Shown one piece after another: positions 1-64,000 of a stretch of 64,000 nucleotides of DNA. Each line of letters opens with the position of its first letter. The first letter of the stretch is position 1. The position numbers were made by a program, and so were the translations under genes. Origin of the DNA: Anaerolineae bacterium (GTDB lineage Bacteria > Chloroflexota > Anaerolineae > Aggregatilineales > Aggregatilineaceae); NCBI GenBank assembly GCA_023382715.1, contig JAHDWP010000008.1, positions 1 through 64,000 on the forward strand, given 5' to 3'. The notes beneath the pieces are model-generated. The model searched no databases. It had not been told where the DNA came from and saw nothing but the letters and a program-made list of their open reading frames with translations.

Positions 1-100
1 TCTCCGTATCTCTCCTCCACTTACCCCCTCAAGAGTAAGTGGCTCCTGTTGCTCTTCACTCGCTGCTTCCTGTCACTATGCTGTTGTTAAGGAGCACCGG
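1..100. other. Left-edge stretch without a gene
   Basis: No convincing reading frame lies here. The only clear structure is a perfect 8-bp inverted repeat, CCACTTAC at 17-24 and GTAAGTGG at 35-42, with a 10-nt loop and no T-run on either side. On the minus strand this would be leader sequence of a gene beyond the window edge, or spacer after the RNA terminator at 101-125. Confidence 0.5.
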
Positions 101-125
101 AACAAAAGCCCGGCTTGCGCCGGCC
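101..125 (-). terminator. Intrinsic terminator-like hairpin of the orphan RNA
   Basis: On the minus strand CCGGC (119-123), a GCAA loop and GCCGG (110-114) form a GC hairpin followed by GCTTTTGTT. The T-run is short but well placed. Confidence 0.5.
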
Positions 126-241
126 AAGACACCTCATTCAGTTCGCAACAATCCCGACCGAATTCCGTGTCTCGCACCTCCCGGTTCGCAGTGAGCCAGG
201 CGCTTTGCACAGCCCACTCTCGCTCTTGCGAGCGCATCCTT

Positions 242-270
242 ATCCTAACACACAACCGGAGCGCTGACAA
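242..270 (-). promoter_or_regulatory. Possible second promoter inside the orphan RNA
   Basis: Minus strand TTGTCA (265-270), 17-nt spacer, TAGGAT (242-247). It would start a shorter transcript near 235, just before the GCAA-tetraloop hairpin. It may instead be a chance match inside the longer RNA. Confidence 0.3.
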
Positions 271-335
271 GAGCCAACCACGAACTTCTCAAAGTGCCGT
301 CCTCCCCCGCGATCAGCAGGGGTGAACGGGGGAGC

Positions 336-363
336 ATTATAGCGGCATTGCCGGGCGTGTCAA
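336..363 (-). promoter_or_regulatory. Perfect-hexamer sigma-70 promoter
   Basis: Minus strand TTGACA (358-363), 16-nt spacer, TATAAT (336-341). It begins downstream of the last hydrogenase-operon gene and points into the non-coding region. Predicted start is near 329. Confidence 0.75.
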
Positions 364-387
364 GGCTCAGTTTCGCCCAATCTACGT

Positions 388-918
388 CTATGCTCCCGGC
401 AACTGTTCTCTCTGCTCTCCAACCAGCTTCAGCACCCGTGTCACCGCCCCGGCAAGCCCCCTCTGGACTTCCGGCGTGCACTCTTCTCGAAAGGTCCAGA
501 CGTCCTGCGCTTCGACCGCGACGATGTCTATGGCTTCATCGCTGGGCACGCGCGCGCCATAACGGCGCAGCGCCCGCAAGGCGGTGACCAGATTCGTGTC
601 GTGCGCCGACGCCATGTTCAGCGTCCCCGGCAGATCGCCCAGCTTAAGCTCATAGACTGTGCCGGGGGGTGCATTCCCGGTCATGATCGCGTCCACAATC
701 ACCGCCCGCTCATAGCCGACGAGCAGCTCAGCCAGCGACAGCCCGCCCACGCACGCCTCCGTGATCTGCACAGAGTCCTGAGCGAGCGGGCTGCCCTCGT
801 ATCGCTGACCTTCCAAGACCTGGCGCACCTGTTCGGCCACCTGCCACCCAATTCCGTCATCGGAAAGGATTGGGTTACCCAAGCCAATGACCACAATGCT
901 GCCAGGCTGTCCAGTCAT
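388..918 (-). CDS. [NiFe] hydrogenase maturation protease
   Basis: A 176-residue M52-family endopeptidase. It removes the C-terminal extension of the hydrogenase large subunit after nickel insertion. The N-terminal motif GLGNPILSDDGIG (12-24) holds the metal-binding acidic residue. D76 in VDAIM and H106 in SAHDTN match the other two metal ligands of this family. The start at 918 follows a GAGGAG-type RBS; the frame stays open farther upstream, but that part overlaps the large-subunit end. It is the last gene of the hdr-mvh operon, 10 nt after the large subunit, whose cleavable tail is present, so the substrate is almost certainly that neighbour. Confidence 0.92.
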   Translation of the reverse strand: MTGQPGSIVVIGLGNPILSDDGIGWQVAEQVRQVLEGQRYEGSPLAQDSVQITEACVGGLSLAELLVGYERAVIVDAIMTGNAPPGTVYELKLGDLPGTLNMASAHDTNLVTALRALRRYGARVPSDEAIDIVAVEAQDVWTFREECTPEVQRGLAGAVTRVLKLVGEQREQLPGA

Positions 919-928
919 GCCACACTCC

Positions 929-2419
929 TCATTCAGGCTGCGCCAGCAGCTCCGGCGCAACATACTGGCTGGCGTGGTGAACCACCTCACCGTTCCGATC
1001 GCGCACGACCAGCTCCAGCGGCATCTGCCCCGGCAGCGTATGCGTGGCGCACGACAGGCACGGATCGTAAGCCCGGAACGCCATCTCGATCTTGTTCAAG
1101 ACGCCGTCATTCACATTGCCGTTCTGGATCAAGGCCTCTGCCGCTCTGCGAATACTCACATACATCGGAGCGTAGTTGTTGGTCGTCCCGACGATCAGGT
1201 TGACCTTCTGCAGGATGCCCTTCTCGTCCGTGATGTAGTGATGCGTCAGCGTGCCACGCGGCGCTTCGACGATCCCCACACCCTCTGAGGGCGTCTCCGT
1301 GGGAATAGCCCGGATGTCGCTGCTGGTCACTTCCGGATCTTCGGCCAGCTCGAGCATATGCTCGGCAGCATACTGCAATTCGATGATGCGCGCCCAGTGC
1401 GCCGCCAGCGTATGGTGCACCGGCTTGCCGCCGAGTGTCTCGTACATGCGCTCGTACTCAGCCTGCGCCAGCGGAGTGGCCAGGCCGTCCGCCGCATTCA
1501 GCCGCGAAAGCGGCGTCGCGCAATAGAGTCCGCTGTCCTTGCCGTCCACAAAGCCCTTCCAGCCAACTTTCTTCAGGTAGGGGAATTTGAGGTACGACCA
1601 GGGCTCGACCCGCTCGGCGACGTACTCGCGGTAATCGTTCGGCGCGTACTTGCAGTGCTCAACTCCATCCGGCCCCACCACACGCACCTTGCCATCGTAG
1701 AAGTTGGCATGGTTATTCTCGTCCACCAGCCCCATGTAGTACGTCTTCTGCGTATAGCCGTCGCTGGTGATCAGGTCCACGTAGTCCGTGTTCTTCAGGA
1801 CAATGTCATGGAACAGGCTGATCGTGAACTGGCCGAACTCGATATTCTTGCGCGCGATAGCGATGATCTCCTGGCGCTGCTCCTCGGTGATCGGGTGAGT
1901 CATCCCGCCGGGGATCGCCGCCACCGGATGGATCGGACGCCCGCCGATCATCTCGATCACGCGGTGATTGCGCTTGCGCGTGTCAATCACCTGTCCGCCG
2001 ATCTCCAGCCCCACCTTGGCGATGACGCCGAGGATGTTGCGCTCAGCAGCAGGAGCATCCGGCCCGACGACGAAGTCCGGCCCGCCCAGCGCGTAGAAGT
2101 GTGTCGTGTGGTCCGTGACAAAGAACGACATGTAGAGCAGTTCGCGCAGCTTCTTGCCCGCCGGCGGCACCTCGACCTTGTACAGGGCGTCGCACGCTTT
2201 GGCGGCGGCCATCATGTGCGCCTCTGGGCAGACCCCGCAGATGCGGCTAGTCAGAAACGGCATCTCCTCGACCGGGCGGCCCACGCAGAACACCTCAAAC
2301 CCGCGTAGCTCAGGGACCTGGAAGTAGCAGTTCTCGACATTGCCCTGCACGTCCAGGAAGATCTCGATCTTGCCGTGCCCTTCCAGGCGGGTGATCGGGT
2401 CAATGGAAATTCGTGTCAT
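929..2419 (-). CDS. mvhA: [NiFe] hydrogenase large subunit, MvhA type
   Basis: The 496-residue catalytic subunit binding the NiFe(CN)2CO centre that splits H2. The N-terminal ligand motif RICGVC gives C61 and C64. The C-terminal motif DPCLSCATH gives C454 and C457. H460 is followed by 36 more residues, a cleavable extension that explains the maturation protease next door. No signal peptide or membrane segment is seen, so the enzyme is cytoplasmic. The partners MvhG, MvhD and HdrABC upstream point to group 3c (methyl-viologen-reducing/heterodisulfide-reductase-linked) hydrogenases rather than uptake or energy-converting types. The group is inferred from gene context. Confidence 0.93.
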   Translation of the reverse strand: MTRISIDPITRLEGHGKIEIFLDVQGNVENCYFQVPELRGFEVFCVGRPVEEMPFLTSRICGVCPEAHMMAAAKACDALYKVEVPPAGKKLRELLYMSFFVTDHTTHFYALGGPDFVVGPDAPAAERNILGVIAKVGLEIGGQVIDTRKRNHRVIEMIGGRPIHPVAAIPGGMTHPITEEQRQEIIAIARKNIEFGQFTISLFHDIVLKNTDYVDLITSDGYTQKTYYMGLVDENNHANFYDGKVRVVGPDGVEHCKYAPNDYREYVAERVEPWSYLKFPYLKKVGWKGFVDGKDSGLYCATPLSRLNAADGLATPLAQAEYERMYETLGGKPVHHTLAAHWARIIELQYAAEHMLELAEDPEVTSSDIRAIPTETPSEGVGIVEAPRGTLTHHYITDEKGILQKVNLIVGTTNNYAPMYVSIRRAAEALIQNGNVNDGVLNKIEMAFRAYDPCLSCATHTLPGQMPLELVVRDRNGEVVHHASQYVAPELLAQPE

Positions 2420-2434
2420 TGTCTTCCTCCTGGG

Positions 2435-3445
2435 CTACGCCGGCTCGCGCTGGCTGGTCTCGCCGACCGGCTGGCGCTGACCGTTGCCGCGCGCCTTGCG
2501 CCGCAGCAGAGAATCGGGCAGATGGAAGCGGTAGAGGTACCCGGCAGGATCGGGCAGCGTGTCGAGGATTGCCTCGGCCTCTTCGGCGGTCATTGCGTCG
2601 AGCACCGAAGCGATTCCCGTGAGGATCTTCGCCCCATGATCGAGCACGCCTTCGTTCGGACCATAGCAGCCCCGGCAGCCAAACCCCACCGACGGGCACT
2701 TCGCGCCGCAGCCAGACCGCGTGGCGATCCCGGCGCAGAACAACCCCTGCTCCAGCAGGCAGATGTCCGGATCGGGGAAGATCTCCTGCGGGCGGTAGAA
2801 GCGCTGAATCTTCTTCTCGCTCTTCTTGCGCGAGCACTCGTCGCATACGGTCACATCAGGGCCGATCACCGACCCCGGCGGCGGCAACTCGCCAGACACA
2901 ATCGCGTTGATCGCGATCTCGATGGACGACGCCTCTGGCGGGCAGCCCGGCAGGAAGTAGTCCACCGGCACCACCTGCGCCAGCGTCTTGACCGTGTTCC
3001 AGAAGCCGGGCAGCCTCAGCTCACCCTCTGGCACATCGCTGCGCTTCTGCGGCACGACGCCATCCGGGTTGACCGTGCTGGGCGAGTCGAAGTAGATCCA
3101 CTGGAACATGGCCTCGCGGTCGGCGAAGTTGGCCAGGCCCGGCATAGACCCGCCATAGGAACACGCGCCGAAAGCTACCAGCACCTTCGACTTCTGGCGC
3201 AGCAGGTGCGCCATGTGCGCGTTCTCGTCGTTGCGGATGGCCCCGTTGAACAGGCACACGTCAATCTCGCCGTCTTCCATCGCCTCGACATCGGCGTACT
3301 TGAAATCCATCACGCACGGCCAGAACACGATGTCAAACGCCTCGGCCACATTGAGAATCTTCTCGTGCAGCCCCAGCACCGCGATCTCGCAGCCGCCGCA
3401 AGACGAGGCCCAGTACAGCGCCAGCTTCGGTTTCTGGTTACTCAT
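2435..3445 (-). CDS. mvhG: [NiFe] hydrogenase small subunit, MvhG type
   Basis: A 336-residue iron-sulfur electron-transfer subunit of the NADH-ubiquinone oxidoreductase 20-kDa family. It carries electrons from the NiFe site to MvhD. Visible features are the proximal-cluster CGGC (C16, C19), FLPGCPP in the middle, and a cysteine-rich C-terminal part (CDECSRKK, LFCAGIATRSGCGAKCP, GCRGC) that fits further [4Fe-4S] clusters. There is no Tat leader, so it is cytoplasmic. The start at 3445 lies in an 8-nt overlap (ATGAGTAA) with the end of mvhD, which implies translational coupling. A gap of 15 nt separates it from mvhA. Confidence 0.92.
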   Translation of the reverse strand: MSNQKPKLALYWASSCGGCEIAVLGLHEKILNVAEAFDIVFWPCVMDFKYADVEAMEDGEIDVCLFNGAIRNDENAHMAHLLRQKSKVLVAFGACSYGGSMPGLANFADREAMFQWIYFDSPSTVNPDGVVPQKRSDVPEGELRLPGFWNTVKTLAQVVPVDYFLPGCPPEASSIEIAINAIVSGELPPPGSVIGPDVTVCDECSRKKSEKKIQRFYRPQEIFPDPDICLLEQGLFCAGIATRSGCGAKCPSVGFGCRGCYGPNEGVLDHGAKILTGIASVLDAMTAEEAEAILDTLPDPAGYLYRFHLPDSLLRRKARGNGQRQPVGETSQREPA

Positions 3446-3905
3446 GGACGGCCTCCTCCACAGCATACGGGTCTTCGTTCGGCCAGTTGCGCGCCCAGTC
3501 GAGCGGGCCAAGCTGCCGAATCTGCTCGGTGACGCGCGCCACCGTCTGGGCGAACTGCACACCTTCGGCGGCAGATGCCCAGTGGAGTTGCACGCGCTCG
3601 TCCTCGATACCCAGTTGGCGCAGCGTGCGCCGCAGCAGCGCAAAGCGGCGGATGGCCTTGTAGTTGCCCTCCTGGTAGTGACACTGCCCAGGATGGCAGC
3701 CCATGATCAGCACGCCATCGGCCCCCTTCTGCAACGCCCGCAGCACGAAGGTGGGGTCCAGACGCCCGGTGCACATGATCCGGATGTCGCGCAGTGTCGC
3801 TGGATAGCCCATCCGTGACGTTCCGGCCAGGTCTGCCGCGCGATAGGAGCACCAGTTACACAGGAAGCCCACGATGACGGGCGTGAATGTTCCGTTATCA
3901 CTCAT
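3438..3905 (-). CDS. mvhD: Hydrogenase delta subunit MvhD
   Basis: A 155-residue [2Fe-2S] protein that bridges the hydrogenase to HdrA. The family cysteine pattern is intact: CNWC (C16, C19), CTGR (C45) and CHPGQCHY (C70, C75). In some archaea MvhD is fused to HdrA; here it is a separate gene 16 nt downstream of hdrA. The start at 3905 follows a GGAGCATGG-like site. The C-terminal acidic tail (EDPYAVEEAVHE) overlaps the start of mvhG. Confidence 0.92.
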   Translation of the reverse strand: MSDNGTFTPVIVGFLCNWCSYRAADLAGTSRMGYPATLRDIRIMCTGRLDPTFVLRALQKGADGVLIMGCHPGQCHYQEGNYKAIRRFALLRRTLRQLGIEDERVQLHWASAAEGVQFAQTVARVTEQIRQLGPLDWARNWPNEDPYAVEEAVHE

Positions 3906-3921
3906 CGCACCATGCTCCTCA

Positions 3922-5928
3922 TCAGACTGCTTCGACGATGGGCTGGTCGGACAGCACGTCAACCAGAATGCCATCAATCTCGGCCATCAACTGGTCGAAG
4001 GTGAAGTGCGCCCCAGTGATCACCTGGCTGGGGCACGCGGCCACGCACGTGCCGCAGCCCTTGCACAGCGCCGGGTTCACCCGCGAGACGCCCTTTTCCT
4101 CGATGAAGTCAATGGCGTGGTAGGGGCACATGTTGTTGCAGATGCGGCAGCCAGAGCAGCGCTCCTCGTCAATCGTGGCGCGAATCGGCTCCAGGGCCAC
4201 CTCGCGCTTGCTGATCGTGCCCAGCACGCGCGCCGCCGCAGCAGCGCCCTGGGCTACGCTGTCCGGGATGTCCTTGGCACCCTGGCACGCGCCGGCGATG
4301 AACACTCCTTCGGTCACCGTAGCCACCGGGTCGAGCTTGGGGTGCCGCTCGGTGAAGAAGCCCGTGTCGCCGCAGCCCACGCCGAACATGTAGCCCACGG
4401 CCTGGGCATCGGCGCGCGGCTCCAGCCCCGCCGCCAGGATGACCATGTCCACCGGCACGCGCCGCTGCTGGCCGATCAGCGTATCTTCGCACACGACGAC
4501 CAGCTTGCCGTCTTCTTCGGGGCTGCGCGCCGCGTCAGTGATCTCCGACACCTTGCCGCGAATGAACTGCGCCCCTTCGTCCATGATGCGGTGATAGAAC
4601 TCTTCGTATCCCTTATGGAGCGGGCGCATGTCAATGTAAAAGTTGTAGACCTGCGCGCCCGTCTTCTCCATCACCAGGTGGGCAAATTTGAGCGACGACA
4701 TGCAGCAGATGGCCGAGCAGTGTGTGTTGTAGTTGCGGTCGCGGCTGCCCACACAGTGGATGATCGCCACCGATTGCGGGGGTGTCTCCCCGTCGCGCAG
4801 CACGATCTTGCCCTCAGTCGGCCCTGCCGCGTTCGTCAGGCGCTCGAACTCCAGGCTGGTGAACACGTTCTCCAGCCGTCCGTAGCCATAATTCGGGACG
4901 CGCCGCGCGTCGAACAGCTTGAAGCCCGTCGTCAGGATGATGTTGCCCACTTCCAGCTCGACTACCTCGTCTTGCATGTCGAAGCGAATGGCGTTGGTGG
5001 GGCAGACCTTCTCGCACATGCGGCATTTGCCGCTCTTGTAGTAGGTGCAGTTGGGCACATCAATGACCGGATACTTGGGCACCGCCTGCGGGAACGGGCG
5101 GTAGATCGCCTTGCGATGGCCCAGCCCCGCCTCGAACACGTTGTCCACGATCCGGATCGGGCAACTCTCCCAGCACGAACCGCAGCCGGTGCACAGGTCC
5201 TGATCCACCATGCCCGCTTTCTTGCGCACCCGCACGGTGAAGTTGCCCACGTAGCCATCCACGCGCTCCACCTCGCTGTAGGTCAGCAGGGTGATGTTGG
5301 GGTGCGCGCCTACATCGAACATCTTCGGCGTCAGGATGCACGCCGAACAGTCGAGCGTCGGGAAGGTCTTGTCGAACATGGCCATGTGCCCGCCAATGCT
5401 CGGCTCGCGCTCCACCAGGTAGACGTGATAGCCCGCGTCGGCGATCTCCAGCGCCGCCTGGATGCCGGCAATCCCTCCGCCGACGACCAGCGTTTCGGGC
5501 CGAATAGACACCTGCATCGGCTCCAGCGGCTCGTGGAAGATCACCCGGCTCACCGCCGCGCTGACCAGGGCTTTGGCCTTGTTGGTGGCGCCATCCTTGT
5601 CATTAGCGTGCACCCACGAGGCGTGCTCGCGGATATTGGCCATCTCGAACATGTACGGGTTCAGGCCGGCCCGCGCGCACGCATTGCGAAACGTCTTTTC
5701 GTGCATATGCGGCGAGCACGAGGCAACCACCACGTGGGTCAGATCGAACTCCTTGATGTCCTGCTCGACCTGCTCTTGCCCGGTGCTGGCGCACATGAAC
5801 TTATTCTCGCGCGAGACGACGACGTTGGGCAGGTTCAGCGCCCATTCGGCGACATGCTCCACATCCACCGTCCCGGCGATGTTGTGTCCGCAGTGGCAGA
5901 CGTATACTCCAACTCTTGGTTCGCTCAT
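3922..5928 (-). CDS. hdrA: Heterodisulfide reductase subunit A (flavoprotein)
   Basis: A 668-residue FAD protein, the bifurcating core that splits electron pairs between ferredoxin and the HdrBC disulfide site. Length matches methanogen HdrA. The N-terminal domain has VCHCGHNIAG and ASCSPHMHEKTF. The FAD-binding GGGIAG is at 150-155. A CSAC pair (C194, C197) and a ferredoxin motif starting at C246 follow. Further cluster motifs occur in the middle (CRMCEKVCP, HCSAICC) and at the C-terminus (CSGCRICNNMCP, CKGCGTCVAACP). It sits between hdrB (9 nt) and mvhD (16 nt). In methanogens the high-potential acceptor is CoM-S-S-CoB; no such cofactor is expected here, so the acceptor is unknown. Confidence 0.93.
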   Translation of the reverse strand: MSEPRVGVYVCHCGHNIAGTVDVEHVAEWALNLPNVVVSRENKFMCASTGQEQVEQDIKEFDLTHVVVASCSPHMHEKTFRNACARAGLNPYMFEMANIREHASWVHANDKDGATNKAKALVSAAVSRVIFHEPLEPMQVSIRPETLVVGGGIAGIQAALEIADAGYHVYLVEREPSIGGHMAMFDKTFPTLDCSACILTPKMFDVGAHPNITLLTYSEVERVDGYVGNFTVRVRKKAGMVDQDLCTGCGSCWESCPIRIVDNVFEAGLGHRKAIYRPFPQAVPKYPVIDVPNCTYYKSGKCRMCEKVCPTNAIRFDMQDEVVELEVGNIILTTGFKLFDARRVPNYGYGRLENVFTSLEFERLTNAAGPTEGKIVLRDGETPPQSVAIIHCVGSRDRNYNTHCSAICCMSSLKFAHLVMEKTGAQVYNFYIDMRPLHKGYEEFYHRIMDEGAQFIRGKVSEITDAARSPEEDGKLVVVCEDTLIGQQRRVPVDMVILAAGLEPRADAQAVGYMFGVGCGDTGFFTERHPKLDPVATVTEGVFIAGACQGAKDIPDSVAQGAAAAARVLGTISKREVALEPIRATIDEERCSGCRICNNMCPYHAIDFIEEKGVSRVNPALCKGCGTCVAACPSQVITGAHFTFDQLMAEIDGILVDVLSDQPIVEAV

Positions 5929-5937
5929 GGTGCCCTC

Positions 5938-6891
5938 CTATTCCGGCATGGCAGGCATGGGCAGCGCGTTCTTCGGACGCCGAGTGGGCGTAGCGCGCGG
6001 CGGCGGCACGTCCTGGATTTTGTCCAGCACGAGCCGGGCATCTACGAATTCCTGGCCGAAGCCCAGCTCCTTCGGCGACAGCCCCAGCGCCAGGCCGAGC
6101 ACCTGCGTGAAGTAGAGCACCGGCACGTGGTAGTCCGTGTCGAAGTAGCGATTGGCCGCGTCCTGGTACACGTCCAGGTTGAGCTGACACATCGGGCAAA
6201 TGGTGACGATGGCGTCCGCCCCGCCCAACGCCGCACACCGCACGATCTGGTGAATCATCCCAAGCGCGGTATCTTCGCTGATCTGGGTCATATGCCCGCC
6301 GCAACAGAACGTCTTGAGGGCAAAGGGCGCCGCCTGCGCGCCGAGGGCCTCCAGCATCCTGTCCATCGCTGTGGGCTGTTCGGTGCTGTCAAAAACGCTG
6401 TCGGGCCGAGCGACCAGACAACCATAGTAAGGGGCCAGCTTCAAGCCATACAGGGGTCGCCGCGCGCGCTCCTTGAGCCGGTCATTGCCGATATCGGTGA
6501 TCACCATTTCCAGCAGGTGTCGCACCTTGATCGTGCCCGCCTCGTAGTGCAGCTGGCCAGCCGCCAGCGCCTGGTTGACTCGCTCGCCCAGCTTCGGGTA
6601 ATTCCCCATATTCTTATCGGTCTTATGCAGATTCAGGAAGCAGGCGCTGCACGGGACAATGAGTTCCGTCGCGCCTTGTTCTGCGGCCAGGGCCAGGTTG
6701 CGCGCCACCAGCGCGTAGGCTGGCAGGCGATTCACCGAGAAGTACTCGGTCGCCCCGCAGCAGTTCCAGTCATCCATCTCGACCAGGTCGAACCCCAGCG
6801 CGCGCGCCACAGCCTCAGACGACTGCTGGTAGGCGTGCGACCGGTGTTGCAGCGAACAGCCCGGATAGTACGGATAGCGAGTCGCGGTCAT
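5938..6891 (-). CDS. hdrB: Heterodisulfide reductase subunit B
   Basis: A 317-residue catalytic subunit. It contains two CCG domains that ligate the non-cubane [4Fe-4S] clusters cleaving disulfides in methanogens. First domain: YYPGCSLQ, NCCGATEY, CSACFLN. Second domain: YYGCLVARP, FCCGGHMTQ, CPMCQLN. Both CCG cysteine pairs and both CxxC pairs are intact, so catalysis is plausible. The last roughly 30 residues are a proline-rich tail beyond the usual end. The start overlaps the hdrC stop by 4 nt (ATGA). The natural disulfide substrate in this bacterium is unknown. Confidence 0.93.
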   Translation of the reverse strand: MTATRYPYYPGCSLQHRSHAYQQSSEAVARALGFDLVEMDDWNCCGATEYFSVNRLPAYALVARNLALAAEQGATELIVPCSACFLNLHKTDKNMGNYPKLGERVNQALAAGQLHYEAGTIKVRHLLEMVITDIGNDRLKERARRPLYGLKLAPYYGCLVARPDSVFDSTEQPTAMDRMLEALGAQAAPFALKTFCCGGHMTQISEDTALGMIHQIVRCAALGGADAIVTICPMCQLNLDVYQDAANRYFDTDYHVPVLYFTQVLGLALGLSPKELGFGQEFVDARLVLDKIQDVPPPRATPTRRPKNALPMPAMPE

Positions 6892-7457
6892 GCCTCCACC
6901 TCCCTGGCGGCGATAGCTTTCGCTTCAGTGAGGATCGCCTGCAACTGATCCACCCCGCGAATTGACTTGGGGCGGAGCGGCAGCCGGTTGCGGCGCAGCA
7001 TCCCTACGCCCATCAGCCCCAGCTTGACCACCTGCTGCGGGTGATGGAAAAGGTGATAGCGCGTGGCCAGGCCAGCTTCAAAGCTGCGCCCGCGCTGCTC
7101 CACAAAGCCGATGAAGGTCTCAGAGAATTTGGCAGCACGGGGGTGATCGTAGCGCCCGGTGCGAATCGCCATCTCTTTGAGGGTGTACATCAGATCGGTG
7201 ATCGGGATTTGCTGCGGACACCGGGTCGTGCAGGCATAGCACGAGACACAATACCAGGGCGTGTTGCTGCTCAGCACCTCGTTCTCCATGCCCGCGTTGA
7301 TCATGGCGAAGAGCGCGCGCGGCGTGTGATCCATATCGGCCCCGGACGGGCACGATCCACCACACGAACCGCATTGCAGGCACTTAGCGAGCAGTTCCCC
7401 TCCCGGTGTAGCCTTCACAACCCGGTCAAAGAACATGTTTCCTTGTCGCGTTGTCAA
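6888..7457 (-). CDS. hdrC: Heterodisulfide reductase subunit C
   Basis: A small ferredoxin-like subunit with two [4Fe-4S] motifs, CLQCGSCGGSCP and CVSCYACTTRCP, that wires HdrA to HdrB. I prefer the TTG start at 7457 (189 residues) because AAGGAGG sits 10 nt upstream. ATG at 7436 has only AGGA very close by, and GTG at 7493 would read through the good RBS. This is the first gene of the operon. All later genes follow with gaps of 16 nt or less, or with overlaps. Confidence 0.88.
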   Translation of the reverse strand: MTTRQGNMFFDRVVKATPGGELLAKCLQCGSCGGSCPSGADMDHTPRALFAMINAGMENEVLSSNTPWYCVSCYACTTRCPQQIPITDLMYTLKEMAIRTGRYDHPRAAKFSETFIGFVEQRGRSFEAGLATRYHLFHHPQQVVKLGLMGVGMLRRNRLPLRPKSIRGVDQLQAILTEAKAIAAREVEA

Positions 7458-7819
7458 GGGAAACTTACCTCCTTGGCCGTCAGGCCACCGCACAACATAG
7501 CACAGGCTGCCACAAGCCTCGTCTCCGAAAGCCTGCCGGCTATCGGCGGTGCTCCGGGCAGTCCGTGCCCGTCAGAAAATGGGTGTTGCGATGAACGTTA
7601 AGACCTTCGATACACATTGATATGCTGCACTTTTCTCTTGCCCGATCAAGGGCGATCGCCTTTCTCTAAATTAACTGGTTACATAGTTGTACAACCGCTT
7701 AGAACGCCCGATTCTCATTGTAGCAGGTGCCCAAGTAAGGGAGCTATCAGCCATAGCGACTAGTTGCGGTCAGCGAGTAGTCGCTATGGACTAGGCCAGC
7801 AGCACGTCCGCTGGCAGCA
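7458..7819. other. Upstream region of hdr operon with palindromes
   Basis: No gene. Two perfect 10-bp palindromes lie upstream of hdrC: GGCGATCGCC at 7651-7660 and GTTGTACAAC at 7686-7695. A TACAAT hexamer on the minus strand (7717-7722) could be a -10 element, but no matching -35 is clear. The palindromes are candidate operators. The larger inverted repeat at 7751-7789 is listed separately. Confidence 0.45.
7751..7789. repeat. Perfect 12-bp inverted repeat
   Basis: CCATAGCGACTA (7751-7762) and TAGTCGCTATGG (7778-7789) flank a 15-nt loop. It lies 30 nt past the end of the LuxR-type regulator gene and has no T-run, so it may be a stem-loop 3' end, a factor-independent barrier, or a regulator site for the hdr operon. 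Confidence 0.55.
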
Positions 7820-8575
7820 TCATCCGGGCCAGGCGCTGTCGAAATCTACCATGCCGTGAGTCACGCTATAGACCGCCACCTGCAGGCGGTTGCTCAGTCT
7901 CAGCTTGTGGTAGATGCTGCCCAGATGGTTGCGCACCGTGTTCTCAGAGATGTCGAGCAAGGCGCCGATGCGCCGGTTCGTCATGCCGCGCGCGACCAGG
8001 CCGAGCACCTCGGCCTCGCGCGAGGTCAGGTTAGGGTTCGGCGATGCGTGCAGGCACAAAGTGCAGTTGCTCATGGCCAGTCGCTTCATCAGCACGGCTG
8101 TCGTCGCCGGGGTCATCGCCGCCTCGCCGTGCATCAGCCCGCGCAGGTGCGCAAAGAGCGCCTCTGGGGTGATGTTCTTCTGCAGGTAGCCCTCTGCCCC
8201 GGCCAGCACACACCCCAGAAGCGTGTCCGCGTCGCAGTCGGTGGTCAGCACAGCCAGGCGACTGTCGGGAAGCTGGTTCTTGATCATCCGCACCAGCGTA
8301 GGCCCGTCGCACTCGTTGATCTCGATGTCGAGCAACATTACGTCTGGCTCAAGCGACTTCGCCAGGCGAATCCCCTCCAGGCAGTCTTCTGCCTCGCCGA
8401 TCACCGTCATATCCGGTTGAGAGTCCAGCAAGCGGGCGATTCCACTGCGAAAGAGGATATTGGCGTCAATCAGCAGCACCCGAATTTTATTTGTCGTCTC
8501 GTTCACGCTGTGCGCACCATCCGGATCATCTGATCTGATCGGCCTGGCATCGCCCGGGTTATCCAGGACAACCAT
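7820..8575 (-). CDS. NarL/LuxR-family response regulator
   Basis: A 251-residue two-domain DNA-binding response regulator. The receiver domain spans about 31-150. D37 is an acidic-pocket residue, D83 the likely phospho-acceptor in LLDIEIN, and K in GYLQKNI the conserved lysine. The C-terminal LuxR helix-turn-helix at about 183-232 reads LTSREAEVLGLVARGMTN and continues into ENTVRNHL. No partner kinase is adjacent. It lies directly upstream of the hydrogenase operon on the same strand, so control of that operon is possible but unproved. The first about 28 residues look unstructured; a GTG at 8506 is an alternative start. Confidence 0.85.
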   Translation of the reverse strand: MVVLDNPGDARPIRSDDPDGAHSVNETTNKIRVLLIDANILFRSGIARLLDSQPDMTVIGEAEDCLEGIRLAKSLEPDVMLLDIEINECDGPTLVRMIKNQLPDSRLAVLTTDCDADTLLGCVLAGAEGYLQKNITPEALFAHLRGLMHGEAAMTPATTAVLMKRLAMSNCTLCLHASPNPNLTSREAEVLGLVARGMTNRRIGALLDISENTVRNHLGSIYHKLRLSNRLQVAVYSVTHGMVDFDSAWPG

Positions 8576-8616
8576 ACTACCGATCAGGGCCGTTGTGATT
8601 TTTGTAATTTGTATTC

Positions 8617-8644
8617 AGTATAGAAGTTTCGTGCCGGGGGCGAA
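8617..8644 (-). promoter_or_regulatory. Candidate promoter of the response regulator
   Basis: Minus strand TTCGCC (8639-8644), 16-nt spacer, TATACT (8617-8622), about 42 nt upstream of the regulator start. The -35 match is weak. Confidence 0.35.
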
Positions 8645-8723
8645 CCGGTCACTCGGCACATCGTGGTGCGCCAAATGCCACTTATCGGGGCAGCGCTCAC
8701 CGTCCGGCGCGACTGGCCCAGTC

Positions 8724-8762
8724 AAAAAGAAAGCGCGGGATGGACATCCGCCCATCCCGCGC
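8724..8762 (-). terminator. Intrinsic terminator after the TIM-barrel protein gene
   Basis: An 11-bp perfect stem (8733-8743 with 8752-8762) is followed on the minus strand by TTTCTTTTT. It ends the PgpH-YbeY-TIM-barrel transcription unit. Confidence 0.85.
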
Positions 8763-8790
8763 GCAGCGCCACACATTGCCTGCGTCCGCC

Positions 8791-9837
8791 TCATTTCTTC
8801 TTGCCGAGCCAGTGCTCCGCGTACAACTGCCATTCCAGCGAGTCGGTCGTCTTGTACTCGTACAGGCCAGTGCCCGTGACCAGCTTCGCCCCTTCGCCGG
8901 CCCGCTTAATCCCGTCGCGAGTGCCGCGCGCCGCCGCGCGCACATCCTCCACCGCCGGGTCGTGCTCCGGCGCAGCGTCATACGTGGGCAGGGCGACAAT
9001 CAGGTCTGGCGGGCGTTCCAGACCAGCTAACGCCTCCACGTAGCTTTCCACCTGGTAAGCCACCCATCTCTCGTACTCCGCCGCATCCTTCAGTCCGCTG
9101 GCGTGCACCATGATCACCGCTTCGTCCACGTTGAGCAGACCCACCTGCTGCTTGTAATCCACGTCCCAGGTCAGCTCCGGCGCGCCCGCCGGACTCGCCG
9201 GCACATCGGGGTCTGTCGGGACGCGGTCGGGCGGGACTGTCACCGACAGCAGCGCCTTTCCACCCAGCGCATCGCCTAATGCGCGCAATAGTGTGATATA
9301 CGATCCGCTCTGGCTCACCACGCCGAAACCGTTGAGCTGTACGCCATCGTATCCCCATTCGCGCACGCCCGTGCGCGCCAGCTCTACCACCTGCTCGCGC
9401 TGATCCGCGTTGGCGATCTGCTCGGCGGTCATGCGCAGCCAGAGCAGAATCTCGATCTTGGGATATGCCTGGCGCAGCGCCTGGGCGAACTGCGCGGCAT
9501 ACTCCCCATACAGCAGCGACCCGTCGGACAACCAGGCCGCCGCTTCGACGTACACCCGGTCAATGTTATGCGCGGCCAGACGCTCGCTCAGGCCCTGCAC
9601 AGCGTCCGGGCTGAACGGCTCGCTCGTCCACTTGAACTCCAGCCATGTCCGGTTATGAGTGGGCTTGCTGCTGTCCTCAAGGGCGGGCATCACCACCTGC
9701 GAGATCAGCAGAATGAGCAGAATCACCCCCAGGACCGCCGCGCCCACCCATAGCGCGGGGCCAGACCAGGGAGACGAAGGGTCCACGCGCACATGCCCAC
9801 GACTTGAGCGCAACCTGGATCGCCGATAGTAACGCAC
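8791..9837 (-). CDS. Membrane-anchored TIM-barrel protein, degenerate GH18-like
   Basis: 348 residues, GTG start with AAGGGG upstream. A basic N-terminus is followed by one membrane segment at about 31-51, then a domain outside the membrane. The middle resembles glycoside hydrolase 18-type TIM barrels: LWLRM, GYDGVQLNGFG, SVTVPPD and AVIMVHASGL. GH18 catalysis needs a DxxDxDxE-type motif; at that place the protein has DGVQLNGF, so the catalytic Asp and Glu are absent. It may bind rather than cleave a glycan, or belong to a different barrel family. It lies 27 nt after ybeY and probably shares its transcript. Confidence 0.6.
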   Translation of the reverse strand: MRYYRRSRLRSSRGHVRVDPSSPWSGPALWVGAAVLGVILLILLISQVVMPALEDSSKPTHNRTWLEFKWTSEPFSPDAVQGLSERLAAHNIDRVYVEAAAWLSDGSLLYGEYAAQFAQALRQAYPKIEILLWLRMTAEQIANADQREQVVELARTGVREWGYDGVQLNGFGVVSQSGSYITLLRALGDALGGKALLSVTVPPDRVPTDPDVPASPAGAPELTWDVDYKQQVGLLNVDEAVIMVHASGLKDAAEYERWVAYQVESYVEALAGLERPPDLIVALPTYDAAPEHDPAVEDVRAAARGTRDGIKRAGEGAKLVTGTGLYEYKTTDSLEWQLYAEHWLGKKK

Positions 9838-9864
9838 AGCCCGTTCCCCTTTCTGTCAGCCCCG

Positions 9865-10386
9865 CTACAACGGCTCGCCGTGCCCAGAGTCCGGCGCGAT
9901 GTCCGTCGGAAACTCGAACTCAGGCACACGGATATTGATATCCAGCGCCAGCAGCGCTTCGGCCTGGACCGCCCACATGGCGGCTTGCCGCGCAGGCGTA
10001 TCGTGATCGTAGCCCAACAGATGCAGCGCCCCATGAACCACAGCCAGCGCCAGCTCGTCGCTCACCGAGTGGCCTTCGCGTTCCGCCTGCCGCTGAATGG
10101 TCGGCAACCCCAGAATCAGGTCGCCCAGATAAGGCGGCTCGTCATCAGGCAGTTCACCGGCCTCCCCTGCGGGGAATGATAAGACGTCCGTCGGCGCATC
10201 AACCTGGCGGTACTGGCGGTTTAGCTGACGCACCGTCTCATCATCCGCGATCACGATGCTCAGCCCTGCTTCCGGCGAAACGCTGTGGCGATCCAGCACC
10301 CACGCCGCCGCCTGCTTCAGCCGCCGCACAGGGAGTCCTGCTACTGGCGCAACCTGCCACACCAGGCTAATCGCCCGTCTCGCCAT
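9865..10386 (-). CDS. ybeY: Endoribonuclease YbeY
   Basis: 173 residues. A metal-dependent RNase involved in 16S rRNA 3' processing and ribosome quality control. The zinc motif HGALHLLGYDHD is complete and matches HGxLHLxGYDH. Upstream it has the typical TDVLSFP. The ATG at 10386 follows GGAGG and lies 20 nt inside the end of pgpH, so the two are coupled. The pgpH-ybeY order is common in bacteria. The frame is open farther upstream, but that part overlaps pgpH and is not coding for YbeY. Confidence 0.93.
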   Translation of the reverse strand: MARRAISLVWQVAPVAGLPVRRLKQAAAWVLDRHSVSPEAGLSIVIADDETVRQLNRQYRQVDAPTDVLSFPAGEAGELPDDEPPYLGDLILGLPTIQRQAEREGHSVSDELALAVVHGALHLLGYDHDTPARQAAMWAVQAEALLALDINIRVPEFEFPTDIAPDSGHGEPL

Positions 10387-12718
10387 TGCCTCCGTCCTTC
10401 GTTGCGCCCTTCCGGGCTGCCGTTGTGCTGGCCTTTCTGGGCGGCGGAGCCGAGTTGCCCGATGCCGGACGCCTCCGTCCTTCGTCTTTTGCCTCTCGTT
10501 TATCGCGCGCGTCCTGGCCTGCGCCAGGGGCCGGCGCATCGCCACTCGCGGGCGCGGCTGGTTCTGGGGTCGCCGCTGGCGCTGCCACCTCTGCTGGCAG
10601 CGCCTTCTGCGACGGCGTGCCCGGATAGGCAATGCGTGGATGGAACACGCCTTGCAGCGCCGTCAGAAATGTCTCGCGCAGCGCATGAAGATCGTTGAGT
10701 GTCAGCTCGCTCTCGTCTAGCTGGCCGCACTCAAGGCGCTCGTCGAAGATGTAGTTGACCGCCTCCTCGATGTCCTCCTTGGACTGCGGGCGCCGCGCGC
10801 GCACGCTGCTCTCGCACCCGTCGGCCAGCATGAGAATCGCCGCCTCGCGCGTCTGCGGGCGCGGCCCTGGATAGGTGAAATCGCGGGCGTCAACCGCATC
10901 CGCGTCGCCAGCCCGCTCTTGCGCCTTGCGATAGAAGTAAAGCGTCTGCGTCGTGCCATGATGCTCGGTGATGAATTCGCGCAGGCGGGATGGCAGACGA
11001 TACTGGCGGCCCAGGCGCAGCCCTTCGCTGACATGGCCGATGATGATCCGGGCGCTTTGCAGTGGATCGTCGAGCGCGTCGTGCGGATTCACGCCGTCAA
11101 CCTGGTTCTCCACGAAGAAATGCGGGTTGAGAATCTTGCCCACATCGTGGTACATCGCCGCCACGCGCACCAGCGGCGCGTTGGCGTTCACGCGCTGCGC
11201 GCCCAGCTCGGCCAGATTCGCCACTTGCAGGCTGTGCTGGTAGGTGCCCGGCGCTTCGCGCAGCAGACGCTGCAACAGCGGGTGATTGGGTTGCATCAGC
11301 TCAACGAGCTTCAGGCTGGTCGGGATGTTCAGGGTGTTGCTGGTCACATAGAGCGCGGCCAGCCCCACCGCCGCCGACAGCAGCCCATTGACGAAAGAGC
11401 CGACCATCTGCGAGAGCACAGTAACCGGATCGGGCGCGCCCTCCCCACGCAGGGCGAAGAGCAGCGCCGTGCCGATGCCGCAGGCAGCCACTGCCAGGCC
11501 AGCCATGAAGTAGGCGTTGAGCCGCTCGGTACGATCCAGGCTCAGCACGCCCACCGTCCCCGCCAGCCCGATCAGGACAGTGAATTCCAGCGATCCGCCC
11601 GTCACCAGGCCGGCCATCGCCGCGAAAAAGACGCTGATCACAATGGCGAACTGGTGCCCGACCAGCGTCGCCACCAGCAAAGAGAGCGCCGAGGCCGGGA
11701 AGAAGTAGAGCAGAACCCGATCCTCTCCATTCATAATGCTGACGCTGCCCAGGAAAAGCAGGAAGGCCACCCCCAGCACGACTATCAGCGACGGGTTGAA
11801 GAAGACCTTCAGGTAGAACTTCCACAGGTACACGCCCAGGACAACAGCAACCAGCGTCGTCAGCAGCAGCGCCCCCGCGAATCGCTCGATACGGCGGCGG
11901 GTTGGCTGCAAGAGGCCGAACTGTTCCAGCGCCTCGATATGGGCCGCGGTTGCCAGCTCGCCGGCCCGGATGATCATCTGTCCCTGGGCGAACGAGCGCA
12001 CCTCCACCGGCACGCTCTCGGCGACCTGAAGCTGCGCCTGGCGAGTGAGTTCCTCATTGAAATAGGTATTCACCCGCATCAGGTCAGCCACGATGCCGGT
12101 GATGATCTGGACTTCAGCCTCGCTGTAACTGGCGCTGATCAGGTTGGGTAGATCGCCGCGCTTGGCCTGGATGTTGTCATCGCGCACCTCGCCGCTCAGC
12201 ACCCGCTCCAGCAGGCGCATCACCTGTGCGTCAATGTCGCGCCAGCGGTCGTTGTCCTCAATAGACAGCAGCACGCTGATCGCGGGCGCCGGCAGGTCCA
12301 GGTCGGTGATAGCGTCAATGTCCGCCTCGGCCTGGGCGGGGGTGGCGAAATCGTCATAGCGCACGTTCTCGATGAAGTCCAGAATCTGGCGCGCGCGCTG
12401 TAGTTGCTCGCTCTTAACCGAAGCATCGGGCGGATCGTAAATGGGGCGGACGGCGGCGACTTCCGCGTCGCGCTTGGCCTGCAAAAGCACTTCGCTGTCA
12501 TACTTCAGGCTGCGCGGAGCCAGAACGTCATACGGCGACACGTCGCCGGCTTCCAGCGCCACCCCCGCGCCAGAAGGGAACAGCGCGTCCGAGGCCATGA
12601 TCACCGAGCCGCTCAGGACGAAGGCTGCCAGCAGCAGCATATAGACACTCTTTCGCAGCGTCCCGTGCAGCCCCTCCTGCTCGCTGACAGCGTTGGCGTC
12701 GTGGTTCGCGGCTTGCAT
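10367..12718 (-). CDS. PgpH-family HD phosphohydrolase (c-di-AMP phosphodiesterase)
   Basis: 783 residues. Order of parts: one N-terminal membrane helix (about 25-45), a large extracytoplasmic 7TMR-HDED domain to about 290, seven membrane helices to about 480, then a cytoplasmic HD domain with AAMYHDVGKI, HVSEG and EHHGT, all intact. PgpH homologues in Firmicutes hydrolyse c-di-AMP to pApA. The C-terminal about 80 residues are a low-complexity Ala/Pro/Lys tail that overlaps ybeY. No c-di-AMP cyclase gene lies in the window. Substrate is inferred from the family. Confidence 0.88.
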   Translation of the reverse strand: MQAANHDANAVSEQEGLHGTLRKSVYMLLLAAFVLSGSVIMASDALFPSGAGVALEAGDVSPYDVLAPRSLKYDSEVLLQAKRDAEVAAVRPIYDPPDASVKSEQLQRARQILDFIENVRYDDFATPAQAEADIDAITDLDLPAPAISVLLSIEDNDRWRDIDAQVMRLLERVLSGEVRDDNIQAKRGDLPNLISASYSEAEVQIITGIVADLMRVNTYFNEELTRQAQLQVAESVPVEVRSFAQGQMIIRAGELATAAHIEALEQFGLLQPTRRRIERFAGALLLTTLVAVVLGVYLWKFYLKVFFNPSLIVVLGVAFLLFLGSVSIMNGEDRVLLYFFPASALSLLVATLVGHQFAIVISVFFAAMAGLVTGGSLEFTVLIGLAGTVGVLSLDRTERLNAYFMAGLAVAACGIGTALLFALRGEGAPDPVTVLSQMVGSFVNGLLSAAVGLAALYVTSNTLNIPTSLKLVELMQPNHPLLQRLLREAPGTYQHSLQVANLAELGAQRVNANAPLVRVAAMYHDVGKILNPHFFVENQVDGVNPHDALDDPLQSARIIIGHVSEGLRLGRQYRLPSRLREFITEHHGTTQTLYFYRKAQERAGDADAVDARDFTYPGPRPQTREAAILMLADGCESSVRARRPQSKEDIEEAVNYIFDERLECGQLDESELTLNDLHALRETFLTALQGVFHPRIAYPGTPSQKALPAEVAAPAATPEPAAPASGDAPAPGAGQDARDKREAKDEGRRRPASGNSAPPPRKASTTAARKGATKDGGNGETGD

Positions 12719-12738
12719 CGCCCTTCCCCCTCATCCCA

Positions 12739-12760
12739 AGCGGGCGCTGTAGCGCCCGCT
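12739..12760. repeat. 10-bp palindromic hairpin between yqeY and pgpH
   Basis: AGCGGGCGCT (12739-12748) and AGCGCCCGCT (12751-12760) form a near-continuous palindrome. There is no T-run on the minus strand, so termination of yqeY there is uncertain. Confidence 0.5.
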
Positions 12761-12826
12761 CAATAGATGGGAAGTATCGCTCGGCGCGGTCGCAGAGGAT
12801 AGCCCTGCGCTCGGATGGAGTGCCAC

Positions 12827-13270
12827 CTAGCTGAGCAGTTCGCGCACAATGGCGTTCACCAGCTTGCCGTCAGCCTGCCCCTTGACGCGGGCCATCACCA
12901 CCTTCATGACCTGCCCCATGTCTTTCAGTGTGGTGACTCCCACTTCGGCGATGGCCTCGCGCACAATCGGCTCAAGCTCGGCGCGGTCAAGCTGGCGCGG
13001 CAGGTAGGTTTCGATGAGGTCCAGCTCATACTGCTCCTGGGCGGCCAGCTCGACTCGCCCCGCGCCAGACATCTCGACAATCGCCTCACGGCGCTTCTTG
13101 GCTTCGCCCATCAGGATGCCGAGCGCATCCTCCTCGGACAGCTCAACGCGCCGGTCAACCTCCACCTGCTTAAAGGCCGCCATCAGCAGACGCAGCGTTT
13201 CCCGCCGCCGGGCATCGCCCGCCCGCATTGCGTCCTTCAAATCCGCCTGAATCTGCTCTTTGGGATGCAT
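12827..13270 (-). CDS. GatB/YqeY-domain protein
   Basis: 147 residues. The whole length is a YqeY domain: it resembles the tRNA-binding tail of the amidotransferase subunit GatB but stands alone. Typical segments are MHPKEQIQADLKDAMRAGD, RRETLRLLMAAFK and TTLKDMGQVMKVVM. Its precise biochemical role is not established. A good GAGGGGG site precedes the ATG at 13270. It lies 66 nt downstream of the HIT gene with its own candidate promoter in between. Confidence 0.88.
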   Translation of the reverse strand: MHPKEQIQADLKDAMRAGDARRRETLRLLMAAFKQVEVDRRVELSEEDALGILMGEAKKRREAIVEMSGAGRVELAAQEQYELDLIETYLPRQLDRAELEPIVREAIAEVGVTTLKDMGQVMKVVMARVKGQADGKLVNAIVRELLS

Positions 13271-13306
13271 GGTGCCCCCTCACTTTGTGTGTGCGCACCG
13301 CCACGC

Positions 13307-13335
13307 ATTATAGCCACTGCGCCCCCATCCTGCCA
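13307..13335 (-). promoter_or_regulatory. Candidate promoter of yqeY
   Basis: Minus strand TGGCAG (13330-13335), 17-nt spacer, TATAAT (13307-13312), about 37 nt before the yqeY start. The -10 is perfect, the -35 weak. Confidence 0.5.
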
Positions 13336-13336
13336 G

Positions 13337-13678
13337 TTAGCCGGGTGGCCAACCCATCCGTCGGCCCCCCAGCAAATGCAAGTGCAAGTGATAGACCGAC
13401 TGCCCGCCGGCGCGCCCCTGGTTGGTCACCAGCCGGTATCCGGCCTCGGCGATCCCCTCCTGCCCGGCGACCTGCGCTGCCACCGCGATCAGGTGCCCGA
13501 TCAGCGACGCGTTGTCGCCGTCCACGTGCAGCGGCCCGCTGATGTGCTCGCGCGGGATAATCAGAATATGCACGGGCGCTTGCGGCTTGATGTCGCGAAA
13601 GGCAACCGCCTGCTCATCCTCATACACGATGTCCGCCGGTTGCCGCCCTGCCACAATTTCGCAGAATATGCACGTCAT
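13337..13678 (-). CDS. HIT-family nucleotide hydrolase
   Basis: 113 residues. Histidine-triad hydrolase of HINT type acting on nucleoside phosphoramidates or dinucleoside polyphosphates. N-terminal CIFCEIVAGRQPA, central HILIIPREHI and the active-site triad HLHLHLLGGR are all present. The start at 13678 overlaps the mtaB stop by 4 nt (ATGA); the frame upstream of it lies inside mtaB. The length is normal for the family. Confidence 0.92.
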   Translation of the reverse strand: MTCIFCEIVAGRQPADIVYEDEQAVAFRDIKPQAPVHILIIPREHISGPLHVDGDNASLIGHLIAVAAQVAGQEGIAEAGYRLVTNQGRAGGQSVYHLHLHLLGGRRMGWPPG

Positions 13679-15000
13679 CGGCTCACCCCACCTTTCGCTT
13701 CTCCCACGCACACGCCCGCCTGCCGCTCGCCCACCAACGCCTGATCGCCCAGGCGCACCAGCCGGACGGGGACGATCTGGTTCGTCAGCACGTCGGGCGC
13801 GTCCAGCGTCACACGCAGGTAGTTGTCGGTCAGCCCTGTGTTACAAAAGCCCTCCGGCGACGCCCCCGCCACCTGCTCCCACAGCACAGGCATCACCTGC
13901 CCGACGAAGCGCGCGTAGAAGCGCCGCCCGCCCTCGTCGGAGAGCGCCAGCATCCGCGCGCTGCGCTCGCGCTTCGTCTCGTCGGGCACCTGCCCGGCCA
14001 TGCGCGCCGCTGCCGTGCCGGGCCGCGCCGAATAGCGGAAGACATGCAGCTTCATGAAGTCCATCTCGCGCGCGAAAGCATAGCTGGTCTCGAATTCGTC
14101 GTCCGTCTCGCCGGGGAAGCCCACGATGAGGTCGGTGCTGATCGCCAGGTCAGGAATGCCGGCGCGCGCCTCGGCCACCAGCTCGCGGAAGGCGGCCTGC
14201 GTCGTGCGACGGGCCATGCGCCGCAGCGTGGCATCGCAGCCGCTTTGCAGCGGCAGGTGCAGGTGCCGGCACAGGCGCGAGTCTTCCCACAGCCGGAAGA
14301 AGCCCGGCGGAATGTCCCACGGCTCCAGCGAAGACAGGCGCAGGCGCGCGACAGGCGTCCGGCTCAGCAGCGCCTCGACCAGCGTTCGCAGCCCGGCGCG
14401 GTCGCCCCAATCGTGCCCGTAGGACCCCAGGTGAACGCCGGTCAATACCGCTTCGTGGTAGCCAGCCGCGGCCAGGTGCGTCACTTCCGCCACAACATCG
14501 TCCAGAGGACGGCTGCGCGCCGGGCCACGCGCAATGGTCGTCACGCAGAACGTGCAGCGGTTATCGCACCCATCCTGCACCTTGACAAATGCCCGCGTGC
14601 GCCCCAGCGCCCCTGGCCGGAATTCGCGGGTCAGCGGCTCGCGGTCGAACGGCTCGATCTCTTCGGGCAGCCCCAGCACGAGCGGCACCAGGCGCTCTTT
14701 GTCCAGATTATCCACCACGCGCTGAACGCCGGGCAGCGCCCGCACCGCGTCCGGCGACAGGTGCGCGTAGCAGCCGGTCGCCACGACCGGCGCGCCGGCG
14801 CTGGCCCGGTTCAGCCGGCGGATGATCGTGCGGCTGGTGCGCGCCGCCTCGCGCGTCACCGCGCACGTATTGACCACGCACAGGTCGGCGTCCTCTGCCG
14901 TCTCCGCCAGGGTGTGCCCGGCGCGCTCGAACTGCCTGCCCAGCGTCTCGATCTCGCTCTGGTTCAGCCGGCAGCCAGTGGACTCCAGATAAACGCGCAT
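13675..15000 (-). CDS. mtaB: tRNA t6A37 methylthiotransferase MtaB
   Basis: 441 residues. A radical-SAM enzyme that adds a methylthio group to t6A37 of tRNAs reading ANN codons. Order: N-terminal UPF0004 domain with STGCRLNQSE, NTCAV and TGCYA cysteines; radical-SAM motif CDNRCTFC at about 149-156; C-terminal TRAM domain ending near VPVRLVRLG. The ATG at 15000 has GGAG 6 nt upstream; a GTG one codon earlier is less well spaced. It is 7 nt downstream of the membrane/ConA gene and coupled to the HIT gene. Confidence 0.9.
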   Translation of the reverse strand: MRVYLESTGCRLNQSEIETLGRQFERAGHTLAETAEDADLCVVNTCAVTREAARTSRTIIRRLNRASAGAPVVATGCYAHLSPDAVRALPGVQRVVDNLDKERLVPLVLGLPEEIEPFDREPLTREFRPGALGRTRAFVKVQDGCDNRCTFCVTTIARGPARSRPLDDVVAEVTHLAAAGYHEAVLTGVHLGSYGHDWGDRAGLRTLVEALLSRTPVARLRLSSLEPWDIPPGFFRLWEDSRLCRHLHLPLQSGCDATLRRMARRTTQAAFRELVAEARAGIPDLAISTDLIVGFPGETDDEFETSYAFAREMDFMKLHVFRYSARPGTAAARMAGQVPDETKRERSARMLALSDEGGRRFYARFVGQVMPVLWEQVAGASPEGFCNTGLTDNYLRVTLDAPDVLTNQIVPVRLVRLGDQALVGERQAGVCVGEAKGGVSR

Positions 15001-15007
15001 CACTCGC

Positions 15008-16384
15008 TCACTCCGTCGCCGCGCCCGGCCCCACGATGATCAGGTCGTCAAAGGCGACGGTGACCGCGCTGCCGTCAATGGTGCCCGCCGCCAGGGCGAT
15101 GTGCCCCTGGGTGAAAGCTGCATCACGGTACACGTCGGTCAGCGTGCCGCCGTCTACGCACACGCCCGGCCCGATCCACATGCTGTTGAGGTTAGCCCCC
15201 TTCAGGCATAACCACACCGGCTCGCCGTTGACGAAGAAGCGGAATTCGTCACCCCGCCCGATCACGTGCAGCTCGTTAGGCGCAGCGCCAAGACGAATCG
15301 CGTCGGTCATGCCCCAGTCGCTGATCCGCTCCTGCACCCCGCCCCGCACCTTCGCCAGCGAATAATAGCCGTCAGCAGTGACGCAGAAGAGGTAGAAGTT
15401 GCGCTCGTCGCGGTAGCGAAACGCCACACAATACTGGTTCTGGTCCACAGGGCCATCCAGCAGGCGGGCCGTCACGCGCAGATCGAGATCGCCGAATTTG
15501 CGGTCGAGCGCGGACCAGATCACCTGCTCGGCCACGCCGGAGCCATAGCGGATGACCAGCGCGTTATCCGGTTCGCCGCCAGCCGGGCTGCCGCTCGGAG
15601 ACTCCACCTGCACTGAATCCCGCCCCGGATAGAGATCCCACTCGTCGTTGAAGGCATCGAATGAAGTCGCGTACAGCAGCTCGCCCGGAGCCGGGCGCGG
15701 CACTGGAAGCTCGTACAGCCAGTCGGTCACCACCGCCAGCCCCAGCCCCAGCGCTAATGCAGCGACCAGCGCCAGGCCGATCATGGCCCACCCCAGGCGG
15801 CGCACCATCACAATAGCGCCCCGGTCGTACACCTCGAACAAGCGCCGAAAGGCCGGGCGTGTAGTCGCCAGCCAGTACCACGCAGCCAGCAACCCCTGAA
15901 TGATGAGGGCGACTGCCGCCAGGCGCACGCCCAGGCTCAGATTACTCAGCAGTTGGCCGATCACTCCCGATCCGGTCGCCCGATCCGCCTGCCACCAGAC
16001 GGCGCCACCTGCGGGCAGGCTGAGCAGCAGCAGCGTCGCCGCCAGCCGCGCCGCGGCGGGCGCTCCCCGTCGCCGCCCGCCCAGCGCGCCCGCCGCGCGC
16101 AGCGTCAGCGCGCTCGCCAGCGCCAGCAGCACCGCCCCGGCCATCTGCGCCTGAATGCCCCGCTCGTAGATGCTGCCGGGGCGCGCAATGCGCAGGCCGC
16201 GCGTGATCGTCACCCGCTCGAACTCCAGCGCGAACAGATACGCCAGAATCGCCAGCGCGCCCGCCAGCAGCAGGATGCCAACTGCCGCGAAATGGGCGCG
16301 CATCGCCCGCACCGTCCACCCGGCCCAACGCGGTGGACGCTCGGACTCCGACACGCGATGGAACGGCTCAATCTGCTCGATCAA
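15008..16384 (-). CDS. Polytopic membrane protein with C-terminal ConA-like domain
   Basis: 458 residues, TTG start supported by AGAGGA about 10 nt upstream. About five hydrophobic segments lie in the first 225 residues (near 32-54, 80-98, 107-127, 147-172 and 199-220). The C-terminal half starts near ELLYATSFDAFNDEWDLYPG and looks like a concanavalin/laminin-G-type beta sandwich (FRYRDERNFYLFCVTADGYYSL, then FFVNGEPVW and TVAFDDLIIVG), which typically binds carbohydrate. I do not recognise a named family. Role is unknown, perhaps an envelope glycan-binding protein. It is cotranscribed with mtaB (7 nt). Confidence 0.55.
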   Translation of the reverse strand: MIEQIEPFHRVSESERPPRWAGWTVRAMRAHFAAVGILLLAGALAILAYLFALEFERVTITRGLRIARPGSIYERGIQAQMAGAVLLALASALTLRAAGALGGRRRGAPAAARLAATLLLLSLPAGGAVWWQADRATGSGVIGQLLSNLSLGVRLAAVALIIQGLLAAWYWLATTRPAFRRLFEVYDRGAIVMVRRLGWAMIGLALVAALALGLGLAVVTDWLYELPVPRPAPGELLYATSFDAFNDEWDLYPGRDSVQVESPSGSPAGGEPDNALVIRYGSGVAEQVIWSALDRKFGDLDLRVTARLLDGPVDQNQYCVAFRYRDERNFYLFCVTADGYYSLAKVRGGVQERISDWGMTDAIRLGAAPNELHVIGRGDEFRFFVNGEPVWLCLKGANLNSMWIGPGVCVDGGTLTDVYRDAAFTQGHIALAAGTIDGSAVTVAFDDLIIVGPGAATE

Positions 16385-16541
16385 GGTCTCGGTTCCTCTG
16401 CGGAAGCTGGCGCAGTTACCGCGATGTCGCCGAATGGCCCATCCGCGTAGCCGCGCCCCGCCTTCGCAACAACGTCAAACATATCGCCGGCCAGTCCTCG
16501 CTCCGGCGATGCTGCCCCATCCGAAATCCTATGCGCGCCGG

Positions 16542-16550
16542 ATTGTAGCA
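16542..16550 (-). promoter_or_regulatory. Extended -10 promoter candidate
   Basis: Minus strand TGC followed by TACAAT (16542-16547) forms an extended -10. It would drive the membrane/ConA protein and mtaB-HIT, with a leader of about 150 nt. No good -35 is seen. Confidence 0.4.
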
Positions 16551-16651
16551 TAGAGCGGGCGGCTGTCGAGGGCCGCCCAGAGCAATCACATCAAAAGGCG
16601 CTGGGGCTGCGCGCGCTGACCTCACCCTGCCCGGCGCTCAAGCCTGGCCCG

Positions 16652-17869
16652 CTATCCAGGCGCGCCGAGCCGGGCCAGCCCGCGCGCCGCCAGAACCGCA
16701 TAGAGCGACTCCGCCGGCGCGTGCTCCACGACAAATTCATACGCGCCGCGCGCACCTTCACCCTCTCCCTGTGCCTCCAGCACCATCCCAAAGTAATACC
16801 GGCTGCGCACGTCGCCAGGAGTCAGGCTAACCGCCGCGCTCAACTCTTCGTGCGCGCGCCCTGTTTCGCCGAGACGATACAGCGCCCACCCCAGACTCGC
16901 CCGCAGGAAAGCATTCTCCGGCGCGCGCCCACAGGCGGCTTCCAGAAACGCCAGCCCCTCGCCTTCCAGCCCAAACCCGGTGTCTGCATAGAATGCCGCC
17001 AGCAGCTCAGTCCACTGAACCTGCTCAGGTTCCAGCGCGACAGCAATGCGCAGCCACTGTTCGGCCTGCGCCAGGTCGCCCCCCTCGCGCAGCGTCAGGC
17101 CGAGTTCCGCCGCCAGCGCGGGGTTCTCCGGCGCAGCCCAGTATGCGCGCAGGAAGGCGGCATAAGCCGCCTCATGGTCACCAGCCAGCCGCCAATGCAG
17201 GCCGAGCAGGTAATTCACCTGCGGGTCGGTCGGCGCCATCGCCCGCGCGCGCTCAAGGCTGGGCAGCCCGTCCAGCCCCTGCTGGTCGAATGCATATCCC
17301 AGATAGGCCAGCGCCACAGGATTCGCCGCGCTCGCTTCCAGGGCGAGTTCCAGCGCGCGCTGCGCCAGCGCCCACTCGCCCGCCCCGCCCAGCGCGATCC
17401 CCAGCGCCGCCAGCGCCTCGCCCCGCCCGCGCGAGCCGTCTGGCAGCGCGTCGAGCACGCGCCGCGCCCGCCCGGCCAACGCCGGATCAGCCTCTGCCCG
17501 CAGCAGGTGTTGCGCCGCCTCCGGCTCGACCGGCGCCAGCAGCATCCCCAGCCGCAGGTGCGCGGCAGCGTCGTCGGGGGAAGCCGCCAGCAGCGCGCGC
17601 AGCGTGTCTTCGGCGGCGTCCCAATCATGCGCGGCAATCTGCGCGGCAGCTTGCCCATGCAGGCTGGTTGGATCGTCTGGCTGCGGAGTTGACCGGAACG
17701 TTGGTGCAGGGAGGGGTCTGGGAGCGCTCGCTACGGCGCGCGGCCAGGGAGAGACAAGGGGACTGCTGACGATGCCCACCAGCAACCCGATCAGCAGCGC
17801 GGACAGCCACCAGCGCACGGAGCCGCGCCTGGACCTTACACAGACCGATAAGCGATGCGCATCATGCAT
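16652..17869 (-). CDS. TPR-repeat protein with N-terminal membrane anchor
   Basis: 405 residues. A basic N-terminus and one hydrophobic segment (about 20-42) suggest a signal anchor. A Pro/Ser-rich linker follows, then tetratricopeptide-like helical repeats to the end (such as NPVALAYLGYAFDQQG, DPQVNYLLGLHWRLAGDHEA and NAFLRASLGWALYRLGETG). TPR arrays serve as protein-binding scaffolds; no specific partner is visible. The start overlaps the stop of the upstream receiver-domain gene by 8 nt, so the two are coupled and may act together. Confidence 0.7.
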   Translation of the reverse strand: MHDAHRLSVCVRSRRGSVRWWLSALLIGLLVGIVSSPLVSPWPRAVASAPRPLPAPTFRSTPQPDDPTSLHGQAAAQIAAHDWDAAEDTLRALLAASPDDAAAHLRLGMLLAPVEPEAAQHLLRAEADPALAGRARRVLDALPDGSRGRGEALAALGIALGGAGEWALAQRALELALEASAANPVALAYLGYAFDQQGLDGLPSLERARAMAPTDPQVNYLLGLHWRLAGDHEAAYAAFLRAYWAAPENPALAAELGLTLREGGDLAQAEQWLRIAVALEPEQVQWTELLAAFYADTGFGLEGEGLAFLEAACGRAPENAFLRASLGWALYRLGETGRAHEELSAAVSLTPGDVRSRYYFGMVLEAQGEGEGARGAYEFVVEHAPAESLYAVLAARGLARLGAPG

Positions 17870-18335
17870 GAAGCTGCAGGGCGCTCAGCACAGCCCGCCC
17901 GATCTCTTCCACCTTGAACGGCTTGATCAGGTAACCCTGCACGCCCTGGAGCTTGCCCATCAGCCGGTTGGCCGGGTCGCCATACGCCGTGATGACCAGA
18001 AAAGCCGGGTTCGCCCCGCCATGAGGCCGTTCGCGCATCTCTTCCAGCAGCCGCCACCCGGTGATGTCCGGCAGCGCGATGTCCAGCAGCACCAGGTTGG
18101 GTTTCTCACTGGCGTACAGTGCTAACCCCTGATGACCATCGGCTGCGTGCCAGACTTCGAACCCCATTCGCCCCAGGATCGTTCGCAAGATGGTGCCCAG
18201 CTCCAGGTCATCTTCAACGATCAGCACCCGGTGCCCTGGGTCAACCACCTGGGCAATGCTGCGCGGCTGGCCTTCGTCCTGTCCAGCCCAATCGTACAAG
18301 GGAACTCCTCCCGGCGAATCGGGGCGCTCGCTCAT
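17862..18335 (-). CDS. Stand-alone receiver-domain response regulator
   Basis: 157 residues. About 35 non-conserved N-terminal residues are followed by a single CheY-like receiver domain: VEDD acidic pair, VLLLDIALPD with phospho-acceptor Asp, VITAYGD threonine region and GYLIKPF lysine. No output domain follows. The RBS GGAGGAG precedes the ATG. No histidine kinase is nearby. It overlaps the TPR gene by 8 nt, so the TPR protein is a candidate partner. Confidence 0.85.
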   Translation of the reverse strand: MSERPDSPGGVPLYDWAGQDEGQPRSIAQVVDPGHRVLIVEDDLELGTILRTILGRMGFEVWHAADGHQGLALYASEKPNLVLLDIALPDITGWRLLEEMRERPHGGANPAFLVITAYGDPANRLMGKLQGVQGYLIKPFKVEEIGRAVLSALQLHA

Positions 18336-18398
18336 GTCGGCTCCTCCGGCCTGCTATGGCGACTCCTGCGCCTATTCGGCCTGCGCAGTTCGCGCGTC

Positions 18399-18407
18399 AT
18401 TATAGCA
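18399..18407 (-). promoter_or_regulatory. Extended -10 promoter of receiver-TPR operon
   Basis: Minus strand TGC directly before TATAAT (18399-18404) makes an extended -10. It lies 64 nt upstream of the receiver gene. The -35 region is poor, as is common for extended -10 promoters. Confidence 0.55.
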
Positions 18408-18452
18408 TAGGACGGCGCTGTCCACGCGGCGCACCACAGAGCGCACCGGCTC

Positions 18453-21194
18453 TCATTCCCGATCCTTCAGCCGCTTGTCCACCAGGCCCTCGAACGGGTC
18501 CGTGCCGGGCTTGACCAGCACATCGCGCGAGCGCCCGCCTGGCTTCTGCTCGCCGACAATGCCCAGCTCGTACAGCAGGTCCACGATTCGCGCCGCGCGC
18601 GGGTAGCCCAGCCCAAGCCGCCGCTGGATGAGCGAAGCCGAAGCCTCTCCCGCCTCGACGACCAGCGCGATAGCTTCCTCGAGCATCGGGTCCGTCTCGG
18701 CCAGCACTTCGCGGCGAGTCATGCCGCGCTCCCAGGGGCCAATCGTGATCGGCTCCAGTGCGCCCGCCGCGATCTGCTGTTCGTGCCACCCCCGCCAATG
18801 CTCGACGACTGCGCTCACTTCCTCATCAGACACGTAGCAGCCCTGGATACGCTGCGGCCCGGCGGCATCGGGCGCGAGGAACAGCATGTCGCCCCGGCCC
18901 ATGAGCATCTCGGCCCCGGAAGTGTCCAGGATCACGCGCGAGTCAATGCTCGACGCGACGGCGAACGAAATGCGCGCCGGGAAGTTCGCCTTGATCAGCC
19001 CGGTGATCACGTCCACGCTGGGCCGCTGCGTGGCGACCATCAGGTGCATCCCCACCGCTCGCGCCATCTGCGCCAGGCGGGTCAGCGCCCGCTCGGTCTC
19101 GTCGGGGCGCTGCATCATCAGGTCGCCGATCTCGTCAATGATGATCACGATATACGGCAGGGCTTCGCTGGCCCGTTTACGGCCAAGCCCCGCGTTGTAG
19201 ACGTGAATATTGCGCGCTGCTTCCTGCTCCAGCAGGCGATAGCGCCGATCCATCTCGCGGGTGGCCCAGCGCAACACGCCGATGATGCGATCCAGCTCGG
19301 TTTCCACCGGCCCCAACAGGTGCGGCAAGCCGTTGAAACGGCTTAACTCGACCATCTTGGGGTCAAGCAGCACCAGGCGCACCTGTTCCGGGGTGCTGTT
19401 CATCACCAGCGCCGTCGTCATCGCCGCCAACATGATAGACTTGCCCGAACCGGTTGTGCCGGCGATGAGCAAGTGCGGCATCGTGCCCAGGTCGGCGACG
19501 AACGCCGCGCCGGAGGTGTCGCGCCCCAATGGCAGCGCCAGGGGATGGTGGCGAACTCTGTAAAACACCTCAGACTCCAGCACCGGGCGCAGAGCAACAG
19601 TGCTGGGCTGGCGGTTCGGCACTTCCACACCGACATACGACTCGCCGGGCACCGGCGCCTGGATGCGCAACCGCCTGGCAGAGAGCGCCAGCGCCAGGTC
19701 GCCGTTGAGGTTGGTGATCTCGCTGACCCGCACGCGGTTGACGACTCGCTCGCCGTCCTCGGTCAACTGCTCGGTGAGCGGCGATACGGCGTACTGCGTG
19801 ACCGTCGGCCCCACCTTCACGTCAATCACTTCCGTCTCAACGTCGAACTCGAGCAGCGTGTGCCGGATGATGCGCACGTTGGTGTTGATCTCCTCAGCGG
19901 TCGGGATGTTCAGTTCCAGATCGCTCAGCAGGTCCAACGGTGGCAGATTCGCGTCGCGCTTGCCGACCTTCTTCACTTCGCGGAAGTCGTCCACCGTGAA
20001 AGTGCGCCCACCTTCCGGATCGGGCGACGCCCGGCGGATGCGCCCGCGCACGCCGTTACTGGGCGGCAACTCGCGCGGGACGACCGACTCGCGCCCGCCC
20101 GGCTCGCCCAGCGAGACCAGGCTGCGCCCATTCGCCGCGCCGAGCTTGCCGCGCGCCTGCGCAGCGATCTCCTGCCGCTCCGTATTCGTCGGGCGGGCCG
20201 CGTTGCGTCGCGAAGGCAGCGAGGCGCCTTCTTCCGCGCCGGAGATGTCAGCCGGCGCGCGCCCCAGAGACTCGACCTCGTTCGCGCGAGGGTTGCCCGG
20301 GTTATCTGCGCGCCCGTCCGGATCGTCCAGGCGCTTCAGGCCGCGCTCGAGCAGCGCGCGCACTCGCTGTGCCGCCAGCAGCACATGCTGCACCCGCAAC
20401 TGCAACAAGAAGATCACGCTGACAACCAGAGCGGTGATGAGAAGAAGCTCCATGAGCGCGCGGCCCATGCCCGTCAGCGACAACAGCTCCGTGAGCAGCC
20501 AGCCCAGGTACCCGCCCCCCTTGCCCTCGCTGGCCAGCACACGCGGCTCGGGGTCGTTCGCCAACACATGCAGCAGAGCCGCCAGCGCCGCGAACCCCAG
20601 CTCGAAGGCCAGGATGGCCCCCCACCCCACGCTGATCGTGCGGCTAAATTTGGACATCAGCACGACGATGCCCGCTGCCACCAGCCCCAGAGCAATCATA
20701 TAAGCAGCGTTGCCAGAAAGCTGGCGCAGGGCGCGCGCGAGCGCGATCGCCAGAGGTGCCTCAGAGGAAGTATTGAGCAGCGCGTTGAGCGTCACCACGC
20801 CCAGCACGATCAGCAACAGCGCGCCCAGTTCGTCAACCCGGGGGGGGAGTTTCTGCCTCAGGTCCTGCCAGAAAGCGCGATCGGTCGCCCTGGCGACGAC
20901 CTTGCCGGCGATCTGGCGCGCTTGCCGAAAGACGCTGGGCCGCTTCTGAATAGTAGGGCGCACTCGCGCCCGCCCCGTCGCAGACGGCTTGCTCTTGCGC
21001 GCCGGGGCCTGTTTGGCTGTTGGGCGCGGCGCCGGAGCCTTGTCCGCCTGCTTCCCCTGGGACCTGGCCGGCTGGCTCTTGCCCTGACGCGGCTTCTGTC
21101 CTTGCGACGCTTGCTTGCCAGCCTTGTCGCCGCCCGGCGTACCGCGCCGCTCAGAAGTAGAACGACCGCCAGCGGCGGCCCTCTGCCTGGCCAT
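18453..21194 (-). CDS. ftsK: DNA translocase FtsK/SpoIIIE
   Basis: 913 residues. Septum-linked motor that pumps chromosome DNA during division. Order: a long basic, Gln/Lys/Ala-rich N-terminus (1-110), four or five membrane helices to about 255, a linker, the FtsK alpha/beta motor with Walker A GTTGSGKS and Walker B IVIIIDEIGDL, and a C-terminal winged-helix gamma domain (SASLIQRRLGLGYPRAARIV). The ATG at 21194 has GAGGGGA upstream; GTG at 21212 is an alternative. It has its own promoter and faces away from rpe. Confidence 0.93.
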   Translation of the reverse strand: MARQRAAAGGRSTSERRGTPGGDKAGKQASQGQKPRQGKSQPARSQGKQADKAPAPRPTAKQAPARKSKPSATGRARVRPTIQKRPSVFRQARQIAGKVVARATDRAFWQDLRQKLPPRVDELGALLLIVLGVVTLNALLNTSSEAPLAIALARALRQLSGNAAYMIALGLVAAGIVVLMSKFSRTISVGWGAILAFELGFAALAALLHVLANDPEPRVLASEGKGGGYLGWLLTELLSLTGMGRALMELLLITALVVSVIFLLQLRVQHVLLAAQRVRALLERGLKRLDDPDGRADNPGNPRANEVESLGRAPADISGAEEGASLPSRRNAARPTNTERQEIAAQARGKLGAANGRSLVSLGEPGGRESVVPRELPPSNGVRGRIRRASPDPEGGRTFTVDDFREVKKVGKRDANLPPLDLLSDLELNIPTAEEINTNVRIIRHTLLEFDVETEVIDVKVGPTVTQYAVSPLTEQLTEDGERVVNRVRVSEITNLNGDLALALSARRLRIQAPVPGESYVGVEVPNRQPSTVALRPVLESEVFYRVRHHPLALPLGRDTSGAAFVADLGTMPHLLIAGTTGSGKSIMLAAMTTALVMNSTPEQVRLVLLDPKMVELSRFNGLPHLLGPVETELDRIIGVLRWATREMDRRYRLLEQEAARNIHVYNAGLGRKRASEALPYIVIIIDEIGDLMMQRPDETERALTRLAQMARAVGMHLMVATQRPSVDVITGLIKANFPARISFAVASSIDSRVILDTSGAEMLMGRGDMLFLAPDAAGPQRIQGCYVSDEEVSAVVEHWRGWHEQQIAAGALEPITIGPWERGMTRREVLAETDPMLEEAIALVVEAGEASASLIQRRLGLGYPRAARIVDLLYELGIVGEQKPGGRSRDVLVKPGTDPFEGLVDKRLKDRE

Positions 21195-21268
21195 CCGACT
21201 CGTTCCCCTCACCTGCCAGCGTTGAGCTGTCCACTGGCTGCAATCTGCCCCATCAGCTTCGTCACTTT

Positions 21269-21297
21269 ATTCTAGCACTGGTGTTCTAGCCCTGCAA
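21269..21297 (-). promoter_or_regulatory. Promoter of ftsK
   Basis: Minus strand TTGCAG (21292-21297), 17-nt spacer, TAGAAT (21269-21274), about 75 nt upstream of the ftsK start. Confidence 0.6.
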
Positions 21298-21331
21298 AGA
21301 GTGGCGTTGGTGCGCGTCGCCAAGCGCGTAC

Positions 21332-21360
21332 TGGTTTTTGCGCGCCATTTCAGTTAAGAT
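21332..21360 (+). promoter_or_regulatory. Candidate promoter of rpe
   Basis: TGGTTT (21332-21337), 17-nt spacer, TAAGAT (21355-21360), 30 nt before the rpe start. It is divergent from the ftsK promoter. Confidence 0.4.
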
Positions 21361-21390
21361 ACCCGGCGCACACGCTGCAAGGAGACCTTC

Positions 21391-22062
21391 GTGCCCAAGC
21401 CTGTACATATTGCGCCGTCCATCCTGGCGGCAGATTTCACGCGCCTGGGCGAGCAGATTGCCGACGCCCAGGCCGGCGGCGCCGACTCGATCCACGTGGA
21501 CATCATGGATGGCCGCTTCGTGCCCAATATTACCATGGGGCCGCTCATCGTGGCTGCCGTACGCCGCGCGACTTCGCTGCCGCTGGACGTGCACCTGATG
21601 ATCGTCGAGCCAGAACGGCACATCCCTGCTTTCGTCGAGGCCGGGGCCAGCAGCATCTCCGTTCACGTGGAAACGTGCCCGCATCTGTACCGCGTCGTCC
21701 AGCAGATCCGCGAGCTTGGCGCGAAGCCGGCGGTCGTGCTCAACCCGCATTCGCCCGCCGTGCTGATCCAGGAAGTCCTGCCAGAAGTGGACATGGTGCT
21801 GGTCATGACCGTCAACCCTGGCTTCGGCGGGCAGCGCTTCATCCCGCTGATGCTGCACAAGATCCGCCAGATTCGCGCCATGATCACCGAACTGGGCCGC
21901 TCGATTGACGTGCAGGTAGACGGCGGCATTGATAGGCAGACAGCGCCGCTCGTCGTGGCGCACGGCGCGAACGTGCTCGTCGCCGGGACTTCTATCTTCG
22001 GGGCCAGCGAGGGCATTCGCGAGGCCATCGCCGGCTTGCGCGCAGCGGCCAGCGTCGGGTGA
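21391..22062 (+). CDS. rpe: Ribulose-phosphate 3-epimerase
   Basis: 223 residues. Interconverts ribulose-5-phosphate and xylulose-5-phosphate in the pentose phosphate pathway. The TIM barrel carries APSILAADF, HVDIMDGRFVPN (metal His and catalytic Asp), LDVHLMI, VNPGFGGQ and QVDGGI, all intact. The start is GTG at 21391, preceded by AAGGAG. Length is normal. Confidence 0.96.
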   Translation: MPKPVHIAPSILAADFTRLGEQIADAQAGGADSIHVDIMDGRFVPNITMGPLIVAAVRRATSLPLDVHLMIVEPERHIPAFVEAGASSISVHVETCPHLYRVVQQIRELGAKPAVVLNPHSPAVLIQEVLPEVDMVLVMTVNPGFGGQRFIPLMLHKIRQIRAMITELGRSIDVQVDGGIDRQTAPLVVAHGANVLVAGTSIFGASEGIREAIAGLRAAASVG

Positions 22063-22071
22063 GATCAAACG

Positions 22072-22094
22072 AAAAAGCCAGCTTTTGCTGGCTT
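22072..22094 (-). terminator. Intrinsic terminator of rpmB
   Basis: AAGCCAGC (22075-22082) pairs with GCTGGCTT (22087-22094) across a TTTT loop. On the minus strand the stem is followed by TTTTTC. It lies between the convergent rpe and rpmB ends and could serve both. Confidence 0.8.
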
Positions 22095-22125
22095 CAGGTA
22101 ACGCTCGCAATGCAGCGAACGAGAC

Positions 22126-22323
22126 CTACTTCGTGCGGACTTTGGCATCCTTGCCCATCGTGCGAATGCACCTGGCGCATACGTACTTGCTCACCAGGCG
22201 GCCTTTCTCCATCACCTGTATCCGCTGGATATTGGGCCGGAACTGCCGTCTGGTCCTGCGGTTCGAGTGGCTGACATTGTGACCGAACTGTGGCCCTTTG
22301 CCACACACTTCACACTTTGCCAT
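22126..22323 (-). CDS. rpmB: 50S ribosomal protein L28
   Basis: 65 residues. Small large-subunit protein. CEVCGKGP near the N-terminus and CARC near the C-terminus make a four-cysteine zinc site, the C+ form of L28. The basic core [16 protein letters not shown] is typical. It is a single-gene unit with its own promoter and terminator, on the opposite strand to its neighbours. Confidence 0.96.
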
Positions 22324-22364
22324 TGGAATGCCTCATAGAAGGTCTGTTCAAACAAGCGGACGCC

Positions 22365-22393
22365 ATGCTACCATAGAGCCGAGCGCAATGCAA
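22365..22393 (-). promoter_or_regulatory. Promoter of rpmB
   Basis: Minus strand TTGCAT (22388-22393), 17-nt spacer, TAGCAT (22365-22370), about 42 nt before the rpmB start. Confidence 0.5.
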
Positions 22394-22425
22394 GGGCTAT
22401 CATGGATCTGTGACGGGACAAACGT

Positions 22426-22782
22426 ATGACCACCAACGAAACGCCTCGCGGCTCAATTGAGATCTCGCCCTCGGTGATTGCCACGCTCGCCAGCCACGCC
22501 GCCTTGCAGACGTATGGCGTGGTAGGCATGGCTTCCCCCAACCTGGCGTCCGACATCGCCGCGAGCCTCACCCGCGATCCCAATCGCGGCATTGCGGTAC
22601 GCCTGGACGGTGCCCATATCGTCATTGATGTGTACGTCATCATCACGCATGGCACCCGCATCGCCTCCGTCGCCAACAGCCTGATCAATAGCGTGCGCTA
22701 CGCTGTGGAACAGGCGACAGGCTTGTCGGTGGGCCAGGTCAATGTGCGCGTCCAGGGCTTGCGCGTCAGCAAAACAGAATGA
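22426..22782 (+). CDS. Asp23/Gls24-family protein
   Basis: 118 residues, all one Asp23/DUF322 domain (GSIEISPSVIATLASHAALQTYGVVG, then VIDVYVIITHGTRI and VNVRVQGLRV). The family associates with the membrane and envelope stress in Firmicutes. The pairing of an Asp23 gene directly before a DAK/FakA gene (7 nt here) is a recurrent neighbourhood, so a link to lipid metabolism or the envelope is likely but unproved. Confidence 0.88.
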   Translation: MTTNETPRGSIEISPSVIATLASHAALQTYGVVGMASPNLASDIAASLTRDPNRGIAVRLDGAHIVIDVYVIITHGTRIASVANSLINSVRYAVEQATGLSVGQVNVRVQGLRVSKTE

Positions 22783-22789
22783 GGGTGTA

Positions 22790-24496
22790 ATGACCGCCAA
22801 GGCACACAACGCAGCTCCCCCTCCCTCCGGGCCAACCGCCTGTGATGGTCAGGCTTTCAAGCGACTCGTGCAGGCAGGCCGCGACTGGCTTGACCGGCAT
22901 CATGCGCTGGTCAACCAGTTGAACGTGTTCCCCGTCCCGGATGGAGACACCGGCACAAATATGCTCATGACGATGCGCAACGCCGTCAAGGAAGTCGAGG
23001 CGAATCCCAGCGATCACATCGGGCAGGTCGCCGCCCAGATCGCGCACGGGGCCATGATGGGATCACGTGGCAATTCGGGCACCATCCTCTCCCAGTTGTG
23101 GCAGGGGTTCGCCCATGCGCTGCGCGATCACAAGTCGCTCACGCCGGAGCTGCTCGCCAGGGGCCTGCGCGAAGCGTCCGACACGGCCTATCGCGGCGTC
23201 ATCAAGCCGGTGGAAGGCACGATCCTCACCGTTGCCCGCGAGGCAGCAGAAGCCGCCCAGGAATCAGCGCGCGACACGCACGACCTGGTTGAAATTCTGC
23301 GCCGCGTGGTTCTGCGCGCCAAAGATGCGCTGGCGCGCACGCCGGAGATGCTGCCCATCCTGCAAAAAGCGGGCGTCGTGGACTCGGGGGGCAGCGGACT
23401 GGTGTACATCCTCGAAGGGATGCTGCTCTATCTGCAGGGGGAACAGATCGAGGTGGAAGAGATTATCGCAGCCGAAGCGCGCGACCTGGCAACAACCCTC
23501 GCACCCGAAGACGAGCTTGGCTATGGCTATGACGTGCAGTTCATCCTCAAAGGCGACGGCCTCGACGTGAACACCGTGCGCGCGGCCATTGACCAAATGG
23601 GCTGGTCAACGCTGGTCGTCGGCAGCCAGGACGCCATCAAAGTGCACGTCCACGTGCACGACCCCGGCATTCCGCTCAGCTATGCCGTCAGCCTGGGCGC
23701 GCTCAGCGACATCGTGGTCGAGAACATGCAGGAGCAATTCCAGGATTACGTGCGCGAGCGCGGAACCGCAGAACCGCCAGCGAAAGCCCAGCCAGCCGGT
23801 GCCCAGGCGGAAATCCCGCCTATCGAGCTTGACTCGGACGACATTGGCGTGGTCACTGTGGCCTCCGGCGAGGGCCTGGCCCGCGTCTTCCGCCAACTGG
23901 GAGCTGCCGGGCTGGTGATGGGCGGGCAGACCAATAACCCCAGCACCCAGGAGATTCTGGACGCGATCCAGCATGTGCCCACCGAGAAGATCATCCTGCT
24001 GCCCAACAACAAGAATATCATCCTGGCCGCCGAACAGGCCGCCCGCCTGGCCACAGACCAGACTGTCGTTGTCATCCCCACGCGCAGCATGCCCCAGGGC
24101 ATCAGCGCCCTGCTGCCCTACGATCCCAAAGGCGACCTGGAGACGGTGGCCGAGGCCATGCTCCAGGCGAAAGACAACGTCGTGACCGGCGAGATCACCA
24201 CCGCCACCCGCAGCGTTGAGCTTAACGGCGTCCAGGTCGCCAGCGGGCAGATCATCGGGCTGGTGGACGGAACGCTGGCCGTTGCCGGCGACAACCTCAG
24301 CTCTGTGCTGCGCTCGACGCTGGAGCAGATGTGTTCCCACACCTGCGAGCTGATCACGCTGTACTTCGGCAACGGCATCCGGGAAGCAGAGGCCCGCCAG
24401 GTGACCGACAGCCTGAGCGCCCTCTACCCCGATCAGGAATTTGAGGTAGTATACGGCGGCCAGGCGCACTATCACTACATCCTGAGCGCCGAATAG
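22790..24496 (+). CDS. fakA: Fatty acid kinase catalytic subunit FakA (DAK/YloV family)
   Basis: 568 residues. ATP-binding kinase that phosphorylates fatty acids presented by FakB, feeding phospholipid synthesis. The N-terminal DhaL-type domain has PVPDGDTGTNM (Mg/ATP-binding Asps) and GSRGNSGTILSQ. The middle and C-terminal YloV domains follow (DIGVVTVASGEGLARVF, LLPNNKNI). The start is ATG at 22790 after GAGGGTG; the frame is open upstream but overlaps asp23. Two DegV/FakB genes follow directly, so a complete Fak system is encoded. Confidence 0.9.
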   Translation: MTAKAHNAAPPPSGPTACDGQAFKRLVQAGRDWLDRHHALVNQLNVFPVPDGDTGTNMLMTMRNAVKEVEANPSDHIGQVAAQIAHGAMMGSRGNSGTILSQLWQGFAHALRDHKSLTPELLARGLREASDTAYRGVIKPVEGTILTVAREAAEAAQESARDTHDLVEILRRVVLRAKDALARTPEMLPILQKAGVVDSGGSGLVYILEGMLLYLQGEQIEVEEIIAAEARDLATTLAPEDELGYGYDVQFILKGDGLDVNTVRAAIDQMGWSTLVVGSQDAIKVHVHVHDPGIPLSYAVSLGALSDIVVENMQEQFQDYVRERGTAEPPAKAQPAGAQAEIPPIELDSDDIGVVTVASGEGLARVFRQLGAAGLVMGGQTNNPSTQEILDAIQHVPTEKIILLPNNKNIILAAEQAARLATDQTVVVIPTRSMPQGISALLPYDPKGDLETVAEAMLQAKDNVVTGEITTATRSVELNGVQVASGQIIGLVDGTLAVAGDNLSSVLRSTLEQMCSHTCELITLYFGNGIREAEARQVTDSLSALYPDQEFEVVYGGQAHYHYILSAE

Positions 24497-24536
24497 CTCC
24501 GGCCTGGGTCGCCCGTGTCGTAGGGAGACAGAATCG

Positions 24537-25409
24537 TTGGGCAGAGTGCGAATCGTCACCGACAGCACGGCGCAGTTCCTCGACCCGGCCAGTGTGGAGC
24601 GCCTGGGGATCGAGGTGGTCCCGCTATCCATCAGCCTGGGCACGCGCGTCTATCGCGAAGGGCAGGATATTGATCCGGCGACCTTCCTGCGCCTGGCCCA
24701 GCAGAACGACATTCCCGCCCGGCTCATCGCGCCCAGCCCGGAAGACTTCGCGACGGTCTTCCGCCGCCTCAATCAGGAGACCGACCAGGTCGTGGCCCTG
24801 CTCATGTCGCGCCAGCTCAGCCAGACCTGGGAGAACGCTCTGCGCGCCAGCAAGACGCTACTCGGTCGCTGCGAGATCGTGCCTCTGGACTCGATGACAC
24901 TCTCGGTGGGCCTCGCTCTGCTGGTCGAAAGAGCGGCGCAGGCAGCCCAGAGCGGCGCATCTCTGGACGAGATAGTCCACCAGGTTCGGTCGCAGTCGCC
25001 GCAGGTCTACTCGGTCTTCTACGTCAGCGGGCTTACCTACCTGCGCCACACCGGTCTGCTCAGCGAAGCGCAGACCGTCCTGGGCACGCTGCTGGACATC
25101 AAACCCTTCCTCACCATCGAGGAAGGGAAGCTGATCCCGATGGAAAAGGTGCGCACCCAGGTTCAGGCCATTGACAAGATCGTGGAGTTCGTGGCGGAGT
25201 TCTCCGCCCTGGAACAGTTGATCATCCTGCACAGCGCGCCCCACCCCACCGAGCGCACGCGCCTGCTGATCGAGCGCCTGGCGACCGAGTTCCCCGGATG
25301 CTCGTTCCCGCTGGTCATGTATCAGCCCAGCCTCGCCGCGCTGATCGGGCCGGACGGCGTTGGGGTGGTCGTCTACGAAGACCCGGACGCAGAGGATAGC
25401 CTGTCATGA
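24537..25409 (+). CDS. DegV-family fatty-acid-binding protein (FakB-like), copy 1
   Basis: 290 residues. DegV proteins cradle a fatty acid and hand its carboxylate to FakA. The N-terminal IVTDSTAQF and SISLG regions, a central LIAPSPEDF, and YVSGLTYLRHTG then LLDIKPFLTIEEGKL in the C-terminal domain are characteristic. The start is TTG at 24537, with AGGGAGA upstream. It overlaps copy 2 by 4 nt (ATGA). The chain type bound cannot be read from sequence. Confidence 0.88.
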   Translation: MGRVRIVTDSTAQFLDPASVERLGIEVVPLSISLGTRVYREGQDIDPATFLRLAQQNDIPARLIAPSPEDFATVFRRLNQETDQVVALLMSRQLSQTWENALRASKTLLGRCEIVPLDSMTLSVGLALLVERAAQAAQSGASLDEIVHQVRSQSPQVYSVFYVSGLTYLRHTGLLSEAQTVLGTLLDIKPFLTIEEGKLIPMEKVRTQVQAIDKIVEFVAEFSALEQLIILHSAPHPTERTRLLIERLATEFPGCSFPLVMYQPSLAALIGPDGVGVVVYEDPDAEDSLS

Positions 25410-26248
25410 AGTCCGTCCTCGTCATGACCGACAGCACGTGCGATCTGCCCCGCGACTGGATCGCCCGTTACGACATCCGCGTCGTGCCCACCTATGTCCA
25501 TTTCGGGCTGGAAAGCCTGGCCGACGACGGCGTGCAGATCACCCGGCCAGAGTTCTACCGGCGGCTGACCACCGTCGCCGAGTTGCCCAAGACTTCCGCG
25601 CCGCCGCCCGGACAGGTGCTCGCGGTGATGCAGCAGGCCCTGGCCGACGCTGAGCACGTCATCGGCATCACCGCCCCGGCCAAGCTGAGCGGCATCTTCA
25701 ACACGTTCCGCCTGGCCGCCGAGCAAAGCGCGCCGCAGCGCGTCACGCTGATCGACAGCGGTCTGGTGAGCATGGGGCTGGGCTGGCTGGTCCTGCTGGC
25801 CGCCAAGCGCGCCCAGGCAGGCGTGGCGCCGGCGGCCATCGCCGCAGAAGTGCGCACCGCTGTGCCGCGCGCCGACGTCTGGGCGGCGCTGGACACCTTC
25901 GAGTACGTGCGGCGCAGTGGACGAGTCGGCTGGGCGACGGCAATGGTCGGCGAGCTGTTCCAGATCAAGCCGATCATCCGCCTGTACGATGGCGTGGTGT
26001 CCTCAGTCACCCGAGCGCGCACCTCTCAGCGGGCGTTCGCGGCCCTGGCGGAGCTGGCGCACGATGCCGCCCCGCTGCAACACCTGGCTGTGATGCATAC
26101 ACAATTCCCGGAAGGTGGCCAGCGCCTTCGCGAGGCGCTGGCCGACCTCGTGCCGCTCGCCGAGGTCCCGGTCGTGGACGTCACGCCAGTCCTCGGTGTG
26201 CATGTCGGGCCGAGAGCGCTCGGCGTCGGCGTGCTACGTCAAGCGTAA
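25406..26248 (+). CDS. DegV-family fatty-acid-binding protein (FakB-like), copy 2
   Basis: 280 residues. Same fold as the preceding gene: VMTDSTCDLP, VVPTYVHFG, SAPPPGQVLAVM, DTFEYVRRSGRVGWA and LFQIKPIIRLYDG. The two copies differ throughout, so they are not a recent duplication; different fatty-acid specificity is the simplest reading, as in Firmicutes with FakB1 and FakB2. Coupled to copy 1 by ATGA. Confidence 0.88.
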   Translation: MKSVLVMTDSTCDLPRDWIARYDIRVVPTYVHFGLESLADDGVQITRPEFYRRLTTVAELPKTSAPPPGQVLAVMQQALADAEHVIGITAPAKLSGIFNTFRLAAEQSAPQRVTLIDSGLVSMGLGWLVLLAAKRAQAGVAPAAIAAEVRTAVPRADVWAALDTFEYVRRSGRVGWATAMVGELFQIKPIIRLYDGVVSSVTRARTSQRAFAALAELAHDAAPLQHLAVMHTQFPEGGQRLREALADLVPLAEVPVVDVTPVLGVHVGPRALGVGVLRQA

Positions 26249-26264
26249 CCAGAAAGATAACCCT

Positions 26265-28832
26265 ATGCCTTCGGCGCTAGAAACACTGGTCAAAATCCTG
26301 AAGCTGGAGCAGGAAACCGGCTTCCGCAACACCGCGGTCATCGGCGGATTGGGGTCGTTTGTCGGCAACTGGGAGCGCGATGCGCGCCAGCAGGCCAAGC
26401 GCCCAGAACATCACGTGCTCATTGATGACCTGATTCAGCTTCTGCACGATTACGACGACAAAGACAGCGCAGACCAGCGCCGCGAGTCGGTCAAATACAT
26501 GCTGGGACGCATCACCGGGCGCATCCAGCCGCCCCGCCCCGCCCAACCAGAGACGGTTGCGCCGCCGGAAGCCGGCGAGCAAGAGTCGGACGCCGCAGCC
26601 GATCTCCCGGTTGACGGCGAACAGCAGGACGCCGGACAGGACGCTGAGACCGTAGAGGAGAGCTACACCCCGCCGCCGCCCGCCCGCGATCAACCGGCCA
26701 GGCACCGCGCGCTCCCTTCGCGACGGGGACGCCGTCCGGCGCTCTCGCCCGAAGAGGCTGCCGCGAAGCTGGCCGCCCTGCAGACGCCGGTGAGCGCGCT
26801 GCATCGGGTCGGCGAGAAGATGGCTGAGAAGCTGGGCCGTCTGGGCATCGTCACCGTCGGCGATCTGCTGTTCACGTTTCCCCGCCGCTACGACGACTAC
26901 ACGCGTATGCGCACATTCAACCGGCTGGTGCCCGGCGAGACGGTGACGGTGGTCGCCGCCATCCGCAACGTCGCCCGCAGGCAGGGGCGCGCCGGACGCC
27001 CGTATCTGTCGGTCGTGCTGGAAGACGGCACCGGCACTCTGCAGGCGGTCTTCTTCGGCCAGCTTTGGCTTCAGCGCCAGTTCAAGCGCGGCAGCATGAT
27101 CGTCGCCAGCGGCAAGGTCGAGCAGTTCCGCAACGAAGTGATGATGACCAATCCCGAATGGGAGCTTCTGGAGCGCGAGCACCTGCACACCAACCGCATC
27201 GTCCCCGTCTATCCGCTCACCAAAGGGTTGTCGGCGCGGACGATGCGCCGGCTGATGCGCCAGGCGCTGTCCGATCACGCCGCGAATGTCCCCGACTACC
27301 TGCCCGAATCGGTGCTGGAGCGCACCGGCTTGCCCGATCTGAGCTGGGCACTTGAGCAGGTGCACTTCCCGGACTCGCACGACTATCTGGAACACGCCCG
27401 GCAGCGCCTGAGCTTCGACGAGCTGTTCCTGTTTCAGATGGCGGTTATGGAAGCGCGGCGCGACTGGCAATCGGCCCCTGGCCAACCGCTCGCCGTGCCG
27501 GATGAGTGGCTGGGGGCGGCGCTCGCCGCCCTCCCCTTCCAGTTGACGGCGGCCCAACAGCGCGCGCTGGACGACATCCGCCGCGACCTGGCGCGCGACG
27601 TGCCCATGAATCGCCTGTTGCAGGGAGACGTGGGATCGGGCAAGACCGCCGTAGCCGCCCTCGCCCTGGCCATCGCTGTGCACAACGGCAAGCAGGCCGC
27701 GCTCATGGCCCCGACGAGCATCCTGGCCGAGCAGCATGCCCGCAATGTCACCGGGCTGCTGCGCGCCCTGCCCGGCGGGGAGCAGATAGAGTGCCGCCTG
27801 CTGACCGGCAGCACGCCTTCTGCCGAGCGCGACGAAATCTACGCGGGCCTGGCCGAAGGGAGCGTGCACGTGGTCATCGGCACGCACGCGCTCATTCAGG
27901 GCGGCGTGACCTTCCGCGATCTGGCCCTGGCCATCGTGGACGAGCAGCACCGCTTCGGTGTAGAACAGCGCGGTAGCCTGCGCGGCAAAGGCTTCAACCC
28001 GCATGTGCTCGTCATGACGGCGACACCCATCCCGCGCACGCTCGCCCTGACGCTCTACGCCGACCTCGACCTGTCCCTCATAGACGAGCTGCCTCCGGGC
28101 CGCTCGCCCGTCGAGACGCGCGTCCTGCGCCCGGTCGAGCGCGAGCGAGTCTACAGCTTCATTCGCGCCCAGCTTGGCAAGGGACGCCAGGCGTTCATCG
28201 TCTATCCTTTGGTGGAAGCGACCGACGACCAGGAAGAGGGCCAGGCGGCTGTCGAGGAATACGAGCGGCTGCGATCTGCCATCTTCCCAAACTACCGCCT
28301 GGGGCTGCTGCACGGACGCATGGCCCCGGCGGAGAAAGACGCCGTCATGCACGCTTTCGCCAGCGGCGAGCTTCAGATACTGGTCGCTACGTCGGTCATC
28401 GAGGTGGGCATTGACGTGCCCAACGCCAGCGTGATGCTGATCGAGCACGCCGAGCGCTTTGGGCTGGCGCAGTTGCACCAGTTCCGGGGGCGTGTCGGGC
28501 GCGGTGAGCACCGCTCCTACTGCCTGCTGATCACCGAGACCCCGTCTGAGGAAGCCATCGCGCGGCTCAGCGCCCTGGAAGAGACAACCGATGGCTTCAA
28601 GCTGGCCGAGATTGACTGGCGGCTGCGCGGGGCCGGCGATCTGTTGGGCATCCGCCAAAGTGGCGCGCAGCAGTTCCGCCTGACCGAGCTGATGAACCCG
28701 CGCCTGGTCGAGCTGGCCCAGCGTGAAGCGCGCACCGTCTATGCCGACGATCCGCCGCTGGGCCGTCCGGAACACCAGTTGCTCGCTCAGCGCCTCCAGG
28801 CTTTAGCCGGGCGTCGGGGCGACATAAGCTGA
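26265..28832 (+). CDS. recG: ATP-dependent DNA helicase RecG
   Basis: 855 residues. Branch-migrating helicase that remodels stalled forks. The RecG core begins near residue 165 with a wedge/OB domain (LFTFPRRYDDYTRMRTF, then VVAAIRN). It continues with helicase motifs GDVGSGKT (Walker A), DEQHRFG, TATPIPRTLAL and the TRG-type HQFRGRVGRG. The first about 165 residues are an extra Pro/Glu-rich N-terminal region absent from E. coli-type RecG (about 690 residues). The ATG at 26265 has only a weak AGAAAG site. Confidence 0.93.
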   Translation: MPSALETLVKILKLEQETGFRNTAVIGGLGSFVGNWERDARQQAKRPEHHVLIDDLIQLLHDYDDKDSADQRRESVKYMLGRITGRIQPPRPAQPETVAPPEAGEQESDAAADLPVDGEQQDAGQDAETVEESYTPPPPARDQPARHRALPSRRGRRPALSPEEAAAKLAALQTPVSALHRVGEKMAEKLGRLGIVTVGDLLFTFPRRYDDYTRMRTFNRLVPGETVTVVAAIRNVARRQGRAGRPYLSVVLEDGTGTLQAVFFGQLWLQRQFKRGSMIVASGKVEQFRNEVMMTNPEWELLEREHLHTNRIVPVYPLTKGLSARTMRRLMRQALSDHAANVPDYLPESVLERTGLPDLSWALEQVHFPDSHDYLEHARQRLSFDELFLFQMAVMEARRDWQSAPGQPLAVPDEWLGAALAALPFQLTAAQQRALDDIRRDLARDVPMNRLLQGDVGSGKTAVAALALAIAVHNGKQAALMAPTSILAEQHARNVTGLLRALPGGEQIECRLLTGSTPSAERDEIYAGLAEGSVHVVIGTHALIQGGVTFRDLALAIVDEQHRFGVEQRGSLRGKGFNPHVLVMTATPIPRTLALTLYADLDLSLIDELPPGRSPVETRVLRPVERERVYSFIRAQLGKGRQAFIVYPLVEATDDQEEGQAAVEEYERLRSAIFPNYRLGLLHGRMAPAEKDAVMHAFASGELQILVATSVIEVGIDVPNASVMLIEHAERFGLAQLHQFRGRVGRGEHRSYCLLITETPSEEAIARLSALEETTDGFKLAEIDWRLRGAGDLLGIRQSGAQQFRLTELMNPRLVELAQREARTVYADDPPLGRPEHQLLAQRLQALAGRRGDIS

Positions 28833-28883
28833 CACCTGCGCGCCCCCTGTGGCGGGCGCAGCGACGATATAGGACGAGACACT

Positions 28884-29426
28884 ATGCGTAATGATCACAT
28901 CTGCTGCGCCATCTTCCCTGGCTCGTTCAACCCCGTCCACTATGGCCATGTGGACATTGCCCAGCGCGCGCAGCGCATGTTCGATGAAGTGATCGTGGCC
29001 GTCTATGTGCATCCCGGCAAGCCCAACCTGTTCTCTGGTGAAGAGCGCGTCGCCCTGGTTCGGGAAGCGTTGAAAAATGAGCCGCGCGTGCGAGTTGCGT
29101 CATACAATAAATTAACTGTAGACTATGCACGAGAGGTTGGCGCTCACGCCATCGTGCGCGGGCTGCGCGTGTTTTCGGATTTCGAGCTGGAGTTCCGCAT
29201 GGCGCTGGCGAACCGCCGGCTCGCGCCGGACATCGAAATCGTGACATTTATCGCCGCCGAGGAACACCTGCACATCAGTTCGAGCACGATTCGTGAGATC
29301 GCATCGTTGGGGGGGGATGTGTCTTCGATGACGCCGCCGCATGTAGTCGTAGCCCTGCAGCGGCGTTTCGAAGAGCTTAGAGCGCAAGGATCCAACTCCT
29401 CCTATATGGTCAGTATAAATGAGTAG
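28884..29426 (+). CDS. coaD: Phosphopantetheine adenylyltransferase
   Basis: 180 residues. Penultimate step of coenzyme A synthesis. Nucleotidyltransferase motifs GSFNPVHYGHVDI and ISSSTIRE are present. The usual GSFDP aspartate is Asn here, and a His replaces the common Thr in TxGH; both substitutions occur in related adenylyltransferases, but the Asn deserves checking. The C-terminus is about 20 residues longer than E. coli CoaD. Confidence 0.88.
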   Translation: MRNDHICCAIFPGSFNPVHYGHVDIAQRAQRMFDEVIVAVYVHPGKPNLFSGEERVALVREALKNEPRVRVASYNKLTVDYAREVGAHAIVRGLRVFSDFELEFRMALANRRLAPDIEIVTFIAAEEHLHISSSTIREIASLGGDVSSMTPPHVVVALQRRFEELRAQGSNSSYMVSINE

Positions 29427-29453
29427 CAACGCACCGGAGTGGGGAGGCAGCAC

Positions 29454-30023
29454 ATGGATATCCAACACCTGGTAGACCGCCTGGAAGACCTGATTGACGA
29501 AGGGCGTCACGTTCCTTTCAGCAAATTCACGCTCATTGACGAAGAGCGCGCGCTGGAGATTATTGACCAGATGCGCATTTCGGTGCCAGAGCAGATCGAG
29601 ATAGCCTCGCGCGTGATCAACCAGCGCGACCGTGTGCTGGCTCAGGCCACCGAGGAAGCCGAGCGCGTCCGGCAGATCGCCCGCGATCAAAGCAAAGACA
29701 TGGTGGAGCGTGACGCCATCGTGAAAAAGGCGCGCAGCCAGGCCCAGAACATCGTCGAAGAGGCGTACCGCGAGGCAGAGAATATTCGCGCCGATGCCGA
29801 CAGCTACGTGGTGGAAGTGCTCAAAGAGTTGGAAGGGCAGCTCATGCACAACCTCGCCGTAGCGCGCAACGGCGTGGCCAAGATCATGGAGGCGCGCGCT
29901 GCCAGCCGCGCCCAGACGCAAGTCGCCGCCGAGCAGGAAAGGCAGAGCATCGCCCTCCCTGTCGAAGAATACGCCGAAGCCACCCTTGATCAGGACAGCA
30001 GCCGGCCCGGCCCAAGCGACTGA
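29454..30023 (+). CDS. DivIVA-like coiled-coil protein
   Basis: 189 residues. Start ATG at 29454 is well spaced from GGGGAGG. The N-terminal part (DIQHLVDRLEDLIDEG, then IIDQMRISVPEQI) is followed by a long charged heptad-like coiled coil (about 45-160) rich in Glu, Arg and Ala, as in DivIVA-like or ATP-synthase-b-like proteins. There is no membrane segment. The family appears next to coaD in several phyla. It may act in polar or septal organisation; no direct evidence for function is visible. Confidence 0.6.
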   Translation: MDIQHLVDRLEDLIDEGRHVPFSKFTLIDEERALEIIDQMRISVPEQIEIASRVINQRDRVLAQATEEAERVRQIARDQSKDMVERDAIVKKARSQAQNIVEEAYREAENIRADADSYVVEVLKELEGQLMHNLAVARNGVAKIMEARAASRAQTQVAAEQERQSIALPVEEYAEATLDQDSSRPGPSD

Positions 30024-30062
30024 TTCGCCGCTCTGGCGTTGCGCGCACTGCGCGTCCCAGCC

Positions 30063-30091
30063 TTGACAGTCCCGTGAAGGCTGCTTATAAT
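30063..30091 (+). promoter_or_regulatory. Perfect-consensus promoter of rpmF
   Basis: TTGACA (30063-30068), exactly 17-nt spacer, TATAAT (30086-30091). Predicted start near 30098 gives a leader of about 48 nt to rpmF. Confidence 0.85.
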
Positions 30092-30145
30092 TCTGCGCGT
30101 TGCCCGGCCCGAACGCCGGACATGCGTCTGTCTAAGGAGACTTCA

Positions 30146-30334
30146 ATGGGTCCGCTACCCAAGCGAAAAACGTCCAAGACCCGCCGCGACAAGCGGCGTT
30201 CGCACGACCATCTGGCGCCGCGCCATCTCGTCCTCTGCAACGAGTGCGGCAATTACAAGCCGTCGCACGAAGTCTGCCCGCATTGCGGCATGTATCGCGG
30301 TCGTGAAGTGCTGCAGGTTGCCGAAGAAAAATAG
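30146..30334 (+). CDS. rpmF: 50S ribosomal protein L32
   Basis: 62 residues. LPKRKTSKTRRDKRRSHD at the N-terminus is typical. The four-cysteine zinc site CNECGNY...CPHCG marks the C+ form. The ATG at 30146 follows AAGGAG. In many bacteria rpmF follows the yceD gene; here yceD is about 20 kb away at 50094-50639, while the other usual neighbour, fabD, is retained directly downstream. Confidence 0.95.
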   Translation: MGPLPKRKTSKTRRDKRRSHDHLAPRHLVLCNECGNYKPSHEVCPHCGMYRGREVLQVAEEK

Positions 30335-30373
30335 CAGACCGGCGACAGCCATTCCCGGACAGCAATGCTGGGG

Positions 30374-30400
30374 GCCGTGCCTTGACGAGCACGGCTCTTT
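30374..30400 (+). terminator. Terminator after rpmF
   Basis: GCCGTGC (30374-30380) pairs with GCACGGC (30389-30395), followed by TCTTT. The T-run is short, so partial read-through into fabD is possible. Confidence 0.6.
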
Positions 30401-30454
30401 GCGTTATGAACCCTGGTGTGTGACCGCATCTGTTCACAAAGGAAGGAACACCCC

Positions 30455-31420
30455 ATGATCAGTTGGCAGGCCACTGCGCTGCTTTTCCCCGGACAGGGAT
30501 CGCAGGAGGTTGGCATGGGGGCCGACCTGGCTGCCGCTTTCCCCGGCGCGCGTGCCGTCTTCGCCCAGGCGGATGAAGTGCTTGGCTTTCCCCTCAGCAG
30601 CCTGTGCTTCAATGGCCCCGCCGAAATCCTCAACGACACGCTCAACACTCAGCCGGCCCTGTTCGTCATGGGCGTCGCTCTGGTACACGTCCTGAGCGAA
30701 GCGCTCGGCGACACGTTCCAGCCGGCGTGCGCAGCCGGGCACAGCCTCGGCGAGTTGACGGCCCTGACCGCCGCTGGCGCTATGACTTTTGCAGACGGGC
30801 TGCGCTTGGTCCGCGAGCGCGGGCGGCTGATGCACGAAGCCAGCCATCGCGCGCCTGGCGCGATGGCCGCTGTGCTGGGGCTGGACACAGAGGCGTTGGC
30901 CGCCCTCTGCGCAGAGACGAGCGCCCAGACCGGTCGTCCGCTGGTGATCGCCAACGACAACTGCCCCGGCCAGGTCGTCATCTCCGGCGATAAGCCAACC
31001 CTGGAGCTGGCCCTGCCCCGGATTGAGGCGGCTGGCGCCAAGCGCGTTGTCCCGCTGACGGTCAGCGTGGCCTCCCACTCCCCGCTCATGGAGAGCATCA
31101 CCGCCGATTTCGCCAGCGCGCTGGCGGCCACACCTTTCAGCGCCCCCCGCCTGCCCGTGATTGGCAATGTGCACGCTGCGCCGCTGGAGTCCGCTGAGGC
31201 CATCCGCACCGAGCTTGGCGCGCAGCTTACCTCAACCGTGCGCTGGACGCAGTCCGTCCAGACGATGCGCGCGCGCGGAATCGAGACGTTCGTCGAGCTG
31301 GGGCCGAAGGACGTGCTGACGGGTCTGGTCAAGCGCATTGACCGCGCCGCGCAGCGCCACACGCTCAATTCCGCCGAAGCGGTGCAGGCGTTTCTCCGCG
31401 AGTGCGACATTCCATCCTGA
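30455..31420 (+). CDS. fabD: Malonyl-CoA:ACP transacylase
   Basis: 321 residues. Loads malonyl groups onto acyl carrier protein for fatty-acid synthesis. FPGQGSQ at the start, active-site GHSLGE with S97, and the catalytic His in VASHSPLM are present. The ATG at 30455 follows GGAAGGA; the upstream in-frame extension has no conserved residues. No other fab gene is adjacent. A 7-bp hairpin without T-run lies at 31421-31437 directly after the stop. Confidence 0.95.
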   Translation: MISWQATALLFPGQGSQEVGMGADLAAAFPGARAVFAQADEVLGFPLSSLCFNGPAEILNDTLNTQPALFVMGVALVHVLSEALGDTFQPACAAGHSLGELTALTAAGAMTFADGLRLVRERGRLMHEASHRAPGAMAAVLGLDTEALAALCAETSAQTGRPLVIANDNCPGQVVISGDKPTLELALPRIEAAGAKRVVPLTVSVASHSPLMESITADFASALAATPFSAPRLPVIGNVHAAPLESAEAIRTELGAQLTSTVRWTQSVQTMRARGIETFVELGPKDVLTGLVKRIDRAAQRHTLNSAEAVQAFLRECDIPS

Positions 31421-31437
31421 TTGGGCACTATGCCCAA
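31421..31437. repeat. Hairpin at the fabD end
   Basis: TTGGGCA (31421-31427) and TGCCCAA (31431-31437) with a 3-nt loop start immediately after the fabD stop. No T-run follows, so any terminator role is weak. Confidence 0.4.
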
Positions 31438-31520
31438 CGATTTCCGAGCTACCCCAGCAGATCATCCAGATTGACTGTTGGGGTTGTTTGATTCTTGTGA
31501 GCAATGCACAAAATCCCCAC

Positions 31521-31548
31521 TGGCTCCGGGACTTCGCGCCACTATAAT
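31521..31548 (+). promoter_or_regulatory. Candidate promoter of glnA
   Basis: TGGCTC (31521-31526), 16-nt spacer, TATAAT (31543-31548), 37 nt before the glnA start. The -10 is perfect, the -35 weak, which fits an activated promoter. Confidence 0.55.
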
Positions 31549-31585
31549 CAGCGGCTACCGATCGTCGCAGACAGGAGTCGCCACA

Positions 31586-32926
31586 ATGGAAGACAAAGCG
31601 CACGCCATTATCGAGACCGCCAGGGCAGAAGGCGTGAAGTTCATTGACTTGCAGTTCACCGACATCTTCGGCGCGACCAAAAGCGTGACCATCCAGGACG
31701 TGGGGCTGGAAGATGCGCTTGAGCGCGGTGTGTGGTTTGACGGGTCCTCGATCCAGGGTTTCGCCCGTATTGAGGAATCGGATATGTTCCTGCGCCCCGA
31801 TCCGATCACTTTTCGCGTGTTGCCCTGGACGCTGGACGATCCGTTGGGGCGACGCGCGCGCATCATCTGCGACGTATACAACCCCGACGGCACCCCGTTC
31901 GAAGGTGATCCGCGCTATGCACTCAAGCGCGCGATAGCCCACGCCGAGAAGCTCGGCTACGTCTACAACACGGGGCCAGAGCTGGAGTTCTTCCTCTTCC
32001 GCGAAAACGGTCGCGAAGCGGTCCCTCACGATGTCGGCGGCTATTTCGACTTCTCGCCCGGCGACGAGGCGCAGCGCGTGCGCAGCGACATCACTCGCGC
32101 GCTGCTGGCCCTGCGTATCCATGTCGAGATGGCCCATCACGAGGTGGCGATCGGTCAGCACGAGATTGACTTCCGCTACGAGCAGGCCCTCCACGCCGCC
32201 GACAACTCCGTGACCTTCAAGTACACGGTCAAGGGCATCGCCGCCAAACACGGCCTCATCGCCACCTTCATGCCCAAGCCCGTCTTCGGCATCAACGGCA
32301 GCGGCATGCATGTCCACCAGAGCTTGATGGATCGCCAGACCGGCGAGACCAGGATGTATGATCCGTCGGGCGTGTTCAACCTGTCGGCTGTTGCGCGGCA
32401 GTTCGTCGCCGGGCAGCTCGCCCACGCCCGCGCCCTCGCCGCCGTCGTCGCGCCGACGGTCAACAGCTACAAGCGCCTGACCCCCGGCTATGAAGCGCCC
32501 GTTTATGTGTGCTGGGCGCAGCGCAACCGCTCGGCGCTGGTGCGCGTGCCGCGCCACTCGCCGGGCCGCGAAACCAGCACGCGCGTCGAATTGCGCTTCC
32601 CCGACCCAAGCTGCAATCCCTACCTGGCCTTCGCCGTCATGCTCGAAGCGGGTCTGGACGGCATCGAGCGCGGGCTTGAGCCGCCACCCCCCGTCTCCGA
32701 CGATGTCTTTCACTGGACGTCCGCCGAGCGCGAAGCCAACGGCGTGGGTGTGCTGCCGGGCACGCTGGAAGAGGCGCTGGATGCGCTGGCCGCAGACGAC
32801 ATCGTGCGCAAGGCGCTCGGCGACCACATCTACAACGTTTACGAGCGGGCCAAGCGCATGGAATGGGACGAATACCGCATTCACGTGACGAGCTGGGAGA
32901 TCAAACGCTACATGCACACGGTGTAA
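31586..32926 (+). CDS. glnA: Glutamine synthetase, type I
   Basis: 446 residues. Makes glutamine from glutamate, ammonia and ATP. The beta-grasp N-terminus (IDLQFTDIFGATKSV) with FDGSSI is followed by the catalytic domain with GPELEFFLF, NGSGMHVHQSL and NPYLAFAVML. I do not see the Tyr adenylylation motif of proteobacterial enzymes; the length fits the shorter GSI-alpha group, which is usually not adenylylated. ATG at 31586 after ACAGGAG. It has its own promoter and terminator. Confidence 0.95.
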   Translation: MEDKAHAIIETARAEGVKFIDLQFTDIFGATKSVTIQDVGLEDALERGVWFDGSSIQGFARIEESDMFLRPDPITFRVLPWTLDDPLGRRARIICDVYNPDGTPFEGDPRYALKRAIAHAEKLGYVYNTGPELEFFLFRENGREAVPHDVGGYFDFSPGDEAQRVRSDITRALLALRIHVEMAHHEVAIGQHEIDFRYEQALHAADNSVTFKYTVKGIAAKHGLIATFMPKPVFGINGSGMHVHQSLMDRQTGETRMYDPSGVFNLSAVARQFVAGQLAHARALAAVVAPTVNSYKRLTPGYEAPVYVCWAQRNRSALVRVPRHSPGRETSTRVELRFPDPSCNPYLAFAVMLEAGLDGIERGLEPPPPVSDDVFHWTSAEREANGVGVLPGTLEEALDALAADDIVRKALGDHIYNVYERAKRMEWDEYRIHVTSWEIKRYMHTV

Positions 32927-32954
32927 GCCGCCCCCGTGCGGAAAGAGACCAGGC

Positions 32955-32993
32955 GCAGGGGGCCGCCCGCAGGAGTTGCCCCCTGCCTTTTCC
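32955..32993 (+). terminator. Intrinsic terminator of glnA
   Basis: GCAGGGGGC (32955-32963) pairs with GCCCCCTGC (32978-32986), followed by CTTTTCC. Confidence 0.75.
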
Positions 32994-33046
32994 GTTGCTA
33001 TCATGGGCCTCCACCAGACCAGCTAGTCACACATCGCAGAGGTCTC

Positions 33047-33559
33047 ATGAGTTCGAGCAGCGACCAACACAGAGCAGCCGCCACCCAGCAGGGCCAGGTA
33101 CCGCTGGCCATCGTCACCGTCAGCGACACGCGCACTCCCGAAAGCGACGTGAACGGCGCCTATCTGCGCGAGCAGATCGCGGCCGCCGGCCATCGCGTGG
33201 TCGCTTATCGGATCGTCAAGGACGAAGTGGATCAGGTGCTGGAGGTGCTGGACGAGCTGGCAGCGGGCGAAGCGCGCGTGATCCTGTACAACGGCGGCAC
33301 AGGCATCTCGCCCCGCGACTGCACCTACGACGCCCTCAGCCTCAAGCTGGAGAAGGTGCTGCCCGGCTTCGGCGAGTTGTTCCGAATGCTCAGCTACCAG
33401 CAGGTCGGCGCGGCGGCGATGCTCTCGCGCGCCACTGCCGGCGTCTACCGCAACACGATCATCGTCTCCACGCCCGGATCGCCCGCTGCGGTGCAGCTTG
33501 CCTGGGAAAAGCTCATCGCGCCGGAACTGACTCACCTGGCCTGGGAAGCCCTTCGCTGA
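33047..33559 (+). CDS. moaB: Molybdenum cofactor biosynthesis protein MoaB/MogA type
   Basis: 170 residues. MoCF-domain protein that adenylylates molybdopterin before metal insertion. Typical pieces: [49 protein letters not shown] and STPGSP. The ATG at 33047 has AGAGG about 8 nt upstream; the frame upstream of it runs into the glnA terminator and is not conserved-looking. It is not beside the other Moco genes at 44221-47759. Confidence 0.9.
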
Positions 33560-33593
33560 GCGCCCAACAGCGGAAATCGCAGGCGAAAAACCA

Positions 33594-33621
33594 TTGACGC
33601 GCCCGCGTCCCCTGGTATAAT
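33594..33621 (+). promoter_or_regulatory. Promoter of tRNA(CAT)
   Basis: TTGACG (33594-33599), 16-nt spacer, TATAAT (33616-33621). Predicted start near 33628, a few nt before the mature 5' end. Confidence 0.75.
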
Positions 33622-33634
33622 ACCCAGGCAGTTC

Positions 33635-33706
33635 GGCGACGTAGCTCAGCGGTAGAGCAGGGGACTCATAAGCCCTGGGTCGTGTGTTCAAATCACACCG
33701 TCGCCA
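33635..33706 (+). tRNA. tRNA with CAT anticodon (Met, or Ile2)
   Basis: 72 nt. Acceptor stem GGCGACG/CGTCGCC, D arm GCTC/GAGC with a 7-nt loop, anticodon loop CTCATAA, 5-nt variable loop, T arm GTGTG-TTCAAAT-CACAC, discriminator A. CCA is not encoded. The anticodon stem GGGGA/GCCCT has a U-type wobble at 27-43 and an A-G mismatch at 31-39. CAT could be elongator Met or lysidine-modified Ile2; it is not initiator, because the acceptor starts with a normal G-C pair. Confidence 0.93.
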
Positions 33707-33714
33707 CTCCTCAC

Positions 33715-33740
33715 ACTCGGCGCACCGCCGAGTTTTTGTT
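33715..33740 (+). terminator. Intrinsic terminator of the tRNA gene
   Basis: ACTCGGCG (33715-33722) pairs with CGCCGAGT (33726-33733), followed by TTTTTGTTT. A textbook terminator. Confidence 0.9.
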
Positions 33741-33753
33741 TGCCGTTCCTCAC

Positions 33754-33783
33754 TTGTCGGGCGCCCCTGTGATCGCGTACACT
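33754..33783 (+). promoter_or_regulatory. Candidate promoter of the 111-residue gene
   Basis: TTGTCG (33754-33759), 18-nt spacer, TACACT (33778-33783). Confidence 0.35.
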
Positions 33784-33822
33784 ACAATTCAGATGACTGT
33801 CGTGAGGATGGGAGCGCAAGCC

Positions 33823-34158
33823 ATGCCCAAGCGACCAGAGATTCTGAATCAGCAGGCGCTCGAAGAAGCCCTGCGCCGCGTGGGATGCCCGGACTCGTGC
33901 ATCGCGCCCACGGTGAGCAATTACCGGCTATTTGTCCCTCTGGTGCTGGCAGCGCTGGGCCGCGAGCGCGTCTATGACATCGTGCGCGAGGCGCGCGGCG
34001 ATCTCGGCCTCGGCCAGCAGAACGCCGCCTGGCGCGCTTCGATCAAGCACATCGTCGCCTGGGCCGAGGCCGAGATCGACTCCTACAAGCAGCGCCGCGA
34101 CCTGGAAACCCTGGCGGAGCCAGCGGACGACGGCGCAGGTCAGCTTAAGCTGCTCTGA
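33823..34158 (+). CDS. Small hypothetical protein
   Basis: 111 residues; I do not recognise it. ATG at 33823 follows GGGAG by 8 nt. The composition is Ala/Glu/Arg-rich and mostly helical, with no signal peptide, membrane segment or cysteine motif beyond a CPDSC. The centre (NYRLFVPLVLAALGRERVYDIVREA) looks like a compact helical bundle. It sits alone between the tRNA terminator and adk, with its own candidate promoter. Cytoplasmic, function unknown. Confidence 0.65.
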   Translation: MPKRPEILNQQALEEALRRVGCPDSCIAPTVSNYRLFVPLVLAALGRERVYDIVREARGDLGLGQQNAAWRASIKHIVAWAEAEIDSYKQRRDLETLAEPADDGAGQLKLL

Positions 34159-34164
34159 CGCACT

Positions 34165-34192
34165 TTGTCTGGGGCGCGCCTTCCGGTACAAT
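34165..34192 (+). promoter_or_regulatory. Candidate promoter of adk
   Basis: TTGTCT (34165-34170), 16-nt spacer, TACAAT (34187-34192), about 50 nt before the adk start. Confidence 0.45.
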
Positions 34193-34244
34193 CCTGGCCA
34201 CGCGCATCAAGGTATTCTTCAACAGCGCATTTGAGGGAGCTTGT

Positions 34245-34823
34245 ATGACACCGACATTCGTGGTCTTCTTTGGGCCGCCCGGCTGCGGCAAGGGCACCCA
34301 GGCCAAGCGAGCCGCCGCCGAGCTTGGCCTAGTCCAGATCTCGACCGGCGAGCTATTCCGCCAACACCTGAGCGAAAAAACGCCGCTGGGCCAGCAGGCG
34401 CAGACGTACATGAGCAAAGGCGCGCTCGTCCCGGACGAGATCACCATCGGCATGGTGCGCGAGCGACTTGCCCAGCCCGACGTGCAGACCGGCGCCATCT
34501 TCGATGGCTTCCCGCGCACGGCTGCCCAGGCGCAGGCCCTGGACGATTTGCTACATGAGCTTGGAGCCAGGCTCGATCTGGTCGTGGACTTCGCGCTGCC
34601 CATGTCCACCTCGCGCCAGCGCTTGCTGGGCCGCCAGGAAGGCCGCGCCGACGACCGGCCAGAGGTCATCGAGAAGCGCCTGAACGACCACGCCCAGGTT
34701 GAGGCGAGCGTCATGCCTTACTATCGCCAGCGCGCGGGGCTGATCAAGTCCCTGGACGCCAACCGCCCGATTGATACGATCTATCAGGACGTGCGCGACC
34801 TGATCAAGGCTGCGCTGCGCTAG
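34245..34823 (+). CDS. adk: Adenylate kinase
   Basis: 192 residues. Interconverts AMP, ADP and ATP. P-loop GPPGCGKGTQ, AMP-binding STGELFR and DGFPRTAAQA are intact. RLLGRQEGRADDRPEVIEKRL is the short-lid signature: there is no long LID with zinc cysteines, which explains a length below the 215 of E. coli. RBS GAGGGAG. It is away from the secY operon, where adk is often found. Confidence 0.94.
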   Translation: MTPTFVVFFGPPGCGKGTQAKRAAAELGLVQISTGELFRQHLSEKTPLGQQAQTYMSKGALVPDEITIGMVRERLAQPDVQTGAIFDGFPRTAAQAQALDDLLHELGARLDLVVDFALPMSTSRQRLLGRQEGRADDRPEVIEKRLNDHAQVEASVMPYYRQRAGLIKSLDANRPIDTIYQDVRDLIKAALR

Positions 34824-34869
34824 AATCTGCTGATCCCGATCCCTGGGCAGTCGCTCGGACAGATGGCTC

Positions 34870-34965
34870 CGCTCCCTTCCTTTGGCCCGGCTGGGGGAAG
34901 GGGGCTGAAGGCCCGCGTTCTCCTCCCTTCCCCCCTTGTGGGGGAAGGGCCGGGGATGGGGGGCT
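34870..34965. repeat. Degenerate pair of CCCTTCC/GGAAGGG inverted repeats
   Basis: Two hairpins follow one another. The first pairs CCCTTCC near 34873 with GGGGAAGGG near 34893. The second pairs CCCTTCCCCC (34925-34934) with GGGGGAAGGG (34940-34949). The G/C-only style looks like a dispersed intergenic repeat. It occupies the space between the convergent adk and GH13 genes. No repeat-encoded protein. Confidence 0.5.
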
Positions 34966-35025
34966 AGGCCAGGCCAAATCGCGCGCCCATTTTCGCCCTG
35001 AGGTACGAGGGATATTCTCCACCCT

Positions 35026-36963
35026 CTACTTCTGCAGCGGCGGGAAGTCCGATCCACCTTCCAGGATCATCATGTGCCCATTGCCCAGGCTGACGTCCAG
35101 GTGCACCGCACCCCTCCCCCGGTGAACCGCATCCGTGCCCCACAGCGGCACCAGATCGCACTCGCACACCGGCAGAAAGGCCCGCCCTTCCTCGCGGGTG
35201 GCGAAGCTGGCGCTGGCCACGATGACTAGCGTCTCCTCGCTGTTCTGCCGCGCGAAAGTGATCAGCGTCGGGTTGTCGCTGTAGCCGACAAATACCGTCG
35301 CCGGGTCGGGATCGCTAAGGAGATCGGCGTGCTTCTGGCGCAGCGCAAGCGCATAGCGCACCGAGCCGATCAGGTTATCCGGGCGCGTCCAGTTAAAGGC
35401 CCACGCGCTGAATAGCGGCAGCGACTCGGCAGGGTGCTCGCGGATCATCGCGTCGGTGAAGTCCAGTCCGGTGTTGATTGGCTTGGTCTCCATCAGCTCG
35501 AAGCCGCTGTGAATGAAGGGGATGCCCGGCACCAGGATGCTGAAGGCCAGCGCGTAGTGCACGTACTGAAGAGCATAGGGCCGCACGGCAGCGCGCGGCG
35601 TATTGTGACTCTCCGCCGTCGCGAAGAAGGGCAGCGGCAGGCGTTCGTGGGCCAGCCTGCCCAGGAATTCGCGCAGCTTTTCGGGATGGTGGAGATCGAA
35701 GACAAGATAGCCCAGCACGGCGTTGTAACCCTCGTCCACGCTGGCCTGCCCGATGACGAAGTTCTCATCCCAGAAGGCGAAATCGGGGTCAATCGCCCGC
35801 GCTGACTCGACGACGCGCTGTTTGAGCGGCATGGGCAGCGCATGCCCCATGTCAATCATCACCCCGTCAATGCCGAACTCTCGCTGGTGGTGTGGGATCA
35901 CGCCGGCGATGGCGTCCCACAGCGGCGCAACCGCGTTCTCCGGGCGGGCCAGCCGCTCGTCGTACATGCGCAGCGTGTTGTAGGCGATGTAGTTGAAATC
36001 CGGGTGATCATACATGCGCAGGTATGTCACATCCGTCCAGGGCGGCTGGTTGTCGTCGGGCGGCCAGTCGGTGAACGCGCCGGGGATGCGCACCCGCGTG
36101 CCGTCGTCAAGCTGGCCCACCCAACGCCCATCTTCCATCCACACCTGGTCCGGGCGGGGCGGGCGCGTGAACATGGCCCGGTGCGACTCAGGAGGCGGGG
36201 GCAGCGCCTTGAAGTCGCCGCGCACGACCTTGTCCTTGACCTGGGCCAGATCGTCCGGCGCGAAGATCGGGATGCCATAGGTATGGGGGTCGGCGCTGCC
36301 CAGCGCGCGATCCGGCACGTCCTCACGAATCCAGTAGAACCACTCCGGGTGCTGGCCGATCCACGCGCCATCTTTGGAGGCCGTGCGCAGCACGAACTCC
36401 ATGATCACGCGCATCCCCAGGCGGTGCGCTGCCTCGACAAAGCCCGCAAACAGCGCATCCGCTGAGAGTCCCAGCGCCGGCTCGTCGAGATTCTCGTCCA
36501 GCGCATACGGATCGCGGATGCCATAGGGCGACCCCAACGTGCCCTTCTTGCCGTCCTGCCCCACCGCCGTGATCGGCAGCAGGTGCACCGTGTTGACGCC
36601 CAGGCTGCGGATGTACGGCAGCAGCGCGATGCTCTTGAGCAGCGTCCCCGTCTCGCGCCAGCCGTCCACCGACGGGCCAATCCCCAGCACGCCGTCGTGC
36701 GCGTGGTCGTAGGCCGCCGTCACGCGCGGGAACAGGTTGTAGACGATGGCATAGCGCGTCCACGACCCGCCCCCGCCCTGAATTAGCGGCTGCGCCGGCT
36801 GTGCGGCGATCCATGCCAGCTTATCTGCGTAAAAATCGTAGGGGTTGACCGCCTGGGCCGCCGGATGCTCATGATCGATCCACAGGCCGGGCACGTGGTA
36901 GGGCTGCGCCAGAGCGCGCTTGCGCTCGCGCAGCGTCGCGATGATCTCCTGCAAAACCGCCAT
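35026..36963 (-). CDS. GH13-family alpha-amylase-like protein
   Basis: 645 residues. A GH13 TIM barrel for alpha-glucan chemistry; no signal peptide, so cytoplasmic. Visible regions: VNTVHLLPITAVG, GSPYGIRDPYAL, GVMIDMGHALP (nucleophile Asp, about 369), FWDENF (acid/base Glu, about 399) and AESHNTPRAA (about 453). In most GH13 enzymes the last region ends in HD; here it is HN, so the third catalytic Asp appears to be replaced. It may be a subfamily with a shifted residue or a changed activity. The subfamily, and thus the substrate, cannot be set from sequence alone. Confidence 0.75.
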   Translation of the reverse strand: MAVLQEIIATLRERKRALAQPYHVPGLWIDHEHPAAQAVNPYDFYADKLAWIAAQPAQPLIQGGGGSWTRYAIVYNLFPRVTAAYDHAHDGVLGIGPSVDGWRETGTLLKSIALLPYIRSLGVNTVHLLPITAVGQDGKKGTLGSPYGIRDPYALDENLDEPALGLSADALFAGFVEAAHRLGMRVIMEFVLRTASKDGAWIGQHPEWFYWIREDVPDRALGSADPHTYGIPIFAPDDLAQVKDKVVRGDFKALPPPPESHRAMFTRPPRPDQVWMEDGRWVGQLDDGTRVRIPGAFTDWPPDDNQPPWTDVTYLRMYDHPDFNYIAYNTLRMYDERLARPENAVAPLWDAIAGVIPHHQREFGIDGVMIDMGHALPMPLKQRVVESARAIDPDFAFWDENFVIGQASVDEGYNAVLGYLVFDLHHPEKLREFLGRLAHERLPLPFFATAESHNTPRAAVRPYALQYVHYALAFSILVPGIPFIHSGFELMETKPINTGLDFTDAMIREHPAESLPLFSAWAFNWTRPDNLIGSVRYALALRQKHADLLSDPDPATVFVGYSDNPTLITFARQNSEETLVIVASASFATREEGRAFLPVCECDLVPLWGTDAVHRGRGAVHLDVSLGNGHMMILEGGSDFPPLQK

Positions 36964-37069
36964 ACAGACTCTCTCCGCGTGCAGAACGCTTGTCGGATAA
37001 GCACCGGGCCGCAGGTGCCCTCACTCCCAGCAGCGAGCGCCCCGCTCTCCAGAAGCCGCAGCGCTACAC

Positions 37070-37096
37070 AAAAAAGGGAGGCTATGCCCCCTTCCC
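37070..37096 (-). terminator. Intrinsic terminator of the LCP gene
   Basis: On the minus strand GGGGGC and GCCTCC (one G-T pair) close around an ATA loop, followed by CTTTTTT. Confidence 0.75.
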
Positions 37097-37117
37097 GGTG
37101 TGCATTGCTGCGCCCGC

Positions 37118-38425
37118 TCATTGATTATAGTCGGCTCCGAAGACCTCGGCCATCAGCGGCCCAAGCTTCGCCCGGTTGGGGACGAGAATATCCTGGCCCT
37201 GCCAGTTCGTCGGGATGACATACTCCCAGCCCAGCACCGCGTTGCGGTAGTTCGTCGCGGGGATGTCTTTGACCCACCACGCCAGTTGCAGAATCTGGTC
37301 GAGGCCCAGCCCCGTGTCAATGCCATCCCTCAACTCAGACCACAGCGCGGGTGCCTGCACAGCAAGCTCCGGGATCATGTTGTAGGCCGTCACCTTGTCG
37401 CGAATGGCGTAGATCACCTGCTGCTGGCGGCGGTTGCGGTCAATGTCGTCGCTGGCATGGCGGCTGCGCGCATACTTGAGCGCGGTCGCGCCATCCATCT
37501 GGTGCCAGCCCGCCTCGATGTAGAACGGGTCATAGCCGTAGTTCATGTCGGGATACTGTGGATCGTAGATGTCCTGCGCAACCTCAACGTTGATCCCGCC
37601 AATCAGGTCAATCACCCGCGTGAATGTGTTGAAATTGACCAGCACATACTCGTTGACGCGGATGCCGAAGTTGTACTGTACCGTCTGCATCGCCAGGCGC
37701 GGCCCGCCCCCCGGCCCTTCCAGCTCGCCCGCGCTGTATGCCGTGTTGATGCGCTGCGGCCCATAGCCCGGCACGTCCACGTACAGATCGCGCGGGATGC
37801 TCATGATTCCCACGCTGTTGGTGCGCGGATCGAGACTGATCAGGATCATGGTATCCGTGCGCACCGACGCGCCGAACTCCCCTGGCCGCCAGTCCATGCC
37901 CATCACCAGCACGGTGAAGCGCTCTTTTCCACCCCAGGGGCGGATGATCATGCTCTGGCCGTCGCCCAACATGCCGCCCACCGGCTCATCGCCCGACGCG
38001 GCCAGCACACCGCCTGGACCATACAGCACTGAGGTCGGCTCCAGCGGCGGGGCGCTGGTCGCCACCGTTCCCGGCGTGCCGCGCGTCGCCTGCAACAGGA
38101 AGTACACCACCATGCTCATGATGACGGTCATGCCCAGCAGTGCCGCCGCGATGATCACCCACGCCCAGTCATCCGGAGCGCCCAGTTCGCGCCGCCTCTT
38201 GCGGCGGTGAACGCGGTCGCGCGCGCGCTTACCGTGCTGCCCGCGCCCATAGAGCGGCGTTGGGAGCGACTCCGGCGAAGGCATCGCCGCCGGCTGGCCG
38301 GGAAAGCTGTACCAGTGCCCGGCGGTCGGCGCAGTCTTCGGCGAGCGCGGCGGCACTCCCGCCCCGTCGGGCGGGGGCACGGCGTCCAGGTGTTGCTGCG
38401 TCTGGGCCGGATCATCGGGCATCAT
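37118..38425 (-). CDS. LytR-CpsA-Psr family protein
   Basis: 435 residues. LCP proteins transfer lipid-linked glycans onto the cell wall or a similar acceptor. A Pro-rich cytoplasmic N-terminus and one membrane helix (about 100-122) are followed by the LCP domain: FTVLVMGMDWRPGEFGASVRTD, SIPRDLYVDVPG, RINTAYSAG and YARSRHASDDIDRNRRQQQ, with the Arg/Asp pyrophosphate-binding residues. I prefer the ATG at 38425 (GTGGAG 6 nt upstream); the ATG at 38446 coincides with the predicted transcription start and lacks an RBS. It implies a cell-wall glycopolymer in this organism. Confidence 0.88.
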   Translation of the reverse strand: MMPDDPAQTQQHLDAVPPPDGAGVPPRSPKTAPTAGHWYSFPGQPAAMPSPESLPTPLYGRGQHGKRARDRVHRRKRRRELGAPDDWAWVIIAAALLGMTVIMSMVVYFLLQATRGTPGTVATSAPPLEPTSVLYGPGGVLAASGDEPVGGMLGDGQSMIIRPWGGKERFTVLVMGMDWRPGEFGASVRTDTMILISLDPRTNSVGIMSIPRDLYVDVPGYGPQRINTAYSAGELEGPGGGPRLAMQTVQYNFGIRVNEYVLVNFNTFTRVIDLIGGINVEVAQDIYDPQYPDMNYGYDPFYIEAGWHQMDGATALKYARSRHASDDIDRNRRQQQVIYAIRDKVTAYNMIPELAVQAPALWSELRDGIDTGLGLDQILQLAWWVKDIPATNYRNAVLGWEYVIPTNWQGQDILVPNRAKLGPLMAEVFGADYNQ

Positions 38426-38453
38426 AGTTGGCTCCACTGCGGTCATTATCGGT

Positions 38454-38481
38454 ATTGTAGCGTCAAACGTTCAAAGCACAA
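38454..38481 (-). promoter_or_regulatory. Promoter of the LCP gene
   Basis: Minus strand TTGTGC (38476-38481), 16-nt spacer, TACAAT (38454-38459). Start near 38447 gives a 20-nt leader to the ATG at 38425. Confidence 0.5.
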
Positions 38482-38494
38482 TGTCCGGCCAGTG

Positions 38495-38503
38495 TGCTAC
38501 AAT
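38495..38503 (+). promoter_or_regulatory. Extended -10 promoter of lipM
   Basis: TGC followed by TACAAT (38498-38503) forms an extended -10, about 45 nt before lipM. It is back to back with the LCP promoter. Confidence 0.45.
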
Positions 38504-38548
38504 CCGGCTGTCCGATGACGAAATCCCACCTGAGGAGTATGTTTCGCG

Positions 38549-39370
38549 ATGACACAAGCTCGCTGGCGGCTACTGATCACGCCGCCCGCTGACGGCCCCC
38601 TGAACATGGCCATTGACCAGGCGATCATGGAAGCGGTCGCCTCCGGGCGCGTCCCTCCTACGCTGCGCTTTTTCGCCTGGACACCCCCCTGCCTCTCGCT
38701 GGGTTACACGCAGCCCGTCGCCGACGTGGATCGCGCGCGCCTGGCAGCGCACGGCTGGGGCCTCGTCCGGCGGATGACCGGCGGGCGAGCCATCCTGCAC
38801 ACCGACGAGCTGACCTACAGCGTTGCCCTGCCCGCTGACGATCTCGTCGTCGCTGGCGGCGTCGTCGAGAGCTATCGCCGTCTCAGCGCGGCGCTGGTCG
38901 CCGGCTTGCACGCCCTGGGGGTCGAGCCAGAAGCCGACAAACGCGCTGATGGTCACAACGCCGCCAGCGGGCCGGTCTGCTTTGAAGTCCCCAGCCACTA
39001 CGAGATCACAGTCGGGCGCAGCAAGCTCATCGGCAGCGCCCAGGTGCGCAAATTCGGCGCGGTGCTTCAGCACGGCACGCTGCCCCTCGCCGGGGACATC
39101 GCCCGCATCTGCGATGCGCTGGTCTTCGCCAGCGACGAGCAGCGCGCGCGGGTGCGCGCGCGCGTCGCCGAGCGCGCCACAACGCTTGAGCGCGCGCTGG
39201 GTCGCACTGTTTCGTGGGACGAGGCAGCGCAGATCATGATCGCCAGCTTTCGCCAGGTCTTCGATCTCGCGCTGGAACAGGCGGACGCCCTGACCGCAGA
39301 GGAGACCGCCAGGGCCGCCCGGTTACGAGAGGAGCAGTACGCCGCCGAGACGTGGAACGCGCGGTTCTAG
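38549..39370 (+). CDS. lipM: Octanoyltransferase LipM type (lipoate/biotin ligase fold)
   Basis: 273 residues. Moves octanoyl from ACP to a lipoyl domain for lipoic acid synthesis, or ligates lipoate. RRMTGGRAILHTDELTYS (74-91) is the ligand-binding loop. GPVCFE supplies C144, the acyl-thioester Cys of LipM-type enzymes, and K159 in GRSKLIGSAQ is the catalytic Lys. The Cys favours LipM over LplA. GAGGAG lies 11 nt upstream. Its stop overlaps the stop of the convergent neighbour in the tetranucleotide CTAG. Confidence 0.85.
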   Translation: MTQARWRLLITPPADGPLNMAIDQAIMEAVASGRVPPTLRFFAWTPPCLSLGYTQPVADVDRARLAAHGWGLVRRMTGGRAILHTDELTYSVALPADDLVVAGGVVESYRRLSAALVAGLHALGVEPEADKRADGHNAASGPVCFEVPSHYEITVGRSKLIGSAQVRKFGAVLQHGTLPLAGDIARICDALVFASDEQRARVRARVAERATTLERALGRTVSWDEAAQIMIASFRQVFDLALEQADALTAEETARAARLREEQYAAETWNARF

Positions 39371-40188
39371 TCCGGCAGACACGAGGAATCCGGCGGCAGT
39401 ACCTCGGCACTCGTCTGGAACACGATCTGCTCGAAGCCGAGTTTCTGCAGCAGATCGTATAACGTCGCCTGGGCGTTCTGCGTCGCCAGTCCCAGCAGGT
39501 CGAGCGTCGTGGCGGTTTCGAGCAGGTCGCCCATCGCGCGGTCGTAGGCTTCGCCCTGCATCCGCCGGAAGCGCCCGCCGCAGTCCTGCAGGCCCGCCCA
39601 CCCCCGGCAGTCCCAGGAATGCACCTCTGGCTTGCCCAGGCTGCAATGCGTGATCTGCGCAGGGGGCAGCGTCACCGTCAGCACGCCGCCCGCACCCGCC
39701 ACAAGATCGTCCTCGCCGATCTGCGCCAGGTCAACCCCCGCCTTGACCGTCCCCACATAGCTGACGTTCAGCTCCGCATCGGGCGCGGCCCCGCTGTCCA
39801 CCACCGTTTTAGTGATGACCAGGCCGCTGCGCACCGTCTCCAGCACCGCCAGCTTCTGGATGTTCAGCACAACCGTCCGGCTGTCTACAACCTCCGGCTC
39901 GGCGTCGCTGTCGAAGCCGAAGATGGACAGGAAGTTGCCCGCCGGGTCGCCCAGAAAGTCCGCCACGCCGATCGTCAGCACCAGCACCATACAGGCCAAA
40001 ACGACCGTCAGCACCAGCAGCGACGCCCCGGTGAAGAAAGCGCAGGTGCTCCAGCAGCCGCGTGCGCGCGGCGGGGGGCTGCTGCGCCGCCGCTTGCGAC
40101 GCGGGGGCGTGCCGACCACTGCGGGCACCTGGCCAGCCGGGCGCTCTTCGGGAAGGCTATCGGGCTTGGAAGGCTGAAGTTCGGCCAT
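39367..40188 (-). CDS. DUF4230-family membrane-anchored protein
   Basis: 273 residues. Pro/Arg-rich cytoplasmic N-terminus, one membrane helix (about 55-77), then an extracytoplasmic domain starting VVLNIQKLAVLETVRSGLVI and VSYVGTVKAGVDLAQI, which resembles DUF4230. Four cysteines in the middle (CSLGKPEVHSWDC, DCGG) could form disulfides. The family has no established function. Single gene convergent with lipM. Confidence 0.65.
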   Translation of the reverse strand: MAELQPSKPDSLPEERPAGQVPAVVGTPPRRKRRRSSPPPRARGCWSTCAFFTGASLLVLTVVLACMVLVLTIGVADFLGDPAGNFLSIFGFDSDAEPEVVDSRTVVLNIQKLAVLETVRSGLVITKTVVDSGAAPDAELNVSYVGTVKAGVDLAQIGEDDLVAGAGGVLTVTLPPAQITHCSLGKPEVHSWDCRGWAGLQDCGGRFRRMQGEAYDRAMGDLLETATTLDLLGLATQNAQATLYDLLQKLGFEQIVFQTSAEVLPPDSSCLPD

Positions 40189-40284
40189 AGGCCAGTCCTG
40201 AGGGTACGAGACAGCGACTGTATGTCATCGCCGTCTGACTAATGACTACGCGAGAAGCGCTCTGCGGTTGCACAGCCGGGCGCC

Positions 40285-42111
40285 TCAGGTCAAAGCGCGC
40301 ACCTGGTACAGCGCCCCATCACCAAAGCCCCGCTTGCGATAATACTCGCGTGTGCCCACCGCCGAGATCACCGCCAGTCGCGCATAGCCGCGCTCGCTGG
40401 CGATCTCCGCCGCCCGCTCGATCAGGCGCGTGCCCAGCCCGCTGTGCTGAGCCTTGCCGTCCTCCGCCGCGCCGATGGTCACGGCCTGTCCATAGACGTG
40501 CACCTCGCGGATCATCGCCGCACCCGCCAGCTCCGGCACGGCAGGATCGCCCTGCGGCAGCGACAGTCGCAGAAAAGCAGCAATGCGCCGGTCGGCAGTG
40601 ATCACCTGCAGGAAGACTTCCTCGCCAACTCCCGCCTCGTAGCGTAGCTCATCCAGGTGCAGATCGCCGGGCAATACAGTCCCGCCGCGAATCTCACGCC
40701 CGCGAATGTCCGGGCTGCGCAGGCCGCGTGCCCGCAGTGCCGCCTCAACCGTCTGCCGGAAGTTGGGCTTCATCTCGCCGGCCACAATGTCGGTGGAGGG
40801 GATGTCGCGCACCACGCGCGTCAGGCGGCAGTATTCGGGCGTGCTGAGGAAGCAGGCGCTCAGCACGCCGAGCAGCACGTCTTCGCTGTAGGGCGACCAC
40901 TCGCCGCGCTGATAGACCTGCATCAGCTCGGCGCTCTCGATGAGCGAGCACGGGTAAATCTTAAGCTCATCGGGCCGTATGTCCGGGTCCGCGAACAGGC
41001 GCCGGTAGTCCGCCTCGTCTGCTTCGGGCGAGGAGCCGTACAGGTTCGGCATCCAGTGGGCGTGAATCTTGAACCCGGCCTGCCGCAGCAGCCGGATCGC
41101 CCGCCGCGTCATGGCGACGGTGTGCCCGCGTCGGTTCTGTGCCAGCACCGCGTCGTCCAGGCTTTGCACGCCGATCTGCACCTTGGTCGCGCCCAGCCGC
41201 CGCATACGGATCACTTCGCCCGCGTCAATGTGATCGGGGCGCGTCTCCACCACCAGGCCCACGCAGCGGATCGGCGCGGTCTCGTTCTCGCGGTGCGCCG
41301 CCGCCAGTTCCTCCCACGTGGCGAACTCGTCCACGACCGTGCGCGGGCGCTCGCCGCGCGCGACGGCCTGCGCCAGCTCGCGCGAGCGCCGCATCTCCGC
41401 GCGATAGATGCGCCGCACCACCTGGTTGTACGACTGCTCCAGCGCGGCGCCTTTCAGGGTCAGCGACGTGGCCTGATCGGGGTGCAGTTGCGAGGCAGCG
41501 CGCAGCAGATCGCGCACCTCGTCCGTGCGATCCGCGCCCGCGCCGAAATCGTGCAGCGCATCGAACAGGCGCTTGACGAACCACACCTGGTACGTCTCCG
41601 GGTAGAATGACCACGTCCCGCCCAGGATGATTAGCTCCACCTTGTCGAGCGGGTGCCCGGTCTCGTACAGCGTCCCCAGCCGCGATATGACCTGCAGGTA
41701 AGGGTCGAAGTGGTTCTGCTCGGCGCGCTGCGCGCCCGGCTCACTGGCCAGGTAGCTCTTGGGCATCCGCACGTCGTTCGGGCAGAAGATGCACTCGCCG
41801 GGGCATGGGTAGGGCTTGGTCAGCACTGTGACCGGCGTCACGCCCGAAAGCGTGCGCACCGGCTTCATGCGCAACCGGGCCAGCACCGCGGCGTCATAGG
41901 GCGGCAGGCCGTCCGTCCCGGCCAGCGTCCGATAGGCGTGGATCAGGTCGTTCTTGTTGAAAAGCCCCCGCCCGTCCTTTGGATGCTGCTTGAGAATCTG
42001 GATCAGGCGCGGGGCCGTCAGGTTGGGTTCTCGGACAACCTCGTATAAGATCGCCAGCAGCGACTCGCGGTATTCCGCAACATCGGCGGGGGGCTGGTAA
42101 CGCTTACCCAT
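40285..42111 (-). CDS. elp3: Elp3 family radical SAM/acetyltransferase tRNA U34 modifier
   Basis: 608 residues. In eukaryotes and archaea Elp3 uses acetyl-CoA and radical SAM chemistry to make 5-carboxymethyluridine at tRNA wobble position 34. The N-terminal basic tRNA-binding region is followed by the cluster motif CPGECIFCP (C103, C107, C110), the Elp3 signature MPKSYLASEPGAQRA, VVETRPDHID, and the C-terminal GNAT domain (GLGTRLIERAAEIASERGY, AVGTREYYRKRGF). All parts are full length. Elp3 of the chloroflexote Dehalococcoides is a known bacterial relative. It diverges by 47 bp from a Trm9-like methyltransferase, its expected next-step enzyme. Confidence 0.93.
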   Translation of the reverse strand: MGKRYQPPADVAEYRESLLAILYEVVREPNLTAPRLIQILKQHPKDGRGLFNKNDLIHAYRTLAGTDGLPPYDAAVLARLRMKPVRTLSGVTPVTVLTKPYPCPGECIFCPNDVRMPKSYLASEPGAQRAEQNHFDPYLQVISRLGTLYETGHPLDKVELIILGGTWSFYPETYQVWFVKRLFDALHDFGAGADRTDEVRDLLRAASQLHPDQATSLTLKGAALEQSYNQVVRRIYRAEMRRSRELAQAVARGERPRTVVDEFATWEELAAAHRENETAPIRCVGLVVETRPDHIDAGEVIRMRRLGATKVQIGVQSLDDAVLAQNRRGHTVAMTRRAIRLLRQAGFKIHAHWMPNLYGSSPEADEADYRRLFADPDIRPDELKIYPCSLIESAELMQVYQRGEWSPYSEDVLLGVLSACFLSTPEYCRLTRVVRDIPSTDIVAGEMKPNFRQTVEAALRARGLRSPDIRGREIRGGTVLPGDLHLDELRYEAGVGEEVFLQVITADRRIAAFLRLSLPQGDPAVPELAGAAMIREVHVYGQAVTIGAAEDGKAQHSGLGTRLIERAAEIASERGYARLAVISAVGTREYYRKRGFGDGALYQVRALT

Positions 42112-42158
42112 CTCACAATCCGAATCTGCTCCAGGGACAGACCTGGCTGGTTAGCCTC

Positions 42159-42863
42159 ATGGACGACACCACTATCGCGCGCCTGAACGCGCTCAATCGC
42201 ACCTTCTACGAGATCACCGCCGCTGATTTCGACCAGACCCGCGCCGCCCCCTGGCCCGGCTGGGACGCCCTGCTGCCCCACCTGGCGGCCCCGCTCTCAG
42301 TGCTGGACGTGGCCTGCGGCAACGGTCGCTTCGGGCTGTTTCTGTTCGAGCATCTGGGCACAAACGTAACCTATCACGGGGTGGATAGCAACCCGGCCCT
42401 GCTGAGCCGGGCGCGCGCAGCGCTGGCCGGGCACAACGCCCGCCTGGAACTGTGCGACGTGCTGACCGGCCCGCTCCCCCAAGGGGCTTATGATCTGGTG
42501 GCGCTCTTTGGGATGCTGCACCACATCCCCGGTTATGAGGGTCGCCGTAGGTTTCTGCGCAGCCTGGTCGGGCGAGTCGCGCCGGGCGGACTGCTGATCT
42601 TCGCTGCGTGGCGTTTCTATGAGCACGAGCGCTTCCGCCAGCGCATCCTGCCCTGGCCGCTCGACCTGGTCGCCGAGCCGGGCGACTACCTGCTCGACTG
42701 GCGGCGCGGGGCGCGCGCGCCGCGCTATTGTCATTATGTGGACGATGCCGAACATGCCGCGCTCGTCGCCGCGACCGGCCTGCGCGAGCTGGCCACCTAT
42801 CGCGCCGACGGGCATACCGGCGATGTGAACCGTTACAGCATCCTGCGACGAGACAGCCCATGA
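42159..42863 (+). CDS. Trm9/ALKBH8-like tRNA methyltransferase (putative)
   Basis: 234 residues. Class I SAM methyltransferase: LDVACGNGRF (49-58), GVDSNP (74-79), LELCDVLTG, FGMLHHIP. The N-terminus FYEITAADFDQTRAAPWPGW (16-35) matches the Trm9 pattern in which 'Y..I..HF..TR..PWP' precedes motif I. Near the C-terminus RYCHYVDDAEHAALVAATGL corresponds to Trm9's 'RYYHLY..GEL' region. Trm9 methylates cm5U34 to mcm5U34, exactly the product of Elp3, which is encoded divergently 47 bp away. Substrate is an inference from this context. It overlaps mutY by 4 nt (ATGA), so the two are coupled. Confidence 0.7.
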   Translation: MDDTTIARLNALNRTFYEITAADFDQTRAAPWPGWDALLPHLAAPLSVLDVACGNGRFGLFLFEHLGTNVTYHGVDSNPALLSRARAALAGHNARLELCDVLTGPLPQGAYDLVALFGMLHHIPGYEGRRRFLRSLVGRVAPGGLLIFAAWRFYEHERFRQRILPWPLDLVAEPGDYLLDWRRGARAPRYCHYVDDAEHAALVAATGLRELATYRADGHTGDVNRYSILRRDSP

Positions 42864-43969
42864 CCCCTGCCCCCGACGATTATTCAGCCCTGCACGACGC
42901 GCTCATCGCCTGGTTCGCCGCGCACCGTGAAGACCTCCCCTGGCGGCGGAATCGCGACCCCTTCGCCGTGTGGGTCTCTGAGATCATGCTCCAGCAGACG
43001 CAGGTCGCCACCGTCATCCCCTACTTCGAGCGCTTTATGACGCGCTTCCCGACGGTGAGCGCCCTGGCCGCCGCTCCGCTCGATGACGTGCTCAAGCTGT
43101 GGGAAGGACTCGGCTACTACAGCCGCGCGCGCCATCTGCACCGCGCCGCGCAGATCGTCGTCGCCGAGCATGGCGGGCAGCTACCCTCTGACCCGGTTGC
43201 GCTGCGCCGGCTGCCGGGCATCGGGCGCTATACCGCCGGGGCCATCGCCAGTCTCGCCTTCGGTGCAGATGCGCCGCTCCTCGATGGCAACGTGATCCGC
43301 GTGCTGGCGCGCCTCTTCGACCTGAGCGACGACGTGAGCCAGGGCGCCACCCAACGCCGGCTCTGGGCGCTGGCCGCATCGCTGATCCCCGCCGGTCGCG
43401 CGGCGGCCTGGAACGAAGGGCTGATGGAGCTTGGGCGGCGCGTCTGCACGCCCATCTCCCCGCAGTGCGCCGTCTGCCCGCTGGCCGATCGCTGCCTGGC
43501 GCGCGCAAACAGCACCCAGCAGGAGCGCCCCGCCAGGCGTCCCCGCGCCAGAACGCCACACTACGACGTGACCGCCGCCGTCACCCGCCGCGCTGATAGT
43601 CGTCTGCTGATCGCGCAGCGCCCGCCAGGCGGGATGCTCGGCGGACTGTGGGAATTCCCCGGCGGCAAGCGTGAGCCGGGCGAATCGCTGCGCGACTGCC
43701 TGCGCCGCGAGCTGCGCGAGGAGCTGGGCATCGAGGTCGAGGTCGGTGAGCAGATCGGGGCCGTCCGCCACGCTTACACCCACTTCCGCATCACGCTTTA
43801 CGCCTTCACCTGCCGCCTCGTCGCCGGTGAGCCGGCTGCCCTCGGCTGTGCGGGCTGGGCCTGGGTGACGCTCGACGAGCTGGATCGCTACGCCTTTCCC
43901 GTCACCGACCAGAAGATCATCGCCATGCTGCGCGATGGTCATGGGCAGCCTGGCCTGGATCTCGGCTGA
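42860..43969 (+). CDS. mutY: A/G-specific adenine glycosylase
   Basis: 369 residues. Removes A mispaired with 8-oxoG. SEIMLQQTQVATVIPYFERFM carries the catalytic Glu (E41). The helix-hairpin-helix GIGRYTAGAIASLAFG, catalytic Asp in LLDGNVIRVLAR and the [4Fe-4S] loop CTPISPQCAVCPLADRC are complete. The C-terminal MutT-like domain has a full Nudix box (GGKREPGESLRDCLRRELRE then ELGI), which MutY proteins usually lack as an active box, so it is worth noting. Start overlaps the methyltransferase stop. Confidence 0.93.
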   Translation: MTPAPDDYSALHDALIAWFAAHREDLPWRRNRDPFAVWVSEIMLQQTQVATVIPYFERFMTRFPTVSALAAAPLDDVLKLWEGLGYYSRARHLHRAAQIVVAEHGGQLPSDPVALRRLPGIGRYTAGAIASLAFGADAPLLDGNVIRVLARLFDLSDDVSQGATQRRLWALAASLIPAGRAAAWNEGLMELGRRVCTPISPQCAVCPLADRCLARANSTQQERPARRPRARTPHYDVTAAVTRRADSRLLIAQRPPGGMLGGLWEFPGGKREPGESLRDCLRRELREELGIEVEVGEQIGAVRHAYTHFRITLYAFTCRLVAGEPAALGCAGWAWVTLDELDRYAFPVTDQKIIAMLRDGHGQPGLDLG

Positions 43970-44008
43970 AGAGGGCTTTGCATGTCCGGGACAATAGATC
44001 ACCCGGTC

Positions 44009-44092
44009 ACCGCAGAGGCGCAGAGGACGCGGAGAAGAATTAGAACCCTCTCGATAACTCCCTTTTCCCTGCGTCCTCTGCGCCTCTGCGGT
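44009..44092. repeat. Perfect 22-bp inverted repeat element
   Basis: Arms 44009-44030 and 44071-44092 are perfect complements, starting ACCGCAGAGGCGCAG; the loop is 40 nt. It occupies the gap between mutY and the sulfite-oxidase-fold gene. The arms are themselves imperfect repeats of a GCAGAGG unit. It looks like a dispersed palindromic (REP or MITE-like) element. A decayed relative is at 48616-48703. Confidence 0.75.
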
Positions 44093-44220
44093 TCAGAAAT
44101 CCCGCCCCCCCTCGTCAGGAGCACGCCGGCCCCCGGCTGAACTGCGCTTTGGCTCGCCGGGGACGTTGTGCTATGCTCGAATATGGGTTCTGCGTGCGCA
44201 GATCGCGGGTGGAGATGGCA

Positions 44221-44841
44221 ATGCTCAAGAGCTTCATGGACCGGCGGGACGAAGAACGCCAGATGAAAGAGGCGGGACGTCTCCCGCCCGGCCAGGCCCT
44301 CACTCAGAAATTCCCCGTGCTGCACTACGGCCCCGTCGCCCAGATTGACGTGAGCACGTGGGCGCTATCCGTCTTCGGCGAGGTGGAGCGCGAGCTGCGC
44401 TGGAGCTGGGACGAATTCCGCCAGATTCCCACAACGACGATCACGACAGACATCCACTGCGTGACCGGCTGGAGCAAGTTCGATACCGCCTGGGAAGGGC
44501 CGCTCTTCCGCGACTTCATCCAGCTTTGTGGCGTCAAGCCCACCGCGCAATACGTCATCGCCCACGCCGCGCACGGCTTCACGGCCAACCTCCCGCTGGA
44601 AGCCATGCTCGAAGACAACGTCCTGCTGGCCTGGAAGTACAACGGCGACTACCTGACCCCAGAACACGGCTACCCCGTGCGCACGGTCGTGCCGCAGCGC
44701 TACTTCTGGAAGAGCGCCAAATGGCTGCTCAGGCTGGAGTTCAGCCCGGTGGACAGACCGGGCTTCTGGGAGCAGGCGGGCTACCACAACGACGGCGATC
44801 CCTGGAAGGAAGAGCGTTTCCAGCGGCAGCGATTCTTCTGA
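44221..44841 (+). CDS. Cytoplasmic sulfite-oxidase-fold molybdopterin oxidoreductase
   Basis: 206 residues. SUOX-fold Moco protein; DIHCVTGWSK supplies the Mo-ligand Cys (C80). PVLHYGPVAQID at the N-terminus, AHGFTANLPLEAML and PLRTVVP-like PVRTVVPQRYFWKSAKWL follow the family pattern. No Tat leader, haem domain or dimerisation domain is seen, unlike true sulfite oxidases and MsrP. The ATG at 44221 has GGTGGAG well spaced; other upstream ATGs lack an RBS. Electron partner and substrate are unknown. A ferredoxin reductase gene lies 230 nt downstream and moeA beyond it. Confidence 0.82.
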   Translation: MLKSFMDRRDEERQMKEAGRLPPGQALTQKFPVLHYGPVAQIDVSTWALSVFGEVERELRWSWDEFRQIPTTTITTDIHCVTGWSKFDTAWEGPLFRDFIQLCGVKPTAQYVIAHAAHGFTANLPLEAMLEDNVLLAWKYNGDYLTPEHGYPVRTVVPQRYFWKSAKWLLRLEFSPVDRPGFWEQAGYHNDGDPWKEERFQRQRFF

Positions 44842-45071
44842 CCGGGAGATGTTGCCATGCCCGGCAGCGAAGGTTCTGTGTCTCACCCTCAGTTCGCCCC
44901 TGACAAGCCCTGTGCAGGACTGCGGCCCCCTGTCTCACCGTTTCGCCAGGCCCAGGAGTCTGCGGCTGCGCATCCACGCCACCTGCTCCGCGTCCAACCA
45001 GGGCACAGGTGCATCAAAAGGGTAGCGTATCAGCAATGTGTCCACGCACCCCGAACACGGGAGCAACCTCG

Positions 45072-46484
45072 ATGGATCTTTTCTCTGGAACCCGCGCCAA
45101 TCCGATCCGTGTCGCAATCATCGGGTCTGGCCCGTCAGCCTTCTACACCGCCGAAGCCTTGCTCAGCAACCCGGAATTCGTCATCGAAGTGGATATGTTC
45201 GAGCACCTGCCGACGCCGTTCGGGCTGGTACGCGCCGGCGTCGCGCCCGATCATCCGAAGATCAAGACGGTCACCCACACTTTCGAGCGCACCGCCGGGC
45301 GCGAGCGATTCCGCTTCTTTGGCAATGTGACCTTCGGGCGCGATCTTGTCTATGCGGACATCGCCCCCCGCTACCACGCCGCCGTTTACGCGGTCGGCGC
45401 GCAGACCGACCGCCAGCTTGGTGTCCCCGGCGAGCACCTGCGCAACAGCCACGCCGCCACCGAATTCGTCGCCTGGTACAACGGGCACCCCGATTATCGC
45501 GATCTGACCTTCGATCTTTCTCATGAGCGCGTGGCGGTCATCGGCAACGGCAACGTGGCCGTTGATGTCGCGCGTATCCTGGCCCGCACGCCGGATGAGC
45601 TGCGCCAGACCGACATCGCTGATCACGCGCTGGAGGCGCTCGCCGCCAGCCGTGTGCGCGAAATCCTCATCCTGGGCCGGCGCGGGCCGGCGCAGGCCAA
45701 GTTCACCAGCATCGAACTCAGAGAGCTGGGCAGCCTGGCTGACGCCGATGTGGTGATTGACCCCGCCGATCTGGAGCTTGACCCGCTCAGCGCGGAATAC
45801 CTGCACTCCGGTGAGAGCAAGACAGCCGCGCGCAACTATGCGATCCTGCAGGAGCTTGCGCGCACCGGGCAGAGCGGCAGACGCCGGAAGATCATCCTGC
45901 GCTTCCTGGTCTCGCCCGTCGAACTGCTCGGCGTGGACCGTGTGGAAGCCGTGCGCGTGGTCAGGAATGAAATCTGCGAGCGCGGCCACTTCATGAGTCC
46001 CTGCCCCACCGAGGATCACGAGACGATTCCTGTGGGGCTGGTCTTCCGCTCCATCGGCTATCATGGCGTCCCGCTGCCCGGCGTGCCCTTCGACGACGGG
46101 CAGGGCATCATCCCCAACAAACGCGGGCGCGTCATCAACGAGCACGGCGAGCGGATGCGCGGCGAATATGCGGTCGGCTGGATTAAGCGCGGCCCGATCG
46201 GGATCATCGGCTCAAACAAGCCGGACGCCCAGGAGACAGTGGAGATGCTGCTGCGCGATATGGCCTTCCACCAGCATTTCTGCCCGGTCAACCCGACCCG
46301 CGAATCCATTGACCGCCTGCTGGCGCAGCGGGGAATTCGCTTCACAACCTACGAGGATTGGCGCACGCTCGACCAGTTGGAGATGGAGCGCGGGCTGGCA
46401 GTGGGACGCCCCCGCTGCAAGTTCACGCGCGTGGAAGATATGCTGAGCGCTCTCGAAGAGACGCACCGCGCGCCGGTGCCCTGA
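45072..46484 (+). CDS. fprA: Ferredoxin-NADP reductase, FprA/adrenodoxin-reductase type
   Basis: 470 residues. FAD enzyme passing electrons between NADPH and ferredoxin. FAD motif VAIIGSGPSAFYTAEAL near the N-terminus, FGLVRAGVAPDHPKIK, NADP motif VIGNGNVAVDVARIL, RRGPAQAKFT, and the C-terminal GYAVGWIKRGPIGIIG-like EYAVGWIKRGPIGIIGSNK are all present. The ATG at 45072 follows GGGAG. It is a plausible electron supplier for the Moco protein upstream, but that pairing is inferred. Confidence 0.9.
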   Translation: MDLFSGTRANPIRVAIIGSGPSAFYTAEALLSNPEFVIEVDMFEHLPTPFGLVRAGVAPDHPKIKTVTHTFERTAGRERFRFFGNVTFGRDLVYADIAPRYHAAVYAVGAQTDRQLGVPGEHLRNSHAATEFVAWYNGHPDYRDLTFDLSHERVAVIGNGNVAVDVARILARTPDELRQTDIADHALEALAASRVREILILGRRGPAQAKFTSIELRELGSLADADVVIDPADLELDPLSAEYLHSGESKTAARNYAILQELARTGQSGRRRKIILRFLVSPVELLGVDRVEAVRVVRNEICERGHFMSPCPTEDHETIPVGLVFRSIGYHGVPLPGVPFDDGQGIIPNKRGRVINEHGERMRGEYAVGWIKRGPIGIIGSNKPDAQETVEMLLRDMAFHQHFCPVNPTRESIDRLLAQRGIRFTTYEDWRTLDQLEMERGLAVGRPRCKFTRVEDMLSALEETHRAPVP

Positions 46485-46499
46485 GCGTGGCGCACCCTC

Positions 46500-47759
46500 T
46501 CAACCGAGGCTGACCGGCTGGCGCAGCAGGCGCACCGCGAAGGCGTCGCCGGCGCGCGCCTCTGTCCGCCCCTCGGGGATGATCAGCAGCCCGTCCGCCA
46601 GCACGAGGGACATCAGCGCCCCGGAGCTTTGCGTGCCGGTCCTGTGCGCGATCAGCACGCCGCCCCGTTCGCTGAGCGTCACGCGCAGATAGGTGCGCCG
46701 CCCGTCCAGCACCACGTCCTCGTCCAGCACAGCGGTCGCCTGCGGAACCGCATGAGGATCGGCGCCGCCGGCTTTGCGCAGCGCCGGGCGCACGAAGATG
46801 TCGAACGTCACCATCGTCGAAACCGGGTTGCCCGGCAGGCCAAAGAAGGGTACCCCGCTCACATCGCCGAAGGCCAGCGGCTTGCCGGGCTTGATGTTCA
46901 CCCGCCAGATGTCCACCTGCCCCAGCTCGTCCACCACCGTCCGCACCACGTCGTGCGTGCCCACCGACACGCCCGCCGACGTAACGATGAAATCGGGCGC
47001 GTGGGCCAGCGCCTGATGCAGACGATGGCGCACATCGTCCAGAGTGTCACGGGCAATCGGCAGGCGAATAGGCACGCCGCCGCACTGCTGCACCAGCCCG
47101 GCCAGCATATAGCTGTTGCTGTTGTGAATCTGGCCGGGGGCCAGCGGCTGATCAACGTCGGCCAGCTCGTCACCGGTGGACAGGATGGCGACGCGCGGCT
47201 GGCGGAAAACCGGGATGTGCGCCCGGCCCAGCGACACGAGCACGCCGACATCCTGCGGACGTAGCAGCGTGCCCCGTCGCAGCACCACCTGCCCGGCGCG
47301 GATGTCTTCGCCGGGCGGGCGCACGTTCTCGCCCACCACGACCGCGCGGTATATCGCCACACGCGCAGGCAACGGCGCATGCCCATCCGATCGCCAGCGG
47401 TCGTCGGTCTGCTCCACCGCGACCACCGCATCGGCTCCGGGGGGCAGCGGCGCGCCGGTCATGATGCGCGCCGCCTCGCCAGCGCCCAGCGCACGGCTGG
47501 CAATTGTCCCGGCAGGAATATCCAGCGTGGGGGTGAGGAACGCGGGCGCGTCGAGGGTTGCCCGGCGGACATCTGCCGCGCGCACCGCGTACCCGTCCAT
47601 CGCTGAGTTGGCGAAGGGCGGGACGGACGCGGCAGCCACAACGTCCTCGGCGAGCACTCGCTCGAGGGCCTGGGCGACGTGCACCTCTTCGGCGGGCAGG
47701 ACGTGGACTCGCGCCAGTATCCGGCTCAGCGCGTCCTCTGCGGACAGCAATCCGCCCAC
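46500..47759 (-). CDS. moeA: Molybdopterin molybdenumtransferase MoeA
   Basis: 419 residues. Inserts molybdate into adenylylated molybdopterin. Order: domain with PPFANSAMDGYAVRAAD, IMTGAPLPPGADAVV, the MoCF domain with LSTGDEL, HNSNSYML, TSAGVSVGTHD and GLPGNPVSTMVTF, then the C-terminal beta domain. GTG start at 47759 with GGAG 7 nt upstream. It is 18 nt downstream of the FHA gene and shares its promoter. It ends 15 nt from the convergent fprA. Confidence 0.94.
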   Translation of the reverse strand: MGGLLSAEDALSRILARVHVLPAEEVHVAQALERVLAEDVVAAASVPPFANSAMDGYAVRAADVRRATLDAPAFLTPTLDIPAGTIASRALGAGEAARIMTGAPLPPGADAVVAVEQTDDRWRSDGHAPLPARVAIYRAVVVGENVRPPGEDIRAGQVVLRRGTLLRPQDVGVLVSLGRAHIPVFRQPRVAILSTGDELADVDQPLAPGQIHNSNSYMLAGLVQQCGGVPIRLPIARDTLDDVRHRLHQALAHAPDFIVTSAGVSVGTHDVVRTVVDELGQVDIWRVNIKPGKPLAFGDVSGVPFFGLPGNPVSTMVTFDIFVRPALRKAGGADPHAVPQATAVLDEDVVLDGRRTYLRVTLSERGGVLIAHRTGTQSSGALMSLVLADGLLIIPEGRTEARAGDAFAVRLLRQPVSLG

Positions 47760-47777
47760 CCTACGACTCCAGCAAAC

Positions 47778-48485
47778 TCAGCGGCACGTGGCATCCTCGC
47801 GAATGCCCAGGTCGAACATCTCCGAGATGACGGGAATATCATCCCACCAGCACTTGGCGTCAATGATGATGCCGCCGATCACCGATGTGACGATGCACAG
47901 CACGAGGAAACACCCGCAGCCCAGCACGACCCAGCGCCCTGCGCCGCCGCCTTCATAGGGTTCCTCTTGGTACTGGTAATCGTAGCCCGCCGGCTGCTGC
48001 ATGGGCATCCCGTAGGGCTGCTGGCCAGGGGCCACGCCAGCCGCGTAACCGGACGGGGCGGGCGGCATGGCCTGCGGTGGTGGGTAGCCCGCCGCCGGGC
48101 GCTGAAATTCCGCGCCGCCGGGCTGCGGAGGGCCGCCGACCATCGTCGCCGCCTGGGCAGGACCGGCCATATAGCCCACTTCGGCCTCGTAGGCCACCGT
48201 CACCGTCTCGCCCAGCCCGATCATGTCACCGGGCGAGAGCGGACGCGCTCCCGTCAACCGCTGCCCATTCACAAACGTCCCGTTGGTCGAACCCAGGTCT
48301 TCGAGCGTGTACCCCCCCGTGCCCTGCGTGAAGCGACAGTGATGGCGGCTCACCTCAGGGTCGTTGATCACGATATCGTTGGTGATGTCCCGACCCAGCG
48401 CGATGATGCCCTGTTCCAGGGGATAGACCTGATTGGGCTGCGGTCCACGACGCACAATCAAGCGAAAGCTGCTGCTTCCCTGCAT
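47778..48485 (-). CDS. FHA-domain protein with C-terminal membrane helix
   Basis: 235 residues. N-terminal FHA domain (about 8-95) with LGRDITNDIVINDPEVSRHH and LGSTNGTFVNG, the phosphothreonine-binding loops. A Pro/Gly/Gln-rich linker (about 110-180) leads to one membrane helix at about 187-210 and a short tail with cysteines. The FHA domain would be cytoplasmic and read Ser/Thr phosphorylation; no kinase gene is in the window. The co-transcribed moeA gives no functional clue. Confidence 0.85.
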   Translation of the reverse strand: MQGSSSFRLIVRRGPQPNQVYPLEQGIIALGRDITNDIVINDPEVSRHHCRFTQGTGGYTLEDLGSTNGTFVNGQRLTGARPLSPGDMIGLGETVTVAYEAEVGYMAGPAQAATMVGGPPQPGGAEFQRPAAGYPPPQAMPPAPSGYAAGVAPGQQPYGMPMQQPAGYDYQYQEEPYEGGGAGRWVVLGCGCFLVLCIVTSVIGGIIIDAKCWWDDIPVISEMFDLGIREDATCR

Positions 48486-48541
48486 AACCCCTGCCTCCTC
48501 ACGCGCGGCCAGCGGCGGATACGACTCACGAGACGGTTCGG

Positions 48542-48570
48542 AGTATACGGGGATCGCGAGTTGGTGTCAA
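48542..48570 (-). promoter_or_regulatory. Strong promoter of the FHA-moeA operon
   Basis: Minus strand TTGACA (48565-48570), 17-nt spacer, TATACT (48542-48547), 57 nt before the FHA start. Confidence 0.75.
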
Positions 48571-48615
48571 CACAGCGCGGCGCGGGTGCTCTATGGTGGA
48601 GATGAAATGCTTGAG

Positions 48616-48703
48616 CCACAGGGAGACGCAAGGCGCAACGGGAATCTGGCGCCCGTTTCGTAGTCTTCTTCTCTCTACGCTCTCCGCACCTCAGCGGGGG
48701 CTT
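48616..48703. repeat. Decayed copy of the GCAGAGG palindromic element
   Basis: The left arm begins CCACAGGGAGACGCAAGG and the right arm ends CTCTCCGCACCTCAGCGG. Spacing and arm content resemble the intact element at 44009-44092, with many substitutions. This is visual similarity only. The rest of 48486-48806 holds the FHA promoter, this element and the rpoD terminator, and no gene. Confidence 0.4.
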
Positions 48704-48739
48704 CTCGCTCCAGGAAGCCGAGAAAGCCGTTGCGTTCAG

Positions 48740-48778
48740 GCACAAAGACACAGCGCCCCAGGACTTGGCGGCGCTGTG
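48740..48778 (-). terminator. Terminator of the sigma factor gene
   Basis: CACAGCGCC (48749-48757) pairs with GGCGCTGTG (48770-48778). On the minus strand the stem is followed by TCTTTGTG, a weak T-run. Confidence 0.6.
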
Positions 48779-48806
48779 CCGGAATGTTTAGTGGAAAGCC
48801 GCCTGC

Positions 48807-50003
48807 TTACGTGAAGTCGCGCAATTGGCGCGAGCGACGGGGATGGCGCAGCCGGCGCAACGCCCGACCCTCAATCTGCCGGATGCGCTCGCGCGTCAGC
48901 CCGAACTTCTGTCCGACCTCTTCCAGCGTGTAGCTGCGCCCGTTTTGCAGCCCGAAGCGCAGCCGAAGGATTCGCGCCTCGCGCGCCGTCAGCGTCCCCA
49001 GCACTTCCTCGACGCGCTCGCGCAGCAGGTTCTGGTAGGCGCTCTGCGTGGGAGTCGGCGTGCTCTGATCTTCGATGAAGCTGCCCAGCTCGCTGTCTTC
49101 CTCTTCCCCGACGGGGCGCTCCAGGCTCATCGGACGCCAGCTCACCTTGAGCATCCACTGCACCTTGCGCGGCTCCAGCCCCATGCGCTCGGCGATCTCC
49201 TCTGGCGTGGGCTTGCGCCCATGCTCTTGCTCAAGCTGGCGGGCCGTTTTGTACAGGCGGCGGATGCGGTCGGACATGTGCACCGGCACGCGAATCGTGC
49301 GCCCCTGGTCGGCAATGGCACGGGTGATCGTCTGGCGAATCCACCACGTCGCATAGGTCGAGAAGCGATAACCGCGCGTGTAGTCGAACTTCTCGACGGC
49401 TTTCATCAGCCCTAGGTTGCCCTCCTGGATCAGGTCCAGGAAATGCACCCCGCGCCCCATATACTTCTTGGCGATGCTGACTACCAGCCGCGTGTTTGCT
49501 TTAATCAGGTGATCCCGCGCCGCTTTCCCGTCCTCGATGATCGCCTCCAGCACCTGGCGAGCTTCATCAGTCAGGTTGCCGTTCCGCCGGGCCAGCTCGA
49601 CGCGGGCGGCGTTGCCAGCCTCCAGCCGCCGGGCCAGCCCGACTTCCTCTTCTGTGTTCAGCAGCGGGACTCGTGCCATCTCTTTGAGGTACAGTCCAAC
49701 AGTGTCATCGGACGACACGCCGCTCAGGTCATAAGCTTCGTCCTCGTCCTCGTCGTCCAGCACCTCATCGGTGGCGTCGAGATCAAAAGCATCGGACTTG
49801 TCGCCGAACACTTCGACCCCGGACGCATGGAGCCACATGAAGATTTCTTCGAGCTGTTCCAGCGCCTCGTCTGCATCCGGCATGACATCAATAATATCGT
49901 CGGTCGTCAGAAAACCTTGCGTATCGGCCTTTTCCAGCAGCGCCACCATGATCGCCTGACCGGGTGCGCTGCCTTCGGTCTGTTCCGCATCGCTATGCTC
50001 AAT
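48807..50003 (-). CDS. rpoD: Primary sigma factor, sigma-70 (RpoD/SigA)
   Basis: 398 residues. Region 1.2 ([17 protein letters not shown]), regions 2.1-2.4 ([55 protein letters not shown]), region 3 and region 4 ([20 protein letters not shown]) are complete. Region 1.1 is short and acidic. The TTG start at 50003 has AAGGGGGTG upstream; a GTG at 50057 lacks a spaced RBS. The -10/-35 contacting regions are canonical, in line with the near-consensus promoters found in this window. Confidence 0.94.
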
Positions 50004-50093
50004 CAATTCCCACCCCCTTAAATTACTCGTCTGCCAGCTCCTGCGCGTCGCAGGCACCTCGCGGCGTTCTCGAAATGCTGATGAGAAAATCGT

Positions 50094-50639
50094 CTACGGT
50101 TCTTCGGAGTCCAGGGATTGGAGACGAGAGCGCAGAACCTCCAAACGCGGGTCAAACCGGTCTGGCTTGCAGCCGCATAGTCCATCATTGAGGTCCTGGC
50201 CACACTGCGGGCACAGCCCGGCACAGTCCGGGCGACACAGCACCACCATGGGCACCGCCAGGATCGCTTCTTCGCGCAACAGGGGGGCCGTGTCGAGGAT
50301 GCCAGTTTCGGCGACGGCGTAGGCGCAATCAGGCGATGCCGGAAAGGCAAAAAGTTCTTCTAGCGTCAACTCGACGGGCACGAACGTGGGCCGCAGGCAG
50401 CGCGCGCATTCGGCCAGCACGTGCGTATCCAGGGTGCCCTGCACCAGGACGCCCCGCGAATTGCGGCTGAGCCGCAGAGTGCCGCGCAAAAAGTCGAGCG
50501 TCAGGTCGTCATCAAGCTGAACGCGCGGTAGATCGAGGGCGATCTCGCGGACATACCCCACCCCCTCAGCCAGCATGAAGCCCACGTTGATCTTGAGGAC
50601 TCGCCGGTTGACAAAAGGCTGACTACGCGAAGTGGACAC
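50094..50639 (-). CDS. yceD: YceD/DUF177 family protein
   Basis: 181 residues. YceD-type proteins are usually encoded before rpmF and have been linked to 23S rRNA metabolism. The core DTHVLAECARCLRPTFVPVE, followed by a four-cysteine cluster near the C-terminus (CRPDCAGLCPQCGQDLNDGLC) typical of many members, is intact. GTG start at 50639. Here it precedes rpoD (90 nt) instead of rpmF. A terminator-like hairpin sits between its promoter and its start. Confidence 0.88.
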   Translation of the reverse strand: MSTSRSQPFVNRRVLKINVGFMLAEGVGYVREIALDLPRVQLDDDLTLDFLRGTLRLSRNSRGVLVQGTLDTHVLAECARCLRPTFVPVELTLEELFAFPASPDCAYAVAETGILDTAPLLREEAILAVPMVVLCRPDCAGLCPQCGQDLNDGLCGCKPDRFDPRLEVLRSRLQSLDSEEP

Positions 50640-50666
50640 CCTACCGAGCCTCTCAAACGTTCGGGC

Positions 50667-50712
50667 AAAAAAGAAGACAGCCGCCGACTCGAGGCGGGCG
50701 ACGAGTCACGGC
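50667..50712 (-). promoter_or_regulatory. Terminator-like attenuator in the yceD leader
   Basis: On the minus strand GACTCG/CGAGTC (50702-50707 with 50686-50691), extended by GCCG/CGGC, forms a strong hairpin followed by TGTCTTCTTTTTTG. It lies between the promoter (50746-50774) and the yceD start (50639), so most transcripts could stop before the gene unless something prevents it. Confidence 0.6.
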
Positions 50713-50745
50713 TGCTATAATTGCCCCCCCACTGCCACTGACGAA

Positions 50746-50774
50746 ATTATAACGTTTTCTCAACCTAATGTCAA
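50746..50774 (-). promoter_or_regulatory. Perfect-consensus promoter of yceD-rpoD
   Basis: Minus strand TTGACA (50769-50774), exactly 17-nt spacer, TATAAT (50746-50751). Start near 50739 gives a leader of about 100 nt. Confidence 0.85.
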
Positions 50775-51018
50775 GCAGAACACTCGCGTATTATCAGGCA
50801 TGGGACTGGCAACCTAAATAGCCTTTAGCCTCCAGCCATCAGCCGCCAGAAGCCGTTTGAGAGCCTCCCCCCCGGCTCGCTTTCCGTAAACGAAGAGGGG
50901 GAGTCGCCGTGCAATTAAGTCCCCTCTCCGCATGTGGTAGGAGTGAGGTAAACCTGCCAGCCAGGGCTTCGCAAACGGCCTCTCACCTGCGCCCGCCGGG
51001 TCGTCGCTCGCGCCCCGG
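50775..51018. other. Intergenic stretch without a gene
   Basis: About 240 nt between the divergent yceD and rmlD promoters. I see short C-rich and G-rich tracts (around 50867-50910 and 50928) that could be remnants of a repeat, but no gene or clear site. Confidence 0.5.
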
Positions 51019-51047
51019 TTTACGCCCGGCGGCGAATCCGGTATAAT
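51019..51047 (+). promoter_or_regulatory. Promoter of the rmlD glycan operon
   Basis: TTTACG (51019-51024), 17-nt spacer, TATAAT (51042-51047), with a leader of about 75 nt. Confidence 0.65.
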
Positions 51048-51055
51048 CCGCCCCG

Positions 51056-51103
51056 CCAGCCAGAGCTGGCTGGTCAGGATGGGTTGCGGCGCGGGCACGC
51101 CGC
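51056..51103 (+). promoter_or_regulatory. Two hairpins in the rmlD leader
   Basis: CCAGCCAG (51056-51063) pairs with CTGGCTGG (51066-51073), and GCGGCG (51086-51091) with CGCCGC (51098-51103). The first begins at the predicted transcript 5' end and may protect it. No T-run follows either. Confidence 0.4.
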
Positions 51104-51128
51104 TGCCACATAACCGTGAGAACACCCT

Positions 51129-51983
51129 ATGCGTATCCTCATCACCGGCGCTGATGGGCGGCTCGGCAGCGAGCTGGCGCGCGTGCTGACAGCACAGCAG
51201 CACACCGTGACCGGCATTGATATCGGCACGGTGGACATCACCGACCGCGAAGGGGTCAGTGGTGCATTCGCCACTGCCTCGCCCGACCTGGTCATCCACT
51301 GTGCCGCGCTGACGGCGGTGGATTTCTGCGCCGAGCACCCCGACGAAGCGCTGCGCATCAACGGCTATGGCACACAGGTTGTTGCTCAGGCGTGCCTGCG
51401 GCACGGCGCGGCTCTCGCCTATATCAGCACCAATGAGGTCTTCGATGGCCAGCAGTGCCGGCCCCGTCTTGAGTACGATGCGCCCCGCCCGACCAACCCC
51501 TACGGCTACAGCAAATGGGTCGGCGAGCAGGTCGTGCGCGACCTGGTGAGCCGGCACTACATCATCCGCACGTCATGGCTGTTCGCGCACGGCGGGCACA
51601 ACTTCGTTCATGCCGTGCTGCAACGCGCGCGCGAAGGCCAGCCCCTGCGCGTAGTGGTCAACGAGGTCAGCTCGCCCACTTACGCGCATGACCTGGCCGC
51701 CGCCATCGCGCAACTGGTGGCCACCGACAGCTATGGCATTTACCACCTGGTCAACGAAGGATACGCCTCGCGCTGGCAGTTCGCCCGCCAGGCGCTCGAC
51801 CAGGCGGGTTTCGGGGCAGTGCTCATTGAGCCGATCGCCCTGACCGAGTTCGCGCGGACGTCGCGTCCGCCTCAGTACGCCATCCTGCGCAACACCGCCG
51901 CTGCCCGCCTGGGAATCACGCTCCGCCCCTGGCCGGAGGCGCTGACGGCCTTTCTGGAAGCAGAGGGGCTGCGCGCGCGCTGA
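51129..51983 (+). CDS. rmlD: dTDP-4-dehydrorhamnose reductase
   Basis: 284 residues. Last step of dTDP-L-rhamnose synthesis. SDR fold: NAD(P) motif ITGADGRLGSEL, catalytic YGYSKW (Tyr/Lys), and VDFCAEHPDEALRING and SSPTYAHDLA typical of RmlD. The other rml genes are absent from the window. It opens the glycan gene run and suggests a rhamnose-containing polymer, although RmlD-like reductases can have other substrates. Confidence 0.88.
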   Translation: MRILITGADGRLGSELARVLTAQQHTVTGIDIGTVDITDREGVSGAFATASPDLVIHCAALTAVDFCAEHPDEALRINGYGTQVVAQACLRHGAALAYISTNEVFDGQQCRPRLEYDAPRPTNPYGYSKWVGEQVVRDLVSRHYIIRTSWLFAHGGHNFVHAVLQRAREGQPLRVVVNEVSSPTYAHDLAAAIAQLVATDSYGIYHLVNEGYASRWQFARQALDQAGFGAVLIEPIALTEFARTSRPPQYAILRNTAAARLGITLRPWPEALTAFLEAEGLRAR

Positions 51984-51992
51984 GAGACTGCC

Positions 51993-52985
51993 ATGCCAGA
52001 ACCTACCCCTCAACCGCTGGTTTCGGTCGTCATCCCCAACTGGAATGGCGCGCACTTCCTGCCAGGCTGCCTGGATTCGCTGCACCGCCAGGGCTATGCG
52101 CCGCTGGAGATTCTGGTCGCCGACAACGCCTCTTCGGATGGCTCGCGCGACCTGCTGGCGGCCCAATACCCGGATGTGATGCTGGTGGCGCTGCCGGAGA
52201 ATCGCGGCTTCACCGGCGCATGCAACGCCGGCATGATCGCCGCGCGGGGCGAGATCGTCATCCTGCTCAACAACGACACCGAGGCGGATCCCGGCTGGAT
52301 CGCGGCCATTGTGGACACCTTCGCCCGCCACCCCGAAGCAGGTCTGGTGGCGTCCAAGATGCTGCTCTTCGACCGGCGCGATCACTTTCACACCGCCGGC
52401 GACCTCTTCCGCGTGGACGGGCGGCTGTTCAATCGCGGGGTGTGGGAGCGCGACGACGGGCAGTATGACCAGGAGGAGTACGTCTTCAGCGCATGCGGCG
52501 GCTCCGCTGCCTACCGGCGCGCCATGCTCGCCGAGATCGGCCTGCTCGATGACGATTTCTTCTTCTCCTGCGAAGATATGGACCTGGCCTGGCGCGCCCA
52601 GCTTGCTGGCTACCGCTGCGTTTACCAGCCGGCGGCGGTCGTCTACCACCGCCTGGCCGCGACGGGCGGCGGAGTCACGGCCAGCTACCACGACGGGCGC
52701 AATATGATCTGGCTGCTGGTCAAGGACTATCCGGGCGCGCTGTGGCGCAAGCACGGGCTGAAGGTGCTGCGCGCTCAGCTTGGCCTGGCCGGGCAAGCGC
52801 TGCGCGCCTGGCGAGGCGCAGCGGCTCGCGCCCGGCTGCGCGGCATGGTCGCCGGGCTTGTCGGCATTCCGCGCATGATGCGCAAGCGGCGGGGCATTCA
52901 GCGCGCCCGCCGTGTATCATTAGCATACCTGGAATCCATCCTGACGCCGATGCCCGACGAGGCGCCGGCATCGCAGCGAAAGTGA
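51993..52985 (+). CDS. Family 2 glycosyltransferase (rhamnosyltransferase-like)
   Basis: 330 residues. GT-A fold: VSVVIPNWNGAHFL, ADNASSDGS, ENRGFTGACNAGM, and the metal-binding LLNNDTEAD in place of DXD. FFFSCEDMDLAWRAQLAGY resembles the ED..L.WR motif of rhamnosyl- and galactofuranosyltransferases. The C-terminal Arg-rich helix (about 260-320) may touch the membrane. It is 9 nt after rmlD, so a dTDP-rhamnose donor is likely but not shown. Confidence 0.82.
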   Translation: MPEPTPQPLVSVVIPNWNGAHFLPGCLDSLHRQGYAPLEILVADNASSDGSRDLLAAQYPDVMLVALPENRGFTGACNAGMIAARGEIVILLNNDTEADPGWIAAIVDTFARHPEAGLVASKMLLFDRRDHFHTAGDLFRVDGRLFNRGVWERDDGQYDQEEYVFSACGGSAAYRRAMLAEIGLLDDDFFFSCEDMDLAWRAQLAGYRCVYQPAAVVYHRLAATGGGVTASYHDGRNMIWLLVKDYPGALWRKHGLKVLRAQLGLAGQALRAWRGAAARARLRGMVAGLVGIPRMMRKRRGIQRARRVSLAYLESILTPMPDEAPASQRK

Positions 52986-53755
52986 AGCCAACGGTGACTC
53001 CGCCCCGCGATCCGCAGCGCGCAGAAGCGCCCTATCTGTCCATTGTCATCCCTGCCTACAATGAAGAAGCCCGGCTGCCCGCCAGCCTGGAAGCCATTGT
53101 TGACTTCCTGGGCAGCAAGCCCTACAGCGCCGAGGTCGTGGTGGTGGACAATAACAGCAAGGACGGCACCGGCGCCATCATCCAGGATTTCGCCGCCCGT
53201 TCTGCGTGTGTGCGCGGGCTGTTCGAGGGGACGCAGGGCAAAGGGGCCGCCGTGCGCACGGGAATGCTGGCGGCGCGCGGCGACTATCGCTTCATCTGCG
53301 ACGCCGATCTGTCCATGCCTATCACCGAGCTGGACAAGTTCCTGCCGCCGCAGTTGGCGGGCTATGACATCGCCATCGCCTCGCGTGAAGCGCCCGGCGC
53401 GGTGCGCTACCACGAACCCTGGCACCGCCACGTGATGGGCCGCGTCTTCAACACCATCGTCCGCGTGCTGGCCGTGCCCGGCCTGCAGGACACGCAGTGC
53501 GGCTTCAAGATGTTCCGCGCCGAAGTCGCCGAGGCGCTCTTCCCCCTGCAAACCATGAACGGCTGGAGCTTCGACGTGGAGATCCTCTACGCCGCCCGCC
53601 GCCGGAGGTACCGCGTCGTCGAGGTGCCGATCCACTGGTATTACGGGGAGAACACGCGCATCAGCCCGCTGCGCGATTCGCTCGATATGTTCGTCGAAGT
53701 GCTCAGGATTCGCCGCAACGGTTTGCGCGGCCTCTACACCCCGCCCCATCCATGA
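52982..53755 (+). CDS. Dolichyl-phosphate-glucose/mannose synthase-like GT2
   Basis: 257 residues. GT2 enzyme of the DPG/DPM synthase group: LSIVIPAYNEEARLPASL, VVDNNSKDGTG, GKGAAVRTGMLAARGD and the metal motif CDADLSMP. QCGFKMFRAEVAEALFP is characteristic of polyprenyl-phosphate glycosyltransferases. No C-terminal membrane helices, so a soluble Alg5-like form. Likely makes a polyprenyl-phosphate sugar. GTG start at 52982 overlaps the previous stop (GTGA); it overlaps rnhB by ATGA. Confidence 0.82.
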   Translation: MKPTVTPPRDPQRAEAPYLSIVIPAYNEEARLPASLEAIVDFLGSKPYSAEVVVVDNNSKDGTGAIIQDFAARSACVRGLFEGTQGKGAAVRTGMLAARGDYRFICDADLSMPITELDKFLPPQLAGYDIAIASREAPGAVRYHEPWHRHVMGRVFNTIVRVLAVPGLQDTQCGFKMFRAEVAEALFPLQTMNGWSFDVEILYAARRRRYRVVEVPIHWYYGENTRISPLRDSLDMFVEVLRIRRNGLRGLYTPPHP

Positions 53756-54414
53756 CTGCGTCGGCTGATCTGCGCCACGAGTACGCCCTGGCGGGCCGGG
53801 GCTTCGCCCGCGTCGCCGGACTCGACGAGGCCGGGCGCGGCGCGTGGGCCGGCCCGGTCGTCGCCGGCGCGGTGATCCTGCCGCTGGATCGCTTCGATCT
53901 GGCTCATGCCCTGCGCGGCGTCAACGATTCCAAGCAGCTCACCCCCGCCGAGCGCGAAGCGCTGCTGCCGCTTATCGCCGGGACGGCGCTCGCCGTCGGT
54001 GTGGGGTACGCGACTCAGGGCGAGATTGACGCGCTGGGCATCGTCCCGGCCACGCGGCAGGCCATGCAGCGCGCGCTCGACGCGCTGGCCGCCGCGCCGG
54101 ACGCCCTGCTCGTGGACGGGCGGGCGCTGTCAGCGTTCACCCTGCCCTGCCTGGCGATGGACAAGGGCGATCAGCAATCGCTGTCCATCGCCGCGGCCAG
54201 CATCGTCGCCAAAGTGACGCGCGACCGCTTCATGGACAGCCTGGATGACCTCTTCCCCCAATACGGCTTTCGCGAGCACAAGGGCTATGGCACGCCGCTG
54301 CACCAGGGAGCGCTGCGCGCCTTCGGGCCGTGCGCCGCCCACCGCCTGACCTTCGCGCCGCTGCGCGCCCTGCTCAGCGCGGCCACAGCAGCCAGGGAGC
54401 AGCCCGCGCCATGA
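53752..54414 (+). CDS. rnhB: Ribonuclease HII
   Basis: 220 residues. Cleaves RNA-DNA hybrids and removes misincorporated ribonucleotides. GLDEAGRGAWAGPVVAGAV supplies the DE active pair; VDG and SIAAASIVAKVTRDRFM with the later acidic residue are in place, as is GYGTPLH. The position after GAGRG-type residues is Trp rather than the common Pro/Leu. It sits inside a glycan operon with ATGA overlaps at both ends, so its translation is tied to glycosyltransferase genes. Confidence 0.93.
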   Translation: MTASADLRHEYALAGRGFARVAGLDEAGRGAWAGPVVAGAVILPLDRFDLAHALRGVNDSKQLTPAEREALLPLIAGTALAVGVGYATQGEIDALGIVPATRQAMQRALDALAAAPDALLVDGRALSAFTLPCLAMDKGDQQSLSIAAASIVAKVTRDRFMDSLDDLFPQYGFREHKGYGTPLHQGALRAFGPCAAHRLTFAPLRALLSAATAAREQPAP

Positions 54415-55544
54415 AGCTTGCCCTGGTTCACGACTGGCTTAATCAGATTGGCGGTGCGGAGGACGTGCTCGATCACCTGGTGCGCTTTTACCCTGGCGCG
54501 CCGGTTTACACGAGCATGTACGCGCCGGACCTGATGCCCGCCCATTACCGGAATTGGGACATTCGCTCGACCTGGATGGACCGGCTGCCGGGCATTCACC
54601 GGGCGCATCAGCGCTATCTGCCGCTCTATCCGCTGACATGGGCACGCACCGATCTCTCCGGCTACGATGTCGTGCTCAGCAACAAGAGCGGCTTCTGTCA
54701 CGGCGTGCGCACCGGCCCGCACACGCTGCACGTCTGCTACTGCCTGGCCCCCACCCGCTACATCTGGAATCTGGACAGCTATCTCGCCCGCGAGGGCTTC
54801 GGCGCGCCGGTGCGCCTGGCCGCGCGCCTGGTCGCCCGACTGTATCGCCGCTGGGACTACGCCGCCGCCCAGCGCGTGACTCACCTGATCGCCATCAGCA
54901 CAGAGATTCAGCAGCGCATCCGCCGCTACTATCACCGCGAGTCCGCGCTCATCTACCCGCCGGTCGAGGCCGCCGAGCGCTTCACGCCCGTCCAACAGGT
55001 AGGCGACTACTATCTCGCCCTGTCGCGCCTCATCCCCTACAAGCGCATTGACCTGGCCGTCGAAGCCTGTACCCGGCTGGGCCTGCCCCTGCTCGTCGCT
55101 GGCAAGGGCCGCGACCGCGCGCGGCTGGAGAGCCTGGCCGGGCCGACCGTGCAGTTCCTCGGCTTCGTGCCCGACGACGACCTGCCCGACCTGTTCGCCC
55201 GCTGCAAGGCGTTCATCTTCCCCGGCCTGGAGGACTTCGGCATCGTGCCCGTGCAGGCGCAGGCAGCGGGCCGCCCGGTGATCGCCTTCAAGGGCGGCGG
55301 CGCGCTGGACACCGTGATTCCGGGGCGCACTGGCGAGTTCTTCACCGAGCCGACCGTCGAATCGCTGATGGCCACCTTGCGCGCTTTCGACGCGAGCCGC
55401 TACGACCCGGCAGCCATCCGCGCCCACGCCCTGCGCTTCGATTCGGCGGTTTTCGAGCGGGCGATCACGACCTTCGTCGAGCGCGCCTGGGATGAGTTCA
55501 GATCGCGCGGCGGCTCTGCGACATCATCGGGCGCGCGGTCATGA
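54411..55544 (+). CDS. GT4-family glycosyltransferase
   Basis: 377 residues. GT-B fold. The N-terminal MKLALVHDWLNQIGGAEDVL is typical of mannosyl/galactosyl GT4 enzymes. The C-terminal nucleotide-sugar domain has LSRLIPYKRIDLAVEA, VAGKGRDRARLE, FVPDDDLPDLFARCKAFIFPGLEDFGIVPVQA and GRPVIAFKGGGALDTV, including the EX7E-like region. It probably extends a polyprenyl-linked or surface glycan. The start overlaps rnhB (ATGA). Confidence 0.85.
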   Translation: MKLALVHDWLNQIGGAEDVLDHLVRFYPGAPVYTSMYAPDLMPAHYRNWDIRSTWMDRLPGIHRAHQRYLPLYPLTWARTDLSGYDVVLSNKSGFCHGVRTGPHTLHVCYCLAPTRYIWNLDSYLAREGFGAPVRLAARLVARLYRRWDYAAAQRVTHLIAISTEIQQRIRRYYHRESALIYPPVEAAERFTPVQQVGDYYLALSRLIPYKRIDLAVEACTRLGLPLLVAGKGRDRARLESLAGPTVQFLGFVPDDDLPDLFARCKAFIFPGLEDFGIVPVQAQAAGRPVIAFKGGGALDTVIPGRTGEFFTEPTVESLMATLRAFDASRYDPAAIRAHALRFDSAVFERAITTFVERAWDEFRSRGGSATSSGARS

Positions 55545-55574
55545 GGCCGCCGCCCTGCCGTCGGGCAGCCGTTC

Positions 55575-55604
55575 TTTCCATCGGTCGGCGCGCTGCGCTA
55601 TAAT
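55575..55604 (+). promoter_or_regulatory. Candidate promoter of the moxR-DUF58 genes
   Basis: TTTCCA (55575-55580), 18-nt spacer, TATAAT (55599-55604), about 45 nt before moxR. Confidence 0.5.
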
Positions 55605-55648
55605 CTGCCCTGTTCCCGCCCGCTCAACCGCAAAGGCTAGATCTCCTG

Positions 55649-56605
55649 ATGAGTATTGTCCAGGCTGTTGCCGAGCGCATCATAGACAACGTGGCTCAAG
55701 TGATCATCGGCAAGCGCAACGAAATCCGGCTGACCGTGATCGGCCTGCTATGCCAGGGTCATCTGCTGATCGAAGACGTGCCCGGTGTGGGCAAGACGAT
55801 GCTGGCCCGTGCGCTGGCCCGCTCCATCGGCGCATCGTTCAGCCGCATCCAGTTCACGCCCGATATGCTGCCCAGCGACGTGACCGGCGTCTCCGTCTTC
55901 AACCAGCGCACGCACGAATTCGAGTTCCGCCCCGGCCCGATCATGTCGCAGATCGTCCTCACCGACGAGATCAACCGGGCCACGCCCAAGACGCAGGCCG
56001 CCCTGCTGGAAGCGATGGAAGAGCGCCAGATTACCGTAGATGGGCATACCTATGCCCTGGACGAGCCGTTCCTGGTCATCGCCACGCAGAACCCGATCGA
56101 GTACGAAGGGACGTTCCCCCTGCCCGAAGCCCAGCTTGACCGCTTCATGCTGCGCATCCGTCTCGGCTATCCCACGCCGCAGGAAGAGATCGCCATGCTG
56201 GACTCGCAGCAGTACCAGCACCCGCTGATCGGGCTGACGCAGGTCGTCTCCGTCGAAGACCTGATGGCCGCCCAGCGCGCCGTGCGTGACGTGTACCTGA
56301 ATCCGGACATCAAGAACTACATCGTCAACCTGGTGACCATGACCCGCCAGCATCCGGACGTGTACCTGGGGGCCAGCCCGCGCGGCGCGCTGGCCCTTTA
56401 CCGCGCCGCGCAGGCGCGGGCAGCGGTCATCGGGCGCGATTACGTGATTCCCGACGACGTGAAGGCGCTGGCCGACGCCACGCTCGCCCATCGCATCATC
56501 ATCGGCCCCAACGCGCGCATCAAGGACATCGCGCCCGGCAGCATCGTGCAGAGCATCCTGGCGATGGTGCCCGTGCCCGGCGCGACCGTCGGCTCACGCC
56601 ATTAG
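55649..56605 (+). CDS. MoxR-family AAA+ ATPase
   Basis: 318 residues. Chaperone-like ATPase that acts on partner proteins with VWA or DUF58 domains. Walker [13 protein letters not shown], Walker [22 protein letters not shown], sensor [22 protein letters not shown] and [10 protein letters not shown] are complete. The DUF58 gene follows 20 nt downstream, the classic MoxR arrangement. The weak RBS (AAAGG) is notable. The target process is unknown. Confidence 0.93.
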
Positions 56606-56625
56606 CCCTGGCCGGTGGGCGACTC

Positions 56626-57882
56626 ATGCAGAACCGTCGCAATGCGTTCTATATCCTGATCATCTTCAGCCTGGTCTCCGGCGCGCTGAGCGGGCGCGCG
56701 TTCTTCTTCAGCCTGTCCTACGCCCTGGGCGCAGTGCTGACCGGCTCGTTCCTGTGGTCATGGGCCGCCGTCAACTGGCTGAGCATCGCCCGCCACACTC
56801 ACGCCCGCCGTGCGCAGGTCGGGCACTCGCTCGACGAGACATTTCGCGTGCGCAACACGGCCCTGCTGCCCAAGCTCTGGCTGGAAATCCGCGATCATTC
56901 CACCCTGCCCGGCCACAACGCCAGCCACATCGTGCCCACACTGTTGCCGCGCGGACGCTTCGGCTGGGAGACGCGCACCATTTGCACGCGGCGCGGGGAA
57001 TTCATCCTGGGGCCGCTGACGGTGCTCAGCGGCGATCCGTTCGGCCTGTTCCAGTTCCCGCGCAAGTTCCCGGCGCAGTCTTCGATCATCGTCTACCCGC
57101 CGACCGTGCCCATTCACAACTTCGCCGCGCCGGTCGGCCCGCTCTCCGGCGGTGAGGCCGTGCGCCGCCGCGCGCACTTCGTCACCACCAACGCGGCAGG
57201 CGTGCGCGACTACCAGCCGGGCGACAGCTTCAACCGCATCCACTGGCGCAGCACGGCCCGCCGCGAGCGGACGATGGTCAAGGAGTTCGAGCTGGACCCG
57301 CTGGCTGACGTGTGGATTTTTCTCGACCTGTCGCACGCCTCGCTGGTAGAGCGCCCCAACGGGGCCGCGCTCTACACGCCGCTCACCCGCCTGCCGCCCT
57401 CAACAGAGGAGTACGGCGTGACCATCGCCGCGTCGCTGGCCCAGTACTTCGTCGGCAAGGGGCGCGCGCTCGGCTTCGTCACCTACGGCCCCTACCGCGA
57501 CATCGTGCAGCCCGACCGCGGCCCGCGCCAGCTCACGCGCATCCTGGAGATTCTGGCGACGGCGCGCAGCGCGACGGAACTCTCGCTGGCGCAGATGCTC
57601 TCGCTGGAGACCGTGCACCTGAGTCGCGGCACGACCGCCGTGCTCATCACCGCCGCGCAGGACGAGCGCTGGGTCGCCGCCGCGCATACGCTAGCCCGGC
57701 GCGGCACGCGCATCATCGCCGTCATGCTGGACGCGCACAGCTTCGGCGCGCCCGTGCCGCGTATGCACGAGATGCAGCGCATGGCCGAGGCCGCTGGCCT
57801 GGTCGTCTACACCGTCCACCAGGACGATGATCTCACCGGGGCGCTCAGCTATCGCGGGGTGCTGCGCGCGCCAGCCGTCTGA
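56626..57882 (+). CDS. DUF58-domain membrane protein
   Basis: 418 residues. Two adjacent N-terminal membrane segments (about 8-48), then a CARDB/beta region and the DUF58 core with the signature DYQPGDSFNRIHWRSTARR and a following VWA-like fold (VWIFLDLSHASL). It is the usual partner of MoxR; together they are thought to act in envelope assembly or stress, by analogy with other MoxR/DUF58 pairs. Confidence 0.88.
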   Translation: MQNRRNAFYILIIFSLVSGALSGRAFFFSLSYALGAVLTGSFLWSWAAVNWLSIARHTHARRAQVGHSLDETFRVRNTALLPKLWLEIRDHSTLPGHNASHIVPTLLPRGRFGWETRTICTRRGEFILGPLTVLSGDPFGLFQFPRKFPAQSSIIVYPPTVPIHNFAAPVGPLSGGEAVRRRAHFVTTNAAGVRDYQPGDSFNRIHWRSTARRERTMVKEFELDPLADVWIFLDLSHASLVERPNGAALYTPLTRLPPSTEEYGVTIAASLAQYFVGKGRALGFVTYGPYRDIVQPDRGPRQLTRILEILATARSATELSLAQMLSLETVHLSRGTTAVLITAAQDERWVAAAHTLARRGTRIIAVMLDAHSFGAPVPRMHEMQRMAEAAGLVVYTVHQDDDLTGALSYRGVLRAPAV

Positions 57883-57908
57883 GAGGTTCGACAGCGAAGG
57901 ATGAGCCA

Positions 57909-59498
57909 GTGAGCGAACGGGGTTCTCACGCGCGGCGACAGCGCCGCTTCCTCTACCTGGCGGTGTTCATGGGCGGCGTGACGACTCTGGCGGTCGAGAT
58001 TTCGGCGGCGCGTCTGCTGGGGGGCATCTTCGGCACCAGCAACATCGTCTGGGCCAATATCATCGGCCTGATCCTGATCTACCTCACTGCCGGCTACTTC
58101 ATCGGCGGGCGCATCGCCGACCGCTGGCCGACCTTCACCATGTTCTACACTCTGCTCACCTGGGCGGCTTTCTTCTCCGGGCTGATTCCCCTCGCCGCGC
58201 ACCCCGTGCTGCGCCTGGCCGCCCAAGCGGTGCAGGACTTCGACGCCGCCGTGACCGTCGGCTCTTTCCTCAGCGTGCTGGTGCTCTTCGCCGTGCCGGT
58301 GACGTTGCTCGGCTTCATCTCGCCCTTCGCCCTGCGCCTGGCCCTCTCGGCGGTGAGCGACGCGGGGCGCACCGCCGGGCAGATGTACGCCCTCTCCACA
58401 CTCGGCAGCATCATCGGCAACTTCACGCCCGTGCTGCTGCTCATCCCGCAGATCGGCACCGCGCGCACGTTCCTGGCCTTCGCCGGGCTGCTGATGGCCG
58501 TCGGCCTGACCGGGCTGGCCATGCAGGACCGTCGCGCCGCGCTCAAGCTGCTGTGGATGCCCGCCTTGCTGTTCGCCCTGGCCGTGCTCGCCCTGCGCGG
58601 GCCGCTGCGCCCGCCTCCGTCCGGCATGACCCTGCTCTACGAAGACGAGTCCCCCTACAACCTGATCCAGGTCGTAGAGGACGAGGACGGCACCCGTTAC
58701 CTGCTGCTCAACGAAGGGCAGGGCGTCCACTCGCAGTGGCACCCCAGCCAGGTCTACTTCCGCCGCACGTGGGGCTTCTTCCTGGTCGGCCCCTACTTCA
58801 ACGCGCCGCCCTTCACGCCAGATCGCGTCGAGCGTGTGGCGATCATCGGCCTGGCCGCCGGCACTATTGCCCGCCAGCACGAGACGGCCTATCCGGGCTT
58901 GCCGATGGACGGCATCGAGATCGATCCGGGGATTGTCCAGGCAGGGCGGCGCACGATGGGCATGACCATGCCGACCCTGAACGTCATCGTCGAGGATGGG
59001 CGCTTCGGCCTCACCCGGCTGGGCGACGACTACACCATGATCGGCGTGGATGCCTATCGCGTCCCCTACGTGCCCTGGCACCTGACCACCGTCGAGTTCT
59101 TCCAGGAAGTGCGCGATCACCTGGCGGCAGACGGCGTGCTGATCATCAACGTCGGGCGCACGCAATCCGACCGCCGCCTGGTCGAGGCGATGACGCGCAC
59201 CATGCTGGACGTGTTCCCTACAGTGCACACGCTGGACGTGCCAGGCGCCTACAACACCATCCTGGTCGCCACGCGGCAGCCCACGCACGCCGAAAACCTG
59301 ATCGCCAACATCGCCGCCCTGCCGCCAGACGCGCACCCCGTCCTGCGCGAAGTGCTCGGCGACGCCTGGAACGCGCTGGTGCCCACCGTCGCCTCGGACG
59401 TGCGCTTCACCGACGACCGCGCGCCCGTCGAGATGTTAGTAGACTCGATGGTCGTCGAGTTCCTGCTCGGCGGCGGCATTGACGAGCTGGCCAATTGA
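57909..59498 (+). CDS. Membrane protein with spermidine-synthase-like domain
   Basis: 529 residues. GTG start with AAGGATG upstream. About seven hydrophobic segments lie in the first 235 residues (VEISAARLLGG is typical of this MFS-like part), followed by a soluble SAM-dependent spermidine-synthase-fold domain (VAIIGLAAGTIARQ, GIEIDPGIVQAGRR, GRFGL). The polyamine synthase gate motif normally has two Asp; here it is GVDAYR, with only one, so aminopropyl transfer is doubtful. It is overlapped or nearly overlapped by the next gene. Confidence 0.75.
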   Translation: MSERGSHARRQRRFLYLAVFMGGVTTLAVEISAARLLGGIFGTSNIVWANIIGLILIYLTAGYFIGGRIADRWPTFTMFYTLLTWAAFFSGLIPLAAHPVLRLAAQAVQDFDAAVTVGSFLSVLVLFAVPVTLLGFISPFALRLALSAVSDAGRTAGQMYALSTLGSIIGNFTPVLLLIPQIGTARTFLAFAGLLMAVGLTGLAMQDRRAALKLLWMPALLFALAVLALRGPLRPPPSGMTLLYEDESPYNLIQVVEDEDGTRYLLLNEGQGVHSQWHPSQVYFRRTWGFFLVGPYFNAPPFTPDRVERVAIIGLAAGTIARQHETAYPGLPMDGIEIDPGIVQAGRRTMGMTMPTLNVIVEDGRFGLTRLGDDYTMIGVDAYRVPYVPWHLTTVEFFQEVRDHLAADGVLIINVGRTQSDRRLVEAMTRTMLDVFPTVHTLDVPGAYNTILVATRQPTHAENLIANIAALPPDAHPVLREVLGDAWNALVPTVASDVRFTDDRAPVEMLVDSMVVEFLLGGGIDELAN

Positions 59499-59515
59499 CC
59501 GCGCCGGAGGATAGC

Positions 59516-60271
59516 GTGCCCACAGACGCCGCGCCGCAGACCGCCAACAATCCCCTGCCCTGGAACGCGCTGGCCCTGCGCTTGCTGCTGACGCTGGCCC
59601 TGCCGCCGTTGCTCGCTCTGACCAGCGTGCGCCTGGTCATGACTGAGCTTTTCGTGCAGATCGAATACCAGCGGCCCGGCTTCCCCGCCGACCGCTACGG
59701 CTTCAGCCGCGCCGAGCGCCTGCACTACGCGCCCTATGCCGTGCGCTACCTGCACAACGACGCCGGCATCAGCTACCTGGGCGATCTCACGTTTCCCGAC
59801 GGCAGCGCGCTTTTCAATGCGCGCGAACTGCAACACATGGCCGATGTCAAGGCGGTGACGCGCGTCGCCTTCCAGGTGCACCGGGCACTGCTCGTCGCGG
59901 CAGGCGTCAGCGCCCTGCTACTGGCACGCCGCCGGGTAGCGCGCCGGGCGCTGTGGCGCGCGCTCGCTGATGGCGGCCTGATCACCATCGTCCTGATTGT
60001 CGTCCTGGGAGTGCTGATCGTCGCCAGTTGGGATCTTTTCTTCGACAGTTTCCACGCGCTGTTCTTCGAGGGAGATACCTGGGTCTTCCGCACCAGCGAC
60101 ACGCTGATCCGGCTCTTCCCGGAGCAGTTCTGGTTCGACGCCGCGCTGACCGTCGCCGCCCTCACCGTCAGCGGCAGCCTGCTGGCCATGCTCATCGGCT
60201 GGCGCATGGAGCGCCGGATGGACGGGACGCAGAGCGAAGCGGGGCGAGACCTGGCGATCCCGCCCCGCTGA
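59516..60271 (+). CDS. TIGR01906/DUF1461 integral membrane protein
   Basis: 251 residues. Hydrophobic segments near 22-42, 120-135, 155-178 and 208-228. The external loop has YGFSRAERLHYAPYAVRYL and LFNARELQHMADVK, typical of TIGR01906. I chose GTG at 59516 because GGAGG lies 5 nt upstream; the TTG at 59495 overlaps the previous stop. Function unknown. It ends 23 nt from the convergent apgM. Confidence 0.75.
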   Translation: MPTDAAPQTANNPLPWNALALRLLLTLALPPLLALTSVRLVMTELFVQIEYQRPGFPADRYGFSRAERLHYAPYAVRYLHNDAGISYLGDLTFPDGSALFNARELQHMADVKAVTRVAFQVHRALLVAAGVSALLLARRRVARRALWRALADGGLITIVLIVVLGVLIVASWDLFFDSFHALFFEGDTWVFRTSDTLIRLFPEQFWFDAALTVAALTVSGSLLAMLIGWRMERRMDGTQSEAGRDLAIPPR

Positions 60272-60294
60272 TATTCCGGCCCGCGATCAGGCGA

Positions 60295-61509
60295 TCACGC
60301 CCCGTACTTCTGCAGCCGCTTGGCGTGCGCCAGGGCCAGGGGCATCAGGTCTGCCGCCGGGAACTGGCCGAGCGCGCCGATCAGGCACTCGCGCTCGCCG
60401 AACGCCTGCGCCCGGTCGGTCATATGCGTGGCCGGCGCCCACAGCAGCGTCGGCACCGGGTGCCATGAATGCGCGCGGTACGTGGCCGGCGTGGAGTGAT
60501 CGCCGGTGATGATCAGCACGTCCGGCTTCAGATCGAGCAGAGTCGGCAGAGCCGCGTCCACGCCTTCGATAACCTTCACTTTGGCGTCGAAGTCGCCGTC
60601 CTCGCCCCGGCTGTCCGTGTACTTGATATGGCAGAAGATGAAGTCGTACTGATCCCAGACGCGGGCCACATGGTCAAACTCGTCCTGCGTCGAGTCGTGC
60701 GATGAAGTCTGGATCACATCCATGCCCACCAGGCTGGCCACGCCCTTGTACATCGGGTACACAGCCACGCACGCCGCCTTCAGCCTGTAGACCTCGCTGT
60801 ACTTGGGCAGCCCCGGCTCGCTGGCGAAGCCGCGCAGCGTGCACATATTGGCCGGCTCATGACCCTTCAGCCGTTTAGCCGCTTCGCCCAGCCACTGATT
60901 GACCAGCGCGGCAGTTTTCTCCGCTTCCGGGGCCAGCGCCCGCGCCGGCAGCGGGGCGACGCCGGTCTGCTGCGGGTCGGTGTCGGCGATGGCACCGCTC
61001 AGCCCCTCCCCGCGCATGACCATCGCAAACCGGTAGTCCTGCCCGACTCGCACGTCGAACTCGACGCCGGGCACCTCAATCTGGCGCAGGATTTCCACGC
61101 GCCTGGCCCCTTCCTCAGTGGGGATGCGCCCGGCGCGCCGATCGGTGATCAGGCCGTTCTCGTCCACCGTGCAGAAATTGCCGCGAATGGCCACGTCGCC
61201 CGGCCTGACTTCCAGGTCAATCCCCGTCGCTTCCAGCACGCCGCGCCCGATCTCGTAGACCAGCGGGTCGTAGCCGAAAAGCGCCAGGTGGGCCGGGCCG
61301 CTGCCGGGCGCGATGCCCCGCGCCACCGGGATCGTCAGGCCCAGGCTGCCTTCGCGGGCCAGCCGGTCCATGTTCGGCGTGTGCGCGGCTTCCAGCTCTG
61401 TGGGACCACCCTGCTCGCGCGGCAGCCCGCCCAGGCCATCCATGACCAGCAGCAGAATCTTGCCACCCTCGTCCAGCGTCAGGCGGCGTGTCAGATCGAA
61501 GTTCGCCAT
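60295..61509 (-). CDS. apgM: 2,3-bisphosphoglycerate-independent phosphoglycerate mutase, ApgM type
   Basis: 404 residues. Interconverts 3- and 2-phosphoglycerate in glycolysis. Alkaline-phosphatase superfamily: N-terminal LLLVMDGLGG metal Asp, the nucleophile-region GIAPGSGPAHLALFGYDP, and the C-terminal metal site FIFCHIKYTDSRGEDGDFDAK and ITGDHSTP. It is the archaeal-type short form. The ATG at 61509 follows GGGAG; the frame runs on upstream without a stop but lies under yvcK and is not coding. Confidence 0.92.
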   Translation of the reverse strand: MANFDLTRRLTLDEGGKILLLVMDGLGGLPREQGGPTELEAAHTPNMDRLAREGSLGLTIPVARGIAPGSGPAHLALFGYDPLVYEIGRGVLEATGIDLEVRPGDVAIRGNFCTVDENGLITDRRAGRIPTEEGARRVEILRQIEVPGVEFDVRVGQDYRFAMVMRGEGLSGAIADTDPQQTGVAPLPARALAPEAEKTAALVNQWLGEAAKRLKGHEPANMCTLRGFASEPGLPKYSEVYRLKAACVAVYPMYKGVASLVGMDVIQTSSHDSTQDEFDHVARVWDQYDFIFCHIKYTDSRGEDGDFDAKVKVIEGVDAALPTLLDLKPDVLIITGDHSTPATYRAHSWHPVPTLLWAPATHMTDRAQAFGERECLIGALGQFPAADLMPLALAHAKRLQKYGA

Positions 61510-61556
61510 TGTCCACACTCCCTCTCGCAGATGTCTTGTGCGACCATCAGGCGCTA

Positions 61557-61584
61557 GTTGTAACACGCCCGTGCCGCCTGGCAA
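61557..61584 (-). promoter_or_regulatory. Promoter of apgM
   Basis: Minus strand TTGCCA (61579-61584), 16-nt spacer, TACAAC (61557-61562), about 48 nt before apgM. Confidence 0.5.
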
Positions 61585-61592
61585 AGTGATCG

Positions 61593-61649
61593 TTGACGGC
61601 AAAACCCGTGCGCAATGATATTGTAGAAAGGGCGCATTCGAGCTAAAAT
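61593..61649 (+). promoter_or_regulatory. Two tandem promoter candidates of yvcK
   Basis: TTGACG (61593-61598) with a 17-nt spacer to TGATAT (61616-61621), and TTGTAG (61621-61626) with a 17-nt spacer to TAAAAT (61644-61649). Either leaves a leader of 70-100 nt. Confidence 0.45.
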
Positions 61650-61725
61650 CCGCCCCCGGATCGTTGAGGTCTGACGCAGCCACGGCTGCCGGGTGTGGCC
61701 AGCTTAGGTGGGGTGAAGCATCGCC

Positions 61726-63093
61726 ATGCGACGAACGCAGCAGGTCATCGTCAAATGGCTGACCCCTGGGCTGCGCGTCAAGCGCTGGCTGGTGGTGCTG
61801 CTCTTCGGCATCACTGTGCTGGCGCTGGGGTTGACGCAGGTGATCGTCACCCTGTATCGCACTGGCGACCTGCCCAACCTGCTGTACACTGCCGGGCTGC
61901 GTTTCCTGCCCATCTGGGCGCGTGTGCTCGTGTCGGCAGTGGTGGGTCTGGGCGCCGTGAGCATCGCAGTTTTCCAACTGAATCGCTCCATCCTCGCGCC
62001 GTTCACCTATCGGCGTCGCGAGTCGCTCATTGATGTCATGGTGGCCCACCAGCGGCGCGGGCGCGGGCTGAAGGTGGTCGCCATCGGCGGCGGGACGGGT
62101 TTGCCGAGCGTGTTGCGCGGCATGAAAGCCTACACCGGCAATCTCACCGCCATCGTCACGGTGGCCGATGACGGCGGCAGCTCTGGCCGGCTGCGGCGCG
62201 AGCTGGGGGTGCTGCCGCCCGGTGACCTGCGCAGCAATATCGCTGCCCTGGCCGATGACGAAGACCTGATGACCCACCTGTTCCAGTACCGCTTCGCCAA
62301 CGGCGGGCTGGAGGGGCACAGCCTCGGCAATCTGTTCCTGACTGCCCTGGCGGACATCGCCGGGGGTATGGACAAGGCGGTTGCCCTGACCGAGCGCGTG
62401 CTGGCCGTCGAGGGGCGCGTGCTGCCGGCAACGCTCCAGGACAACGTGACCCTGTGGGCAGAGGTGCGTGTCCCCGGCGAAGACATGCCTCGGCGTGTGG
62501 CGGGCGAATCGCAGATCGCGCAGGCAGGCGGGCGCATCGAGCACGTCTTCCTGGCACCGGATCGGGTGCGCGCTTTTCCCGAAGCCGTGCGCGCCATTCT
62601 GGCTGCGGACCTGATCGTGATCGGCCCCGGCAGTCTGTACACCAGCATCCTGCCCACGCTGCTCGTCGGCGGCATCACCGAAGCAGTCCGAGCCAGCAGC
62701 GCGCTGCGTGTCTACGTGTGCAATGTCGCCACACAGCCCGGCGAGACCGATGGGTACACGGTGGCTAATCATGTCGAGGCGTTGGAGAAACACATCGGGC
62801 GCGGGGTATTAGACGCAGTGCTCAGCAACAATTCGTATCCCAGCAAGAACGCGGGCGAGCACACGCACTATGTGCTCCCCTCGCTCCCAACAGACGCCGT
62901 GTACGCGCGCTATCAGTGGCACGCCGCCGACCTGACCGACGGCGACCGCCCCTGGCGGCACGATCCAGCGAAGTTGGCTAAGGCGCTGCTGGCTGTCTTC
63001 GACGACACAGCCCAGACAGCGCCTTCCAGGAACGGCCTGGCCGCCTCCGAGCGCCAGACCGCACCCAAGAACCACCAATCCGATAGCCCGTGA
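61726..63093 (+). CDS. yvcK: Gluconeogenesis factor YvcK/CofD-like protein
   Basis: 455 residues. YvcK-type proteins bind UDP-GlcNAc and set cell-wall precursor flux on gluconeogenic carbon. Two N-terminal membrane helices (about 20-42 and 60-82) precede the CofD-like domain: [44 protein letters not shown] and [14 protein letters not shown]. The membrane part is an addition to the soluble B. subtilis form. A polar C-terminal tail of about 30 residues follows. It is 59 nt before the gap gene. Confidence 0.88.
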
Positions 63094-63152
63094 GAACGGG
63101 CAGTTCAGGCTCGAATCAGTTCGTGCCACGTCATAACCATAAGGAGACATCC

Positions 63153-64000
63153 ATGACTGTTCGCGTAGGTATCAACGGCTTCGGTCGCATTGGCCGCCAG
63201 GTGCTCAAGGCTATCAACGAGCGTTACCCGAACGACCTCGAGGTCGTGGCGTTCAATGATCTGGGCGACCTGCCCACCATGGCTCACCTGCTCAAGTACG
63301 ACTCCAACTATGGTCGCTTCCCCGGCACGGTGGAAGTGACCGACGGCGGTCTGCTGGTCAATGGCCAGCTCGTCAAGGCCCTCAGCGAGAAGGACCCCGG
63401 CAAGCTGCCCTGGGGCGATCTCGGTGTGGACATCGTCATCGAAGGCACCGGCGTCTTCCGCAGCCTGGAGAAATGCCAGCCGCACATTGACGCCGGCGCG
63501 AAGAAAGTGATCATCACCGCCCCGTCCAAAGGTGCCGTGCACCTGACCATGGTCATCGGCGTCAACGATAACATGTACGACCCGGCCAACCATCACATCG
63601 TCTCCAACGCCTCGTGCACGACCAACTGCCTGGCGCCAGCGGCGAAGGTCGTCCACGACAAGTTCGTCATCAAGCGCGGCCTGATGACCACCATTCACGC
63701 CTACACCAACGACCAGCGGATCCTCGACCTGCCCCATTCAGACCTGCGCCGCGCCCGCGCCGCGGCCATGAGCATGATCCCCACCACCACCGGCGCGGCG
63801 AAGGCCGTCGCCCTGGTGATCCCCGACCTCAAGGGCAAGTTCGACGGCCTGGCCGTCCGCGTCCCCACCTCGACCGTGTCGCTGGTGGACTTCGTGGCCG
63901 AGATCGAGAAAGAGACCAGCACCGAAGAGCTGCACGCCGCCTTCAAGGAAGCGGCGGCGGGTTCGCTGAAGGGCATCCTCGGCTTCGAGGAAGAGCCGCT
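63153..64000 (+). CDS. gap: Glyceraldehyde-3-phosphate dehydrogenase (truncated by window end)
   Basis: 282 complete codons are visible; the C-terminal about 50 residues lie beyond 64000. Oxidises G3P with NAD and phosphate in glycolysis. [12 protein letters not shown] is the nucleotide motif, and [12 protein letters not shown] holds the catalytic Cys (C155). [25 protein letters not shown] binds substrate phosphate. ATG at 63153 with AAGGAG upstream. With apgM and yvcK it forms a central-carbon group. Confidence 0.96.

Follow-up and report, generated by a model that had tools for sequence, protein, structure and literature searches.

An rRNA operon leader cut by a contig end in an Anaerolineae bacterium, with a putative attenuator hairpin ahead of boxA

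The first 363 bases of the window (the whole 64,000-nt stretch of DNA analysed, whose base 1 is base 1 of contig C8) combine a very strong promoter with a folded region free of protein genes, which raises the question of what this promoter serves. An earlier note on this DNA took the region for an orphan RNA of unknown class and left its strand unstated. All the elements described here lie on the minus strand, and comparison with related genomes indicates that the region, read from 363 to 1, almost certainly holds the promoters and leader of an rRNA operon (rrn) in a bacterium of the Chloroflexota (Anaerolineae). Its features, in the order of transcription, are:

336..363, minus strand: promoter P1, TTGACA-16-TATAAT (TTGACA at 363-358, TATAAT at 341-336), with a transcript start inferred near 329.
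304..322, minus strand: hairpin nearest the 5′ end of the P1 transcript (CCCCUGC/GCGGGGG), from the MFE fold, in a region only loosely alignable outside the genus.
242..270, minus strand: promoter P2, TTGTCA-17-TAGGAT; other window-type leaders conserve TTGnnn-17-TANNAT at the corresponding position.
96..185, minus strand: closing stem ACCGG/CCGGT, in which 185-181 pairs with 100-96, enclosing the terminator-like hairpin.
127..172, minus strand: long stem AGACAC/GTGTCT with a 3x3 internal loop GGA/GAG, in which 172-157 pairs with 142-127; it adjoins the terminator-like hairpin on the 5′ side.
101..123, minus strand: terminator-like hairpin CCGGC-GCAA-GCCGG (CCGGCGCAAGCCGG) with the tail GCTTTTGTT, a GC stem and T-tract directly 5′ of boxA.
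85..96, minus strand: boxA, TGCTCCTTAACA, an 11/12 match to E. coli rrn boxA.
17..42, minus strand: hairpin CCACTTAC...GTAAGTGG, seen in the sequence directly 5′ of the 16S start; relatives have hairpins at the same place, as judged by eye.
1..10, minus strand: first bases of the 16S rRNA gene (GATACGGAGA), aligned with AGTACGGAGA at the start of the RF00177 match in L005 (L005:1616); the contig end truncates the gene.

The gene served by the leader was identified in relatives of the window, where a 16S rRNA gene follows the same promoter, hairpins and boxA. In L005 the same leader continues directly into the 16S gene (RF00177, 57 bits), and full or partial RF00177 matches lie right behind the leader in L017, L020, L031, L033, L042, L044, L059, L060 and L113. 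The distance from the boxA motif to the 16S start is 79–106 nt in all family contigs of sufficient length; the exceptions, L019 and L032, stop at GAGAGTTTGA, itself a 16S start sequence. The codirectional 16S gene expected directly 3′ of a bacterial rRNA operon leader is thus present in the relatives, the window keeping only its first ∼10 bases, and what had been called an orphan RNA turns out to be an rRNA operon leader; nothing was found that speaks against this identity.

The 16S gene is missing downstream of the window's leader because the assembly broke there. The genome's own assembly lacks both the 16S and the 5S genes, as well as the 16S 3′ flank, which would carry the trailer half of a leader-trailer helix for RNase III around 16S. 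It contains a second rrn leader on contig C52, the final 55 nt of which are identical to those of C8, both contigs ending there. Such an exact common end, together with the absent repeat, points to an rRNA repeat collapsed in de Bruijn graph assembly. The same element stands at contig ends in relatives too, both within the genus and within the family. Structured ‘orphan’ RNAs at the contig ends of metagenome assemblies can therefore be rRNA leaders, and should be viewed with caution. The second leader (L037; G000:C52, 17440-19030) has a different promoter, TTGACG-17-TAAGAT, and a different structured part, in the same layout as the window leader, with a hairpin and T-tract before boxA.

A search of window positions 1-3000 with the Rfam 15 covariance models gave no match at E <= 5, in line with the failure to assign the region to a known class when it was first read, and thus no membership in a described RNA family. 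At gathering score, the whole window gave a single Rfam match, a tRNA (33635-33706). The absence of a protein was also borne out: open frames vary in length when the window is compared with two relatives 83–84% identical to it, and the coding reading was rejected since the frames are not kept between these close relatives. A terminator-bearing leader beside an unseen gene might also be a riboswitch (the role suggested earlier) or a T-box, controlling a protein gene beyond the left end of the window. No Rfam model matched, however, and in relatives the leader is followed by 16S rRNA; these 16S neighbours refute the explanation, and with them a protein gene on the left was discarded as the target. 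The suggestion survives only when recast as a possible attenuator of the rRNA operon. Directly 5′ of the operon and codirectional with it, on the minus strand, lie genes for a hydrogenase maturation protease (PF01750; 388-912) and a nickel-dependent hydrogenase large subunit (PF00374; 929-2419). The former served for gathering named relatives and is unrelated to the leader.

The strong upstream promoters of an rRNA operon are present, P1 being perfect and P2 conserved. The 64 kb contain only three perfect promoters, P1 among them (0 expected from 100 shuffles), which agrees with P1 having been ranked among the strongest in the window, and the P1 hexamers and 16-nt spacer are identical in L018, L021, L024, L026, L027, L033, L036, L039 and L040. 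The earlier idea of a highly expressed RNA holds in so far as a promoter of this strength probably drives high transcription; it fails in that the region is not an orphan RNA. P2 had been overlooked, as had boxA and 16S as the true neighbour. Its spacing is kept in most window-type leaders, and a P2-like promoter is the only one in the short leaders L022, L023 and L038. In L018, L019, L021, L024 and L033, a conserved A-rich stretch (AAACCNAANNCAAAT) just 5′ of P2 resembles an UP element for the RNA polymerase alpha subunits. The boxA antitermination signal (96-85) is one base apart from that of the E. coli rrn operons, TGCTCTTTAACA. The motif CTTAACAACAGCANAGTGACAGGAAG (91-66), located just after the hairpin and containing the boxA core, is kept in the family: it occurred 24 times in 13 genomes, all of the window's family (the order was searched), while a reversed-pattern control gave 0.

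A strong promoter, a structured region and a terminator would also make a complete unit, that is, a free-standing small RNA gene of ∼220 nt lying by chance 5′ of the rRNA operon; the short leader L038 shows how P2 and boxA might suffice for the operon. However, P2 is located within this unit and 5′ of the terminator, which rRNA transcripts started at P2 therefore have to pass as well. Conservation does not end at the T-tract, as first supposed, but extends through 66 to the contig end. When 298 genomes of the class were searched with a covariance model of the leader core, 12 matches were obtained, eight of them before a 16S gene and three at contig ends with boxA (the window, L126 and L132); a weak match, L134, looks like chance. 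No free-standing copy of the core was seen in this search, the core never occurring away from 16S or a boxA-bearing contig end, and the type B leaders of the family are reduced to a promoter-terminator-boxA layout. A separate small RNA gene is therefore improbable.

The leader region is strongly folded (MFE −105 kcal/mol, z = −3.2 versus shuffles). RNAalifold gave a weak consensus for the whole leader (covariation term −0.53) because its outer parts align poorly, and covariation was thus counted on the core. Some stems were misplaced in core alignment A2; A3, from which those sequences had been removed, was used instead. In 13 sequences, the long stem (172-127) was paired in 93% of cells, with three pairs changed on both sides, and the terminator-like hairpin in 100%, with one compensated pair. 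For the two together, across three families, 96% of cells were paired and 11 were changed on both sides, pairing and covariation scores that were reached by 0/500 shuffles, and sliding the stem or hairpin columns by 1–3 abolished the pairing. In families f2, f3 and f30, counterparts of the long stem were found (stems partly hand-parsed and to be taken as illustrative). The closing stem has a counterpart, GGAGG/CCUCC, in several relatives; its complementarity was 9.23 with its own partners versus 7.96 (sd 0.27) with permuted ones, and 0/2000 permutations were as high. These covariation and complementarity tests leave shared ancestry aside, and are to be read as supportive, not exact. The structured RNA, the long stem with its 3x3 internal loop and the GC hairpin with T-tract described earlier were all recovered, and the compensatory changes then called for were found. 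The hairpins, said to be mutually compatible and to include a GNRA loop, are not all so, since a CTCTTG/CAAGAG pairing competes with the GCAA-capped hairpin in the MFE fold.

A GC hairpin with T-tract between promoter and genes, as in an intrinsic transcription attenuator, is present in the window. A hairpin and T-tract lie at most 65 nt from boxA in 20 of the 24 family leaders, versus 2% of upstream sequence and 6% of shuffles. They were found in two family leader types that have little else in common, the T-tract in both being of at least four T, usually continued by G and T. Outside the family, 7/11 tested leaders of f2, f3, f4 and f7 (chosen by 16S start) had them. A search with a terminator-boxA pattern, which itself selects for the terminator, found it before 16S in further families. 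Counted against attenuation are the weakness of the window's own terminator (5 bp, tail GCTTTTGTT) and the hairpin's absence from some second operons of f2 and f7 and from most f6 leaders, where it was seen in 1/17, in a poor-looking match (the boxA position is doubtful for a few f6 loci). Two f2 genomes, G018 (L060/L041) and G021 (L042/L061), have the terminator before boxA in one rRNA operon and lack it in the other, which suggests that the two operons are controlled differently.

The output of rRNA is usually described as set by promoter control and then protected by boxA antitermination. BoxA loads NusB-S10, making the polymerase resistant to later termination, and has no effect on a terminator already passed. 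We therefore infer that the hairpin may form an attenuator, which would cut back rRNA transcription ahead of boxA and release a short leader RNA. In transcripts from P1 and P2 the hairpin and T-tract would be reached while boxA is still to be synthesized, and part of the polymerases would stop there, releasing a leader RNA of ∼220 nt (P1) or ∼130 nt (P2); a separate RNA of ∼220 nt ending at the T-tract is possible as a product of attenuation. In polymerases reading through, the stem would close across the terminator and leave boxA exposed; this would load the NusB/S10 antitermination complex, the rRNA genes would be transcribed, and the leader would be removed later, during 16S maturation. Taken together, an rrn leader whose attenuator and promoters jointly set rRNA output is very probably the best explanation of the locus. 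For the attenuator step alone, a stop to part of rRNA transcription ahead of boxA, the sequences leave the chances about even.

The main rival to the attenuator is a pausing or boxB-like structural role. The locus would still be an rrn leader; its hairpin and T-tract would serve not for termination but as a pause or a boxB-like junction element that aids the loading of NusA, NusB and S10 at boxA and shapes pre-16S folding. The hairpin of only 5 bp would suit such a role, as would the position of the T-tract, which the closing stem encloses and which would then be a junction strand; in E. coli rrn the boxB hairpin is also directly 5′ of boxA (PMC10250234). However, boxA is still untranscribed when the polymerase is at the T-tract, and the retention of the T-tract in both otherwise differing leader types fits termination better than a simple hairpin. 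This role is possible, but we consider it less probable.

If the hairpin acts as an attenuator, a conserved terminator ahead of boxA would be an early checkpoint on rRNA output, beyond the power of boxA. More tentatively than either of the preceding proposals, the structured leader might sense the state of the cell (e.g. free 30S subunits via the conserved GGAGG, or a nucleotide) and decide whether polymerase passes the intrinsic terminator before boxA. In the literature searched, which covered few subscription papers, no rRNA leader was found described with an intrinsic terminator 5′ of boxA. The rRNA leader is of a known kind; the placement of the terminator-like hairpin ahead of boxA is accordingly taken as new, with a putative function, and its conservation suggests that Chloroflexota may limit rRNA synthesis in a way not yet described.

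Among known systems, the Bacillus subtilis rplJL leader (PMC4538822) is a transcription attenuator of ribosomal genes, and resembles the window leader in having an intrinsic terminator ahead of genes of the translation machinery. Unlike it, the window leader precedes rRNA and not a protein gene, and is without an established ligand protein or alternative antiterminator fold. In the E. coli rrn leader, boxB, boxA and boxC elements follow P2, with the boxB hairpin directly 5′ of boxA (PMC10250234). The two leaders share two tandem promoters and a nearly identical boxA, followed by 16S. Unlike the E. coli leader, that of the window has ∼150 nt between P2 and boxA, with a structured part that no Rfam family matches, and carries a terminator-like hairpin with a T-tract and a covarying domain in the place of boxB.
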